A DNA stretch of 64,000 nucleotides, from the NCBI RefSeq assembly GCF_007556755.1, contig NZ_VJOO01000001.1:186001-250000 (forward strand), written 5' to 3'. The first letter of the stretch is position 1, and every line of letters starts with the position of its first letter. Source of the DNA: Tepidimonas fonticaldi. Its GTDB lineage: Bacteria; Pseudomonadota; Gammaproteobacteria; Burkholderiales; Burkholderiaceae_C. Made by a program: the position numbers and the translations under genes. The notes under the pieces were generated by a model. The model was not told the DNA's origin. It searched no databases and saw nothing but the letters and a program-made list of their open reading frames with translations. Of the stretch, positions 1-64,000 are shown piece after piece.

Positions 1-580
1 TGGGCGTGTCCACCAGCATGGGCAGGGTCATGACGCTGGAGGCAAACACCGGTGCCGCCAGCCAGGCCCCAAGCAGCAGCCAGACCTCGAACAGCCCCAC
101 CCCGTCGGCCAGGACCACATGCAGCACGAAATCCATGGGCCGCTGCACCGGCGCAGGGGCCCACAGCGTGATGAGGGCCGCTGACGTCAGCACCCAGCCC
201 GTCCCCGCCAGCCCCAGCAGTAGCCCAAAGGTCATCAGGCGCCGATCGCCCGACGACCACAGCCGCACCACCTCAGCGCAGCACACCTTCTCGCCGCGCT
301 CCAGATAGCGGCTCACCGCATACAGGCCCGACGCCAGCACCGGCGCGATGATCAAAAATCCGGAAAACGCGCCGGCCAGCAGCCAGAACTCATCGCGCAG
401 CGCCAGCCACAGAATCAGCCCGAACAGCGCCATCATGCCGCCGTGCAGCGCCCCCGGCAGGGGATGGGTCACATAGTCGCGCCATCCCAGCCGAAGCCAG
501 CGCAGCGGTGCCGCCCAACCGATGGCGGGCACGGGTGACCGGTCGCCGGCGACGGCGGGCGGGGGCGATGGGGTCATCAT
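1..580 (-). CDS. DUF2189-type integral membrane protein (3' end cut by window)
   Basis: Minus-strand frame open from an ATG at 580 to the window edge (about 193 residues). The start is preceded by a purine-rich site (GAGAGG about 5 nt upstream); a second ATG follows directly. A short Pro/Ala-rich N-terminus leads to several hydrophobic segments: around residues 45-65, a following segment containing GFLIIAPVLASGLY, and two more near residues 115-135 and 165-185. The repeated membrane segments with a central IAPVLASGLYAVSRYLERGE-like stretch fit the DUF2189 family of inner-membrane proteins of unknown function, common in Burkholderiales and often near cytochrome oxidase genes. Family assignment is by recollection of sequence pattern; no function is claimed. 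The C-terminus lies outside the window. Confidence 0.6.
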   Translation of the reverse strand, partial: MMTPSPPPAVAGDRSPVPAIGWAAPLRWLRLGWRDYVTHPLPGALHGGMMALFGLILWLALRDEFWLLAGAFSGFLIIAPVLASGLYAVSRYLERGEKVCCAEVVRLWSSGDRRLMTFGLLLGLAGTGWVLTSAALITLWAPAPVQRPMDFVLHVVLADGVGLFEVWLLLGAWLAAPVFASSVMTLPMLVDTP

Positions 581-604
581 GAGAACCTCTCCCGGGAATC
601 ACGC

Positions 605-645
605 AGAAATCGAACGGGCCGCCCCCGTGACGGCATGGCGGCCCG
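605..645 (-). terminator. Putative terminator of the yej operon
   Basis: A perfect 9-bp inverted repeat (CGGGCCGCC at 615-623 and GGCGGCCCG at 637-645, 13-nt loop) lies about 85-115 nt beyond the yejF stop. Read on the minus strand the stem is followed by TTCGATTTCT, a weak U-rich tail. It separates yejF from the DUF2189 gene. The 581-728 interval otherwise shows no gene. Confidence 0.4.
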
Positions 646-728
646 CCCCGAATTGGACCACAACCGTTGCACGGTAGGGCGCCCGCGGGCCGCCGAACCT
701 CCGGTGTCGCCAGCGAGTCGTCGGGGGG

Positions 729-2360
729 TCAAGCCGCCAGGGGGCCGGCGCTCTCGAGCAACTGGCGCGTGTAAGGCTCGCGCGGCGCGCGCAGCACCTG
801 CAGCGCGGGCCCCGACTCCACCACGGCGCCGGCGCGCATGACCAGCACATCGTGCGCCATCGCCCATACCACATCCACGTCATGGGTGATCAGCAGGTAC
901 GACAGGCCGCGCTCGCGCTGCAAGCGCAGCAGCAACTCGATCACCTGCCGCTGCACCGTGACATCCAGGGCGCTGGTCGGCTCGTCCAGCACCAGCAGAC
1001 GCGGCTGCACGATGAGCGCCCGGGCGATGGCGATGCGCTGCCGCTGCCCACCCGAAAAGGCATGGGGATAGCGCTGCAGCCACGCGGCGACCTCGGCAGG
1101 CGTCGCCGTGGCGGGCAGCAAGCCGACCTCCTGCAAAGCAGCCACGACGCGCTTGCGCCGCTCGGCCGCGGACAGCCGCGGCTCGTGCACCCGCAAGCCC
1201 TCCTCGACGATCTGCTCGACCGTCAGGCGCGGCGACAGCGACGAGAACGGATCCTGAAACACCACCTGCACCTCGCGGCGCAGGGGGCGATCCGCCGCCC
1301 CGCCCTGCCACGTCCGCCCCATCACCGCCAGGCGGCCCTGCGCCGGCAGCAAGCCCAGCGCGGCCAGCGCCAGCGTCGACTTGCCCGATCCGGACTCCCC
1401 CACCACCCCCAGCGTGCGGCCCGGCGCCAGCTGGGCCGACACCCCGCGCACCGCGGTGAACTGCCCGGCGCGAAACCACCCCCGCCACCCGGGGCGCGGC
1501 ACACGGTACGTCACGCTCACGCCGTCCAGCTCCAGGCATGGGGGGGCGTCCCCGGCGGGGGCATCCGCTTGCAGACATTCGGGCCGCACGGGGCGGCTGC
1601 CTAGCAGGCGCACCGTGTAGGGATGCGCCGGCGCGTCAAACACCTGGGCCACCGGCCCCGCCTCGACCACCTGCCCCTGCTCCATCACGACCACACGGTC
1701 GGCAAAGCGGCGCACCAGGTTCAGATCGTGCGTGATCAACAAAACCGCCAGCCCCAGGCGGCGCTGCAAATCCTCCAGGAGCGCCAGGATTTGCAACCGC
1801 AGGCTGGCATCCAGCGCCGTGGTCGGCTCGTCCGCGATCAACAGGCGCGGCTCGCCGGCCAGCGCCATGGCAATCATGGCGCGCTGGCGCTGCCCGCCGC
1901 TGAGCTGATGCGGATACTGACGCGCCCGGCGCGGGGCGTCGTCGATGCCGACCTGGGCCAGCCACTCGACGGCGCGCGCCCAGGCTACGCGCGGCAACAG
2001 CGCCCGCTTCAGGCGCAGCACCTCGGCGATCTGCTCGCCCACCGGGTACAGCGGATCGAGCGCCGTCATCGGCTCCTGAAACACATACGCCACCGCATCG
2101 CCGCGCAAGGCGCGCAGCGCGCGCTCCGGCAACGTCAGCAGCGACTGCCCGTCAAAGCGCACCTCCCCCTCGACACGGGCGTCGGGCAACAGCCGCAGCA
2201 GGCTCAGCGCGGACACCGTCTTGCCCGAGCCGGATTCCCCCACCAGGGCCACCTTCTCGCCCGCGCCCACATCGAAGTCGATGCCGTGCACCACGGGCCG
2301 TCCGCCATAGGCGATGCGCAGGCCGCGCACAGTCAGCAACGGGGTCGCCTGCCCGTCCAT
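729..2360 (-). CDS. yejF: Peptide ABC transporter, duplicated ATP-binding protein YejF
   Basis: 543 residues with two complete ABC ATPase halves. The first has Walker A GESGSGKT near residue 40, signature LSGGQRQR and Walker B LLIADEP; the second repeats GESGSGKS, FSGGQRQR and LLVLDEP. This double-ATPase layout is that of YejF/DppDF-type fusions, powering uptake of oligopeptides (in E. coli YejABEF imports microcin C and peptides). The ATG overlaps the yejE stop by one base (TGATG), so translation is probably coupled. It is the last gene of yejA-B-E-F. Confidence 0.93.
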   Translation of the reverse strand: MDGQATPLLTVRGLRIAYGGRPVVHGIDFDVGAGEKVALVGESGSGKTVSALSLLRLLPDARVEGEVRFDGQSLLTLPERALRALRGDAVAYVFQEPMTALDPLYPVGEQIAEVLRLKRALLPRVAWARAVEWLAQVGIDDAPRRARQYPHQLSGGQRQRAMIAMALAGEPRLLIADEPTTALDASLRLQILALLEDLQRRLGLAVLLITHDLNLVRRFADRVVVMEQGQVVEAGPVAQVFDAPAHPYTVRLLGSRPVRPECLQADAPAGDAPPCLELDGVSVTYRVPRPGWRGWFRAGQFTAVRGVSAQLAPGRTLGVVGESGSGKSTLALAALGLLPAQGRLAVMGRTWQGGAADRPLRREVQVVFQDPFSSLSPRLTVEQIVEEGLRVHEPRLSAAERRKRVVAALQEVGLLPATATPAEVAAWLQRYPHAFSGGQRQRIAIARALIVQPRLLVLDEPTSALDVTVQRQVIELLLRLQRERGLSYLLITHDVDVVWAMAHDVLVMRAGAVVESGPALQVLRAPREPYTRQLLESAGPLAA

Positions 2361-3409
2361 CAGTCGGCCTTTCGGGGGTCGAGCGCGTCGCGCAGCGCGT
2401 CACCCATGAAGGTGAGCAGCGTCAGCGTAAGCACCAGCACGCCAAAGGTGGACAGCGAAATCCACCACGCATCGATGTTGTTCTTGCCCTGGGCCAACAG
2501 CTCGCCCAGCGATGGCGTGCCCGGCGGCACGCCCAGCCCCAGAAAGTCCAGCGACGTCAGCGCCAGGATCGCCGCGCTCATGCGAAAGGGCAGGAACGTC
2601 ACCACCGGGGTCAGACTGTTGGGCAGCACATGCCGCCAGATGATGGCCGCGTGCGACAGCCCCAGCGCCCGGGCCGCGCGCACATAGTCGAGCTGGCGGT
2701 TGCGCAAAAACTCCGCGCGCACATAGTCGGCCAGCCCCATCCAGCCAAACAGGCTCAGCAGCACCAGCAGCAGGGTGACGCTGGGGGCAAACACTGCGCT
2801 GAAGATGATGAGCAGATAGAGCTCCGGCATCGACGACCAGATTTCGATGAGCCGCTGCATCGTCAGGTCGAGCCGCCCGCCAAAATAGCCCTGCACCGCA
2901 CCGGCCAGCACCCCCAGCACCACACCGATGGCGGTGAGCGCCAGCGCGAACAGCACGCTGATGCGAAAACCATAGATCAGTTGCGCCAGCAGATCGCGCC
3001 CGCGGTCGTCGGTACCCAGCAGGTTGGCGCGGCTGGGCGGTGCGGGGTGCGGTCCCGGCGCCCAGTAGTTGAGCGCCTGGGGGCCATACGGGTTGGGCGG
3101 GTACAGCGCCCAGTTGCCGCCCGTCGTCAGGCGTTCGCGCACATACGGGTCCAGATAGTCGGTGGGCGCCTCGAAGTCGCCGCCAAAAGTGGTCTCCGGG
3201 TAGTCGTGCAACAGCGGCAGGTACCACTGCCCCTCGTAGCGCACCAGCAGCGGGCGGTCGTTGGACAGCACTTCGGCCAACAGGCTGGCGGCCACCATCG
3301 CCACGAACAGCACCAGGCTCCACCAGCCGAGCCGGTTGCGCGCGAAGCGCCGCCACGCCCGCCGAGCCGGGCTTGGGGAGGCATGCGGAGCGTCAATCGA
3401 ACTTGACAC
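2360..3409 (-). CDS. yejE: Peptide ABC transporter permease YejE
   Basis: 349 residues. N-terminal cytoplasmic stretch RRAWRRFARNRLGWWSL, one membrane segment, a long periplasmic loop (about residues 50-135), then a BinodingProtein-dependent transport permease core with the EAA-type motif (RAARALGLSHAAIIWRHVLPNS). This arrangement is typical of the DppC/OppC-like YejE subunit. The start is a GTG inside the 3' end of yejB (17-bp overlap). It forms the membrane channel with YejB, driven by YejF. Confidence 0.92.
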   Translation of the reverse strand: MSSSIDAPHASPSPARRAWRRFARNRLGWWSLVLFVAMVAASLLAEVLSNDRPLLVRYEGQWYLPLLHDYPETTFGGDFEAPTDYLDPYVRERLTTGGNWALYPPNPYGPQALNYWAPGPHPAPPSRANLLGTDDRGRDLLAQLIYGFRISVLFALALTAIGVVLGVLAGAVQGYFGGRLDLTMQRLIEIWSSMPELYLLIIFSAVFAPSVTLLLVLLSLFGWMGLADYVRAEFLRNRQLDYVRAARALGLSHAAIIWRHVLPNSLTPVVTFLPFRMSAAILALTSLDFLGLGVPPGTPSLGELLAQGKNNIDAWWISLSTFGVLVLTLTLLTFMGDALRDALDPRKAD

Positions 3410-4421
3410 GGGGGTCCACCCACACGTAACAAAGATCGCTGACCAGCTTGGTGAGCAGCCCGATCAGCGTGAACAAAAACAGCGTACCCATGACCACCGG
3501 GTAGTCGCGGCGGATCACGCTCTCGTAACTCAGCAGCCCCAGGCCGTCGAGCGAGAACAGCGTCTCGATCAGCAGACTGCCGGTGAAAAACGCCCCGATG
3601 AACGCGGCCGGAAAGCCGGTCACGATCGGGATCATCGCGTTGCGCAACACATGCTTCCAGAGCACCTGCCGCTCGCTCAGGCCCTTGGCGCGCGCCACCA
3701 GGACGTACTGCTTGCGGATTTCCTCCAAAAACGCGTTCTTGGTCAGCATCGCGGTCACGGCAAAGCTGCCCAGCACCATCGACAGCACCGGCAGCGTGAT
3801 GTGCCACAGGTAATCGACGATCCGCGCCGGCCACGACAGCTCGGCCCAGTGGTCGCTGACCAGCCCGCGCAGCGGAAACCACTGCAACTGCCCGCCAAAG
3901 ACCACCAGCAGCGCCACCCCGAGCACGAAGCCCGGAATCGCATACGCCACCAGGACGATCAGGGAGGTGACGACGTCGAAGCGCGAGCCGGCGCGCACGG
4001 CCTTGGCCACGCCCAGGGGTACCGCCACCGCGTAGCTGATGACGAAGGTCCACAGGCCCAGGCTCATGGAAACGGGCAGCTTCTCCCAGATCAGTTGCGC
4101 CACGGGCTTGTTCTGGAAAAAACTCTGCCCCAGATCGAAACGCGCGAACTGCCGCAGCATTTGCCAAAAGCGCTCGTGGGGCGGCTTGTCGAAGCCATAG
4201 AGCGCCTTGATCTGCTCCAGCCGCTTGGGGTCCACCCCCTGCGCACCCCGGTAGGCGGAGCCGCCGCCCTCCGCCCCCGCCCCCAGCCCGGCACGGGCCT
4301 CGGCCAGATACTGGTCCACCGGCCCGCCGGGCACGAACTGGATCACCACGAACGTCAGCAGCAACACCCCAAACAGCGTCGGGATCATCAGCAGCAAGCG
4401 CTTGAGGACGTAGGCCCACAT
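3393..4421 (-). CDS. yejB: Peptide ABC transporter permease YejB
   Basis: 342 residues from the ATG at 4421, which lies 14 nt after the yejA stop. The reading frame continues upstream inside yejA, but the homologous N-terminus is MWAYVLKRLLLMIPTLFG, the standard beginning of DppB/OppB-type permeases. The EAA loop is seen in QYVLVARAKGLSERQVLWKHVLRNAMIP. A Gly-rich insert after residue 50 (RAGLGAGAEGGGSAY) is the usual YejB-type extension before the second membrane segment. Partner of YejE. Confidence 0.92.
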   Translation of the reverse strand: MWAYVLKRLLLMIPTLFGVLLLTFVVIQFVPGGPVDQYLAEARAGLGAGAEGGGSAYRGAQGVDPKRLEQIKALYGFDKPPHERFWQMLRQFARFDLGQSFFQNKPVAQLIWEKLPVSMSLGLWTFVISYAVAVPLGVAKAVRAGSRFDVVTSLIVLVAYAIPGFVLGVALLVVFGGQLQWFPLRGLVSDHWAELSWPARIVDYLWHITLPVLSMVLGSFAVTAMLTKNAFLEEIRKQYVLVARAKGLSERQVLWKHVLRNAMIPIVTGFPAAFIGAFFTGSLLIETLFSLDGLGLLSYESVIRRDYPVVMGTLFLFTLIGLLTKLVSDLCYVWVDPRVKFD

Positions 4422-4435
4422 GGATGCATCTCCCG

Positions 4436-6307
4436 TCAGCGCGCGGCCGGGGCGGCCGATGTCGCCCACCAGGTCTCGATCGCCCAGCCCTCGCCGCTGG
4501 CGTACGGGGGCATGTCGGCGGGGCGCGCCAATCGCCAGGCGTTGTAGGCCATGCGGTGCGTGGGTGCCGACCATTGGGGAATCAGCACCTGGCTGTGCGC
4601 CACCACGCGCTCCAGCGCCCGGCACGCCGCCAAGAAGGCGGGCTCGGTGTCCGCCTGCACCATGCGCGCGATCACATCGTCCAACGCCGGGCTGGCCAGT
4701 CCGCTGAAATTGCCGGAGTCCTCGGTGCGGGCGGCTGCGCTGCCAAACAGGTCCGCATACTCCGCACCCGGGCTGTGCGTACCCTGGAACGCCAGCGAAA
4801 TCACGTCGAAGTCGAAGGTGCGCAGCCGCTGCTGGTACAGCGCGAAGTCCACCGGCCGAAAGCGCAGCTCCACTCCCAGCCGCGCGAGGTTCCTCCCCCA
4901 CGGCGTGACGACGCGCGCGCCGGCCTCGTTGCTGTCCAGATACTCCAGCACCAGCGGCTCACCCTTGGCGTTGCGCAGCGCCCCGTCGCGGTAGGTCCAG
5001 CCGGCCTGACGCAGCAGCGCCTGTGCCAGGCGCAGGTTGGCGCGCAGCCGATCGGGCGTGCCGGCCACCGGCGGCTCCCACATCGGCCCGAAGACTTCCG
5101 GCGGCAGCTGCGCGCGCCACGGCTCCAGCAGCCGGCGCTGCGCCGCATCCGGCTCGCCCTGCGCGGCGCAGGCGGTGTTGCCGAACAGCCCGCGCACGCG
5201 CTCGTAGCTGCCGTAGAACAGCCGCTCATTCATCCACTCGAAGTCCAGCGCCAGCGCCAGCGCCTGGCGCACCCGCCGGTCGTCCAGCGGCGGTCGGCGG
5301 GTATTGAGCACATAGCTCTGAAAGCCCGTGGGCAGCCGGTGGCGGAACTCGGCCTTGACCAGCTCGCCCGTGTCGAAGCGCCGGCCGTTGACGCGCCGCG
5401 CCCAGTCGCCGGCGGAGAAGAAGCGCATCAGGTCGAACTCGCCGGCCTTGAGCGCCTCCAGCCGCGCGGTGTTGTCCTTGTAGATCTTGACGGTGATGCG
5501 GTCGAAGTTGAACGTGCCGCGCCGCACCGGTAGGTCACGCGCCCAGTAGTCGGGATCGCGCACGTAGGTGATGTCCTTGCCGAACTTGACCGGCCCGATG
5601 CGATAAGGGCCGCTGCCGATCGGCACCTCCATCACCACCTCGTTGAACGGCTTGCGCCGCCCGGTGGCGGGATCCACCCCCCAGTCGCGGCTAAAGATGG
5701 GAATGCCGCCCACCGTCAGCGGCAGTTCGCGGTTGGGGCGCTTGAAGCGAAAGCGCACCGTGCGCGCATCCAGCACGTCCACGCCGTCCAGGTCGGCCAG
5801 CATCGTCTTATAAACGGGCGAGGTGTGCGGCCCGAGCAGCGTCTCGAAGGTGTGGCGCACGTCCTCCGCCAGCACCGGCTTGCCGTGATGGAAGCGCGCC
5901 TCGCGCCGCAGGCGGAAGGTGACGCTTAAGCGATCCGGCGCCACCTGCACGTCCTCGGCCAGCAGCCCATAGGCGGCGCCGACCTCGTCGGCAGCGCCAA
6001 CCAGCAGGCTGTCGAACAGCAAGTCCGACAGGTAAGCCGGCGCGCTGCCGCGCAGCGTGAACGGGTTGTATTTGTCAAAGGTGGAGGTGCGCAGGTTGCT
6101 GACTAGCCGCAGCTCACCGCCCTTGGGCGCGTCCGGGTTGACGTAGTCGAAGTGCGCGAAACCCGGCGGGTACTTCAGGTGCCCCCACAGCGCGTAGCCG
6201 TGCGCGGCCCAGGCCGGGACGCACACCCCCAACACCAGCGCTGTCAGGATCCCCCCCGCGGCGCGGAGGGCGCGCGGAAGGCTCGGCGGATGTGGCCAGT
6301 CGTGCAT
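4436..6307 (-). CDS. yejA: Periplasmic peptide-binding protein YejA
   Basis: 623 residues from the ATG at 6307; the frame is open further upstream but that part would run through the fabI ribosome-binding region. A signal peptide with hydrophobic core [14 protein letters not shown] precedes mature [16 protein letters not shown]. The mature chain has family-5 solute-binding protein features, for example [13 protein letters not shown] and YNPFTLRG, and the length expected for YejA (about 600). It delivers peptides to YejBEF. First gene of the operon; only 46 bp separate it from the divergent fabI, so both promoters must lie in or across that gap. Confidence 0.92.
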
Positions 6308-6353
6308 GCGACAATTCTGCAGGATTTTTTCCGCACCACGAGGAGCACGAACA

Positions 6354-7160
6354 ATGGGTTTTCTGGCCGGCAAGAAGCTGCTGATCACCGGGGTTTTGTC
6401 CAACCGCTCGATCGCCTACGGCATCGCGCGCGCCTGCCGCGCCCAGGGGGCGGAACTGGCCTTCAGCTACGTCGGTGAGCGCTTCAAGGACCGCATCACG
6501 GAGTTCGCCGCCGAGTTCGGCTCCAACCTCGTGTTCGAGTGCGACGTCTCGGACGACGCCAACATCGAGCGCCTGTTCCAGGATCTGTCGGCGCACTGGC
6601 CGACGTTCGACGGCTTCGTGCACAGCATCGGCTACGCGCCGCGCGAGGCCATCGCCGGCGACTTTCTCGACGGTCTGTCGCGCGAGGCCTACCGCACCGC
6701 ACACGAGATCAGCGCCTACAGCTTCCCGGCCATGGCCAAGGCGGCGCTGCCCTACCTGAACGACCGCGCCGCACTGCTGACACTGACCTACCTGGGCAGC
6801 GTGCGCATGGTGCCGGCCTACAACACGATGGGGCTGGCCAAGGCGAGCCTGGAGGCCAGCGTCCGTTACTTGGCCGAATCGCTGGGCAGCAAGCGGCGCG
6901 GCTGGCGGGTCAACGGCATCTCGGCGGGCCCGATCAAGACCTTGGCCGCCAGCGGCATCAAGGGCTTCGGCAAGATCCTGAACGTGGTCGAGAGCAACGC
7001 CCCGATCCGGCGCAACGTCACCATCGACGACGTCGGCCACACGGCGGCGTTTCTGCTGAGCGACCTCGCGGCCGGCATCAGCGCCGAGGTGATCTACGTC
7101 GACGGTGGCTTCAGCCAGGTGATGGGCGGGCTGGCGGCCGGCGACGCTGCCGAAGCGTGA
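6354..7160 (+). CDS. fabI: Enoyl-[acyl-carrier-protein] reductase (NADH) FabI
   Basis: 268 residues. Reduces trans-2-enoyl-ACP in the last step of each fatty acid elongation cycle, in the cytoplasm. Short-chain dehydrogenase of the FabI class: N-terminal [11 protein letters not shown] nucleotide-binding loop (residues 13-23) and the catalytic Y146, Y156 and K163 at the same numbers as in E. coli FabI ([19 protein letters not shown]). The ATG at 6354 is chosen because it follows ACGAGGAGCAC and gives the standard [13 protein letters not shown] start. Triclosan-target class. Confidence 0.96.
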
Positions 7161-7176
7161 GCCGCCCCGCGGGCGA

Positions 7177-7803
7177 TCACTTCAGGTTGCCCAGATAGGC
7201 CGCCACCGCCTCCAGCTCCAGGTCGCTCAGGCGGTGCGACATCACGCGCATGATGGCGTTGTCGCGGTTGCCCGTGCGCTCTTTGAATGCCTGCACCTGA
7301 CGGATGATGTACTGCGGGTGCTGGCCTGCCAGGCGCGGCAGTTCGGTGGTGCCGGTCGCGCCGGGCCCGTGGCAAGTGGCACACGGTGGCAGACCGCTGT
7401 GGCGGTTGCCCCGCTCGTACACATAGCGCCCCACGGCCAGCAGCAGCTCGTCGCCGCTGGGGGTGTGCCCCGGCTTCTGGCGCGCGTAGTACTCGGCCAC
7501 CGCTTCGATGTCGCTGGGGCTCAGGCCCTTGACCTTCTCGGTCATCGCGGTGTCCTTGCGCTCACCACTGGCAAAGGCCTGGAGCTGACGCGTCAAATAC
7601 TGGGCATTCTGGCCCGCCAGACGGGGGAAGTTGGGCGCCACGCCCTGCCCGCACGGACCGTGGCAAACCGCACAGCGGTCCCGGGCAATGAGCTCGCCGA
7701 TCACCAGCGGATCGGTGGACTGGGCCTGCGTCCCCCAAGCCGCCATGCCCATGGCCACCGCCGCGATCGTGCGGCGCAGCGCCGTCTGCCAAGCCTTGCT
7801 CAT
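7177..7803 (-). CDS. Diheme c-type cytochrome (cytochrome c4 family)
   Basis: 208 residues. Signal peptide of about 27 residues ending TQA; then two class-I cytochrome c domains with heme sites CAVCH (44-48) and CATCH (141-145). M87 in DTAMTE and a Met in the C-terminal DNAIMRVM stretch are candidate axial ligands. The symmetrical two-domain plan matches periplasmic cytochrome c4, which carries electrons from the bc1 complex to terminal oxidases. It converges on fabI with a 16-bp gap. An FNR/FixK-like box and matching -10 lie upstream, suggesting oxygen-responsive control (inference). Confidence 0.88.
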   Translation of the reverse strand: MSKAWQTALRRTIAAVAMGMAAWGTQAQSTDPLVIGELIARDRCAVCHGPCGQGVAPNFPRLAGQNAQYLTRQLQAFASGERKDTAMTEKVKGLSPSDIEAVAEYYARQKPGHTPSGDELLLAVGRYVYERGNRHSGLPPCATCHGPGATGTTELPRLAGQHPQYIIRQVQAFKERTGNRDNAIMRVMSHRLSDLELEAVAAYLGNLK

Positions 7804-7850
7804 CTGTTGCTCCAGGAATGGGTCCCGGGTCGCCGACGACCCCTGCCACC

Positions 7851-7891
7851 ATCCTAGGGAAACCCCGCAACAGCACCTTGACGCGCGTCAA
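7851..7891 (-). promoter_or_regulatory. Candidate FNR/FixK-type class II promoter of the cytochrome gene
   Basis: A perfect palindrome TTGACGCGCGTCAA (7878-7891) matches the TTGA-N6-TCAA consensus of the CRP/FNR family (FNR, Anr, FixK). On the minus strand, 21 nt after it, is TAGGAT (7856-7851), a reasonable -10. That spacing puts the box centre about 41 nt before the predicted start near 7844, the class II activator position. The cytochrome ATG follows at 7803. Confidence 0.55.
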
Positions 7892-7984
7892 CATCGCTGC
7901 ATCGGCATGCAACGATGCACGGACGCGTGCGGCCGATCCGCAACGGGGCGCGCCTCGTCCCCGCCGCGTGGCCGAAACCAAGCT

Positions 7985-9856
7985 TCAGCGCCGCGGCGGC
8001 GGCAGATCGGTGCAACTGCCGTGCGCCACCTCCGCCGCCATGCCGATGCTCTCGCCCAGCGTGGGGTGCGGGTGGATGGTCTTGCCAATGTCCACCGCGT
8101 CGGCGCCCATCTCGATGGCCAGCGCGATCTCGCCAATCATGTCGCCAGCGTGGGTGCCCACGATGCCGCCGCCCAGGATCTTGCCGTGACCGTGGGCCTC
8201 GGGGCGGTCGTCGAACAGCAGCTTGGTAAAGCCTTCGTCGCGGCCATTGGCGATGGCACGGCCCGACGCCGTCCAGGGGAACAGGCCTTTCTTGACGGGG
8301 ATGCCCTGCGCCTTGGCCTGGTCTTCGGTCAGGCCCACCCAGGCGACCTCGGGGTCGGTGTACGCCACACTCGGAATCACCCGCGCATTGAACGCACTGC
8401 GGGCCAAGGCCGCATCCCCCAGCAGTTCGCCAGCGATCACCTCCGCCGCCACATGGCCTTCGTGCACGGCCTTGTGCGCCAGCATGGGCTGGCCCACGAT
8501 GTCGCCGATGGCGAAGATGTGCGGCACGTTGGTGCGCATCTGGATATCGACGCTGATGAAGCCCCGGTCGGTCACGGCCACGCCGGCCTTGTCGGCCGCG
8601 ATCTTCTTGCCGTTGGGTGTGCGGCCCACGGCCTGCAGCACCAGGTCGTAGATGCCTTCACTCTTGGTACCGTCCAGCCCCTCGAACTGCACCCGGATAC
8701 CCTCGGGCGTGGCCTGTGCCCCCACGGTCTTGGTCTTCAACAGGATGTTGTCGAAGCGGCCCTTGTTCATCTTCTCCCAGACCTTGACCAGATCGCGGTC
8801 GGCGCCCTGCATCAGACCGTCCATCATTTCCACCACGTCGAGCCGCGCGCCCAGGGTGGAGTACACGGTGCCCATCTCCAGCCCGATGATGCCGCCACCG
8901 ATGATGAGCATTTTCTTCGGCACTGTCGGCAGCGCCAGGGCACCCGTGCTGTCCACGATGCGCGGGTCGTCGGGCAGGAACGGCAGCCGCACGGCCTGCG
9001 AACCGGCCGCGATGATGCACCGCTTGAACGCCACCACTGTCTTGCTGCCGGTCTTGTCCTGGCCGGTGCCGGTGGTTTCTTCCACTTCGACGTGGTTGGG
9101 GCCGACGAAGGCCCCGTAACCACGCACCACCGTGACCTTGCGCATCTTGGCCATGGCGGCCAGCCCACCCGTGAGCTTGCCGATGACCTTTTCCTTGTGG
9201 CTGCGCAGCTTGTCGATATTGACCACCGGGCGTCCGAACTCCACGCCCAAGTCGGCCATATGGCTGACCTCGTCCATCACGGCGGCCACGTGCAGCAGCG
9301 CCTTGGAGGGGATGCAGCCGACGTTCAGGCACACGCCGCCCAAGGTGGCGTAGCGTTCCACGATCACCACTTTCAAGCCGAGGTCGGCGGCGCGGAACGC
9401 GGCGGAGTAGCCGCCCGGCCCCCCGCCCAGCACGAGCACGTCGCACGCCAGGTCGGCGCTGCCGCTAAAGCTGGCCGCCGCCGGCAACACCGCGGCCGCC
9501 ACCACGGGCGCAGCGGACGAGGCCGGGGCCGCCACCGCAGCCGCAGCAGGCGCGGACGCCGGGGCACCAGTGGTCGGTGCCGAGGGCGCCGAGGAGGGCA
9601 CGGCCGCGGCCGCCTCACCGGCCACCTCCAGCGACAGAATCACCGACCCCTCGCTGACCTTGTCGCCCAGCTTGACCTTGAGTTCCTTCACCACACCCGC
9701 GTGGCTGGACGGGATCTCCATCGACGCCTTGTCGGACTCCACCGTGATGAGGGACTGATTCACCTGGACCGTGTCGCCCGGCTTGACCAGCAGCTCGATG
9801 ACCGCCACGTCCTTGAAGTCGCCGATATCGGGAACCTGGATATCCATCAATGCCAT
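7985..9856 (-). CDS. lpdA: Dihydrolipoyl dehydrogenase (E3) with N-terminal lipoyl domain
   Basis: 623 residues, longer than a plain E3 (about 475) because it starts with a lipoyl domain (residues 1-80, lipoyl lysine K43 in ESDKASM) and an Ala/Pro linker to about residue 145. The E3 core has the FAD loop [13 protein letters not shown], the redox disulfide C176/C181 ([13 protein letters not shown]), a second dinucleotide fold ([12 protein letters not shown]) and the C-terminal [10 protein letters not shown] with the catalytic histidine. It reoxidises dihydrolipoamide of the pyruvate dehydrogenase complex with NAD. The ATG at 9856 gives the conserved lipoyl start; 13 nt from aceF. Last gene of aceE-aceF-lpdA. 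Confidence 0.95.
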
Positions 9857-9869
9857 GGTCGGACTCCCT

Positions 9870-11237
9870 TTACAGCAACACGCGGCGGAAGTCCGCCAGG
9901 ATCTGGCCCAGATAGGCGTTGAAGCGCGCAGCGGCCGCACCGTCGATCACGCGGTGGTCCCACGTCAGCGACAACGGCAGCATCAGGCGCGGCACGAACT
10001 GCTTGCCATCCCACTTCGGTTCCATCTGGCTCTTGCACACCCCCAGAATGGCCACCTCTGGCGCGTTGATGATGGGCGTGAAATAGCGCCCGCCAATACC
10101 GCCCAGGCTGGAAATGGTGAAGGTGGCGCCGCTCATGTCGGCGGGGCCCAGCTTGCCCTCGCGCGCCTTCTTGGCCAGATCGGCCATCTCTTGACTGATC
10201 TGCAGAATGCCTTTTTGATCCGCGTTTTTGATCACCGGCACCACCAAGCCATTCGGTGTGTCGGCGGCGAAACCGATGTGCCAGTAGTGCTTGTAAATCA
10301 GCGCGTCGCCGTCCAGCGAGCTGTTGAACTCGGGAAACTTCTTGAGCGCGGCCACACAGGCTTTGATGAGAAAAGCCAGCATCGTGACTTTGATGCCGCT
10401 TTTCTCGTGCTCTTTGTTGAGCTGCACCCGGAAGGCTTCGAGCTCGGTGATGTCGGCATCGTCGTGGTTGGTGACGGCCGGGATCATCACGGCGTTGCGC
10501 ATCAGGTTGGCGCCGCTGATTTTCTTGATGCGGCCCAGCTCCTTGCGCTCGATGGGGCCGAACTTGGCAAAGTCCACCTTGGGCCAGGGCAGCAGATCCA
10601 GCCCCACGCCGGTGCCGGCGGCAGGCGCCGGCGCTTGGGCGGCCTGGGCCTGCGTTTGCAAGGTGCCCGCCATGACGGCTTTGGTGAAGGCCTGCACATC
10701 CTCCAGCGTGATGCGGCCCTTGGGCCCCGAACCCTTCACCTCGGCCAGCGGCACACCCAGTTCCCGGGCGAATTTGCGCACCGACGGGGAGGCGTGCGGC
10801 AAACCAAGCACCGGGGCGGATGCGGGTTGGTGCGGCGCAACCGGCGACGGGGCAGCGGCAGGCGCCACCGTGGGCACCGGCGCCACGACCGGTGTGGGCG
10901 CTGGCGCGGGGGCAGGCACCGCAGTGGCCACCGGCGCGGCCACGGCAGGGGCAGCCACCGGCGCGGGAGCGGGCTCCGGGACGGCAGCGGCGGCGGCGCC
11001 TTCGGCCTCCAGCGTCAGCACCACCGAGCCCTCGCTGACCTTGTCGCCGAGTTGCACTTTCAGTTCTTTCACCACGCCGGCGTGACTGGAGGGGATCTCC
11101 ATCGACGCCTTGTCGCTCTCCACCGTGATCAGCGACTGATCCACCGCCACCCGGTCACCGGGCTTGACCAGCAGTTCGATCACCGCCACGTCCTTGAAAT
11201 CCCCGATGTCCGGGACCTTCACATCGATCACTGCCAT
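9870..11237 (-). CDS. aceF: Pyruvate dehydrogenase E2, dihydrolipoyllysine acetyltransferase
   Basis: 455 residues. One lipoyl domain (1-80, K43), a long Ala/Pro/Val linker (about 85-150), a peripheral-subunit-binding domain ([23 protein letters not shown], about 160-195) and the catalytic acetyltransferase domain ending in [13 protein letters not shown] with catalytic H428 and D432. Transfers acetyl from lipoamide to CoA. E. coli E2 has three lipoyl domains; this single-lipoyl form with a second lipoyl domain on E3 is usual in beta-proteobacteria. It lies 18 nt after aceE and 13 nt before lpdA. Confidence 0.95.
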
Positions 11238-11255
11238 TTCATCGTCTCCGGCCCA

Positions 11256-13976
11256 TCAGGCGTACAGGGGGTTGAGCTTCTCGGTGTCGATGCCGTATTT
11301 GGCGATGGCCTCGGCCACCTTGGCTGCCGGCACGGTGCCTTCTTCGGCCAAGGCCTTGAGCGCGGCCACCACGATGTAGTGGCGGTTGACCTCGAAATGC
11401 TGGCGCAGCTTGCTGCGGAAGTCGCTGCGGCCAAAACCATCGGTGCCCAGCACCTTGTAGCTGCGCCCCTTGGGGATGAAGGCGCGGATCTGATCGGCAT
11501 AGGCCTTCATGTAGTCGGTCGAGGCCACCACGGGGCCGGTGTGCTTGTCCAGCTGCTGGGTGACGAAGGGCACGCGCGGCGCCTGCGTCGGGTGCAGCAG
11601 GTTCCAGCGCTCGCAGTCCTGCCCCTCGCGGGCCAGTTCGTTGAAGCTCGGGCAGCTCCACACATTCGCCGCCACGCCCCAGTCTTTTTCCAGCAGCTCC
11701 TGCGCAAACAGACTTTCGCGCAGGATGGAGCCAGAGCCCAGCAACTGCACCCGCGGCGTGAGCTTCGCGCCTTCCTTGAACAGATACATCCCTTTGATGA
11801 TCTGCTCCTCCGTGCCGGGGGTCAGGCCCGGCATGGCGTAGTTTTCGTTGAGCAGGGTGATGTAGAAGAACACGTTGTCCTGCTTTTCCACCATGCGCTT
11901 CAAACCATGGTGGATGATGACCGCCACCTCATGCGCGAAGGTGGGGTCGTAGCTGATGCAGTTGGGGATGGTGCCCGCCAGGATGTGACTGTGCCCGTCC
12001 TGGTGCTGCAGGCCCTCCCCGTTCAGCGTGGTCCGCCCCGAGGTGCCGCCCAGCAGGAACCCGCGCGCCTGCATGTCGCCCGCCGCCCAAGCCAAATCCC
12101 CGATGCGCTGGAAGCCGAACATCGAGTAGTACACGTAGAACGGGATCATGATGCGGTTGTTCGTCGAGTACGACGTCGCCGCGGCGATCCACGAGCACAT
12201 GCCGCCCGCCTCGTTGATGCCCTCTTGCAGGATTTGGCCGGCCTTGTCCTCGCGGTAGTACATCACCTGGTCTTTGTCCACCGGGGTGTAGAGCTGGCCT
12301 TTGGGGTTGTAGATGCCGATCTGGCGGAACAGCCCTTCCATGCCAAAGGTGCGCGCCTCGTCCACCAGGATGGGCACGACGCGCGGCCCGAGCGCCTGAT
12401 CGCGCAGCAGCTGCGTCAGAAAACGCACGTAGGCCTGCGTGGTGCTGATCTCGCGCCCCTCGGGCGTGGGTTCGAGCACGGCCTTGAACGTCTCCAGCGA
12501 CGGTACGGTGAACTGCTCGTCACTGCGGACCCGGCGCTTGGGCAGGTAGCCCCCCAGCGCGCGGCGGCGCTCGTGCAAATAGCGCATCTCCGGCGTGTCG
12601 TCGGCCGGCTTGTAAAACGGGATCTTGGGCAGCTCGCTGTCGGGGATCGGGATGTTGAAGCGATCGCGGAAGTAGCGGATGTCCTCGTCGGAGAGCTTTT
12701 TGGTTTGGTGCGCGGTGTTCTTGCCTTCGCCCGCGCGGCCCATGCCGTAGCCCTTGACCGTCTTGACCAGCAACACGGTCGGCTGGCCCGTGGTGTTGTG
12801 GTGCGCGCGGTGGAAGGCGGCATACACCTTCTGCGCATCGTGGCCGCCGCGGCGCAGCGCCCAGATGTCCTCGTCGCTCATCTTGGCCACCAGCTCCAAC
12901 GCCTTCGGGTGGCGGCCAAAGAAGTTCTTGCGCACGAAGGCGCCATCATTGGCCTTGAACGCCTGATAGTCGCCATCCAGCGTGTCGAGCATGATCTTGC
13001 GCAGCACGCCGTCCTTGTCCCGCGCCAGCAGCGGGTCCCAGTTGCTGCCCCACAGCAGCTTGATCACGTTCCAGCCGGCGCCGCGAAACTCGCCCTCCAG
13101 TTCCTGAATGATCTTGCCGTTGCCGCGCACCGGGCCGTCGAGCCGCTGCAGGTTGCAGTTGACGACGAAGATCAGGTTGTCCAGTCCCTCGCGCGCCGCC
13201 AGGCCGATGGCGCCCAGGCTCTCGGGCTCGTCCATCTCGCCATCGCCACAGAACACCCACACCTTGCGCCGGCTGGTGTCGGCGATCCCCCGCGCGTGCA
13301 GGTACTTGAGGAAGCGCGCCTGGTAGATGCCCATGATCGGCCCCAGGCCCATGCTGACGGTCGGAAACTGCCAGAAGTCCGGCATCAGCTTGGGGTGCGG
13401 GTAGCTGGACAGCCCCTTGCCCTCCACCTCCTGGCGGAAGTTGAGCAGCTGCTCCTCGGTGATTCGCCCCTCCAGGAACGCGCGCGCGTAGATGCCCGGC
13501 GCGCTGTGGCCCTGGATGTAGAGCAGGTCGCCGCCGTGCGTGCCGCCCTGGTCGGTGTCGTCGGCGTGCCAGAAGTGGTTGAAGCCGCAGGCCAGCAAGT
13601 GCGCCAGCGACTGGAACGAGCTGATGTGCCCGCCCAGCTCGCTGCCGTCGGGCGACGCCAGCCGGTTGGCCTTGACCACCATGGCCATCGCGTTCCAGCG
13701 CATGTAGGCGCGCAGACGGCCTTCGATTTCCAGGTTGCCGGGGCTGCGCTCCTCCTCGTCCGGCTCGATGGTGTTGACGTAGCCGGTGGTGGCCGAGAAC
13801 GGCAGGTCGATGCTGTGCTCGCGCGCCTCCTCCAGCAGCTGCTCCAGCAGAAAGTGCGCGCGCTCGGGGCCCGTGCGTTCGATGACGGCATCCAGGGCGT
13901 CGAGCCACTCGCGCGTCTCCTGCGGATCGGCGTCGGGGGCCACGAGCGGGGAAATCGGTGGGGTGGTTTGGGACAT
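11256..13976 (-). CDS. aceE: Pyruvate dehydrogenase E1 (homodimeric type)
   Basis: 906 residues from the ATG at 13976, which follows GAGGAGACGACACC; the upstream in-frame part crosses the intergenic region and is rejected. Homodimeric AceE (E. coli 887). Thiamine diphosphate motif GDGEMDEPES begins near residue 243 and ends at NCNLQRLDG; conserved HSAPGIYARAFLEGR is also present. It decarboxylates pyruvate and acetylates lipoyl-E2. First gene of the operon, 169 bp from the divergent sensor kinase; that gap holds overlapping short palindromes. Confidence 0.96.
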   Translation of the reverse strand: MSQTTPPISPLVAPDADPQETREWLDALDAVIERTGPERAHFLLEQLLEEAREHSIDLPFSATTGYVNTIEPDEEERSPGNLEIEGRLRAYMRWNAMAMVVKANRLASPDGSELGGHISSFQSLAHLLACGFNHFWHADDTDQGGTHGGDLLYIQGHSAPGIYARAFLEGRITEEQLLNFRQEVEGKGLSSYPHPKLMPDFWQFPTVSMGLGPIMGIYQARFLKYLHARGIADTSRRKVWVFCGDGEMDEPESLGAIGLAAREGLDNLIFVVNCNLQRLDGPVRGNGKIIQELEGEFRGAGWNVIKLLWGSNWDPLLARDKDGVLRKIMLDTLDGDYQAFKANDGAFVRKNFFGRHPKALELVAKMSDEDIWALRRGGHDAQKVYAAFHRAHHNTTGQPTVLLVKTVKGYGMGRAGEGKNTAHQTKKLSDEDIRYFRDRFNIPIPDSELPKIPFYKPADDTPEMRYLHERRRALGGYLPKRRVRSDEQFTVPSLETFKAVLEPTPEGREISTTQAYVRFLTQLLRDQALGPRVVPILVDEARTFGMEGLFRQIGIYNPKGQLYTPVDKDQVMYYREDKAGQILQEGINEAGGMCSWIAAATSYSTNNRIMIPFYVYYSMFGFQRIGDLAWAAGDMQARGFLLGGTSGRTTLNGEGLQHQDGHSHILAGTIPNCISYDPTFAHEVAVIIHHGLKRMVEKQDNVFFYITLLNENYAMPGLTPGTEEQIIKGMYLFKEGAKLTPRVQLLGSGSILRESLFAQELLEKDWGVAANVWSCPSFNELAREGQDCERWNLLHPTQAPRVPFVTQQLDKHTGPVVASTDYMKAYADQIRAFIPKGRSYKVLGTDGFGRSDFRSKLRQHFEVNRHYIVVAALKALAEEGTVPAAKVAEAIAKYGIDTEKLNPLYA

Positions 13977-14145
13977 GGTGTCGTCTCCTCGTTGGCACGG
14001 AAAAGGGTACGGCGAAGGCGTCGTCGTGTCCACGAAGTTTCGCACGAAATGGACCAATTTCCAAACTGCGGTCATCTATTTCACATTACGACATTTAAGA
14101 TGTTGGCCGTATAGCGACGCTGAGGGTTTGCCCTAAACTGCCGGC
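13977..14145. promoter_or_regulatory. Divergent control region between aceE and the sensor kinase
   Basis: 169 bp, more AT-rich at 14070-14110 than its surroundings. It contains overlapping short inverted repeats: CGAAGTTTCG (14033-14042), TTTCGCACGAAA (14038-14049) and GAAAT-N6-ATTTC (14047-14062). These are plausible operator half-sites for control of the pyruvate dehydrogenase operon, but no specific regulator is identified. Both divergent promoters must be here; no strong -35/-10 pair was recognised. Confidence 0.4.
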
Positions 14146-16719
14146 ATGGCCAGCCCGACGTCCGACACCCACGCCCCGCGCGGCCCCCGCTGGTGGGCAG
14201 CCCCGCGCCGCTGGTGGCGCCAGTGGTGGGACCGGCTGCCGCCCAGCCGGCAGGACCGGCTCGCCGTGCTGGGGCCACTGCTGTCCGTCCTGCTGTTTTT
14301 GACGGCGATCTTTTCGGCCCTGGCCCACTTCACCCATCAGGAGGCCAACCGCGAGCAGGAAGCGGTGATGCGCGACACCGAATACGCGCAACAGCGCCTG
14401 CGCCTGCGCCTGCTGGAGCGGCAGGAGCAGCTCATGCGTCTGGCGCGCGACATCGCCAACCGCTCGGTCGAGGAGACCGAGTTCGTCTTTCAGGCCGAGG
14501 CGGTGGTGATGCAGAACCCCGAACTGCTGTCGGTGCACTGGATCGGCCCGTTCCGGGAGGTGGTGACGGGCTACGCGTCGCCCAGCGCGCCGGCGCATGC
14601 CCAGCGCCGCGCGGGCGATCTGCTGCCGCCCAACAGCACCGATGGCGCGTTCGAACTGGCGCGCGACCTGCACCAACCGATCTACTCGCGCCCCCTGCGC
14701 TGGCCCGACAGCGGCAGCACCATCGTGCTGCTGGTGCCCTTCGAAGACCAGCGCCGCTTTGGCGGCGCGGTGTTGGCGGAGTATTCCGTCGAAGGGCTGC
14801 TGCGCTATGGCGTGCCGGCCGAGGTGCTGGCGCGCTACGCGGTGACTTTCGTCGGCGAAGACGGCACGCTGCACGCGGGCACGCCGCTCAAGCCCATCAC
14901 GACCCCGCTGTCGCGCCTGCCCTGGGCAGCGCGGGCTCAGCGGCACGAGCTGCCCATTTCCCCCATCGGTAACAGCCTGCTGGTGCGCGCCGAAGGCCTG
15001 CGCGCCGACCGCGACGCGGGCAGCGAAGCATTTTTCTGGATCGTCGGCGCGATGAGCGTGGCGACGATCTGGATGCTGCTGGGCAATATGCGCCACACGC
15101 GCCGGCGCCTGCAGGCCCAGCGCGCGCTGGTGGCGGAGACCAACTTCCGCCGCGCCATGGAAAACTCCATGCTCACCGGGATGCGCGCCCTGGACATGGA
15201 GGGCCGCATCACCTACGTCAACCGCGCCTTCTGCAACATGACGGGCTGGAGCGAGGCCGAGCTGATCGGCACCACCGCCCCCTTCCCCTACTGGCCCGAG
15301 GCGGAACACGACACGCTGATGGCCCGCCTGCAGGACGAGATCGCCGGCCGCAACGCCCCGGGCGGCTTCGAGGTCCCCGTCAAGCGCAAAAACGGCAGCA
15401 TCTTCTACGCTCGCATGTACGTCTCGCCGCTGGTCGATGCGCAGGGGCGGCAGACGGGCTGGATGACGTCGATGACCGACATCACCGAGCCCAAGCGCAT
15501 CCGCGAAGAGCTGACGGCCTCGTACGACCGCTTCGCGACCGTGCTGGACAGCCTGGACGAGGCCATCTCGGTCGCGCCGCTGCACAGCAACGAACTGCTG
15601 TTTGCCAACCACATCTATCAGCGCTGGTTTGGGCAGGGCGCAGCGGGCCACGAACGCATGCTCGAGCTGTGCGCCTCCGTCCCGGTGCTGCCGCCGCAGG
15701 ACCACACCGACCATGTGGACAGCCTGGTCGGCCTGCCCGCCGATGCGCTGGTGGAGGCGATCGCCGAGCACACGCAGATCCTGGTGCCCGAGCTGGGCAA
15801 GTGGCTGGAGGTGCGCACCCGCTACCTGACCTGGGTGGACGGGCGGCTGGTGCAGATGCTGATCGCCAGCGACATCACCGCCCGCCGCCATGCGGAAGAA
15901 CAGGCCGCTCTGCAAGCCGAGCGCGCCGAAACCGCCAGCCGCCTGATCACGATGGGCGAGATGGCCTCCAGCGTCGCGCACGAACTCAACCAGCCGCTGA
16001 CCGCCATCAGCAACTACGCCAGCGGCATGATCAGCAGGCTGCAAAAAGGCCAAATGGGCCCCGAGGATCTGCTCGGCGCGCTGGAAAAGACGGTGCGGCA
16101 GGCACAGCGTGCGGGCAACATCATTCAGCGCATCCGCGCCTTCGTCAAAAAAAGCGAGCCCAACCCGACGCTGTCCGACGTCGCGCAAATGGTGGCCAAC
16201 GCCACTGAGCTGGCCGACATCGAGCTGCGCCGCCACATGGTGCGCCTCAACATCTACGTCGCGGCGCGCCTGCCGCGTTTGATGGTGGACCCCATTCTGA
16301 TCGAACAGGTGCTGATCAACCTGCTGAAAAACGCGGGCGAGTCCATCCAGCATGCCCAGCGGCCGCCCGGCCAACGCCATGTGGAGTTGCAGGTCGTGCC
16401 GCGCACCGTCGAGGGCCGCGACGTGGTGGAGTTCACCGTCCGCGACAGCGGCAGCGGCATTCCGCAAGACCGCCTCGACCGCATCTTCGAAGCCTTCTAC
16501 AGCACCAAGGCCGAAGGCATGGGCATCGGCCTGAAGCTGTGCCGCTCGATCATCGAATCCCACCACGGCCGGCTGCATGCGCGCAACCTCTACAATGGCA
16601 GCGAGGTCGCGGGCTGCGAGTTCACCTTCTGGATCCCGGTGTCGCCCCAGGACGCCGCGGAGTCCCGTGTTCATCCATCCTCTGTCAACGAAGCGCAGAC
16701 GCCCGAAGGACAACGATGA
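14146..16719 (+). CDS. Membrane PAS sensor histidine kinase
   Basis: 857 residues. Membrane segment near 42-63 (LAVLGPLLSVLLFLTAIFSAL), a periplasmic sensor region to about 300, a second membrane segment near 302-318, a PAS domain (about 330-445, with NRAFCNMTGWSEAELIG), a second PAS-like region (about 450-590), then HisKA with phospho-acceptor H612 (ASSVAHELNQPL) and an HATPase domain (LINLLKNAGES; DSGSGIP; KAEGMGIGLKLCRSIIE). The kinase core is of the FixL/DctB type. Its stop overlaps the start of the response regulator (ATGA), so the two form a pair. Signal unknown; position opposite aceE hints at carbon or redox sensing (inference). Confidence 0.9.
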   Translation: MASPTSDTHAPRGPRWWAAPRRWWRQWWDRLPPSRQDRLAVLGPLLSVLLFLTAIFSALAHFTHQEANREQEAVMRDTEYAQQRLRLRLLERQEQLMRLARDIANRSVEETEFVFQAEAVVMQNPELLSVHWIGPFREVVTGYASPSAPAHAQRRAGDLLPPNSTDGAFELARDLHQPIYSRPLRWPDSGSTIVLLVPFEDQRRFGGAVLAEYSVEGLLRYGVPAEVLARYAVTFVGEDGTLHAGTPLKPITTPLSRLPWAARAQRHELPISPIGNSLLVRAEGLRADRDAGSEAFFWIVGAMSVATIWMLLGNMRHTRRRLQAQRALVAETNFRRAMENSMLTGMRALDMEGRITYVNRAFCNMTGWSEAELIGTTAPFPYWPEAEHDTLMARLQDEIAGRNAPGGFEVPVKRKNGSIFYARMYVSPLVDAQGRQTGWMTSMTDITEPKRIREELTASYDRFATVLDSLDEAISVAPLHSNELLFANHIYQRWFGQGAAGHERMLELCASVPVLPPQDHTDHVDSLVGLPADALVEAIAEHTQILVPELGKWLEVRTRYLTWVDGRLVQMLIASDITARRHAEEQAALQAERAETASRLITMGEMASSVAHELNQPLTAISNYASGMISRLQKGQMGPEDLLGALEKTVRQAQRAGNIIQRIRAFVKKSEPNPTLSDVAQMVANATELADIELRRHMVRLNIYVAARLPRLMVDPILIEQVLINLLKNAGESIQHAQRPPGQRHVELQVVPRTVEGRDVVEFTVRDSGSGIPQDRLDRIFEAFYSTKAEGMGIGLKLCRSIIESHHGRLHARNLYNGSEVAGCEFTFWIPVSPQDAAESRVHPSSVNEAQTPEGQR

Positions 16720-17345
16720 GCCTGATCCCCAAACGCGGAACCGTGTACGTGGTTGACGACGACGAAGCCGTGCGCGACTCGCTGCAATGGCTGCTGGAGG
16801 GCAGGGACTACCGGGTGCGATGTTTCGAGTCGGCCGAGGCGTTTCTGGCGCGCTACGACCCGCGCGAAGTCGCCTGCCTGATCGCCGACATCCGCATGGG
16901 CGGCATGAGCGGCATGGAACTGCAGGACCGGCTGCTGGAGCGCCACTCGCCGCTGCCGATCTGCTTCATCACCGGCCACGGCGACGTGCCGATGGCGGTG
17001 GAGTCCATGAAGAAAGGCGCTCTGGACTTCATCCAGAAGCCCTTCGACGAAAACCAGCTCGTCGCGCTGGTCGAGAAGATGCTCGACGTCGCGCGCGAGA
17101 CGTTTGCCGTACACCAGCAGGCCGCCACGCGCGAGGCGCTGCTGGCCAAGCTGACCACGCGCGAATCGCAGGTGCTGGAGCGCATCGTCGCCGGGCGGCT
17201 CAACAAGCAGATCGCCGACGACCTCGGCATCAGCATCAAGACGGTGGAGGCGCACCGCGCCAACATCATGGAAAAGCTGGGCGCCAACACCGTGGCCGAT
17301 CTGCTCAAGATCGCCCTGGCGCCGATTCCCCCCTCCAAAGTCTGA
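16716..17345 (+). CDS. FixJ-like response regulator (receiver + LuxR HTH)
   Basis: 209 residues. Receiver domain 8-125 with acidic pocket DDD (14-16), phospho-acceptor D58 ([10 protein letters not shown]), and K108 (FIQKPFD); C-terminal LuxR-type HTH about 141-200 ([37 protein letters not shown], in two parts). This is the FixJ/StyR/TtrR plan for a transcription activator. The start is the ATG overlapping the kinase stop; an upstream open stretch belongs to the kinase in another frame. Followed 11 bp later by folD, probably co-transcribed. Confidence 0.92.
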
Positions 17346-17356
17346 CCCCCTCCCCC

Positions 17357-18208
17357 ATGACTGCCCAACTGATCGACGGCGTGGCGCTGGCGCGCCACTG
17401 GCGCCAGCGCGTGGCCGAACGCGCCGCCGCGCTGGCGGCCCGCGGCCACCGGCCGGGCCTTGCGGTGATCCTGGTCGGCGACGACCCCGCCAGCCAGGTC
17501 TACGTGCGCAACAAGGTCAAGGCCTGCGGCGAGGCTGGCATCCACTCGGTGCTGGAAACCTACCCCGCCAGCCTCACCGAGGACGAGCTGCTGGCGCGCA
17601 TCGCCGCCCTCAACGCCGACCCGGCCATCCACGGCATCCTGGTGCAGCTGCCGCTGCCGGCGCATCTGAACGCCCAGCGCGTCATCGAGGCGATCGCGCC
17701 GGAGAAGGACGTCGACGGCTTTCACGTCGCCAACGCCGGGGCGCTGCTGGTCGGCCAGCCGGCCTTCAGGCCGTGCACGCCGTACGGCTGCATGAAGATG
17801 CTGGAGCACATCGGCCGCACCGACCTGCGCGGCCAGCACGCCGTCGTGGTGGGCCGCAGCAACATCGTCGGCAAGCCGATGGCGCTGCTGCTGCTGCAGG
17901 CCGGCGCCACGGTGACGATCTGCCACAGCGGCACCGCGGACCTGGCCCACCACACGCGCCAGGCCGACGTGCTGGTCGCCGCGGTCGGCAAGCCGCGCAT
18001 GATCGGCGCCGACATGGTCAAGCCCGGCGCCGTGGTGCTCGACGTCGGCATCAACCGCCTGCCCGACGGCAAGCTGTGCGGCGACGTCGACTTCGACGCC
18101 GTGCGCGAGGTGGCCGGCTGGATCACCCCGGTGCCGGGCGGCGTAGGGCCGATGACGATCGCGATGCTGCTGCTGAACACCATCGAGGCCGTCGATAAGC
18201 AAAATTAA
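17357..18208 (+). CDS. folD: Methylenetetrahydrofolate dehydrogenase/cyclohydrolase FolD
   Basis: 283 residues. Bifunctional enzyme interconverting 5,10-methylene-THF, 5,10-methenyl-THF and 10-formyl-THF in the cytoplasm. Catalytic Y49 and K53 in [14 protein letters not shown] (E. coli Y50/K54), VQLPLPAHL, the NADP-site signature [14 protein letters not shown] and the C-terminal [13 protein letters not shown] are all present. ATG chosen for the standard MTAQLIDG start. It is the last core gene before the AT-rich islet; no terminator is visible after it. Confidence 0.96.
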
Positions 18209-18264
18209 AATAACTTGAATTGACATCGGACTTCAAACGAAAAAACGACATAAGAACAGGGAAC

Positions 18265-18337
18265 ATGATACCCCCGCGCGAAACAAAAAATCAAATCAAT
18301 TATAGACCAGACATAGACGGATTGCGCGCAATAGCAG
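18265..18337 (+). pseudogene. O-acetyltransferase (acyltransferase-3), 5' fragment
   Basis: From an ATG at 18265 the frame reads MIPPRETKNQINYRPDIDGL then RAIAV before being cut by an IS30-type element. YRPDIDGLRAIAV is the canonical N-terminus of OafA/YrhL-type acyltransferase-3 membrane proteins that O-acetylate surface polysaccharides. Codon use is AT-rich, unlike folD. Joining base 18337 to 19490 (removing the element plus one duplicated G) restores [14 protein letters not shown] in frame, so the gene was intact here before insertion. Confidence 0.85.
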
Positions 18338-19488
18338 TGGCGGTTTCAAGCGCCAAGTGCAACAGTGGAATCACTGAAGGGGGTGGCTGGCTTGGGTGAT
18401 CCTCTGCAGCATGGCCTGGTAGACAGCGATCGGTGGGTAGAAGCCGTGGATGGCGCGCGGGCGGTTGTTTAGCCGGTCGGCGATCGCATCGAGCTCATCC
18501 TGGCTGTAGACCGACAGGTCCGTACCCTTGGGCAGGTACTGGCGCAGCAGGCCGTTGATATTCTCGCAACTGCCCCGCTGCCACGGGCTGCGCGGGTCGC
18601 AGAAGTAGACCCGGATGCCAGTGGCTTCGGTCAGCTCCGGGTGGCGCGCCATTTCCTTGCCGCGGTCGTAGGTCAGGGTCTTGCGCATCGGCTCGGCGAT
18701 GCTGCGCAGCTTGGCGGTGAAGCCCTCCAGGGCCGAGGCTGCGGTGGCGTCCTTGAGCTTGGCCAGCATCACCAGACGCGAGCTGCGCTCCACCAACACG
18801 CCCACCGCCGAGCGGTTGGCCGCCCCCTTGAGGAGGTCGCCTTCCCAGTGCCCGGGGAAAGCCCGCTCGTTGGCCTCGGGCGGACGCAGGTGGATGCTGA
18901 TGGCCTCGGGCAGCTGACCCCTTCGGTCCTGCCCTCGAGACCGGGGCATGCGCTTGCTTTGCGCACGCCTCAGACAGGCGATGAGTTCCTTGCGCAGCTC
19001 ACCGCGCGGCATCGCGTAGATGCAGTTGTAGATGGTCTCGTGCGAGACGCGGCGATGCAGATCGTCGGGCCACATACGCTTGAGTGTGCCGGCAATCTGA
19101 GACGGCGACCAGCCCTGCAGCAAGAAGTGGTGCACCACGCCGAAGAGCACGCCGTCTTCGGCCAGCTTGGGGTGGCGGCGGCGCTTGAGGCGCATCGCGC
19201 AAGCACGCGCGCCGGCTGCCCGCGCATCGTAGGTGCAGCCGCTGCCTGCCGGCACGAAGGCCGTGCGCTGCGGCCAGTCCAGCGCTCGCCGGATCTCGCG
19301 CGTGATCGTCGACGGCGAGCGTTGCAGCGTGCGGGCAATGCTGCGAGCCGAGCAGCCCTGCTGCAGCATGATCATGATGGTGGCGCGCTCTTCGGCGCTC
19401 AAGTGCTGGTAGCGGGTTCCCATGGGTCGGCGGCAGGGTCGGGTACAAGGCAGATCAGGGGTGTTGCACTTGATTATTGACTCCGCCA
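18338..19488 (-). mobile_element. IS30-family insertion sequence
   Basis: About 1151 bp. Imperfect terminal inverted repeats of 27 bp (21 matches): the left one starts TGGCGGTTTCAAG and ends CAAGTGCAACA (18338-18364); the right one, read inward on the minus strand from 19488, starts TGGCGGAGTCAAT and ends CAAGTGCAACA. It encloses one full transposase gene. Target duplication is one to two bases at most (G or GT), in line with the short duplications of IS30 elements. Inserted at codon 25 of the acyltransferase gene. Confidence 0.85.
18371..19423 (-). CDS. IS30-family transposase
   Basis: 350 residues, full length. N-terminal HTH (YQHLSAEERATIMIML then SARSIARTLQRSPSTITREIRR), a second DNA-binding region (GWSPSQIAGTLKR), and an integrase-type DDE core with D196 (HWEGDLLKG), D253 (TYDRGKEMA) and E287 (GSCENINGLLRQYLPKG). 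The D-to-E spacing of 33 residues is the IS30 hallmark. No frameshift, so the element is probably still active. Transcribed opposite to the gene it disrupts. Confidence 0.95.
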   Translation of the reverse strand: MGTRYQHLSAEERATIMIMLQQGCSARSIARTLQRSPSTITREIRRALDWPQRTAFVPAGSGCTYDARAAGARACAMRLKRRRHPKLAEDGVLFGVVHHFLLQGWSPSQIAGTLKRMWPDDLHRRVSHETIYNCIYAMPRGELRKELIACLRRAQSKRMPRSRGQDRRGQLPEAISIHLRPPEANERAFPGHWEGDLLKGAANRSAVGVLVERSSRLVMLAKLKDATAASALEGFTAKLRSIAEPMRKTLTYDRGKEMARHPELTEATGIRVYFCDPRSPWQRGSCENINGLLRQYLPKGTDLSVYSQDELDAIADRLNNRPRAIHGFYPPIAVYQAMLQRITQASHPLQ

Positions 19489-19699
19489 GTTTTATCCGTC
19501 GTAATATTTCATGCCTTCCCAGAGCATTTAAAGGGAGGATTTATTGGAGTTGATATATTTTTTGTCATCTCCGGGTATTTAATTACCAGCATTCTACACA
19601 ACAATTTAAAAAGCAATAGCTTCAGCTTTTTTGACTTCTACTCACGAAGAGTTAACAGGCTATTCCCGGCCTTAGCAATCACGCTCGCACTCCCCCCCG
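19489..19699 (+). pseudogene. O-acetyltransferase, second fragment
   Basis: Continues the acyltransferase-3 frame after the IS30 element: [20 protein letters not shown], then [16 protein letters not shown], then [17 protein letters not shown]. These are residues 25 to about 95 of the usual fold, including the [15 protein letters not shown] and FYxRRxxRxxPAL signatures. The fragment ends at the left repeat of the IS3 element. Roughly 200 residues normally following (the remaining membrane helices) are absent from the window. Confidence 0.85.
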
Positions 19700-19760
19700 C
19701 GTCAGAATAGATGTCGCCCGCATAGAACTCTGAACCTGGGGGCGATGATGGAAGAACAAG

Positions 19761-20234
19761 TTGGCCAGATACGGACAAGCATTCAAGGACCGTGCTGTGG
19801 CGCGGTTGCTGCCGCCTGAGAGCGCTTCGCTGACAGACGTGGCGCGGGAATTTGGTGTGAGCGTGCAGACGCTGCAGAAGTGGCGCGATGCGGCGTTGTC
19901 GCCGCCGGCCGCTGCCCAGGCCTGGACGCCTGCAGCCCGTTTTGAGGCGTTGCTGACGACGGCGGCCATGGATGAACAGCAACGCAATGCCTGGTGCCGC
20001 GCCAACGGCGTGTACCCGCAGCAGCTCATCGAGTGGCGCCAGGCGGCCACCGAGGCACTGGGCAGCACAGCCAGCGAGCGCAGCAGCCCGGCCCAAGCCA
20101 AGGCCCAGCAGCGCCGCATCAAACAACTCGAGCGCGATCTGCGCCGCAAGGACAAGGCGTTGGCAGAGACCGCGGCATTGCTGGTGCTCTCAAAAAAGCT
20201 CGAGGCGGTCTTGCCGGGGGACGAGGACGCATGA
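19761..20234 (+). CDS. IS3-family transposase OrfA
   Basis: 157 residues from a TTG start. N-terminal HTH_Tnp-1-type region (QAFKDRAVARLLPPESASLT, then DVAREFGVSVQTLQKWRDAAL) and a C-terminal coiled, Lys/Arg/Glu-rich segment (QRRIKQLERDLRRKDKALAE) resembling a leucine zipper, as usual for OrfA of this family. A central insert with a second possible HTH (NAWCRANGVYPQQLIEWRQ) makes it longer than a typical 100-residue OrfA. It overlaps orfB by 4 nt. Confidence 0.85.
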   Translation: MARYGQAFKDRAVARLLPPESASLTDVAREFGVSVQTLQKWRDAALSPPAAAQAWTPAARFEALLTTAAMDEQQRNAWCRANGVYPQQLIEWRQAATEALGSTASERSSPAQAKAQQRRIKQLERDLRRKDKALAETAALLVLSKKLEAVLPGDEDA

Positions 20235-21322
20235 TCCCGCTGCAAGACCGCCGACATCTGGTGGAACTGATCGGGCAAGCGCACCGCGATGGCGCCAGTC
20301 TGTACAAGGCCTGCGAGACGGCCGGCATCACGCTGCGCACGCTGCAGCGCTGGACAATAGCCGACGGCTCCATCCGCTGTGACGCTCGCCCCCAGGCGCA
20401 GCGACCCAGGCCAAGCCATGCGCTCAGCCAAGCCGAGCGCGCCGAGGTGCTGCGCATTGCCAACGAGCCGCGCTTTGCGGACCAGCCGCCTGCGCGCATC
20501 GTGCCTGCGCTGGCCGATGAAGGCCGCTATGTGGCCAGCGAATCGACCTTCTACCGCATCCTGCGCGCACAAGGGCAAGCCGCCCATCGCGGCCGCGCCA
20601 AGGCGCCGCAGGCGCGACGCGGCCCGAGCACGCATGTGGCCAGTGGCCCGCGCCAGCTCTGGTGCTGGGACATGACCTATCTGCCCGCCCAGATCGCCGG
20701 GCGCTGGTTCTACCTGTATCTGATCCTAGACCTCTACAGTCGCAAGATCGTGGGCTGGGAGGTGCACGAGCACGACGACGCCTGCCATGCCGCGCACCTG
20801 GTGCGCCGCACGGCGCTGGCCGAGGGCATTGCCACACAGGCGAGCAAGCCCGTGCTGCACGGCGACAACGGCTCCACGCTCAAAGCCACCACGGTGCTGG
20901 CCATGCTGCATTGGCTGGGCATCAAGCCCTCGTACTCGCGCCCACGCGTCAGCAACGATAACGCCTTTGTCGAATCGCTGTTTCGCACCGCCAAGTACCG
21001 GCCCGAGTTCCCTGCCCGTGGCTTTGCCGACCTGCACGCCGCTCGCGACTGGGCGGCGCAGTTTGTGCATTGGTACAACCATGAGCATCTGCACAGCGGC
21101 ATCCGCTACGTGAGCCCGGCAGCGCGGCATGAAGGGCGTGACCAAGCGATCCTGGCGGCCAGGCATCAGGTTTACGAACGTGCCCGCCAGCGCCATCCGT
21201 CGCGCTGGAGTCGGCACACGCGCAACTGGCAGCCCATCGGCGCCGTCACGCTCAACCCCGAGCGCGACGCGGTGATCGAAGGCCTCACGCTGCATCACGA
21301 TACACAACAATTGGCCGCATGA
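20231..21322 (+). CDS. IS3-family transposase OrfB (DDE integrase)
   Basis: 363 residues. N-terminal HTH region followed by an rve integrase core: D147 (WCWDMTYLP), D212 (LHGDNGS) and E248 (DNAFVESLF); the 35-residue D-to-E spacing is that of IS3 OrfB. The ATG overlaps the OrfA stop (ATGA), so expression appears to use termination-reinitiation and not the -1 frameshift seen in many IS3 elements. The frame is intact, so the element may be active. Confidence 0.92.
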   Translation: MIPLQDRRHLVELIGQAHRDGASLYKACETAGITLRTLQRWTIADGSIRCDARPQAQRPRPSHALSQAERAEVLRIANEPRFADQPPARIVPALADEGRYVASESTFYRILRAQGQAAHRGRAKAPQARRGPSTHVASGPRQLWCWDMTYLPAQIAGRWFYLYLILDLYSRKIVGWEVHEHDDACHAAHLVRRTALAEGIATQASKPVLHGDNGSTLKATTVLAMLHWLGIKPSYSRPRVSNDNAFVESLFRTAKYRPEFPARGFADLHAARDWAAQFVHWYNHEHLHSGIRYVSPAARHEGRDQAILAARHQVYERARQRHPSRWSRHTRNWQPIGAVTLNPERDAVIEGLTLHHDTQQLAA

Positions 21323-21345
21323 CTTGCGCGACAACTATCTTGACA

Positions 21346-21469
21346 CGCACCGCGGGTGCGCTTGGCGCGCAGCTCAAAGCCCGTATACATCGGCGCCTCC
21401 AGACTCATCTGCTTCATGTCGCTATTGTCCCATCCCGGCAGTCTGGCAGGAAGGTTTTGCAGACCTTCC
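21346..21469 (-). mobile_element. IS5-family remnant (left end only)
   Basis: About 124 GC-rich bases between the IS3 element and the AT-rich acyltransferase 3' part. On the minus strand an ATG at 21417 reads MKQMSLEAPMYTGFELRAKR followed by TRGA, resembling the first 24 residues of IS5-family transposases (typically a KRTR segment before FLDEM). Upstream lies GGAAGGTCTGCAAAACCTTCC (21449-21469), a likely terminal repeat. The rest of that element is missing; the IS3 element sits exactly at the break. Confidence 0.6.
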
Positions 21470-22622
21470 CTTATACTTATTTCACTGGCCAATTTTATCT
21501 TTTGGCCGAATTATCTACTTCGAGACACCACCAAATCGATACAAGATCCTTACGATAATAATTTCCTTCGTGCTGGCATGGCTTACAACAAGATTTATCG
21601 AGCCATCATTCCGCCACGCATCCCAATCACCCAGCGGCGAAGAAAGATTTAAATTTCAACCCAAAACACTGAAATTAACATTAATTTTAATTCTTATTGG
21701 ATTATTCGGAATCGCCGTAAACTTGACGAATTTTTCCTCGAGCCGATCGTTCGAAACTCTTGCAGTCAAGCGTCGCGACGAACACGCCATCGGAAGCTCG
21801 TTAAAATGGTTCGAAGGAAAAGAAAATTGGCTATTCCTCGGAAATGCTTACGAAAAAAACTTGGCCAAACTAAAACTTGCCATCAGACCCAAAAGCACTG
21901 AAATAGATAAGACGACCAAGTTTTTTCAAGACTTAGCGAGCACAGCAGATCAGTTTAATATCAAAACTTATCTATTCATTGGCCCAAACAAAGAGACCAT
22001 ATACCCCGAATATTTGCCAAAACAAGTTACAGTACCTCCTGCGCGATACCTTGATTTCTTTCTTCGCGAACTAAGCAAGATTAACAATTTAATTATCTAC
22101 GACCCCACAAAAATTCTGAAAGAGTCAAAAACGGAAGGTCTTTTGTACCGAAAGACCGACACCCATTGGAATAATAGAGGAGCCTATGTAGCGTTTTCCG
22201 GGTTTCTAAAAACTTTAGGTATTAGTCCACCTAAAGTTAGCTTCTTTAAGGGTCAACCTCAGCCAGGAGATTTGATCGAAATATCCAATCTCAAAAATTT
22301 CCCCATTGACAACGAAGACAGCTGGGATATTTCGTGGGAATCCAGACTAGACTGGAACGAAGAACTCACATCCAGAGAAAATATTTTTGGCTTCGGATAC
22401 CCTTCGATCGTAAAAAACAAACATCCATTATCGGAAAAAGTTGTCTGGATCATAGGCGATTCTTTTTCCGCAGCCCTGAGGCCATTCTTTAACGCCACCT
22501 TCAGAGAAGTACATTACATTGGCCACTGGGGAAAGACAATTGACAGAATGCCAAAACTTATTCAAGAAAGCAAAGACAAACCAGACTTGATCGTTATCAT
22601 CAGAGTGGAGAGATCGTTTTGA
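21466..22622 (+). pseudogene. O-acetyltransferase, 3' fragment with AlgX/AlgJ-type SGNH domain
   Basis: About 385 residues. It begins LPLYLFHWPILSFGR, the last-helices motif of acyltransferase-3 proteins, passes ARFIEPSFRH-like and one more helix (LTLILILIGLFGIAVNL), then enters a periplasmic domain. That domain has WFEGKENWLFLGN, YRKTDTHWNNRGAYVAF and WIIGDSFSAALRPFF. The order (DxHW before GDS) is that of AlgX/AlgJ-type O-acetyltransferase domains, not of the usual C-terminal SGNH domain of OafA. The end (PDLIVIIRVERSF) looks natural. Without its N-terminus this cannot be made as a functional enzyme. Confidence 0.8.
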
Positions 22623-22674
22623 CAAGCACCGCACTTGCGAAACCACAATAACAAAAATTCTAAATCCAAATATA

Positions 22675-23688
22675 ATGGACACATCTTTCGATATTATCAT
22701 TTACGATGCGGGTGAAGCGCGAGTGGAGGTTCGCCTCGCACGCGATACGGCATGGCTCAATTTACAGCAACTTTCAGAGCTATTCGGGCGTAGCAAGTCC
22801 GTGGTCTCGCGGCACTTGAGGAATATCTTCGAGTGCGGCGAACTCATACGCGAGGCAGTTGTTGCAAAAAATGCAACAACTGCCTCCGACGGCAAAACGT
22901 ATTTGGTTGAGTATTACAACCTCGATGCCATCATCTCCGTCGGCTACCGGGTGAACTCCACGCGCGCCACGCGCTTTCGCCAATGGGCCACGCGGGTGCT
23001 GCGCGAGCACCTGACGCGGGGTTACACGCTGGACCGCCAGCGCTTTGAAAAGAATGCCGCCGAGCTGGAGGCGGCGCTGGCGCTGGTGAAGAAGGCCGCC
23101 GCGGGCGAGGCGCTCACCGCCGACATGGGCCGCGGGCTGGTGGACGTGATCGCCCGCTACACCCAGACCTTTCTGTGGCTGCAGCGCTACGACGAGGGGC
23201 TGCTGACCGCTCCGGCCGGCAGCCCGGGCGGGGTACTGCCGACGCTGGAAGAGGCTCGGGCCGCCATCGCGCGCCTGAAGGCCGAGCTGATGGCGCGCGG
23301 CGAGGCGTCGGACCTGTTCGGCCGCGAGCGCGGTGAGGCCTTCGCGGCGATCCTGGGCAACCTGGAGCAGACGGTGTTTGGCGAGGCGGCCTACCCGACG
23401 GTGGAGACCAAGGCCGCGCACCTGTTGTATTTCGTCATCAAGAACCACCCCTTCGCCGACGGCAACAAGCGTACCGGGGCATTCCTGTTCGTGGACTTTC
23501 TGGCGCGCAACGGCCGGCTGTTGCGCGACGGTGAACCGGTGATCAACGACGTCGGGCTGGCGGCACTCGCCCTGTTGGTGGCGGAATCGAACGCCCAAAA
23601 CAAGGACGTGATGGTCCGCCTGATCGAGAACATGCTGGCGCTACCGGCCCCGCCCGGCCAGCCACCACAGGCTGCGCAGCGCGCATAG
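22675..23688 (+). CDS. RhuM-Fic/Doc fusion protein (putative toxin/nucleotidyl- or phosphotransferase)
   Basis: 337 residues. Residues 1-115 match the RhuM family (IIIYDAGEARVEVRL, LNLQQLSELFGRSKSVVSRH, TASDGKTY, YYNLDAIISVGYRVNS, FRQWAT). Residues about 215-320 form a Fic/Doc fold with core HPFADGNKRTG at 258-268; the GNKRT ending is closer to Doc (NKRT, protein kinase activity) than to AMP-transferring Fic (GNGR). No antitoxin gene or inhibitory helix was recognised nearby. The 5' part is AT-richer than the 3' part. A perfect inverted repeat lies at codons 60-71. The last ~17 residues run antisense into the DUF4149 gene. Start: ATG at 22675, no clear ribosome-binding site. Confidence 0.85.
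   Translation: MDTSFDIIIYDAGEARVEVRLARDTAWLNLQQLSELFGRSKSVVSRHLRNIFECGELIREAVVAKNATTASDGKTYLVEYYNLDAIISVGYRVNSTRATRFRQWATRVLREHLTRGYTLDRQRFEKNAAELEAALALVKKAAAGEALTADMGRGLVDVIARYTQTFLWLQRYDEGLLTAPAGSPGGVLPTLEEARAAIARLKAELMARGEASDLFGRERGEAFAAILGNLEQTVFGEAAYPTVETKAAHLLYFVIKNHPFADGNKRTGAFLFVDFLARNGRLLRDGEPVINDVGLAALALLVAESNAQNKDVMVRLIENMLALPAPPGQPPQAAQRA
22852..22886. repeat. Perfect 15-bp inverted repeat inside the RhuM-Fic gene
   Basis: GAGGCAGTTGTTGCA (22852-22866), loop AAAAA, TGCAACAACTGCCTC (22872-22886). The arms are fully complementary and encode part of REAVVAKNATTAS, just before the conserved TASDGKTY segment. No U-tract follows, so it is not an ordinary terminator. Confidence 0.8.
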
Positions 23689-24099
23689 CCACTGCAGCGC
23701 CACCAGCAGCGTGCCCAGGCCGTGCCAAAGTGCGAGGTTGCCACCGGTCTGCCGGGCGGTGAGGATGCGCTGCGCGACGCCGAACTCCTGCACCAGGCCG
23801 GCAAGCGCCCCCAGCAGCAGCCACGGTAGCAGCGCCCAGCTGGCGTCCCCGGCCTGGCCGCGGCTGCGCTGCGCGCGCCCCCACAGCAGCAGCGCCAGGG
23901 CCGCCGCGACGCTGACCCACGACTGCACCTGGAACAGCCGCGCGGCCATGCCGCCGGCCACGGCCGGGTTGTTGAAGTGCGCAAACAGCAGCGGCACGGC
24001 GACGAAGCTCCACGCCGTCACCGCGCCCCACCACAGCGCCGCCACCAGCAGCGGCCAGCGCTGCGCCCAGGCTGGCCAGATTTGCCCGAGGGTCCGCAC
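23641..24099 (-). CDS. DUF4149-type membrane protein
   Basis: 152 residues from a GTG at 24099, 11 nt after the greA stop. Four hydrophobic segments: near 15-35 (LLVAALWWGAVTAWSFVAVPLLF), 55-75, 85-105 and 120-140. The N-terminal WGA..FVAVPLLFAHF and central HFNNPAVAGGMAARLFQVQSW patterns fit DUF4149, a family of small inner-membrane proteins that usually follows greA in Burkholderiales. Function unknown. Its 3' end overlaps the RhuM-Fic gene by 48 bp in convergent orientation. Confidence 0.8.
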   Translation of the reverse strand: MRTLGQIWPAWAQRWPLLVAALWWGAVTAWSFVAVPLLFAHFNNPAVAGGMAARLFQVQSWVSVAAALALLLWGRAQRSRGQAGDASWALLPWLLLGALAGLVQEFGVAQRILTARQTGGNLALWHGLGTLLVALQWLCALRSLWWLAGRGR

Positions 24100-24110
24100 C
24101 GGCTGCGCCC

Positions 24111-24587
24111 TCACTCGTAGCGCACCGCCACGATCTCGTAGCGGCGCACGCCGTTGGGCGCCTGCACCTCGGCAACGTCGCCCTCCTCCTTGCCGATCAG
24201 CGCGCGTGCGATGGGGCTGGACACGTTGATCAGCCCGAGCTTCAGGTCGGCCTCGTCCTCGCCGACGATCTGGTAGGTGACGGTCTCGCCGGTGGCCTCG
24301 TCCTCCAGCTCGACGGTGGCGCCGAACACCACTTTGCCGCCGGCGTCGAGCTGCGCCGGGTCGATGATCTGGGCCGCGGCGAGCTTGCCCTCGATCTCCT
24401 TGATGCGGCCTTCGATGAAGCCCTGGCGGTCCTTGGCGGCGTCGTATTCGGCGTTCTCGCTCAGGTCGCCCTGCGCACGCGCCTCGGCGATGGCCTGGAT
24501 GACGGCGGGGCGCTCGACGGTCTTCAGGCGGTGCAGTTCCTCCTTGAGCTTGTCGGCACCGCGCTTGGTCAGCGGAATGGTGGGCAT
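24111..24587 (-). CDS. greA: Transcription elongation factor GreA
   Basis: 158 residues, standard length. N-terminal coiled-coil (about 1-75) carrying the acidic tip [19 protein letters not shown], and C-terminal FKBP-like domain ([34 protein letters not shown] in two parts). It inserts into the RNA polymerase secondary channel and stimulates cleavage of backtracked RNA. It follows carB after a terminator hairpin, as in related genomes. Confidence 0.96.
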
Positions 24588-24606
24588 GGAAGCAATCCTT
24601 GTCGCA

Positions 24607-24640
24607 CAAAAGCAAACCGCCGAGCGTTGCCGTTCGGCGG
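24607..24640 (-). terminator. Intrinsic terminator after carB
   Basis: On the minus strand CCGCCGA (24640-24634) pairs with TCGGCGG (24623-24617) around a 10-nt loop and is followed by TTTGCTTTTG. It lies about 90 nt beyond the carB stop and before greA, so greA probably has its own promoter or relies on read-through. Confidence 0.7.
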
Positions 24641-24727
24641 TGTCGTTTCGCTTGTAATGATAACCGGTTTACCGCGCAACCACCCAGCCGGACACGCAGC
24701 CCGGCGGAGGGGTCGGTGGTCACCCCC

Positions 24728-27994
<3,267 letters not shown>

Positions 27995-27998
27995 GGAA

Positions 27999-29171
27999 TC
28001 ACTTTCCGGCAGCGGCCATCAGGGCCGTGAAGCGGTCGAACAGATAGGCGATGTCATGCGGGCCGGGGCTCGCCTCCGGGTGGCCCTGGAAGCCGAACGC
28101 CGGGCGGTCGGTGCGCGCGATGCCCTGCAGTGTGCCGTCGAACAGGCTGACGTGCGTGGCGCGCAGCGTCGCGGGCAGGCTCGCCTCGTCGACCGCAAAG
28201 CCGTGGTTCTGGCTGGTGATGCTCACTCGCCCGGTGTCGAGGTCCTTGACCGGGTGGTTGGCGCCGTGGTGGCCGAACTTCATCTTGAACGTGCGCGCGC
28301 CGCTGGCCAGCGCCAGGATCTGGTGCCCCAGGCAGATGCCGAACGTCGGCACGCCGCGCTCGATGACGGTGGCCGCCGCCGCGATCGCGTAGTCGCACGG
28401 CTCGGGGTCGCCGGGGCCGTTGGAGAGGAACACGCCGTCCGGCCGCAGCGCCAGCGCGTCCGCGGCCGGGGTGCGCGCCGGCACCACGGTGACGCGGCAG
28501 CCGCGCTCGGCCAGCATGCGCAGGATGTTGCGCTTGACGCCGAAGTCGTAGGCGACGACGTGAAAGCGCGGCTGGGCCAGGCGCCCGTAGCCGCGCGTGC
28601 CGTCCTCGCGCTGCAGCCGCCACTCGGTCTCGCTCCACTCATAGGGCTGCGCGGTGGTGACGGCCTGGGCCAGATCCAGCCCGGCCATGCTCGGCGCGCC
28701 ACGCGCCGCGGCCACGGCCTCGGCGCGCACGGCATCGGTGACCGCCTCGCCCTCGCGCAGCGCGACGATGGCACCGTTTTGCGCGCCGTGCTCGCGCAGG
28801 CGGCGCGTCAGCGCGCGCGTGTCCAGCCCCGCGATGGCGACGATGCCCTCGCGGCGCAGGTATTCGCCCAGGGACTGCTCGGCGCGAAAGTTGGAATGGA
28901 GCTGGGGCAGGTCCTTGATGATCAGGCCGGCGGCCTGGATAGCGCCGGATTCGATGTCCTCGCCGTTGACCCCAACGTTGCCGATGTGCGGATACGTGAG
29001 GGTCACGATCTGCTGGCGGTAGCTGGGGTCGGTGAGGATTTCCTGATAGCCGGTGAGGGCGGTGTTGAACACCACCTCACCCACGGTCTGGCCGGTCGAA
29101 CCGATGGCCACACCTTCAAAGACCGTGCCGTCTGCGAGCGCGAGGATGGCGGGTGCAAGGACGGGAAACAC
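27999..29171 (-). CDS. carA: Carbamoyl-phosphate synthase small (glutaminase) chain
   Basis: 390 residues with the GTG at 29171, preceded by GGAGAG at 5 nt; upstream in-frame GTG codons at 29177 and 29210 are less likely since the family begins shortly before [12 protein letters not shown]-terminal CPSase small-chain domain, then a class I glutamine amidotransferase domain with nucleophile C280 (GICLGHQ) and catalytic His/Glu in [14 protein letters not shown]. It hydrolyses glutamine and passes ammonia to CarB. A TATAAT lies 138 nt upstream; the leader between (29172-29308) holds no gene. Confidence 0.95.
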
Positions 29172-29301
29172 GGACACTCTCCAGGAAGGTTTGGACGCAC
29201 CCGCACCCACCCGGCCCCGTCCGCCGCAGCGCCCGGCGACCGCGGGGCGGTCGGGGAGCTCGCAGGACAGTCACCGAGTGGACACGGACGGTCTGGGTAA
29301 A

Positions 29302-29314
29302 CCTTGAAATTATA
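29302..29314 (-). promoter_or_regulatory. -10 element of the carA promoter
   Basis: TATAAT on the minus strand at 29314-29309, inside GCGGGCTATAATTTCAAGG. It overlaps the stop codon of the upstream methyltransferase gene. No good -35 hexamer at 17 bp. The predicted start near 29302 gives a leader of about 130 nt before carA. The same CGGGCTATAAT-TTCA-GGTTT pattern occurs before rpsB. Confidence 0.55.
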
Positions 29315-30110
29315 GCCCGCCGAACACCGTCGCTGCGCTGGCGTGCAGGCAGATCGCGGCGGCGGCGGCCACGTTGAGCGACTCTTCGCCGCCGGGCTGG
29401 ATGATCCGCACCGTCTGGGCGGCCTGTGCCATCAGCTCCGGGCGCACGCCCTGCCCTTCGTGGCCCAGCAACCAGGCACACGGCCAGGGCAGGCGGGCCT
29501 CGTGCAACCAGCCCCCGTGGTGGGAACTGGTCGCGAGCAGCGGCACCTGCAAATCGGCAAGGCAGGAGGCATCCACCGCCTCTACCAGCGCGAGGCCGAA
29601 ATGCGCCCCCATGCCGGCACGCAGCACCTTGGGCGACCACAGTGCCGCCGTACCGCGCAGCGCCACCACTTGGCGAAAGCCGAAGGCCGCCGCGCTGCGC
29701 AGGATGGAGCCGACGTTGCCTGGGTCTTGCAGCCGGTCCAGCACCACGGTGGGCACGCCGGCCTGCACGGTCTGAGTGGGCGGCACGGGCACCAGACAGC
29801 CGACATGGGCGGCAGACTCCAGCGGGCTGAGCTGCGCCATCAGCGCCTCGGTCAGCAGCCAGACCGGCACCTCGGGCGCCAGGGTCCCGGTCTGCTGCCA
29901 CGTCTGCACCCACGCCAGGCCTGCGGGGCTGCTCACCACCGCCTCGGGCTGCCAGCCGCGGGCCAGCAGGGCACGGCACAAATGGTCGCCTTCGACCCAG
30001 ACGACGCCCTCGCGCCGGTAGGCGCTGCCGTCCTGCACCAGGCGCCGCAGGCGTTTGACGCGCGGATTGTCGCGCGAGGCAATCGGCTCGGGTGGACGCT
30101 GCGGGGTCAT
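29310..30110 (-). CDS. TrmH/SpoU-family RNA 2'-O-methyltransferase
   Basis: 266 residues. N-terminal substrate-binding region ([32 protein letters not shown]) and a C-terminal SPOUT knot with the three SpoU motifs: [29 protein letters not shown] and [14 protein letters not shown]. Methylates a ribose in rRNA or tRNA using S-adenosylmethionine; target not determinable (RlmB-like). The ATG overlaps the rnhB stop by ATGA, so it is translationally coupled at the end of the envelope block. Confidence 0.9.
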
Positions 30111-30808
30111 GCGGCAGCCCCCGCAGTCGATGCGCGCAGCGCCTCGGCCACGGGCGCAAAACTGCGCCGATGCCACGGCGTGGGGCCATGCTGCCGCAGG
30201 GCACGCAGGTGCTGCGCCGTGCCATAGCCGCGGTGCCGGTCGAAGCCGTACGCGGGGTGGGCGGCATGTGCCTCGTCCATCAGGCGATCGCGCGTCACCT
30301 TGGCCACGATCGAGGCGGCGGCGATGGCCGCCACGGTCGCATCGCCGCGCACCACGGCTTCGGTCCGCATCTCCAGCACCGGTAGCCGGTTGCCATCCAC
30401 CAGCACCAACGAGGGCCGCAGCCGCAGCCCGGCCACCGCGCGCTGCATGGCCAGCAGCGTCGCCTGCAGAATGTTCAACCGGTCGATCTCTTCCACACTG
30501 GCGGCACCGACCCCCAGGCACAGGGCGCGCGCCCGTATGGCGTCGTAAAGCGCCTCGCGCCGGGCGGCACTCAGGGTCTTGGAATCGGCCACACCGTCGA
30601 TCGGGTCCTGGTCGTCCAGGATGACGGCAGCCGCCACGACGGGCCCGGCCAGCGGCCCCCGGCCGGCCTCGTCCACGCCGGCCACCAGGCCCCCATCGCC
30701 CCAGTCGAAAGTGTATTGTTGGGCTGCAGCCCGGCCATAGGCCAGCGGCGCCCGGGCGCGGCGGTCGGGACGAGCAGATGTCGGACGGGACGTCGAGCCC
30801 GTCTTCAT
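30107..30808 (-). CDS. rnhB: Ribonuclease HII
   Basis: 233 residues; the first ~38 form an Arg/Ala-rich extension before the conserved [16 protein letters not shown]. Other acidic catalytic residues are in LVLVDGNR and in [15 protein letters not shown] context. It nicks RNA-DNA hybrids at single ribonucleotides and Okazaki primers. Its ATG overlaps the lpxB stop (ATGA), the usual lpxB-rnhB order. Confidence 0.94.
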
Positions 30809-32001
30809 GGCGCCCCCCCGCGCTCGAGCAGCGGCGCGATCGCCTGCACCGCCAGCGCCGCGGTGTCGCGTCGCAGCTCGGCGTGCAGCGCGTCAAAGCG
30901 CGCCACCAGGCGCTCGCGCCGCGCGTGCGCGGCGGCGTCGTCGGCCAGCCACGCCAGCGTCGCCTCCGCCAGCGCCTGCGGGGTGGCCGCGTCCTGCAGC
31001 AGCTCCGGCACGACGAACTCCCCGCACAGGATGTTGGGCAGCCCGACCCACGGCTGGCGCATCTTGCGCCGCGTCAGCCACCACGACAGCGGATGCATGT
31101 GGTAAGCGATCACCATCGGGCGCTTGAACAGCGCCGCCTCCAGCGTCGCGGTGCCGCTGGCCACGAGCACGACGTCACAGGCGGCCAGCGCCGCGTGCGA
31201 CTGCCCGCGCAGCACGGTGATCGCCGCGGCGTGGGGGCTCGCGGCCACCCGGGTGCGGATGAGCCCCTCCAGCGCCGGCACCGCCGGCAGCACGAAGCGC
31301 AGCCGCGGCCGCTCGGCACGCAGGATCGCCACCGCGGCCAGGAAGCGCGGCAGCAGATGGTCGATCTCGGCGCGGCGGCTGCCGGGCAGCAGCGCCACCA
31401 GCGGCTGCGCGTCGTCGATGCCCAGCGTCGCGCGCGCGCCGGCGCGGTCCGGCCGCAGCGGGATGACGCCGGCCAGCGGATGGCCGACGTAGGTGGCGTC
31501 GATGCCGTGCGGGGCCAGCAGCGCCGGCTCGAACGGAAAGATGCACAGCACATGGTCGCAGGCGCGGCGGATCAGCTCGACGCGCTCCGGGCGCCACGCC
31601 CAGACGGCCGGCGCCACGAAGTGCACCGTCGGGATGCCCGCCGCACGCAGGTCGGCCTCCAGCGCCAGGTTGAAGTCCGGCGCATCGACGCCGACGAACA
31701 GCGCCGGCGGCTCGGTCAGCAGCCGCGCGCGCAGGTGGCGGCGGATGCCGACGATCTCGCGGTAATGGCGCAGCACCTCGACATAGCCGCGCACCGCGAG
31801 CTTCTCGCTCGGCCACCAGGCGTCGAACCCCTGCGCCTGCAGCGCCGGGCCGCCGATGCCGGCGGCCCGCAGCTTGGGCCAGCGCGCGCGCAGCCCCTGC
31901 AGCAGCTGCGCCGCCAGCACGTCGCCCGAGGCCTCGCCCGCCACCAGCGCCAGCCGCGGCGCGGCGGCACCCGTGGCAGCATCCCGAGACGGGTGGCTCA
32001 T
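30805..32001 (-). CDS. lpxB: Lipid A disaccharide synthase
   Basis: 398 residues. GT19 glycosyltransferase: [46 protein letters not shown], and [17 protein letters not shown] are the family blocks. Condenses UDP-2,3-diacylglucosamine with lipid X at the inner membrane surface. Follows lpxA after 15 nt. Confidence 0.95.
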
Positions 32002-32016
32002 TTCACCCCGCTGCCG

Positions 32017-32829
32017 TCAAGCCTCGCCGCGGCGCGCGCGCACGATGCCGCGCTGCGTATCGACGCCGGCCAGAAAGTCGCGCATCAGCGCCACGTCCGC
32101 CGCGGCCTCCGGGTGGGTCTGCGCCAGCGCCTCGATGCGCTCGACCGCCTGCACGAGCGTCAGCCCTTCGCGGTAGAGCGCTTTGTGCATGGCCTTGACC
32201 GCGGCGATGCGCTGCGCGGAAAACCCACGCCGGCGCAGCCCCTCGAAGTTCATCGAGCGCGCCTGCGCCGGCTGGCCCTGCGCCATCACGAACGGCGGCA
32301 CGTCCGCAAACAGCAGCGCGCACATCGCCGTCATCGCGTGCGCGCCGATGCGCACGAACTGGTGCACGACCGTGAAGCCCCCCAGGATCGCCCAGTCGCC
32401 CACCTGCACGTGGCCCGCCAGCTGCGCGTTGTTGGCAAAGATCGTGTGGCTACCGACCATGCAGTCGTGCGCCAGGTGGGTGTAGGCCATCATCCAGTTG
32501 TCGTCGCCCAGGCGCGTCACGCCCCCGCCCTGCACCGTGCCAACGTGGTAGGTGCTGTATTCGCGGATGGTGTTGCGCTCGCCGATGACGAGCTGGCACG
32601 GCTCGCCACGGTATTTCTTGTCCTGGTTCGGCAGGCCGAGGCTGACGAACGGGTAGATGCGGTTGTCGCGCCCGATCGTCGTGTGGCCGCCGAGCACGCA
32701 GTGCGCGCCGACCGTCGTGCCGGCGCCGATGCGCACGTGCGGGCCGACGACGGTGTAGGGGCCGATCTCGACGTCGGCGTCGAGCTCGGCCTTCGGATCG
32801 ACCAGCGCGGTCGGATGGATGCGGGCCAT
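32017..32829 (-). CDS. lpxA: UDP-N-acetylglucosamine acyltransferase
   Basis: 270 residues from the ATG at 32829, which gives the standard [17 protein letters not shown] start; the upstream in-frame extension reaches into fabZ and is rejected. Left-handed beta-helix of hexapeptide repeats, with the catalytic histidine in [15 protein letters not shown] and the family block [18 protein letters not shown]-terminal helical domain from about 195. First acylation in lipid A synthesis; product length specificity cannot be read by eye. Confidence 0.96.
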
Positions 32830-32846
32830 TGCGGGCTCGGTCGACT

Positions 32847-33290
32847 TCAGCCGGCGATGCGGCGCATCGTGCACATCAGCTCGGCCTCGCAGGCCACCTC
32901 GTCGCCGACGCGCGCCACGCCCTTGAACTTGAAGATGCCGGCCTTCATGCGCTCCAGCGTCACGTCCATCACGAGCTGGTCACCCGGCTCCACCGGGCGC
33001 TTGAAGCGCGCGCCGTCGATGCCGGCGAAGTAGTACACCGTCTGGTCGTCCGGCGTCACCTCCAGCGTGGCAAACGCCAGCAGCGCCGCCGTCTGCGCCA
33101 GCGCCTCCAGCATCAGCACGCCCGGGAACACCGGCCTGTGCGGAAAGTGCCCGGTGAACACAGGCTCGTTGATCGTCACGTTCTTCAGCGCCCGGATCGA
33201 GGCGCCCTTGTGCAGCTCCAGCACCCGGTCCACCAGCAGGATCGGGTAGCGGTGCGGCAGTTGCTTGAGGATCTGGTGGATGTCCATCAT
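32847..33290 (-). CDS. fabZ: 3-hydroxyacyl-ACP dehydratase FabZ
   Basis: 147 residues, hot-dog fold. Catalytic His in [16 protein letters not shown] and Glu in the following [13 protein letters not shown]. Dehydrates 3-hydroxyacyl-ACP in fatty acid elongation and competes with LpxA/LpxD for 3-hydroxymyristoyl-ACP, hence its place in the lpx cluster. Start MMDIHQIL (either Met); overlaps the lpxD stop by 4 nt. Confidence 0.96.
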
Positions 33291-34357
33291 GGGGTCGTGC
33301 GTCGTTCCAGGGCCTTGAGGCGCTCGCGCAGCGCATGCAGCTGGCGCAGCGTCGCGGCGTTCTTCTCCCAGGCGCGATTGTCGTCGATCGGAAAGATGCC
33401 GCTGTACTGCCCCGGCTGAAGGATCGAGCGCATCACCACCGACGCGGCCGAGATGTGCACGTGGTCGGCGAGTTCCAGGTGGCCGAGCACGATGGCCCCG
33501 CCGCCCAGCGTGCAGAACGCCCCGATGCGCGCCGAGCCGGCGATGCCGACGCAGCCGGCCATCGCGGTGTGGCGCCCGACGTGCACGTTGTGGCCGATCT
33601 GGATCAGGTTGTCGAGCTTGACGCCGTCTTCGAGCACCGTGTCGCCGAGCGCGCCGCGGTCGATGCAGCAGTTGGCGCCGATCTCCACGTCGTCGCCGAT
33701 GCGCACGGCGCCGAGCTGCTCGATCTTCTCCCAGCGTTTGCCCTCACCGCCGGGCAGCGGCACCGGCGCGAAGCCAAAGCCGTCGGCGCCGATCACGGTG
33801 CCGCCGTGCACCAGGCCCCGCGCGCCGATGCGGCAGTCGTAGCCGAGCACGACGTGGGCCCCGAGCCGCGTGCCGGCGCCGACGCAGGCGCGCGCCTGCA
33901 CCACCGCGTGCGCGCCGAGCTCCGCGCCCTCCTCCACCACCGCGCCGTCCTCCACCACCGCAAACGGCCCGAGCCGCGCCGTCGGGTGCACGCGCGCGCC
34001 CGGTGCCACCCAGGCGGTAGGATGCACCCCGACAGGCGCCGGGCGCGGCTGCACATGCTGGCGCCACCATTGGGTCAACCGGGCGAACGTCCCATAGGGG
34101 TCCGGGCTCTCCCAGCACGCCCAGCCGCCCGCGGGCGGTTCGGAACGGGCCAGCACATCGGCCACCAGATCGGGCGGCGCAATCACCACCCCGGCCCGGG
34201 AACCGGCCAGCGCAGCACGGTAACGCGGATGGGCGACGAACGCCACCGCGTCCGCCCCGGCCTCGGCCAGCGGCGCGATGCGCACCACGACCCGATCGCC
34301 CGTGCCATGCAAAACGCCGCCCAGGGCGGCGTGCAGGTCGGACAGGCGAGCGCTCAC
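33287..34357 (-). CDS. lpxD: UDP-3-O-acylglucosamine N-acyltransferase
   Basis: 356 residues. N-terminal uridine-binding domain (about 1-105) followed by hexapeptide repeats; catalytic His in [20 protein letters not shown]. Third step of lipid A synthesis. The ATG overlaps the skp stop (ATGA). Confidence 0.95.
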
Positions 34358-34872
34358 TTGGCGTTGTTCAGCCCCGAAATCACCTTGTCGGTGATGTCGT
34401 GGCGCGGAGCGATATAGACCGCTTCCTGCAGAATCAGGTCGTACTTTTCGGCCTCGGCGATCTGCTTGATGACGCGGTTGGCGCGCTCGATGACCTGTTG
34501 CAGCTCTTCGTTGCGGCGCTGGGCGAGATCCTCCTGGAACTCGCGCCGGCGGCGTTGAAAGTCGCGGTCCAGCTCGGCGAGCTGGCGCTGGCGCGTCGCG
34601 CGCTGGGACTCGGACAACGTCGGCGCGTCTTTTTCGAGTTTTTCGGTCGCTTGGCGCAATTGGTTGCCCAGGGCGTCGATCTCGCGCTCCCGGCGCGAGA
34701 ACTCCTGCTCCAGGCGGGTCTGGGCGGCCTTGGCCGCGTTGGAGTCGCGCAGGATGCGTTCGGTGCTCACGAAGCCGATCTTGAGATCCTGGGCCAGCGC
34801 CACGGTGGAGGCAGCGGCAAAGGCCGCCGCCAGCACCCAGCGGGCGCCCCAGGTCCGGGTCATGTGTTTCAT
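34354..34872 (-). CDS. skp: Periplasmic chaperone Skp/OmpH
   Basis: 172 residues. Signal peptide ending VALAQ (about 28 residues), beta strand [16 protein letters not shown], then a long coiled coil rich in Arg/Glu (about 55-130), and a C-terminal strand [20 protein letters not shown]. Holds unfolded outer-membrane proteins on the way to BamA, whose gene lies immediately upstream with a one-base overlap. Confidence 0.94.
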
Positions 34873-37184
34873 CAGAAAGCGGTACCGATCGAGAATTGGA
34901 CGGTTTGCGTCTTGTCGCCGGTCTGCTTGCGCAGCGGCTTGGCGAACGCGATTCTAAGCGGTCCGACCGGCGAGATCCAGCTCACGCCGATGCCGGCGGA
35001 GGCGCGCAGATCGGACAGCGAGAACTTCTGATCCGGCGCATAGATGTTGCCGACGTCGAAAAAGCCGAACATGCGCAAGGTGCGGTCGTTGCCCGCGCCG
35101 GGGAAGGGCATGATCAGCTCGGTATTGAGCAGCACCATCTTGTTGCCGCCCAGATAGGCCTTGTCGGTGCTGTTGGTCAGCGCGCTCTGCAGGCCCAGCG
35201 TGCCCTGCTCGAAGCCGCGCACCGACCCCAGACCGCCGCCGTAGAAGTACTTGAACAGCGGAACGGGCTTGCCGCTCAAGCCCTTGGCCCAGCCGGCTTC
35301 TGCATTGAAGGCCAGGGTGAACTTGCGGTTCAGCGGGATGTACTGCTGATATTGAGCGCTGGCTTTGACGTAGCGGGTGTCGCCGGCAATGCCCAATTCG
35401 CCGTTGACGCGCTTGAGAGTGCCCTGCGTGGGCACGAGCGCACTGTCGCGTTCGTCGCGCGCCCAGCCGATCGTCAGCGGCACCGACGTCGGCGAATCGC
35501 CGAAGTCGCGGATGAAATCGTTGTACGCCACCGGCATGCGGTCGCCCGGCTCGATCTTCGTCTTCTCGATGCCGATGCCGAAGAAGACCGTGTCGGTCTC
35601 GGTGAACGGCACGCCGAAGCGGATGCTCGCCCCCGGCGTCACCAGGCGGTAGTCACCCTCTTGAGCGTCGAACGGACGGGTCGTGCGGTAGTACACGTCC
35701 AGCGTGCGCGAGATGCCGTCCTCGGTGAAGTACGGGTTGGTCGTGCTGAGCACGAACTGCCGGTTGAACTTGCTGGTGTTGACGTTGAGCCCGAGGTAGT
35801 TGCCCGTGCCAAAGACGTTTTCCTGCTGGATGCCGGCCAGCAGCGAGAGCTTTTCGGCCTGCGAGTAGCCAGCACCCACGGTCAGGTTGCCGGTCGGCTT
35901 TTCGACCACGGTCATGACGAGGTCCACCTGATCCGGCGCGCCCGGCACCTCTTGGGTGTCGATGCGCACCTCGGTGAAAAAGCCCAGGCGGTCCACCCGG
36001 TCGCGCGACAGGCGAATCTTGTCGCTGTCGTACCAGGCCGATTCGAGCTGACGGAACTCGCGCCGGATGACTTCGTCGCGGGTGCGGTTGTTGCCTTCGA
36101 TCTGGATGCGGCGCACATACGCGCGCCGCGACGGCTGGCCGCGCAGCACGACGGCGACGCGGTTGCGCTCGCGGTCGATCTCGGGCACGGCCTCCACGCG
36201 CGCGAACGCATAGCCGAACGCCCCATAGTAGTCGGTGAAGGCCTTGACGGTCTCGGCCACCTGCTCGGCGTTGTAGGCCTGCCCGGGCTGAATGCGGATG
36301 AGCGACTGGAACTCGGCCTCCTTGCCCAGGTAGTCCCCCTCCAGCCGCACGGCGGACACGGCATAGCGCTGGCCTTCGGTGATGTTGATGGTCAGCGTCA
36401 GCGTGGACTTGTCCGGCGACAGCGCCACCTGGGTGGAATCGATGTTGAATTCCAGGTAGCCGCGCGTCAGGTAGTACGACCGCAGCGACTCCAGATCGGC
36501 GTTGAGCTTGGCGCGCGAGTAGCGGTCGCTCTTGGTGTACCAGCTCAGCCACCCGCCGGTGTCCAGGTCGAACAGATCCAGCAGCGTCTTTTCCGGGAAG
36601 GCCTGCGCGCCGACGATGCGGATCTCGCGGATCTTGGTGACGTCGCCCTCGACGACGTTGAAGTTGAGGTTGACGCGGTTGCGCTCGATCGGCGTGACGG
36701 TGGTGGTGACCTGCACCGCGTACATGCTGCGGTTGAGGTACTGGCGCTTGAGCTCCTGCTCCGCGCGGTCGGCGAGCGCCCGGTCGAACGGCCGCCCCTC
36801 CGTCAGCCCGATGTCGCGCAGCGCCTTGCGCAGCACCTCGTTGTCGAACTCCTTGACCCCGGAGAAGCTGACGTCGGCCACCGTCGGGCGCTCCTCGACG
36901 ATGACGACCAGCACGTCGCCATCCACCTGCAGGCGCACATCCGAAAACAGCCCCAAACCGAACAGCGCGCGGATCGCCGCGGCGCCCTGCTCGTCCGAAT
37001 AGGTGTCGCCCACGCGGAACGGCAGCGACGCGAACACCGTGCCGGGCTCGACCCGCTGCAGGCCTTCGACGCGGATGTCACGGACGGTAAAGGGATTGAC
37101 GGCCCAGGCCGGCAGGGCGGTGGCCAGCGTCGCCAGCAGGACGCCGGCGCGCACGCGCCAGGAGCGCTCGTGAGATGGTTTCAT
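34872..37184 (-). CDS. bamA: Outer membrane protein assembly factor BamA
   Basis: 770 residues. Signal peptide of about 28 residues (TALPAWA), five POTRA domains (first [20 protein letters not shown]; to about 420) and a C-terminal 16-strand Omp85 barrel ending in a terminal Phe (QFSIGTAF). The [15 protein letters not shown] stretch carries the VRGF motif of loop 6. Folds and inserts beta-barrel proteins. Lies between rseP and skp as in other beta- and gamma-proteobacteria. Confidence 0.97.
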
Positions 37185-37205
37185 GCGGTGCGGGTCTGCC
37201 CGGGG

Positions 37206-38567
37206 TCAGCCGAGCAATCGGGCAAGATCGTTGAAGATGGCCAGCGACATCAGGGCGACGAGCAGGGCCACGCCCCCTCGCTGCAGCCGGTCCATCCACA
37301 CCTCGGACAGCGGCCGGCCGGCCACCGCCTCCCAAAGATAATACATCAGGTGCCCCCCATCCAGGACGGGCAGCGGCAGCAGGTTGAGCACGCCCAGGCT
37401 GACGCTCACCAAGGCCAAAAACGTCAGAAACGGGATCCAGCCCAGGCTGGCGGACTGCCCGGCGTAGTCGGCAATCGTCAGGGGGCCGCTCAGGTTGCGC
37501 AGCGAGGCCTCGCCGATCAGCATCTTGCCCAGCATCTGCAACGACAGGATGGACACGTCCCAGGTGCGGCGCAGCCCCTCGCCCAGGGCGTCGATCACGC
37601 CGTGCTCGACCACCGTCATCGCAGGGGCCGCGCCGACCATGGCACCCACCCGGCCGACCCAGGCATCGCCCTGCTGCTGCGGACGCGGCGTGACCACCAC
37701 CTCCTGTACCGCCCCGTCCCGCTCGATGCGCCAGCGCTGGGGCCGTGCTTGGCCGCGCTCGTCCACGGCGGTGCGGATGCGCGCGCGCAGTTGCTGGGCA
37801 TCGACCATGGCCTCACCATCGACCGCCAGCACGCGGTCACCCGGGCGCAGGCCCGCCGCGGCGGCCGCGCCATCGGGCGTCACCTCACCGAGTTGCGGTG
37901 CCGACCACGGGGCCACGATGCCGATGCGCTCGAACAGGCGGGCGTCGACATCGCGGACCTCCAGCGTGGACAGTGGCAGCGTGACCTCCCGCCCCGGGGA
38001 CTGCGGTCCGTCGCCGAGCCACAGCCGCAGATCCAGCCCCTCCAACGCCGCCTGCGTCAGCCGCCAGCGCAATTCGTCGAAGGACCGCACCGCCTGCGGG
38101 GCCTGGTCGCCCGTGGCGGCAGCGCTCACCCATTCCCCGCCGCGGATGCCGGCCCGCTCGGCCAGCGAAGCCGCGGTCGGGCTGGCGAGCACGGGCTGCG
38201 CCTGCGGCACCCCCCACCACGCCACGAAGGCATAGAGCGCGACCGCCAACAGCAGATTGGCCGCCGGCCCCGCGGCCACGATGGCCGCCCGGCGGCGCAG
38301 GGGCTGCGCGTTGAAGGCCAGGTGCCGCTGCTCGGCCGCCACCGGTGCTTCCCGCTCGTCGAGCATACGCACATAGCCGCCCAGCGGCAGGGCCGCCACG
38401 ACGAACTCGGTACCCCGGCGGTTGCGCCACGTCAACAGCGGACGGCCCAAGCCGATCGAAAACCGCAGCACCGGCACCCCGCAGGCCACCGCCATGCGGT
38501 AGTGCCCCCACTCGTGAACGGCGATCAGGACGGCGATCGCGACCAGAAACGACAGAACGGTGATCAT
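37206..38567 (-). CDS. rseP: Site-2 zinc metalloprotease RseP
   Basis: 453 residues from the ATG at 38567; the frame stays open upstream inside dxr, but the family starts with this first membrane segment. Zinc site HEWGH at 18-22 (family form HExxH), two PDZ domains (about 110-290) and the C-terminal LPLPVLDGGHLMYY supplying the third ligand. Cleaves RseA in sigma-E signalling and remnant signal peptides. Four membrane segments expected. Confidence 0.95.
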   Translation of the reverse strand: MITVLSFLVAIAVLIAVHEWGHYRMAVACGVPVLRFSIGLGRPLLTWRNRRGTEFVVAALPLGGYVRMLDEREAPVAAEQRHLAFNAQPLRRRAAIVAAGPAANLLLAVALYAFVAWWGVPQAQPVLASPTAASLAERAGIRGGEWVSAAATGDQAPQAVRSFDELRWRLTQAALEGLDLRLWLGDGPQSPGREVTLPLSTLEVRDVDARLFERIGIVAPWSAPQLGEVTPDGAAAAAGLRPGDRVLAVDGEAMVDAQQLRARIRTAVDERGQARPQRWRIERDGAVQEVVVTPRPQQQGDAWVGRVGAMVGAAPAMTVVEHGVIDALGEGLRRTWDVSILSLQMLGKMLIGEASLRNLSGPLTIADYAGQSASLGWIPFLTFLALVSVSLGVLNLLPLPVLDGGHLMYYLWEAVAGRPLSEVWMDRLQRGGVALLVALMSLAIFNDLARLLG

Positions 38568-38605
38568 CGGGTGCCTTCCATGGGGTCGCGCGGACGGCCA
38601 GGCGC

Positions 38606-39817
38606 TCAGCCCCGCGCCAGCCCCCGAACGCGCTCGCCGGCCCGCGCCCGCGCCTCGCGGTCGATGGCCAGCAGGTCGTCCAGCGACCCCGGCTTGGAGG
38701 GCACGAAGGCCTCCAGCGTTCCGCGGTTGACCGCGTGGATGTGGTCGAAGCGCAGCCGCCCGGACAGAAAGGCATCGACCGCCACCTCGTTGGCCGCATT
38801 GAGCACGGCGGTCGTGCCGACTGGGGCGCGCAGCGCCTCCCAGGCCAGGAACAGGCCGGGAAAGCGCCGCGGGTCGGGCGGCTCGAACGTCAACGCCCCC
38901 AGGGTCGCGAAATCGAGCGGCTCGGCCCCCGAGGCGATGCGCTCCGGCCAGCTCAGCCCGTAGGCGATCGGCACGCGCATGTCCGGCGTCCCCAGTTGCG
39001 CCACGACGGAGCGGTCCCGATACTGAACCATCGAGTGCACCACGCTCTGCGGATGGATCACCACGTCGATCTGCTCCGGCGCAAAGCCAAACAGGTAGCG
39101 CGCCTCGATGACTTCCAACGCCTTGTTCATCATCGTCGCCGAATCGACCGAGATCTTGCGGCCCATGACCCAGTTGGGGTGGGCGCAGGCCTCCTGCGGC
39201 GTGACGGTGGCCAGCGTCGCGGGATCGCGCTGCCGAAACGGCCCGCCCGAGGCCGTCAGCACGATTTTCTCGACCCGCTCGGTCCAGGTTTCGGGATCCT
39301 CGGGCAGGGCTTGGAAGATGGCCGAATGCTCGCTGTCGATGGGCAGCAGCCGTGCCCCGCCGGCGCGCACGGCAGCCAGAAACACCTCGCCGCCGACGAC
39401 CAGCGCCTCTTTGTTGGCCAGCAGCAGGCGCTTGCCCGCATGGGCCGCCGCCAGACAGGGGGCAAGCCCCGCCGCTCCGACGATGGCCGCCATGACAGTA
39501 TCCACCTCGGGGTGCGCGGCCATCTCGGTCAGCCCGGCGGGCCCGCCCAGCGCCTGTGTGGGCAAGCCGCGCTGGCGCAGGCCGGCCGCCAGCTCGTCGA
39601 GCCGCGCCGCGCCAATCACCGCCCAGCGAGGCCGGAAGCGTTCGCACAGCGCCAGCAGCGCTTCGACCTGCCGCTCGGCGCTCAGGGCCACGACCTCGAA
39701 GCGATCCGGGTGGCGGGCCACCACGTCGAGCGTGTTGGTGCCGATCGAGCCCGTCGCGCCGAGCACCGCGATGCGCTGGCGGGGGGACGAGGCCTCGGTG
39801 GGGGTGACGGGGGTCAT
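38606..39817 (-). CDS. dxr: 1-deoxy-D-xylulose 5-phosphate reductoisomerase
   Basis: 403 residues. NADPH site [17 protein letters not shown] near the N-terminus, [12 protein letters not shown], and the metal/substrate region [10 protein letters not shown] and [20 protein letters not shown] (in parts). First committed step of the MEP isoprenoid pathway, supplying UppS encoded nearby. 38 nt before rseP. Confidence 0.96.
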
Positions 39818-39884
39818 GCGGAACGATCGAAAGGGCAGGGCACGAAGGACGTTGGGGGCGGATTGGGGTCGAAACAGGGTCGGG

Positions 39885-40724
39885 TCATGCCGCGTCCGCC
39901 AGCAGCGCCATCACGGCCGGCAGCACCGGCAGCAGCGCATCGACGCGATCGAGCACCCCCCCATGGCCGGGCAGCAGCGCGCTGGAATCCTTGACCCCGG
40001 CGCTGCGCTTGACGAGCGATTCGAACAAATCCCCGGCGACGCTGGCGGCCGTCAACAGCAACAGCGCCGGAATCGCCACCACCCACCCGCGCGCAACCAG
40101 GATGGGGTACAGCGCCTGTGTCGCCGGCACCCAGATGGCGGCGACCGCCGTCCAAGCGAAGGCCAGCACCAGGACGGCCAGCGTTCCGCTGACGACCCCT
40201 TCCCAGCTCTTGCCCGGGCTGATGCGCGGCGCGAGCTTGCGCCGGCCAAACGCCTTGCCGCCAAAGTAGGCCGCGATGTCCGCCACCCACACCAGCAGCA
40301 GCGCACTCAGCAGCACACCCAGGCCGCGGGCGTGCAGGTTGACGAGCGCCCACCACGCGCCCGCCAGTGCCAACCAGCCAAAGGGCAGCCGCAGCACAAC
40401 GGGCCACCGCCCCCAGGCCTCCACCCCTTGCCGCAGCGCCAGCACCAGCACGGCGGCCCACAGCGCGGTGATGCCCCACCAGACCATCGCCGGCCAGGGC
40501 GCATCGCCCCACGCCCCCCATGCCAGCCCGAGCACGCCCATCAGCCCCAAACCGCTGACCAGGGCCCCCTTGGGGCCACAGCCGTTCAGCCGGGACCACT
40601 CCCAACCGGCCGCCCCCATCAACACGCCGGTGACGGCCGCAAACGGCAGCGGCCCGGCGTACACCATGGCGGGCAACAGCACCAGCAGCAGCGCCACCGC
40701 CGTGATCACGCGTTGCAGCAACAT
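39885..40724 (-). CDS. cdsA: Phosphatidate cytidylyltransferase
   Basis: 279 residues, about eight hydrophobic segments, and the C-terminal CDP-diglyceride synthase signature [20 protein letters not shown] followed by DRVDALLP. Makes CDP-diacylglycerol from phosphatidate and CTP at the inner membrane. The 67-bp gap to dxr holds nothing recognisable. Confidence 0.95.
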
Positions 40725-40753
40725 GGGCGTCCTGTCGTGCGGGTGGCCAGACC

Positions 40754-41509
40754 TCAGGCCACCCGCGAGGCCTGCACCTGTTCGGGCGTGCGCCCAAAGC
40801 GCCGCTGGCGCTGCGCATACGCCGCCAAGGCACGGTCGTACTCCGCCTCGTCAAAGGCGGGCCAGAGGCGGTCGGTAAAAAACAACTCGCTATAGGCGAT
40901 CTGCCAGAGCAAAAAATTGCTGATGCGCTGCTCTCCCCCCGTGCGGATCACCAGATCCGGATCCGGCACATGGGCCAAGGCCAGGGTTGCCGACAGGGAG
41001 GATTCCGTGATCGGCTCGCCGCGCGCTGCCAGCGCCTGCGCGGCCTGCACGATGTCCCACCGCCCGCCGTAGTTGAAGCACACGTTGAGCATCAGCCGAT
41101 CGTTGCCGGCGGTGCGGCGCTCGGCCTCGGCGATGCCGTCCACCAACGCGGAGGGCAGCCCTTCGCGCGAGCCGGGCACATGCAGCCGCACCCCGGCTTC
41201 GTCCAGCCGGGGGACCTCATCCATCAGGGCCTGGACCATCAGGCGCAGGATCGCGCCGACCTCGTCCTGGGGACGGTTCCAGTTTTCCGAAGAGAACGCG
41301 AACACCGTCAGCACCCGGACACCGCGCTGCACGCTCCAGCCGATGACGCGGCGCAGCGTCTCCATGCCCGCGCGGTGTCCGGCCACGCGGGGCAGCAGCC
41401 GCTGGCGCGCCCAGCGGCCATTGCCGTCCATGACGATGGCCACGTGGTGCGGCACCCGGCCCGCGACGTCGGGGGCGGCGCCGGGGGCCGCGGCGGGGGT
41501 GACGGACAT
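40754..41509 (-). CDS. uppS: Undecaprenyl diphosphate synthase
   Basis: 251 residues. Catalytic D28 in IVMDGNGRWA, the substrate loop VFAFSSENWNRP, and C-terminal DLVIRTGGEQRISNFLLWQ. Cis-prenyltransferase producing the lipid carrier for peptidoglycan and O-antigen. The first ~20 residues are a variable Ala/Pro-rich extension. 10 nt after frr. Confidence 0.96.
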   Translation of the reverse strand: MSVTPAAAPGAAPDVAGRVPHHVAIVMDGNGRWARQRLLPRVAGHRAGMETLRRVIGWSVQRGVRVLTVFAFSSENWNRPQDEVGAILRLMVQALMDEVPRLDEAGVRLHVPGSREGLPSALVDGIAEAERRTAGNDRLMLNVCFNYGGRWDIVQAAQALAARGEPITESSLSATLALAHVPDPDLVIRTGGEQRISNFLLWQIAYSELFFTDRLWPAFDEAEYDRALAAYAQRQRRFGRTPEQVQASRVA

Positions 41510-41519
41510 GCAGCCCGCC

Positions 41520-42083
41520 TCAGATGGCCATGATGTCGGCTTCCTTGGCCGCCACCATCTTGTCGACCTCGGCGATCATGCGGTCGGTCAGCTTCTGGAT
41601 GTCGTCCTGCGCGCGGCGCTCGTCGTCCTCGGAGACGAGCTTGTCCTTGACCAGGCGCTTGACGTGCTCGTTGGCGTCGCGGCGCAGGTTGCGGATCGCC
41701 ACCTTGGCGTGCTCGCCCTCGGCCTTGACGACCTTGGTCAGCTCGCGGCGGCGCTCCTCGGTCATCGGCGGGATCGGCACGCGGATCAGGTCGCCGTGCG
41801 AGGCGGGGTTGAGCCCCAGGTCGGACTCGCGGATCGCCTTTTCGATCTTGGCGCCCATGCCTTTTTCCCACGGCGCCACGCCGATCGTGCGCGCATCGAG
41901 CAGCGACAGGTTGGCCACCTGGCTGATCGGCAGCATGCTGCCGTAGTACTCGACCTGCACGGTGTCCAGCAGCGCCGGGTTGGCGCGGCCGGTGCGCACC
42001 TTGGCCAGGCTGCTGCGCAGCGCCTCCAGCGACTGCTGCATCTTTTGCTCGGCGGTTTTTTTGATGTCGGGGATGCTGCTCAT
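41520..42083 (-). CDS. frr: Ribosome recycling factor
   Basis: 187 residues from the ATG at 42083 (standard 185). Three-helix bundle with [13 protein letters not shown] near the N-terminus and the C-terminal [19 protein letters not shown]. With EF-G it splits post-termination ribosomes. The frame is open upstream into pyrH but homology begins at [16 protein letters not shown]. Confidence 0.96.
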
Positions 42084-42102
42084 CGAATGGCCTCTCGTTG
42101 TC

Positions 42103-42813
42103 TCAGACGTGCACCAGCGTGCCCTCGTCCTCGCCCTGCACCACGCGCTTGAGCGCGCCGGGCTTGAAGATCGAGAACACGCGCACCGGCAGGTTCTGGT
42201 CGCGGCACAGCGCAAAGGCCGTCGCGTCCATCACCTGCAGTTGGCGCACCATGGCTTCGTCGAAGCTGATGCGCTGGTAGCGGGTGGCGTTCGGGTCTTT
42301 TTTGGGGTCGGCGGTGTAGACACCGTCCACCTTGGTGGCCTTGAGCACGATCTCGGCGCCGATTTCGGCGCCGCGCAGGGCCGCGGCGGTGTCGGTGGTG
42401 AAGAAGGGGTTGCCGGTGCCGGCGGCGAAGACCACCACCTTGCCCTCTTCCAGATACTGCAGCGCCTTGGGGCGCACATAGGGCTCGACCACCTGGTCGA
42501 TCGCGATGGCCGACATGACGCGAGCCTTGGTGCCGCTGCGCTCCAGCGCGTCGCCAATGGCCAGCGCATTCATGACCGTGGCCAGCATGCCCATGTAATC
42601 GGCCGTGGCGCGATCCATGCCCACCGCCCCGCCGGCCACGCCGCGGAACAGGTTGCCACCGCCGATCACGATGGCCACCTGCACGCCCAGGCGGCTGACC
42701 TCGGTGACCTCGGCCACGATGCGCTCGATCGTGCCGCGGTGGATGCCGAAGGCCTCGTCGCCCATCAGGGCTTCACCGGAGAGCTTGAGGAGGATGCGCT
42801 GCAAAGCGGGCAT
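42103..42813 (-). CDS. pyrH: UMP kinase
   Basis: 236 residues. Amino-acid-kinase fold: [13 protein letters not shown] at the start, [13 protein letters not shown], and [19 protein letters not shown]. Phosphorylates UMP to UDP, hexameric in bacteria. Sits between tsf and frr as in most proteobacteria; a terminator separates it from tsf. Confidence 0.96.
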
Positions 42814-42873
42814 GGCGGGTCTCGCTACCTTTTAAGAATTGTACGGGGGACGGGTTGCGACGAGGCGGGCTGC

Positions 42874-42906
42874 AAAAACGGCCGACCCCTGGGCAGGGGC
42901 CGGCCG
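42874..42906 (-). terminator. Intrinsic terminator after tsf
   Basis: On the minus strand a strong GC stem (CGGCCGGCCCCTG pairing with CAGGGGTCGGCCG, 42906-42879) is followed by TTTTT (42878-42874). It lies just after the tsf stop and before pyrH. Confidence 0.8.
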
Positions 42907-42927
42907 TCCGGAAGGGGGGAACGTCGG

Positions 42928-43824
42928 TCAGGCCTTTTGCGCCGCGGCGACCTGGGCCGCCACTTCGGCCGCGAAGTCGTCCTGCTTCTTCTCGATGCCC
43001 TCGCCCACCACGTAGAGCGTAAAGCCCTTGACGGTGGTGTTGGCGCCCTTCAGGTACTGGGCCACGGTCTGCTTACCGTCGGCGGCCTTGACGAACACCT
43101 GATCCAGCAGCGAGACCTCCTTGAGGTACTTCTGGACGGCGCCCTCCACCATCTTGGCGATGATGTCGGCAGGCTTGCCCGACTCGGCGGCCTTTTGCTC
43201 GGCGATCGAGCGCTCCTTGGCCACCAGCTCGGCCGGCACGTCGGCCGACGAGGTCGCCACCGGCTTCATCGCGGCGATGTGCATGGCCACGTCCTTGGCC
43301 GCCACGGCATCGCCGTCGAACTCGACCATCACGCCAATGCGCACGCCGTGCAGGTAGGTGGCCAGTTGGCCACCGCCCGAGTAGCGCTTGAAGCGGCGGA
43401 TCGTCATGTTCTCGCCGATCTTGCCGATCAGACCCTTGCGCACGTCCTCGACGGTCGGACCGAATCCTTCCATCGACAGCGGCAGGGCGGACAGCGCCGC
43501 CACGTCGGCCGGATCGTTCTCGGCCACCAGCTTGGCCAGCGCGGCGCAAAAGCCCGCGAACAGCTCGTTCTTGGAAACGAAGTCCGTCTCGCAGTTGACC
43601 TCGATCAGCGCGCCGGTGTTGCCGGCGATGTGCGAGGCGACCATGCCTTCGGCGGTGACCCGGCTAGCGGCCTTGCCGGCCTTGTTGCCCAGCTTGACGC
43701 GCAGGATTTCCTCGGCCTTCTCCATGTTGCCGTCGGCCTCGGTCAGGGCCTTCTTGCACTCCATCATGGGGGCGTCGGTCTTGGCGCGGAGTTCCGCGAC
43801 CATGCTAGCGGTGATAGCTGCCAT
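42928..43824 (-). CDS. tsf: Elongation factor Ts
   Basis: 298 residues from the ATG at 43824. UBA-like N-terminus ([19 protein letters not shown]), then EF-Tu contact region with the conserved [12 protein letters not shown] near residue 80 and two dimerisation subdomains. Nucleotide exchange factor for EF-Tu. Separated from rpsB by a short interval with a terminator. Confidence 0.96.
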
Positions 43825-43888
43825 CGTATTGCTCCTGTGGGCGGCGCGCGCCGCCCGAATGTAATCCCGGGGATGTGTCCGCACGGTG

Positions 43889-43913
43889 ACAAAAAAGGGG
43901 CACGCAGCCCCTT
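43889..43913 (-). terminator. Intrinsic terminator/attenuator between rpsB and tsf
   Basis: On the minus strand AAGGGGC (43913-43907) pairs with GCCCCTT (43901-43895), loop of 5, followed by a T-run to 43889. Placed 22 nt after the rpsB stop, it can reduce tsf transcription relative to rpsB, as rpsB-tsf attenuators do elsewhere. Confidence 0.75.
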
Positions 43914-43934
43914 CGTTCACCGCGCGGCTGCGGC

Positions 43935-44678
43935 TCAGGCTTCCTTGACCTCGACGAACTCGTCGTCACCGGCGCGCGCGGCCTGTACGACGTTGTTCAC
44001 GGCGGCGTTGCGGCCCTCCAGCACGGCATCGGCGATGCCGCGGGCATAGATGGCGACCGCCTTGGCGGAGTCGTCGTTGCCCGGGATCACGTAATCGATG
44101 CCCTCCGGCGAGTGGTTGGTGTCCACCACGCCAATCACGGGGATGCCCAGCTTCTTGGCTTCGGCCACGGCGATCTTGTGGTAGCCGACGTCGATCACGA
44201 AGATCGCATCCGGCAGCGCCGCCATGTCCTGGATGCCGCCGATGTCCTTCTCGAGCTTTTCGATCTCGCGGTTGAACAGCAGTTGCTCTTTCTTGGACAT
44301 GCTGTCCAGACCGGCTTCTTTTTGGGCCTGCATGTCCTTCAGGCGCTTGATGGAGGCCTTGACCGTCTTGAAGTTGGTCAGCATGCCGCCCAGCCAGCGC
44401 TGCTCGACGTAGGGCATGCCGGCGCGGCGCGCCTCGGCCGCCACGATGTCACGCGACTGGCGCTTGGTGCCCACCATCAGCACCGTGCCACCGTTGGCGG
44501 TGAGCTGACGCACGAACTTGCGGGCTTCCTCGAACAGCGGAACCGTCTTTTCGAGGTTGATGATGTGAATCTTGTTGCGATGGCCGAAAATGAAAGGGGC
44601 CATCTTGGGGTTCCAGAAGCGCGTCTGGTGCCCGAAGTGGACACCGGCTTCCAGCATTTCGCGCATGGAAATGGACAT
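43935..44678 (-). CDS. rpsB: 30S ribosomal protein S2
   Basis: 247 residues. [21 protein letters not shown] start, [26 protein letters not shown] and the C-terminal [20 protein letters not shown] are all canonical. Four extra residues (MSIS) precede the usual first Met. First gene of the block; a TATAAT promoter and a structured 5' leader of about 140 nt lie upstream. Confidence 0.97.
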
Positions 44679-44776
44679 GATCGTCTTTCGTTCCTGAGGT
44701 TGGGTCTAAAGCCGGCCCGGATCGGCTGGCGGGATACCCCGCCACGACCGACACCTGGAAGGACCGTCTCGCGATT

Positions 44777-44819
44777 GGTTTTGCACACGTCCCCGGCGAG
44801 AGGCGCGATTTGCAAAACC
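44777..44819 (-). promoter_or_regulatory. 5'-terminal hairpin in the rpsB leader
   Basis: Perfect 9-bp inverted repeat GGTTTTGCA / TGCAAAACC (44819-44811 and 44785-44777 on the minus strand) with a 25-nt loop. It begins at or within a base or two of the predicted transcript start, so the mRNA would carry a stem at its very 5' end. Possible site for S2 autogenous control or mRNA stabilisation (inference). Confidence 0.5.
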
Positions 44820-44824
44820 TGAAG

Positions 44825-44830
44825 ATTATA
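44825..44830 (-). promoter_or_regulatory. -10 element of the rpsB promoter
   Basis: TATAAT on the minus strand within CGTCGGGCTATAATCTTCAGG. No convincing -35 at 17 bp. The predicted start is at the GG near 44819-44818, giving a leader of about 140 nt. Confidence 0.6.
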
Positions 44831-44881
44831 GCCCGACGCCGGGTCCGCCGCCCGGTTGCTCTCTCCAGACCCGCCTCCCCC

Positions 44882-44887
44882 TATACT
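44882..44887 (+). promoter_or_regulatory. Possible -10 of nnrD
   Basis: TATACT on the plus strand ends 8 nt before the nnrD ATG (44896), so a transcript from it would have almost no leader. The rpsB and nnrD start regions lie back to back within about 60 bp. Confidence 0.35.
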
Positions 44888-44895
44888 GCGGACGC

Positions 44896-46476
44896 ATGGA
44901 GCGCATCGTACCGATCGGCAACGGCACCGAGGGCGCGGCCCGCCGCTGGCCGCTGTACGGCAGCGCCGCGTCGCGGGCGATCGAGCGGCAGGCCGCCGAA
45001 GGGCTGCCCCCGCACGCGCTGATGCAACGTGCCGGCCAGGCGGTGGCGCGGCTGGCGCGCGCCTGGCGCCCCCACGCACGGCGCGTGCTGGTGGTCACGG
45101 GGCGCGGGAACAACGGCGGGGACGGGTGGCTGGCCGCCGCCCTGCTGCAGCGCCATCTGCGCGGCATCCCAGGCGCCAGCGTGCAGGTCTGGCCGCTGGG
45201 CCCCACCGCCCGAATGCCGGACGATGCCCGCTGGGCGTGGGCCGAGGCCCGCGCCGCCGGGGTCGACGTGATCGAAGCCCCCACCCCGCCGGCCACGCCG
45301 GCCGATTTGATCATCGACGCGGTCTTTGGCCTGGGGCTGTCGCGCCCCGTGGACGGCCCGGCGCGGGATGCCCTGCGCTGGTTGCACGGCTGCCCAGTGC
45401 CCACCCTGTGTGTGGACCTGCCCAGCGGGCTGGATGCGGACACCGGGCACTGGTGGATCGATGCGCCGCCGCAGCCCGGCGGGCCCCGCATCACCCTGTC
45501 GCTGCTGACGCTCAAATCCGGGTTGTTCACGGGGCTGGGCCGCGCTTGTGCGGGCGAGGCGATCTGGTTTGACGACCTGGGCGTGGCCCCGGCCCCGCAG
45601 CACGCCCCCGATGCCTGGCTGGCGACGCCCTCCCGCTGGCCCGATGTGCCGGCATTGCGCCGGGCGCACGCCAGCCACAAAGGCAGCCGGGGGGATGTCG
45701 TCGTGGTGGGCGGCCAGTTGCCGAGCGCCAGCGACGGCGTCGGCATGGCCGGTGCCGCAGTGCTGGCGGCGCGCGCCGCCTTGCGCGCGGGTGCTGGACG
45801 GGTGTACGTGGGGCTGCTGAATGGCGAAGCCACCCTGCCGCCGTGGGATGGCGGTCAACCCGCGCTGATGCTGCGCACCGCCCAGGCCGTGCTGGCATCC
45901 GCGCTGCCGGAGCAGGCGGTGGTGGTGGCCGGCTGCGGCGGCGGCGCATCGATGGCCGAGGTGCTGCCCGCGCTGCTGGCCCGCGCGCCGCGTCTGGTGC
46001 TCGACGCCGACGCGCTCAACGCCCTTGGCCCCGCGGCACGCGAGGGCGCCCGCAGCCCGGCGGCACCCGGCGACCCCTGGGCGCTTCGGCGTGCCGCGGG
46101 CTGGCGCACCGTCCTGACCCCCCACCCGCTGGAGGCCGCCCGTCTGCTCGGCACCGATGTGGCAGGCGTGCAGGCCGACCGATTGGGCGCGGCCCGGGCA
46201 CTGGCGCACCAGCTCGGCGCCACGATCGTGCTCAAGGGCAGCGGGACGGTCATCGCCGCGCCGGACGGGGCCCCCATCGTCAATGCCAGTGGCGACGGCC
46301 TGCTGGCCAGCGCGGGCACCGGGGATGTGCTGGCGGGCCTGATCGGGGCCCGGCTGGCTCACGGTGACGCGGACGACCTGCCCGCCGCCATCGCCGAGGC
46401 GGTGGCCGCCCACGGCCGGCTGACCCAGCGCTGGACGGGCGCATGGCCCCCAACCGCCACCGATCTGCTCGACTGA
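44896..46476 (+). CDS. nnrD: Bifunctional NAD(P)H-hydrate epimerase / ADP-dependent dehydratase
   Basis: 526 residues, fusion of YjeF-N epimerase (about 15-215; LVVTGRGNNGGDGWLAA, DAVFGLGLSRP, VDLPSGLDADTG) and a ribokinase-like dehydratase domain (about 235-520; GSRGDVVVVGG, LTPHPLEAARLLG, NASGDGLLASAGTGDVLAG). Repairs hydrated NADH/NADPH. Same gene as E. coli yjeF/nnr. No ribosome-binding site is evident before this ATG; a slightly later start cannot be ruled out. Followed 23 nt later by an acyl-CoA synthetase. Confidence 0.93.
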   Translation: MERIVPIGNGTEGAARRWPLYGSAASRAIERQAAEGLPPHALMQRAGQAVARLARAWRPHARRVLVVTGRGNNGGDGWLAAALLQRHLRGIPGASVQVWPLGPTARMPDDARWAWAEARAAGVDVIEAPTPPATPADLIIDAVFGLGLSRPVDGPARDALRWLHGCPVPTLCVDLPSGLDADTGHWWIDAPPQPGGPRITLSLLTLKSGLFTGLGRACAGEAIWFDDLGVAPAPQHAPDAWLATPSRWPDVPALRRAHASHKGSRGDVVVVGGQLPSASDGVGMAGAAVLAARAALRAGAGRVYVGLLNGEATLPPWDGGQPALMLRTAQAVLASALPEQAVVVAGCGGGASMAEVLPALLARAPRLVLDADALNALGPAAREGARSPAAPGDPWALRRAAGWRTVLTPHPLEAARLLGTDVAGVQADRLGAARALAHQLGATIVLKGSGTVIAAPDGAPIVNASGDGLLASAGTGDVLAGLIGARLAHGDADDLPAAIAEAVAAHGRLTQRWTGAWPPTATDLLD

Positions 46477-46499
46477 ACGACACCCGGAGACGCCACACC

Positions 46500-48155
46500 A
46501 TGCCCATCGACGACCGTAACCTGCCCCGCTGCGAGGCCAACCATGTGCCGCTGACGCCGCTGTCATTCCTGGATCGCACGGCGGAGCTGTATCCCGATCG
46601 GCTGGCCATCGTGCACGGGCTGGGCGAGACGGCGCTGCGCCAAACCTGGAGCGAGACGCGCATCCGCTGCCGCCGGCTGGCCAGCGCCCTGCGCCAAGCC
46701 GGCATCGACCGCCAGGACACGGTGGCGGCCCTGCTGCCCAACACGCCACCCATGGTGGAAGCCCACTTTGGCGTACCGATGGCGGGCGCGGTGCTCAACA
46801 CCCTCAACACCCGCCTGGACCCGGAAGCCATCGCCTTCATGCTCGACCACGGCGAGGCGCGCGCGGTGCTGGTCGACCCGGAGTTTGCCGCGCTGCTGGC
46901 GCGCGCCCTGCCCTTGCGCCAACGGAGCGATCCGCTGTTGGTGATCCAGACGCAGGACGCGGGGTTTGGCGCGCCGACGGCTGTACTGGAGGCCGTGGAC
47001 TACGAGGCCTTCCTGGCCGGGGGCGACCCGGACTTTGCGGGGGTGATGCCGCTCGACGAGTGGGATGCGATCGCCCTCAACTACACCAGCGGCACCACGG
47101 GCAACCCCAAGGGCGTGCTCTACCACCACCGGGGGGCGGCGCTCAATGCGCTGTCCAACATCCTGGAGTGGGACATGCCCAAGCACCCCGTCTATTTGTG
47201 GACGCTGCCGCTGTTTCACTGCAATGGCTGGTGCTTCCCCTGGACGCTGGCGGCGCGCGCAGGCGTCAACGTCTGCCTGCGCCGCGTGGAGGCGGCGACG
47301 GTATTCGACCTGATGCGGGCGCACGGCGTGACCCATTACTGCGGCGCACCGATCGTGCACGCCATGCTGGCCAACGCCCCCGAGGCGCTCAAAGCCGGGC
47401 TGCAGCGCGGCATCCGGGGCATGGTCGCCGCATCGGCGCCCCCGGCGGCCTTGCTGGAAGCGATGGAGCGCATGGGCATCGAGCTGACCCACGTGTACGG
47501 CCTGACCGAGGTGTATGGCCCCGCCACCGTCTGCGCACCGCAGGCGGGCTGGGCCGAGCTGCCCGTCGAGGAGCGGGCCCGCCTGAACGCGCGCCAAGGC
47601 GTGCGCTACCACCTGCAGCACGAGGCGCGCGTGCTCGATCCGGACACCCTGCAGCCCGTGCCCTGGGACGGTGAAACCATGGGCGAAATCATGTTCCGCG
47701 GCAACATCGTCATGAAGGGCTATCTCAAGAACCCGCAGGCGACGGCACAAGCCTTCGCGGGCGGCTGGTTCCACACGGGCGATCTGGCGGTGCAGTACCC
47801 GGACGGCTACATCAAGATCAAGGACCGCAGCAAGGACATCATCATCTCGGGCGGCGAGAACATCTCCTCCATCGAGGTGGAGGACGTGCTCTACCGCCAC
47901 CCCGCGGTGCAGGCGGCGGCCGTCGTGGCCAAGCCCGATCCCCGCTGGGGCGAGACGCCCTGCGCTTTCGTCGAGCTCAAGGACGGCGCCGAGGTCACGG
48001 CCGAGGCCATCATCGCGCACTGCCGGGCGCATCTGGCCGGCTTCAAGGTCCCGCGGGCAGTGGTGTTTGGCGAACTGCCCAAGACCAGCACCGGCAAGAT
48101 CCAGAAGTTCGAGCTGCGCAAGCGCGCCGGGTCGGTACAGGCGATCGACGTCTGA
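46500..48155 (+). CDS. AMP-forming acyl-CoA synthetase
   Basis: 551 residues. ANL-superfamily: A3 loop YTSGTTGNPKG (about 195-205), YGLTEVYGPATVC, TGDLAVQYPDGYIKIKDRSKD (in parts), IISGGENISSIEVE and catalytic Lys in TSTGKIQKFELR. The family resembling AlkK/3-methylmercaptopropionyl-CoA ligase activates medium-chain fatty or related acids. Substrate cannot be fixed from sequence alone. ATG at 46500 after a purine-rich CGGAGACGC. Confidence 0.88.
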   Translation: MPIDDRNLPRCEANHVPLTPLSFLDRTAELYPDRLAIVHGLGETALRQTWSETRIRCRRLASALRQAGIDRQDTVAALLPNTPPMVEAHFGVPMAGAVLNTLNTRLDPEAIAFMLDHGEARAVLVDPEFAALLARALPLRQRSDPLLVIQTQDAGFGAPTAVLEAVDYEAFLAGGDPDFAGVMPLDEWDAIALNYTSGTTGNPKGVLYHHRGAALNALSNILEWDMPKHPVYLWTLPLFHCNGWCFPWTLAARAGVNVCLRRVEAATVFDLMRAHGVTHYCGAPIVHAMLANAPEALKAGLQRGIRGMVAASAPPAALLEAMERMGIELTHVYGLTEVYGPATVCAPQAGWAELPVEERARLNARQGVRYHLQHEARVLDPDTLQPVPWDGETMGEIMFRGNIVMKGYLKNPQATAQAFAGGWFHTGDLAVQYPDGYIKIKDRSKDIIISGGENISSIEVEDVLYRHPAVQAAAVVAKPDPRWGETPCAFVELKDGAEVTAEAIIAHCRAHLAGFKVPRAVVFGELPKTSTGKIQKFELRKRAGSVQAIDV

Positions 48156-48167
48156 ACCCGGCCCCGC

Positions 48168-48764
48168 TCAGGGATCCGGCACCCCGGAGAGGCGGTTTGC
48201 ACTCCCCTCCCCCACGGACTGCGGGGCGGGGCTGCCGCGCCGCTCGCGCCGCCACGCCCAAGGGGGCTGCGGATCGGGTTGCGCCCATAACCCCAGCCGG
48301 CCGGTGCGGGCCAGGGTTTCGGCCAACGCATAGCGCCAACGCTCGGTCAGGGGTTGTTCCCGCGCGTGGGCCGTGTAGTGCCAGGCCAGGCCCTGCTCCA
48401 CGACCCACAGGGCAAGGTCCTGCGGCTGGGCATCGCCGGGCAGCCACAGCACGGCCAGGGTGCGGCCATACCGGTCGCGGCCGCGGGGCTCCAGGGTTAC
48501 CGCGCGGCCCAGCGCGCGTTCGCGGACGGCCTCGCGCGCCTGCGGGCCGTACGGCTGCTCCAGTTCCGGCGCATCGATGGTGGCCAGCCGCACCGCGTAC
48601 ACCCGGCCACTGGCATCGCGCACGCGCACCGTGTCGCCGTCGTGCACCGACACCACCGTCACGGCGCGCGCGGCGGCTTCGGACGGCGGACCGGACGGCC
48701 CGGGCCCGCCGCACGCGGCCAGCCCCAGCGCGAAGGCCACCGCCAGCCACAGGCGCTTCGTCAT
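48168..48764 (-). CDS. Thermonuclease-family lipoprotein
   Basis: 198 residues. Lipobox LAAC with C18 suggests a lipoprotein signal. Staphylococcal-nuclease fold from about 35 with DGDT (42-45), R59, D64, E67 and R101 (DRYGRTLA) in the positions of the SNase metal and catalytic residues. Likely a calcium-dependent periplasmic or surface nuclease. Its ATG overlaps the stop of the IclR-type gene (ATGA), so the two are co-transcribed. Converges on the acyl-CoA synthetase with an 11-bp gap. Confidence 0.85.
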   Translation of the reverse strand: MTKRLWLAVAFALGLAACGGPGPSGPPSEAAARAVTVVSVHDGDTVRVRDASGRVYAVRLATIDAPELEQPYGPQAREAVRERALGRAVTLEPRGRDRYGRTLAVLWLPGDAQPQDLALWVVEQGLAWHYTAHAREQPLTERWRYALAETLARTGRLGLWAQPDPQPPWAWRRERRGSPAPQSVGEGSANRLSGVPDP

Positions 48765-49603
48765 AGCTGGGGCCGCAGTTCGAGCGCCGCCTCGTGCAGC
48801 AGTGGCAGCAGTTCCCGCTCCACGGCGCCGTCACGCAGGCGGTTCTGGGACAGCACGGCGTTGAGGGCGGCGACGGTGCGGCCCTGCATGTCGCGCAGGG
48901 GCACCGCGACGGCGTGCACGCCCAGCTCGTGCTCCTCGCTGCAGACGCAATGGTCTGCCTGCCGCACCTGCTGCAGGATGCGCCGCAACGCCTCCGGCTC
49001 GGTCACGGTGTAGGGGGTCAGGCGCGGCAGGCTGCCGGTGGCTGCGGTGCGTTCGGCCAGCCATTGCGCCAAGGCGGGCCGCGCCAGGGCCGCAAGCAGC
49101 ACACGGCCGGTGGACGTGGCGTGGGCAGGCAGGCGCGCGCCCAGGTGCAGCCCATGCGCCGTCCAGCGTGCCCGGGCCCGGACCGCAGACGGATCCCCCA
49201 GCGACGCCCCTTGCCAGTCGCCGCCGCCCTCGGCCGGGGGCGCGACGCTGCGGGCCACGACGACCACCGCGTCGCCGTCGAGCACGGCCACCGAAAAGGA
49301 CTCGCGCGCCTGCGCCGCCAGCCGGTTGAGCACCGGCTGCACCGCGCGCGGCAGGCGCGCCGACGCCAGATAGCTGCCGGACAAGCGCAGCACCTTGGGC
49401 GAGAGCCAGAAGTAGTGCCCATCGGTCTCCAGATAACCCAGATGGGCCAGCGTGAGCAGATGGCGGCGGGCGGCCGCGCGCGTCAGGCCGGTGCGCTGCG
49501 CGGCCAGGGTGGCGTTGAGGCGCTGGCGCTCGGTATCGAAGCTCTCCAGCACCGCCAGCCCCTTGGCCAGGCCGGCGATGTAGTCCGCAGCGGCAATGTC
49601 CAT
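48761..49603 (-). CDS. pobR: IclR-family regulator, PobR/PcaR type
   Basis: 280 residues from the ATG at 49603. N-terminal winged HTH (ADYIAGLAKGLAVLESFD, LNATLAAQRTGLTRAAARR, HLGYLETDGHYFWLSPKVL), then a GAF-like effector domain with SVAVLDGDAVVVVARS and GVHAVAVPLRD. Sequence pattern and position divergent from pobA point to PobR/PcaR-type activators that respond to 4-hydroxybenzoate or protocatechuate-pathway compounds. The upstream extension of the frame is rejected because it runs through the operator. Confidence 0.82.
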   Translation of the reverse strand: MDIAAADYIAGLAKGLAVLESFDTERQRLNATLAAQRTGLTRAAARRHLLTLAHLGYLETDGHYFWLSPKVLRLSGSYLASARLPRAVQPVLNRLAAQARESFSVAVLDGDAVVVVARSVAPPAEGGGDWQGASLGDPSAVRARARWTAHGLHLGARLPAHATSTGRVLLAALARPALAQWLAERTAATGSLPRLTPYTVTEPEALRRILQQVRQADHCVCSEEHELGVHAVAVPLRDMQGRTVAALNAVLSQNRLRDGAVERELLPLLHEAALELRPQL

Positions 49604-49642
49604 GGCGCAACGATACCCGATTCGCCCGCTGGATGCGGAATT

Positions 49643-49681
49643 TTGCGCGGTGATCGCGCAACCCGCACGATCACCGCGCAA
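49643..49681. promoter_or_regulatory. Putative PobR operator
   Basis: Perfect 14-bp inverted repeat TTGCGCGGTGATCG (49643-49656) and CGATCACCGCGCAA (49668-49681), 11-bp spacer, in the pobR-pobA gap. A third partial half-site (GCGCAA, 49656-49661) lies in the spacer and pairs with TTGCGC at 49643, reminiscent of the three-repeat operators of IclR-type PobR/PcaU. Confidence 0.7.
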
Positions 49682-49728
49682 TCGATGTAGGGCAAGACCA
49701 CGCGGGGCGTGCGCGGCCCCTAGCATGA

Positions 49729-53285
<3,557 letters not shown>

Positions 53286-53371
53286 GGGGGCAGGCGTCCG
53301 CAGAAAAACCGTGCAGTGTACGCCGGCGGGCCGTGCGCCGTGCCCCGGTGCGACGAGCGGCCCCGCTGCGA

Positions 53372-53872
53372 TCAGGGGGACTGGGGCGGTGCGCCCGGCT
53401 CGCGGCGGCGGAACATGCCCCACCCTTCCATGTGCAGCACCTGCTCGCCGTGCTGGTTGAACAGCGCCCACACGGTGCGCACCAAGCCGACGTCGGGCCG
53501 CTTGCCCATCGGGCGCTTGTCGACGATGGTGTGGCGCAGCCGCAGCTCGTCACCGGGAAAGACGGGCTTGAGCCATTTCAGGCTCTCCAGCCCCGGCGAG
53601 CCCAGGCTCGACGACTCGTGCAGAAAGTTCGTCACCATCAGCCGCATGGCCAGTGCACAGGTGTGCCAGCCGCTGGCACACAGGGCGCCGAACACCGAGT
53701 GGCGCGCGGCCTCGGGGTCCAGGTGAAACGGCTGCGGATCGTACTGGCGGGCAAACGCAACGATCTCTTCCTCGGTCACGGTCAGGCTGCCCAAGTCGCG
53801 CGAGTCGCCGACGGCGAGGTCTTCCCACCAGATGCGGATGTGGGGGCTGGATGCGGGGTCGATGGCGGTCAT
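53372..53872 (-). CDS. MaoC-family (R)-specific enoyl-CoA hydratase-like protein
   Basis: 166 residues from the ATG at 53872 with GGAGGAAATGCC before it. Single hot-dog domain; D45 and H50 in [16 protein letters not shown] form the hydratase 2 motif, and [19 protein letters not shown] is the family helix. Likely acts on enoyl-CoA or a related thioester. Stands alone, between ygiQ and a short gene. Confidence 0.88.
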
Positions 53873-53920
53873 GGCATTTCCTCCTGCCGACACCATAGCG
53901 TCGCCGGCCGGCCCTGGGCG

Positions 53921-54079
53921 TCACAGATCGGACAAAGCGATCTGCACCTGTTGCTCAAAGTGTGCGACATCCCCCAGGGCGTTGGCCTGCAACAAGGCGG
54001 TCACCTGGGCCAGCGCCAGGGCCGCGCCACCGCCGCTCGCCGCGGGCGTCAGCGCCCACCAGTGCCGCGCGGTGGTCAT
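53921..54079 (-). CDS. Small unknown protein coupled to an esterase gene
   Basis: 52-residue frame beginning MTTARHWWALTPAA with an ATG overlapping the stop of the esterase gene (ATGA). The sequence is Ala/Leu-rich with a Gly/Ala patch and then an amphipathic stretch LALAQVTALLQANALGDVAHF ending EQQVQIALSDL (shown here in parts). It fills an otherwise unexplained gap. The tight overlap supports it as a real gene; no family recognised. Confidence 0.5.
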   Translation of the reverse strand: MTTARHWWALTPAASGGGAALALAQVTALLQANALGDVAHFEQQVQIALSDL

Positions 54080-55047
54080 GCGCCGGCGTCCCCGAACGCG
54101 TGCCGCAGGGCGCGCGCGGCATCCTGGTGCGCGCGCAGCGCCTCCGGGAGGATGCGCCCCATCTTGATGAACTCGTGCGTCACGCCGCGGTAGATCTCCA
54201 GGTCCACGGCGACGCCGGCCATGCGCAGGGCATCGGCGAGCAGGATGCCCTCATCGACCAGGGGGTCGCACTCCGCCAGGCCGATCCAGGCGGGGGCCAC
54301 GCCATCGAAGTCCGGGGCCAGCAGCGGGGCAAAGCGCCAGTCCTCGCGCTGGCTGTCGTCGATGTAGTGGCGGAAGAACCACTGGATGGTCTCGGCCTCC
54401 AGCAGAAAGCCGTGTCCGAAGCGACGGTGCGACGCCGTGTCCTGCCACGCCGAGCACCCCGGGTAGAACAGCAGTTGCAGCGCCAGCGGCCAGCCGGCAT
54501 CGCGCGCCTGCAGAGCCGTCACGACCGCCAGGGTGCCACCGGCGCTGTCGCCCCCGATGGCGATGCGCCCCGGATCCAGCCCCAGCCCCGCAGCGGCGCC
54601 GCGCAGCCAGGCCAAGGCATCGAAGGCGTCATGCACCGCCGTGGGGAAGCGGTGCTCGGGCGCCAGACGGTAATCCAGCGACAGCACGGCGCAGCCGGCC
54701 AGATGGGCCAAGTGTCGGCACAGGGGGGCGTGCGTGCGCACACTGCCCACCGTAAAGCCCCCGCCATGCAGATAGAGCAGCACCGGCGGCGGTGTGGCGT
54801 GCGGCGGCCGATGCGGCACGACGAGTTCGGCCGCCAGCCGCGCACCGTCGCGGGCGGGGATCGCCAGAGACTCCACCCGCGCCATGCGGTGCGGCGGCAG
54901 GTCCAGCACATTGGCGCCCGCCTCGTAAAAGGCCCGCGCCTGCTCGGGCGTCAGGGCATGCAGGGGCGGCCGCCCCGCGCGGGCCATGCGATCCAGCACC
55001 CCGCGCATGGCGGGGGTCAGCAATTGGCGGGGATGGGTGTGCGTCAT
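54076..55047 (-). CDS. Alpha/beta hydrolase, hormone-sensitive-lipase family
   Basis: 323 residues. Oxyanion motif HGGG (94-97), nucleophile S168 in GGDSAGG, catalytic Asp in LAECDPLVDEG and His in RGVTHEFIKMG. HSL/family IV esterase acting on short acyl esters. No signal peptide, so cytoplasmic. Divergent from the alcohol dehydrogenase with a 96-bp gap. Confidence 0.92.
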   Translation of the reverse strand: MTHTHPRQLLTPAMRGVLDRMARAGRPPLHALTPEQARAFYEAGANVLDLPPHRMARVESLAIPARDGARLAAELVVPHRPPHATPPPVLLYLHGGGFTVGSVRTHAPLCRHLAHLAGCAVLSLDYRLAPEHRFPTAVHDAFDALAWLRGAAAGLGLDPGRIAIGGDSAGGTLAVVTALQARDAGWPLALQLLFYPGCSAWQDTASHRRFGHGFLLEAETIQWFFRHYIDDSQREDWRFAPLLAPDFDGVAPAWIGLAECDPLVDEGILLADALRMAGVAVDLEIYRGVTHEFIKMGRILPEALRAHQDAARALRHAFGDAGA

Positions 55048-55143
55048 GGGGCGGATTGTCGCGCGCGAGCCAGGCCGTCACCGCCGCCGCGCGCTACAGT
55101 CCGGGCCAGCCCCCCACCCACTCAGTATGAGGAGACTCCACCC

Positions 55144-56292
55144 GTGGCCGAAATCCGCTACCTCACCACCATCCAGATCGAATCCGGTGCGCTGCGCCTG
55201 CTGCGCAGCGAGTGCGCGCGCGTGGGAATCGCCCGCCCGCTGATCGTGACCGATGCCGGCGTGCGCGCGGCCGGTCTGCTGGAGCGCGCGGTGGCGGCCC
55301 TGGGGGACGGCGGCCCCACCCTGCCCCACGCCGTCTACGACGGCACGCCGTCCAATCCGACCGAGGCGGCCGTGCGCGCGGCCGCGGCGGTCTACCGCGA
55401 GGCCGGCTGCGACGGGCTGATCGCCCTGGGCGGCGGCAGCGCGATCGACTGCGCCAAGGGCGTGGCCATCGCCGTGGCGCACGAGGGGCCGCTCAAGACT
55501 TACGCGACCATCGAGGGCGGCTCGCCGCGCATCACGGACCGGGTGCCGCCCCTGATCGCGGTGCCGACGACGGCGGGCACCGGCAGCGAGGTGGCGCGCG
55601 GCGCGATCCTGATCGTCGACGATGGGCGCAAACTCGGCTTTCACAGTTGGCACCTGCTGCCCCGCGCCGCCATCCTGGACCCCGACCTGACGCTGGGCCT
55701 GCCGCCGCGGCTGACCGCGGCCACGGGCATGGATGCCATCGCGCACTGCATCGAGACCTTCCTGGCCCCGGCCTTCAATCCGCCGGCCGACGGCATCGCC
55801 CTCGACGGACTGGAGCGCGGCTGGGCCCACATCGAGCGCGCCACGCGCGACGGCCAGGACCGCGAGGCGCGGCTGCACATGATGAGCGCCAGCATGCAGG
55901 GGGCCATGGCATTCCAGAAGGGGCTGGGCTGCGTGCACTCGCTCAGCCACAGCTTAGGCGGCCTGAACCCCGCCCTGCACCACGGCACGCTCAATGCCGT
56001 CTTTCTGCCGGCGGTGATCGCCTTCAACGCCGGGGCCGAGAGCGTGCAGCGCGAGCGCCGGCTGCAGCGCATGGCGCGTGTGATGGGGCTGGCGGGTCCG
56101 GACGACATCGGTCCCGCGATCCGGGCGCTCAACGCCCGGCTGGGCCTGCCCGCCGGGCTGGCCGACATGGGGGTGACGCCGGCAATGTTCGAGCGCATCA
56201 TCGACGGGGCGATGGCCGACCACTGCCACAAGACCAACCCGCGGCTGGCCACCCGCGACGACTACCGCGCGATGCTCGAAGCGTCGCTGTGA
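55144..56292 (+). CDS. Iron-containing alcohol dehydrogenase
   Basis: 382 residues from a GTG at 55144, behind GAGGAGACT. Group III ADH: NAD site GGGSAIDCAKG (about 98-108), PTTAGTGSEVARGAIL, metal ligands in MDAIAHCIETFLAP and HSLSHSLGGLNPALHHGTLN. Oxidises alcohols or reduces aldehydes; substrate unknown. The frame is open far upstream through the esterase on the other strand; that part is not coding. Confidence 0.9.
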   Translation: MAEIRYLTTIQIESGALRLLRSECARVGIARPLIVTDAGVRAAGLLERAVAALGDGGPTLPHAVYDGTPSNPTEAAVRAAAAVYREAGCDGLIALGGGSAIDCAKGVAIAVAHEGPLKTYATIEGGSPRITDRVPPLIAVPTTAGTGSEVARGAILIVDDGRKLGFHSWHLLPRAAILDPDLTLGLPPRLTAATGMDAIAHCIETFLAPAFNPPADGIALDGLERGWAHIERATRDGQDREARLHMMSASMQGAMAFQKGLGCVHSLSHSLGGLNPALHHGTLNAVFLPAVIAFNAGAESVQRERRLQRMARVMGLAGPDDIGPAIRALNARLGLPAGLADMGVTPAMFERIIDGAMADHCHKTNPRLATRDDYRAMLEASL

Positions 56293-56302
56293 CCGGCTCC
56301 CA

Positions 56303-56327
56303 GGGCTACGGTCAACGGCCGCAGCCC
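56303..56327. terminator. Hairpin between convergent genes
   Basis: GGGCTACGG (56303-56311) pairs with CCGCAGCCC (56319-56327) with one mismatch or wobble and a 7-nt loop, between the ends of the alcohol dehydrogenase and patatin genes. No T-run on either side. Confidence 0.35.
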
Positions 56328-56329
56328 GA

Positions 56330-57430
56330 TCAGAGCGGCTCGACGCGGGCCGGATCGGGCCGCTGCAGCCAGGCGGCAAATTCGTCCGCCAGGCGCTGCG
56401 CCTCGCGCACGGCGGTCTGCCACGCCTGCATGCGCTCGGCCAGCCGGTGGCCATAGCGCGGAAAGTCGGTCCGATCGGGCAATTTGCCATTGGGCAGCCG
56501 CCGCACCCAGTCCGGATCGGGCGACAGCACGATGGTGTGGTCCAGCGCAGCCGTGGGGCGGTGGCGCCAGCGCAGGCCCTTGTCCAGCCAGCCCGGGATG
56601 ACCTGCCGCTGGAAATGCGGGTACAGCACCAGCCCGCGCGTCGGGCGCCAGCGCAGGTGCAGGTGGTAGTCGGTGATGCCGCCGTCCCAGTACGCGCCAG
56701 GCGGGGCCCCCGGAATATGGTGCACCGCCTGGAGCACGAACGGGATAGAGCAGCTCGCCTGCAGCGCGGGCATGAAGTTGTCGGCCTGCAGCGGCACATT
56801 GCGCGTGCGGTAGTCCGTGGGGTCGAACGGCAGCTCCGGCAGGCGGCCGCCGCGTTCGGGGCCGGCCACCGGGGCAGAGAACACCACCCGCTCCAGCCAG
56901 GCCCCCATGGCGCGACGGCGCAGCGCATTGGTCAGAAAAGCGCCCGCGTACCCCAACGGCGTGCGCCAACGCCCCTCGTGGCCCAGCAAATGGCGCCCCC
57001 GCGATGTGACGATGTGGAGCCGGTAGCGCGGATGGTGCAGCACTTCGCCCAGGCGGCCCCCGAAAAAATCGCGCAAATTGCGAGCAAATGACGCGCTGAC
57101 GTGCTCCGGCGTGGGGCGGCTGCGCCCCGGCTCGACTTCGTAGTCCTGGGCGATGTAGTCCCGCTCCAGCCGCTCGAAGGCCGCCACGGGGTCGTCCAGA
57201 CAGGCGGTGGCCATGCGCCAGGCCCCGATCGAGGCCCCCACCAGATCCACCGCATGCCCCCCTTGAGGCAGCCACTCGCCAAACAAAAAGCGGTCCAACG
57301 GCCCCAGAATCAAACCCTTGGGCCCGCCGGCGGCACCCGGAATCACGCCGACCGCCGCCGGTTGCAACCCGTCGCGGCGCAGGTGAGCAAGCGCCGCCGG
57401 GCCGGCATGGATGCGCAGCGCCCGGGTCAT
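56330..57430 (-). CDS. Patatin-like phospholipase
   Basis: 366 residues. Gly-rich oxyanion loop (PGAAGGPKGL, 31-40), nucleophile S67 in GASIG (65-69) and the dyad Asp D249 in YWDGGITDYH. Acyl hydrolase, probably on phospholipids. ATG overlaps the upstream HDOD stop (ATGA). Last gene of the tex-HDOD-HDOD-patatin operon. No signal peptide. Confidence 0.88.
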   Translation of the reverse strand: MTRALRIHAGPAALAHLRRDGLQPAAVGVIPGAAGGPKGLILGPLDRFLFGEWLPQGGHAVDLVGASIGAWRMATACLDDPVAAFERLERDYIAQDYEVEPGRSRPTPEHVSASFARNLRDFFGGRLGEVLHHPRYRLHIVTSRGRHLLGHEGRWRTPLGYAGAFLTNALRRRAMGAWLERVVFSAPVAGPERGGRLPELPFDPTDYRTRNVPLQADNFMPALQASCSIPFVLQAVHHIPGAPPGAYWDGGITDYHLHLRWRPTRGLVLYPHFQRQVIPGWLDKGLRWRHRPTAALDHTIVLSPDPDWVRRLPNGKLPDRTDFPRYGHRLAERMQAWQTAVREAQRLADEFAAWLQRPDPARVEPL

Positions 57431-58233
57431 GCCCCGCCCTCGATGACCACCCCGCCGGGATCGACCAGGGTGTCGGGATCCAGCTGCAGCAGCTCGCCCA
57501 CCGCGTCGGGGTAGGTGTGGATCAGGGCATCGCGCTGGTTGCCCAGCGTCCACAGGCGGGCGCGCCAGGCCGCCATGTGGACGACGGCGGCCAGCGGATC
57601 GGCCGATTCGCGGTGCAGCGGGTCGACGTGGTGCTCGATGGCCTGCACCAGCACCCGCGGCAAGCGCCAGTGCTGCCCGAGCGCCGCGCCCACCTCGGCG
57701 TAGGAGTAGCCCAGCGCCTGGTACTCCGCGCCGGCGCGCTCCAGGGCAAACCAGGGCCGCTCGCGGTCCAGATCGCGCATGACCTCGGGCAGGGCCTGGT
57801 GCATGACGAGTTCGCCCACGGCGTGCAGCAGCGCGGCGGTGAAGGCCACGTTGTCGTCCAGCCGGCGCGGGGCGCACACCCGGCGGGCCACCGACGCCGC
57901 GACGAAGCTGTACGCCCAAAACCGCTCCAGATCGATGCCCGGCGGGGCCGGAAAGCGGCTTTGCACCGCGGCGGCCAGCACCAGCGCCCGCACCCGATGC
58001 AGCCCGAGCACCGTGACCGCATCGCGCACGCTGTGCACGGGCCGCAGCAGCCGCAGAAAGGCCGAATTGGCCTGCTGCAACAGCCGGGCCACGAGGGCGG
58101 GATCGCGCTCGATGTCGGCGGTCACGGCGTTGAGGTCGACCTCGTCACGCCCAAAAGTGGCGATCAAGCGCGCGGCCACCTCGGGCACCACGGGCAGCGC
58201 ATCCGGTCGCTGAAGCAGGGCCTGTAATCGCAT
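57427..58233 (-). CDS. HDOD-domain protein (second of tandem pair)
   Basis: 268 residues, essentially one HDOD domain (LPVVPEVAARLI start; RDPALVARLLQQANSAFLRL; VRDAVTVLGLHRVRALVLAAAVQ; FTAALLHAVGELVMHQALPE). HDOD proteins are HD-like but lack hydrolase metal residues and work in signalling. Paralogous to the next gene; lower conservation in the last 80 residues. 9 nt after it. Confidence 0.88.
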   Translation of the reverse strand: MRLQALLQRPDALPVVPEVAARLIATFGRDEVDLNAVTADIERDPALVARLLQQANSAFLRLLRPVHSVRDAVTVLGLHRVRALVLAAAVQSRFPAPPGIDLERFWAYSFVAASVARRVCAPRRLDDNVAFTAALLHAVGELVMHQALPEVMRDLDRERPWFALERAGAEYQALGYSYAEVGAALGQHWRLPRVLVQAIEHHVDPLHRESADPLAAVVHMAAWRARLWTLGNQRDALIHTYPDAVGELLQLDPDTLVDPGGVVIEGGA

Positions 58234-58242
58234 CGCCTGCCC

Positions 58243-59070
58243 TCAATGCAAAAAGGCGGCCAGTTCACCGGCCGAGGTCCATTCCTGCGGATCCTTGTCG
58301 AGCACGGTTTCCAGGCTCAGACCGAGCAGTATCGCCACCACGTCCGGGAAGGTCGCGGCCATCGCATCGCGGTCCAGGTTCATCTCCTGCGCGCGCGCGC
58401 GCCACGATGCCATGTGGATGACCCCGGCCAGCGGCTCGTAGATATCGCCCTCGAACGGGACCAGCTGGTGGCGCAGCGCCTTGACGATGACTTCGGGGAA
58501 ATCCCAGCGCTGCGCGAAGGCCGCGCCCACGTCGGCGTAGGTGTAGCCCAACACCGATCGTTCGACCTCGGCGCGCTTCATGTCGAATGGCGAGACGCGC
58601 CAGTCGATCTTGGCCACGACGTCGGGCATGCCGATGTGCATGACCAGATCCCCGACGGCATGCACCAGCCCCGCCGTGAAGGCGGCCCCCTCCGGCAGGC
58701 GCAGGCTGCGCGCCAGCGGCCGGCAGATCTTGGCCGTGTTGAGACTGTAGCGCCAAAACTGCTCCAGATTGACGCCCGGCACGGTCTTGAAGCTGCTGCC
58801 CAGCGCCACCGCCTGCACCAGCGTGCGCAAGTGGTTGAAGCCCAGCACCGTGATCGCCTCGCCGACGCTGTCGATCTGCCGCGTCAACCCGAAGAAGGCC
58901 GAATTGGCCAGCTTGAGCAGGCGCGCCGTCAGCCCCGGGTCGGTCGCGACCAGGTCGGCGATGCGGCGCGGATCGGGATCGTCGCGGTCGAGTTCGGCCG
59001 TGACCTCCGAGACCACACGCGGGATGCTCGGGATCGCCTTGGCCTGGTTGAGCAGTTCGTCGAGCGTCAT
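58243..59070 (-). CDS. HDOD-domain protein (first of tandem pair)
   Basis: 275 residues. HDOD: IPSIPRVVSEVTAELDRDD, TDPGLTARLLKLANSAFFGL, SVGEAITVLGFNHLRTLVQAVAL, FTAGLVHAVGDLVMHIGMPD. Clearly related to its neighbour, suggesting tandem duplication. 12 nt after tex, so within the same transcript. Confidence 0.9.
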   Translation of the reverse strand: MTLDELLNQAKAIPSIPRVVSEVTAELDRDDPDPRRIADLVATDPGLTARLLKLANSAFFGLTRQIDSVGEAITVLGFNHLRTLVQAVALGSSFKTVPGVNLEQFWRYSLNTAKICRPLARSLRLPEGAAFTAGLVHAVGDLVMHIGMPDVVAKIDWRVSPFDMKRAEVERSVLGYTYADVGAAFAQRWDFPEVIVKALRHQLVPFEGDIYEPLAGVIHMASWRARAQEMNLDRDAMAATFPDVVAILLGLSLETVLDKDPQEWTSAGELAAFLH

Positions 59071-59082
59071 GTCAGCGTGCGA

Positions 59083-61461
59083 TTATCCGCGCTGCCGCAG
59101 CCCCTGCAGCTTGGCGAATGCCGATGCCATGGCCGTGGCGGCCGGCTCGGCCGGGCGGGCGCGCACGCGGGCGCCCCCGGCCCCGTTGCCAGCTCCGTTC
59201 CCGGCCCCGTCGGCGCTCCGCCCCGACGGCGCCTGCCCCGGCTGCGCATCCAGCCGCATGGTCAGCGCGATGCGCCGGCGCGGCAGGTCCACCTCCAGCA
59301 CCTTGACGCGCACGATGTCGCCGGCCTTGACCACCTCGCGTGCATCGGCCACATACCGGTTGGCCAGTTGGCTGACGTGCACCAGCCCGTCCTGGTGCAC
59401 GCCGACGTCCACGAACGCGCCGAACTGCGCCACGTTGGTCACCGTACCCTCCAGCACCATGCTGGGCTTGAGGTCCTTCAGATCCTGCACCGTGTCGTCG
59501 AAGCGCGCGACCCGGAAATCCGGCCGCGGGTCGCGCCCGGGTTTTTCCAGCTCGCTCAGGATGTCGCGCACCGTCACCACCCCGAAGCGGTCGTCGGCAA
59601 AGGCCTCGGGCTTGAGCGCGCGCAACACCTCGGCCTTGCCCATCACGGCCTCGATGGGGCGGCCCGCCGCAGCCAGGATGCGCTCGACGACGGGATAGGT
59701 CTCCGGGTGCACACCCGTCATGTCCAGCGGATTGTCCCCGCCGCGGATGCGCAGGAAGCCCGCGCACTGCTCGAAGGTCTTGGGCCCCAGCCCCGTCACC
59801 TGCAACAGTTGCTGCCGGTGGCGGAAGGCCCCGTGGGCGTCACGCCAGCGCACCACGGCGCGCGCCGTCGCCGCGGACAGGCCCGAGACGCGCGCGAGCA
59901 ACGGCACGCTGGCCGTGTTCAAGTCCACCCCCACGCCGTTGACGCAGTCCTCCACCACGGCATCCAGCGTGCGCGCCAGGGCCGCCTGGTTGACGTCGTG
60001 CTGGTACTGGCCAACGCCAATGCTCTTGGGGTCGATCTTGACCAGCTCGGCCAGCGGATCCTGCAGCCGGCGCGCGATGCTCACCGCCCCGCGCAGGCTC
60101 ACGTCGAGCTCCGGCAACTCCTGCGCCGCGGCCTCGCTGGCACTGTAGACCGAGGCGCCGGCCTCGCTGACGACGACCTTTTGCGGCAGCGGGCCCGCCC
60201 CGCCCTGGCGCAGGCGCTGCAGCAGCTCGGCCACCAGTCGGTCGGTCTCGCGGCTCGCGGTGCCGTTGCCGATGGCGATCAGCTCCACGCCGTGGCGCCG
60301 CACCAGCGCGGCCAACGCCGTCAGCGCCCCTTCGACATCGCGCCGGGGCTCGAACGGATAGACCGTGGCAGTGTCCACCACCTTGCCGGTGGCATCCACC
60401 ACCGCCACCTTGACGCCGGTGCGGATGCCGGGGTCCAGCCCCATCGTCGGTCGCGCGCCGGCCGGTGCAGCCAGCAGCAGGTCGCGCAGGTTGGCGCCGA
60501 ACACCTGGATCGCCACCGCCTCGGCCTGCTCGCGCAGGCGGGCGAACAGGTCGCGCTCGATCGACAGGCTCAGCTTCACACGCCACGTCCAGGCCACGCA
60601 GCGGCGCAGCAGGTCGTCGGCGGCGCGGCCCTGGTGGCTCCAGCCCAGCAACCGGGCCAGGCGTCCCTCGGCCACCGAGGGCTGGCCAGCCGGCGCCTCC
60701 TGCGGCTGAGCCAGGCGCAGATCCAGCACCTCCTGCGCGCGGCCGCGCAGCATCGCCAGCGCCCGGTGCGACGGCACGCGCGCGATCGGCTCGTCGTGCT
60801 CGAAGTAGTCGCGGAACTTGGCGACCTCCGGGTCGTCGGGGTTGCGCGCCTCGATGCGGCGGCTGCGCAGCAGCCCCTCGGTCCACAGCCACTCGCGCAG
60901 CGGCTGCACGAGGGTGGCGTCCTCGGCCCAGCGCTCGCTCAGGATGTCACGCACGCCGTCCAGCACCGCGGCCACGGTGGTGAAGTCGCTGCCGTCCTCG
61001 CTCTTGGCTTCCTTCACGTAAGGCTGGGCGGCGGCGTGCGGATCCAGCGTCGGGTCGGCCCAGAGCGCATCCGCGAGCGGCTCCAGCCCCGCCTCGCGCG
61101 CGATCTGGCCCTTGGTGCGGCGCTTGGGCTTGTACGGCAGGTAGAGGTCTTCCAGATCCTGCTTGGTCGCCGCGGCCTCCAGCGCCGCCCGCAGCGCGGG
61201 CGTGAGCTTGCCCTGCTCCTCGATGCTGCGCAGGATGGCGGCGCGGCGCTCTTCCAGCTCGCGCAGGTAGGTCAGACGCTGCTCCAACTGGCGCAGCTGG
61301 GTGTCGTCGAGGCCCCCGGTGGCCTCTTTGCGGTAGCGGGCGATGAAGGGGACGGTGGCGCCGCCGTCCAGCAGGTCCACGGCGGCCTGCACCTGGGCGG
61401 CGCGCACGCCGAGCTCGTCGGCGAGGCGGGCAACGATCGTCGTGCTCACGGTCGATGGCAT
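59083..61461 (-). CDS. tex: Tex-family RNA-binding transcription accessory protein
   Basis: 792 residues from the ATG at 61461 ([18 protein letters not shown]); E. coli YhgF is 773. Tex N-terminal helical domain, YqgF-like RNase fold ([17 protein letters not shown]), helix-hairpin-helix pair ([20 protein letters not shown]) and C-terminal S1 domain (about 665-735; [31 protein letters not shown]). The tail is Gly/Ala/Arg-rich. Binds nucleic acid; implicated in transcription and toxin expression control elsewhere. Confidence 0.95.
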
Positions 61462-61568
61462 GGGGTGGTTCGATACGAAAACCGGCAAGTGTGCCACGGC
61501 GCCCCCGGCACGCCGTTTGCTCAGCGGTCGATCGTGATCATTCATCTCCACCCGCATTCCGCCCGCCC

Positions 61569-64000
61569 ATGAGTCTGCCCGCCGTCCCCATCGACAACTA
61601 CCTGCCCTACATGCCCGACGTCACGCGCTGCGAGACGTCGCTGCGCGAGCTGAACCTGATGTGGCGCCTGATCGAGTCGACCGCGCGCATGGTCTGCCCG
61701 CAGGAGGCGCAGGCCATCCTGCCGACGATTGCCGCCACGCGCGCCGGCTTCGACCGGCTGGAGCGCGAGCTGGTGCGCAGCCTGGTGGCCGAGAAGATCG
61801 ACCACGCCATGGCGGCGCTGGGCACGCGCGCCGGCTACGTGATCGACATCGTCGTGCGCAACCTGTACGAGCGCACCGCCGACGTCGGCTTCCTGGCCAC
61901 CGACCGCGTGCTGTGCGAGTTCGTCGCCGGGCTGACGCGCGACGTCGACGCCGTGCGCGCGCGGCTGCTGTCGTACCGGCGCAAGTACACGGTGTACGAC
62001 GAGATCCTGCTGCTGGACCCGCAAGGCAACGTGCTGGTGCAGACCGACCCCGCGCACGCGGTGGAGGGCACGCAGGACCCGTTGCTCGAGCAGGCACTGG
62101 CCTCGGACGGCTACGTGCAGATCTTTCGCCCGACCGACCTGCGCCCCGGGCTGGGCGCCAGCCTCATCTACGCCCAGCGCATGCTGCACCCGACGACGCG
62201 CCAGCCGGCCGGCGTGCTGTGCCTGGTGTTCGGCTTCGAGGCCGAGATGGCCGGCATCTTCCGCTCGCACGGCGACCCGGCCGGCCGCTCCATCCTGCTG
62301 CTGCTGGACGCTCAGGCGCGCGTCATCGCCAGCTCCGACGAGCACTGGATCGGGCGCGGCGCGCGCGTGCCGGTCAATCCCGACGGCGCGCCGCGCCTGC
62401 TGCTGCACGCCGGGCGCGAGTACCTGGTCTGCACGCGCCGTGCCGAGGGCTACCAGGGCTACCTGGGCCCGGAGGGCTGGCAGGGGCAGGTGATGGTGCC
62501 GGTGGACCTGGCCTTCACGCGCGACGAGGGCAGCGCGCTGGAGGCGCTGGACCCCGGCACCGCCGCCGGCCTGCTGTCGCACGCGCGCAGCTTCAGCCCG
62601 CCGCTGTACGAGGTGATCCGCGCCACCGAGTCGATCCGCCGGGTGGTGTGGAACGGCCAGGTCGTCACCGCCGGGCGCGACATCGACCGCCAGCGCCTCA
62701 AGACCATCCTCGACCAGATCAGCGAGACCGGCGCGCGCAGCAACACGCTGTTCGCGCAGTCGGTGCGCGACCTCTACGACACCGTGCTGGCCTCCGGCCT
62801 GCAGCGCGTCGGCTTCGTCGCCCACCTGGCGGTGGACCTGCTGGACCGCAACCTGTACGAGCGCGCCGACGACTGCCGCTGGTGGGCGATGACGCCGGAG
62901 CTGCGCACCATCCTGGCGCAGCCGGAGCCCCAGGACGGTGCGCGCGAGACGATCACGCCGCTGCTGCGCTACATCCACTCGCTCTACACCGTCTACACGC
63001 GGCTGTTCGTCTACGACCGCGGCGGGCGCATCGTCGCCCAGTCGCACGACGGCGGCGACGACGGGCTGGTCGGCCGCCGCGTCGACGAGGCCACGCTGCA
63101 GGCGGTGCTGGCGCTGCAAGACGAGCAGCGCTACCACGTCTCGCCGTTCCAGGTGGAGCCGTGGACCGACGGACGCCCGACCTACACCTACCACGCCGCG
63201 ATCCGCCACCCGGAGGACGGCCGCATCGTCGGCGGCATCGGCATCGTCTTCCACGCCGAGCGCGAGCTGCTGGCGATGCTGCGCGGCGCCGTCGGCCAGC
63301 GGCCGGACGCGCGCGCCTACCTGACCGACCGGCAGGGCCGCGTCATCGCCAGCACCGACCCGGCCACGCCGGTGGGGACGGTGCTGGCGGCCGCCGGGCC
63401 GTGGCTGGAGCTGCCCAACGGCGCCACCGCCAGCCGCGTCATCGAGCACGAGGGGCACTACGTGCTGCTGGGCGCCTCGGCCTCGGCCGGCTACCGCGAG
63501 TTCAAGACCAGCGACGGCTACCGCGACGACGTGCTGGCCTTCGTGATCGAGACGCTGGGCCCGGTACGGCGCGCCAGCGCCCGGGTCGGCGGCGCCCACG
63601 ACGACGGCTGGACGCACGGCGCGGCGCGCGGCGGGCAGGAGTACGCCACCTTCTACCTCGGCAACGACCTGCTGGCGCTGGATGCGGCGTGCGTGCGCGA
63701 GGCGGTGCCGGCCGAGCGCATGACCAGCGCCCCGGCCGGCGGCCACCCGGCGCGCGTCGGTCTGCTGCCGCCGACCGACAACACCGCCGTGCGCCACTTC
63801 CTGTGGGTGTACGACCTCGGCCGCCTGCTCGGCGTCGCCGCCCCGGCGGACACCGCCGTGCAGGGCCGCCAGATCATCCTGGTGGAGCACGGCGGCCAGA
63901 CCGCCGGCCTGCTGGTCGACGAGCTGCACGCCGTGCCGGAGTTCGCGCCGAACGAGATCATCGAGGCGCCGTTCGGCGGTGCCGCGCGGCGGCTGATCGA
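61569..64000 (+). CDS. Cache-like sensory protein with C-terminal CheW domain (3' end cut)
   Basis: Open from an ATG at 61569 to the window edge (810 residues). Two regions with Cache/PAS-like sensor patterns: about 130-330 ([54 protein letters not shown]) and about 460-680 ([52 protein letters not shown]). The CheW domain starts near 690 ([19 protein letters not shown]) and reaches [20 protein letters not shown]. No membrane segment or signal peptide, so cytosolic. Likely links a sensed signal to a chemotaxis-type kinase array. Divergent from tex. Confidence 0.8.

Follow-up and report, generated by a model that had tools for sequence, protein, structure and literature searches.

Fnr is an activator that loses its iron-sulphur cluster on exposure to oxygen. 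Here we compare a putative Fnr-type promoter of the hot-spring bacterium Tepidimonas with described systems, among them one from Herbaspirillum, a genus that belongs, like Tepidimonas, to the Burkholderiales. The betaproteobacterium 'Candidatus Accumulibacter phosphatis' UW-LDO-IC is reported to carry an FNR-like motif with kinds of genes that are also boxed in Tepidimonas; the genes named in that report, whose transcripts are more abundant in the absence of oxygen, include cco, hemN, cytochromes c2 and c4, uspA and hemerythrin (PMC6446978). Accumulibacter belongs to a different order and its regulon is described there as expression-backed, whereas the Tepidimonas regulon is predicted from sequence, and the c4 genes are compared by name. 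In the alphaproteobacterium Magnetospirillum, FnrN is predicted to control the cytochrome c4 gene cycA through an FNR-family site (PMC4999443); the likeness is by gene name, and the FnrN control is itself a prediction. FNR control of c4 genes is, as these two accounts describe it, already reported or predicted.

The promoter layout also has a described counterpart. Herbaspirillum seropedicae has an Fnr site whose centre lies at -42 and which is counted as class II, like the Tepidimonas layout; it differs in that the start is mapped, the promoter is that of fnr1 itself, and three Fnr orthologues are reported (PMC5934665). Sites of R. sphaeroides FnrL reported from ChIP-chip include TTGAC-N4-GTCAA forms (PMC2908626). 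A search for literature that treats FNR, cbb3 and anaerobic life together in Hydrogenophaga found none, and we do not claim that the cytochrome promoter is absent from print.

A candidate class II promoter before a c4-like cytochrome gene

The window, meaning the whole 64-kb stretch of DNA that was analysed, holds the following features at this locus, listed with the basis of each.

7985-9856, minus strand: upstream gene with lipoyl and pyridine-nucleotide-disulphide oxidoreductase domains, ending at 7985 (context)
7878-7891, minus strand: Fnr-type box TTGACGCGCGTCAA, a perfect palindrome (sequence; kept in 20 of 21 clade members)
7856-7851, minus strand: -10-like hexamer TAGGAT (sequence; all 20 boxed relatives have a counterpart 21 or 22 nt after the box)
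About 7844, minus strand: predicted transcript start, +1 (placed from the -10 position)
7813-7810, minus strand: ribosome-binding-site-like GGAG, 6 nt before the ATG at 7803 (sequence)
7803-7177, minus strand: diheme c4-like cytochrome c gene, 208 aa (two CxxCH motifs, Pfam, solved relatives)
7660-7674, minus strand: first haem motif, CAVCH (sequence)
7369-7383, minus strand: second haem motif, CATCH (sequence)

The product of the 7803-7177 gene agrees with the initial annotation, which had called it a diheme cytochrome of the c4 type. It contains two c-type haem motifs, CAVCH and CATCH, and two cytochrome c stretches recognized by Pfam, and its best solved relatives by hmmsearch (6q2u, E 6.5e-33; 1etp, E 6e-30) are both named cytochrome c4, a periplasmic protein. 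Curated naming was less specific: no NCBIfam model reached its cut-off, and only general Pfam cytochrome c models matched. CcoP, PdsA and other NCBIfam names were rejected, all falling far below their cut-offs. Compared with 6q2u and 1etp, the Tepidimonas protein shares both haem motifs over equal length but carries one additional cysteine, Cys51, which is invariant and follows the first CxxCH by three residues. This residue (codon 7651-7653, within CAVCHGPCG) is unchanged in each of the 10 Tepidimonas orthologues and is absent from the haem motifs of the other loci found in a scan of a named genome collection.

Upstream of the gene, the initial annotation had described a perfect TTGA-N6-TCAA palindrome, a TAGGAT hexamer 21 nt downstream of it and a box centre about 41 nt from the predicted start. 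All three descriptions hold. The palindrome occupies 7878-7891, the gap is exactly 21 nt (7857-7877), and the box centre, 7884.5, lies near -40.5 relative to a +1 near 7844, a value that assumes TAGGAT to span -12 to -7. Class II promoters of the FNR family are marked by a palindromic TTGA-N6-TCAA site centred near -41.5 and a -10 element at 21-22 nt; the palindrome is present with half-sites that are invariant in 20 of 20 boxed relatives, and the geometry agrees as far as sequence can tell. A plain sigma-70 promoter for the cytochrome gene was rejected, since no -35/-10 hexamer pair was found in 7100-8100, and no opposite-strand gene that the box could serve was seen.

The box TTGACGCGCGTCAA is the single occurrence of TTGA-N6-TCAA in the window. 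Shuffled windows contained a mean of 0.12 matches, with at least one match in 12 of 100 shuffles, so that the box is only mildly unusual when judged from the window alone. These frequencies would suit a palindrome that is a chance match or a relic, with the cytochrome transcribed by read-through from the upstream gene, which we take to be lpdA-like. Such read-through is possible because no terminator-like site was found in the intergenic stretch: a consensus scan of the DNA separating the box from the lpdA-like gene returned no terminator, and although this DNA folds more stably than most of its shuffles (z -2.46, with 2 of 200 shuffles equally good), the fold has no T run after it. A stem-loop-forming repeat on the transcribed strand, without a following T run, is present at 7898-7919, just upstream of the box.

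Conservation of the box and of its spacing

Lack of the box before orthologous genes was named in the initial annotation as refuting its reading, and a check of this point came out in its favour. The box is conserved in Tepidimonas (10 of 10), in Hydrogenophaga-type relatives (5 of 5) and in the best family matches outside Tepidimonas (five), which amounts to 20 of the 21 members of the clade that contains the window gene. The genus search covered 60 genomes and found an orthologue in ten genus genomes, namely the window's own and G002-G010; in G001, which is 88% complete, the best match to the window gene is a paralogue. A perfect TTGA-N6-TCAA lies upstream of all ten orthologues, with inner bases that vary and both half-sites constant. 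The flanking DNA of G007 and G006 hardly aligns, yet the box and a hexamer (TACCAT, TACGAT) are still there.

Beyond the genus, the next five loci in the named genome collection are Hydrogenophaga-type relatives with 49-55% identity (L085-L089). Each has a perfect box, TTGACTTGTATCAA or TTGACTTGCATCAA, followed by CAGAAT after 22 nt, and the box is kept despite different gene neighbourhoods. The same scan gave 65 more distant loci, some of them close to contig ends, so that under 400 nt of upstream sequence is available (for example L105 and L122); a perfect box was found in one (L109) and one-mismatch sites in five (L116, L125, L127, L129 and L131). A family search of 299 genomes provided 22 further loci out of the best 30 matches, after removal of Tepidimonas repeats (L252-L255) and repeats of earlier loci (L262, L267, L268 and L273). 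Among these 22, the five best matches outside Tepidimonas (L256-L260) are boxed and the other 17 are unboxed.

Phylogenetic analysis placed the boxed genes together. The first tree had 58 rows, including 24 of 79 named-collection loci and 18 of the 20 loci L013-L032, and the box labels of six paralogue rows were set manually. All 15 rows known at that stage to be boxed fall into a single clade (support 100/96), whose sister clade is C9-type, with 0 of 9 rows boxed. The wider tree has 49 rows, carries a long-branch warning and has hand-entered box labels outside the 22 new rows; in it the clade of the window gene (support 93/95) is boxed in 20 of 21 members. The remaining member, L263, has no perfect box upstream.

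Spacing was counted in the 20 boxed rows, L263 being omitted, with a -10-like hexamer defined as A at position 2, T at position 6 and at least four of six matches to TATAAT. Such a hexamer follows the box at 21 nt in 7 rows and at 22 nt in 13, so that the class II geometry given in the initial annotation for the window's gene recurs, at the level of sequence, in every boxed clade member. The same hexamer was seen in 3 cases at other spacings between 3 and 44 nt and at 33 of 7840 positions elsewhere in the upstream stretches.

Because relatives keep the box at the same spacing, the promoter looks genuine, though well-known in kind. The box is retained in 20 genes whose box core and flanks have changed, with the -10 spacing fixed, and Hydrogenophaga-type loci retain it in other surroundings. 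Chance origin, open from the window alone, is rejected by conservation and spacing together, and a chance match or relic combined with read-through from the lpdA-like gene is very improbable. An Fnr-type promoter very probably stands before the c4-like cytochrome gene of Tepidimonas, judging from this sequence pattern.

Candidate regulators and the predicted regulon

The regulator had been proposed to be of FNR/FixK type. The Fnr part of this proposal stands, with a protein of the window's genome scoring 254 bits against the NCBIfam cut-off of 228; the FixK part is not supported, no match to FixK exceeding a cut-off. Fnr was found in 11 of 11 genus genomes with identities of at least 87%. In an alignment with a solved FNR-type regulator, its four cysteines match those of that protein. 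The genome-encoded Fnr that class II control calls for, with cluster cysteines and an E-x-x-S-R helix, is present throughout: C10, C13, C19 and C112 together with ETVSR occur in the Fnr of all 11 genomes (L165 is numbered from another start). The fnr region contains TTGAY-N4-RTCAA in 11 of 11 genomes, and in 10 of them the site resembles the window box in having C as its fifth and G as its tenth base.

We estimate a probability of roughly 0.85 that the resident Fnr binds at the box and so activates the c4-like cytochrome, in class II fashion, at low oxygen. At low oxygen, an Fnr dimer would bind the palindrome at 7878-7891 and contact RNA polymerase positioned by TAGGAT, in the class II manner with the box centre near -40.5. 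This contact would switch on the c4-like diheme cytochrome, which would then carry periplasmic electrons, probably to the cbb3 oxidase, whose gene ccoN is similarly boxed. Fnr binding, activation, the oxygen response and the electron partner are all steps that we infer.

The layout bears on the direction of control. For some FNR-motif genes of Accumulibacter, those for the aa3 and ba3 oxidases, transcript levels are reported to be lower while FNR is active (PMC6446978), and Fnr might likewise bind the Tepidimonas box and repress the cytochrome gene. A centre near -40.5 with a -10 element and no plain -35 is, however, an activating class II layout, shared with the reported -42 site of Herbaspirillum fnr1 (PMC5934665), and repression is extremely improbable.

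A second FNR-like protein, C31, with CxxC and the same ETVSR recognition motif as Fnr, could be the main reader of the box, in which case the signal might be something other than oxygen sensed through a four-cysteine cluster. Of the 11 genus genomes, 9 encode full-length relatives of C31 and a further one has a fragment at a contig edge, and several Fnr orthologues with overlapping sites are reported for Herbaspirillum (PMC5934665). C31 nevertheless scores well below the NCBIfam cut-offs (Fnr, 74 against 228 bits; FnrL, 84 against 300 bits), and all 11 genomes have the fnr/hemN-region box, even G001, in which C31 was not found. We consider it unlikely that C31, and not Fnr, is the main reader.

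The window's genome also encodes a regulator that we take to be DNR-like, together with norC-like and nirS-like genes, and the box might accordingly be a DNR-type site responding to nitric oxide. Anr and Dnr sites of Pseudomonas aeruginosa have been called indistinguishable (PMC6588701), so DNR could add control in this one strain. Among the 11 genus genomes, of which two are 73% and 88% complete, the DNR-like protein has a close counterpart in one, the window's own, the best match elsewhere being 25% identical, whereas the box stands before 10 of 10 orthologues and is thus conserved without DNR. Moreover, the norC-like and nirS-like genes carry another palindrome, TTGAAC-N2-GTTCAA. DNR as a general regulator of the box is rejected by this distribution, and a nitric oxide-responsive DNR-type site is a very slight prospect.

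Of the 35 TTGA-N6-TCAA sites in that genome, only two have the form TTGAAC-N2-GTTCAA (L040 1501-1514, G000:C4:59458; L041 1501-1514, C4:70270), which is perhaps the DNR-type site of this strain. The DNR-like gene lies on the same contig as the norC-like and nirS-like genes, and norB/norC are given only to T. fonticaldi among the strains compared in PMC7386788, so that this species or a close neighbour may be the source of the window.

Across the 11 genus genomes, TTGAY-N4-RTCAA occurs 251 times against 11 for a reversed control pattern, and in the window's genome 21 times against 1. In the latter genome the looser TTGA-N6-TCAA gives 35 against 11, and a sizeable share of its matches are intragenic. 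There, ccoN is preceded by a box, and boxes also lie within the hemN/fnr region (names from NCBIfam models over cut-off), close to three hemerythrin-domain genes, a CoxB gene and a sulphur-transport gene, and between genes for a heavy-metal P-type ATPase and a Usp protein; Tepidimonas genomes are annotated with cbb3 oxidase in PMC7386788. Around the 21 TTGAY-N4-RTCAA sites, 13 -10-like hexamers lie within 5-40 nt on either side, 5 of them at 21-22 nt, so that class II spacing is clear for the cytochrome gene and only suggestive for the other sites.

A box identical to TTGACGCGCGTCAA is located 62 nt before a sulphur-transport family gene (L066 2001-2014, G000:C88:86712). Perfect boxes also precede FadL-type (Toluene_X) outer-membrane genes, at L085 668-681 and L087 514-527 in Hydrogenophaga-type loci and at L047 1501-1514 in the window's genome.

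Boxed and unboxed c4-like paralogues

Less expected is that the c4-like paralogues divide into boxed and unboxed groups. A perfect box was found upstream of 0 of 11 C9-type and 0 of 11 C33-type paralogues of the genus, the latter including one-mismatch sites at L226 and L246. Twenty c4-like genes of other relatives (L013-L032, among which L017 is a Tepidimonas C9-type gene) likewise gave 0 perfect boxes and a one-mismatch site at L031. All 8 C8-type paralogues counted, one per genus genome, have a perfect box; their list has nine rows, from the genus genomes other than G001 and G006, and L244 (G007) was excluded as having been fetched because of its box. The C8-type box (L045 1501-1514, G000:C8:59333) sits between the cytochrome and a divergent AAA ATPase gene, which it could also serve.

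We tentatively propose, at somewhat under even odds, that a c4-like branch of the Burkholderiales gained a lasting class II Fnr promoter, held at near-fixed spacing across gene neighbourhoods, with its C9-type sister outside Fnr control. If this is true, the boxed branch would be a dedicated low-oxygen carrier and the C9-type a general one, with oxygen choosing between them, and the invariant Cys51 of the Tepidimonas form could be part of the low-oxygen specialisation. The general view of Fnr promoters is unchanged. The boxed and unboxed paralogues form a set that can be used for asking why bacteria hold several diheme carriers, and the c4-like carrier joins the predicted Fnr regulon of Tepidimonas and its relatives, alongside ccoN and hemN.
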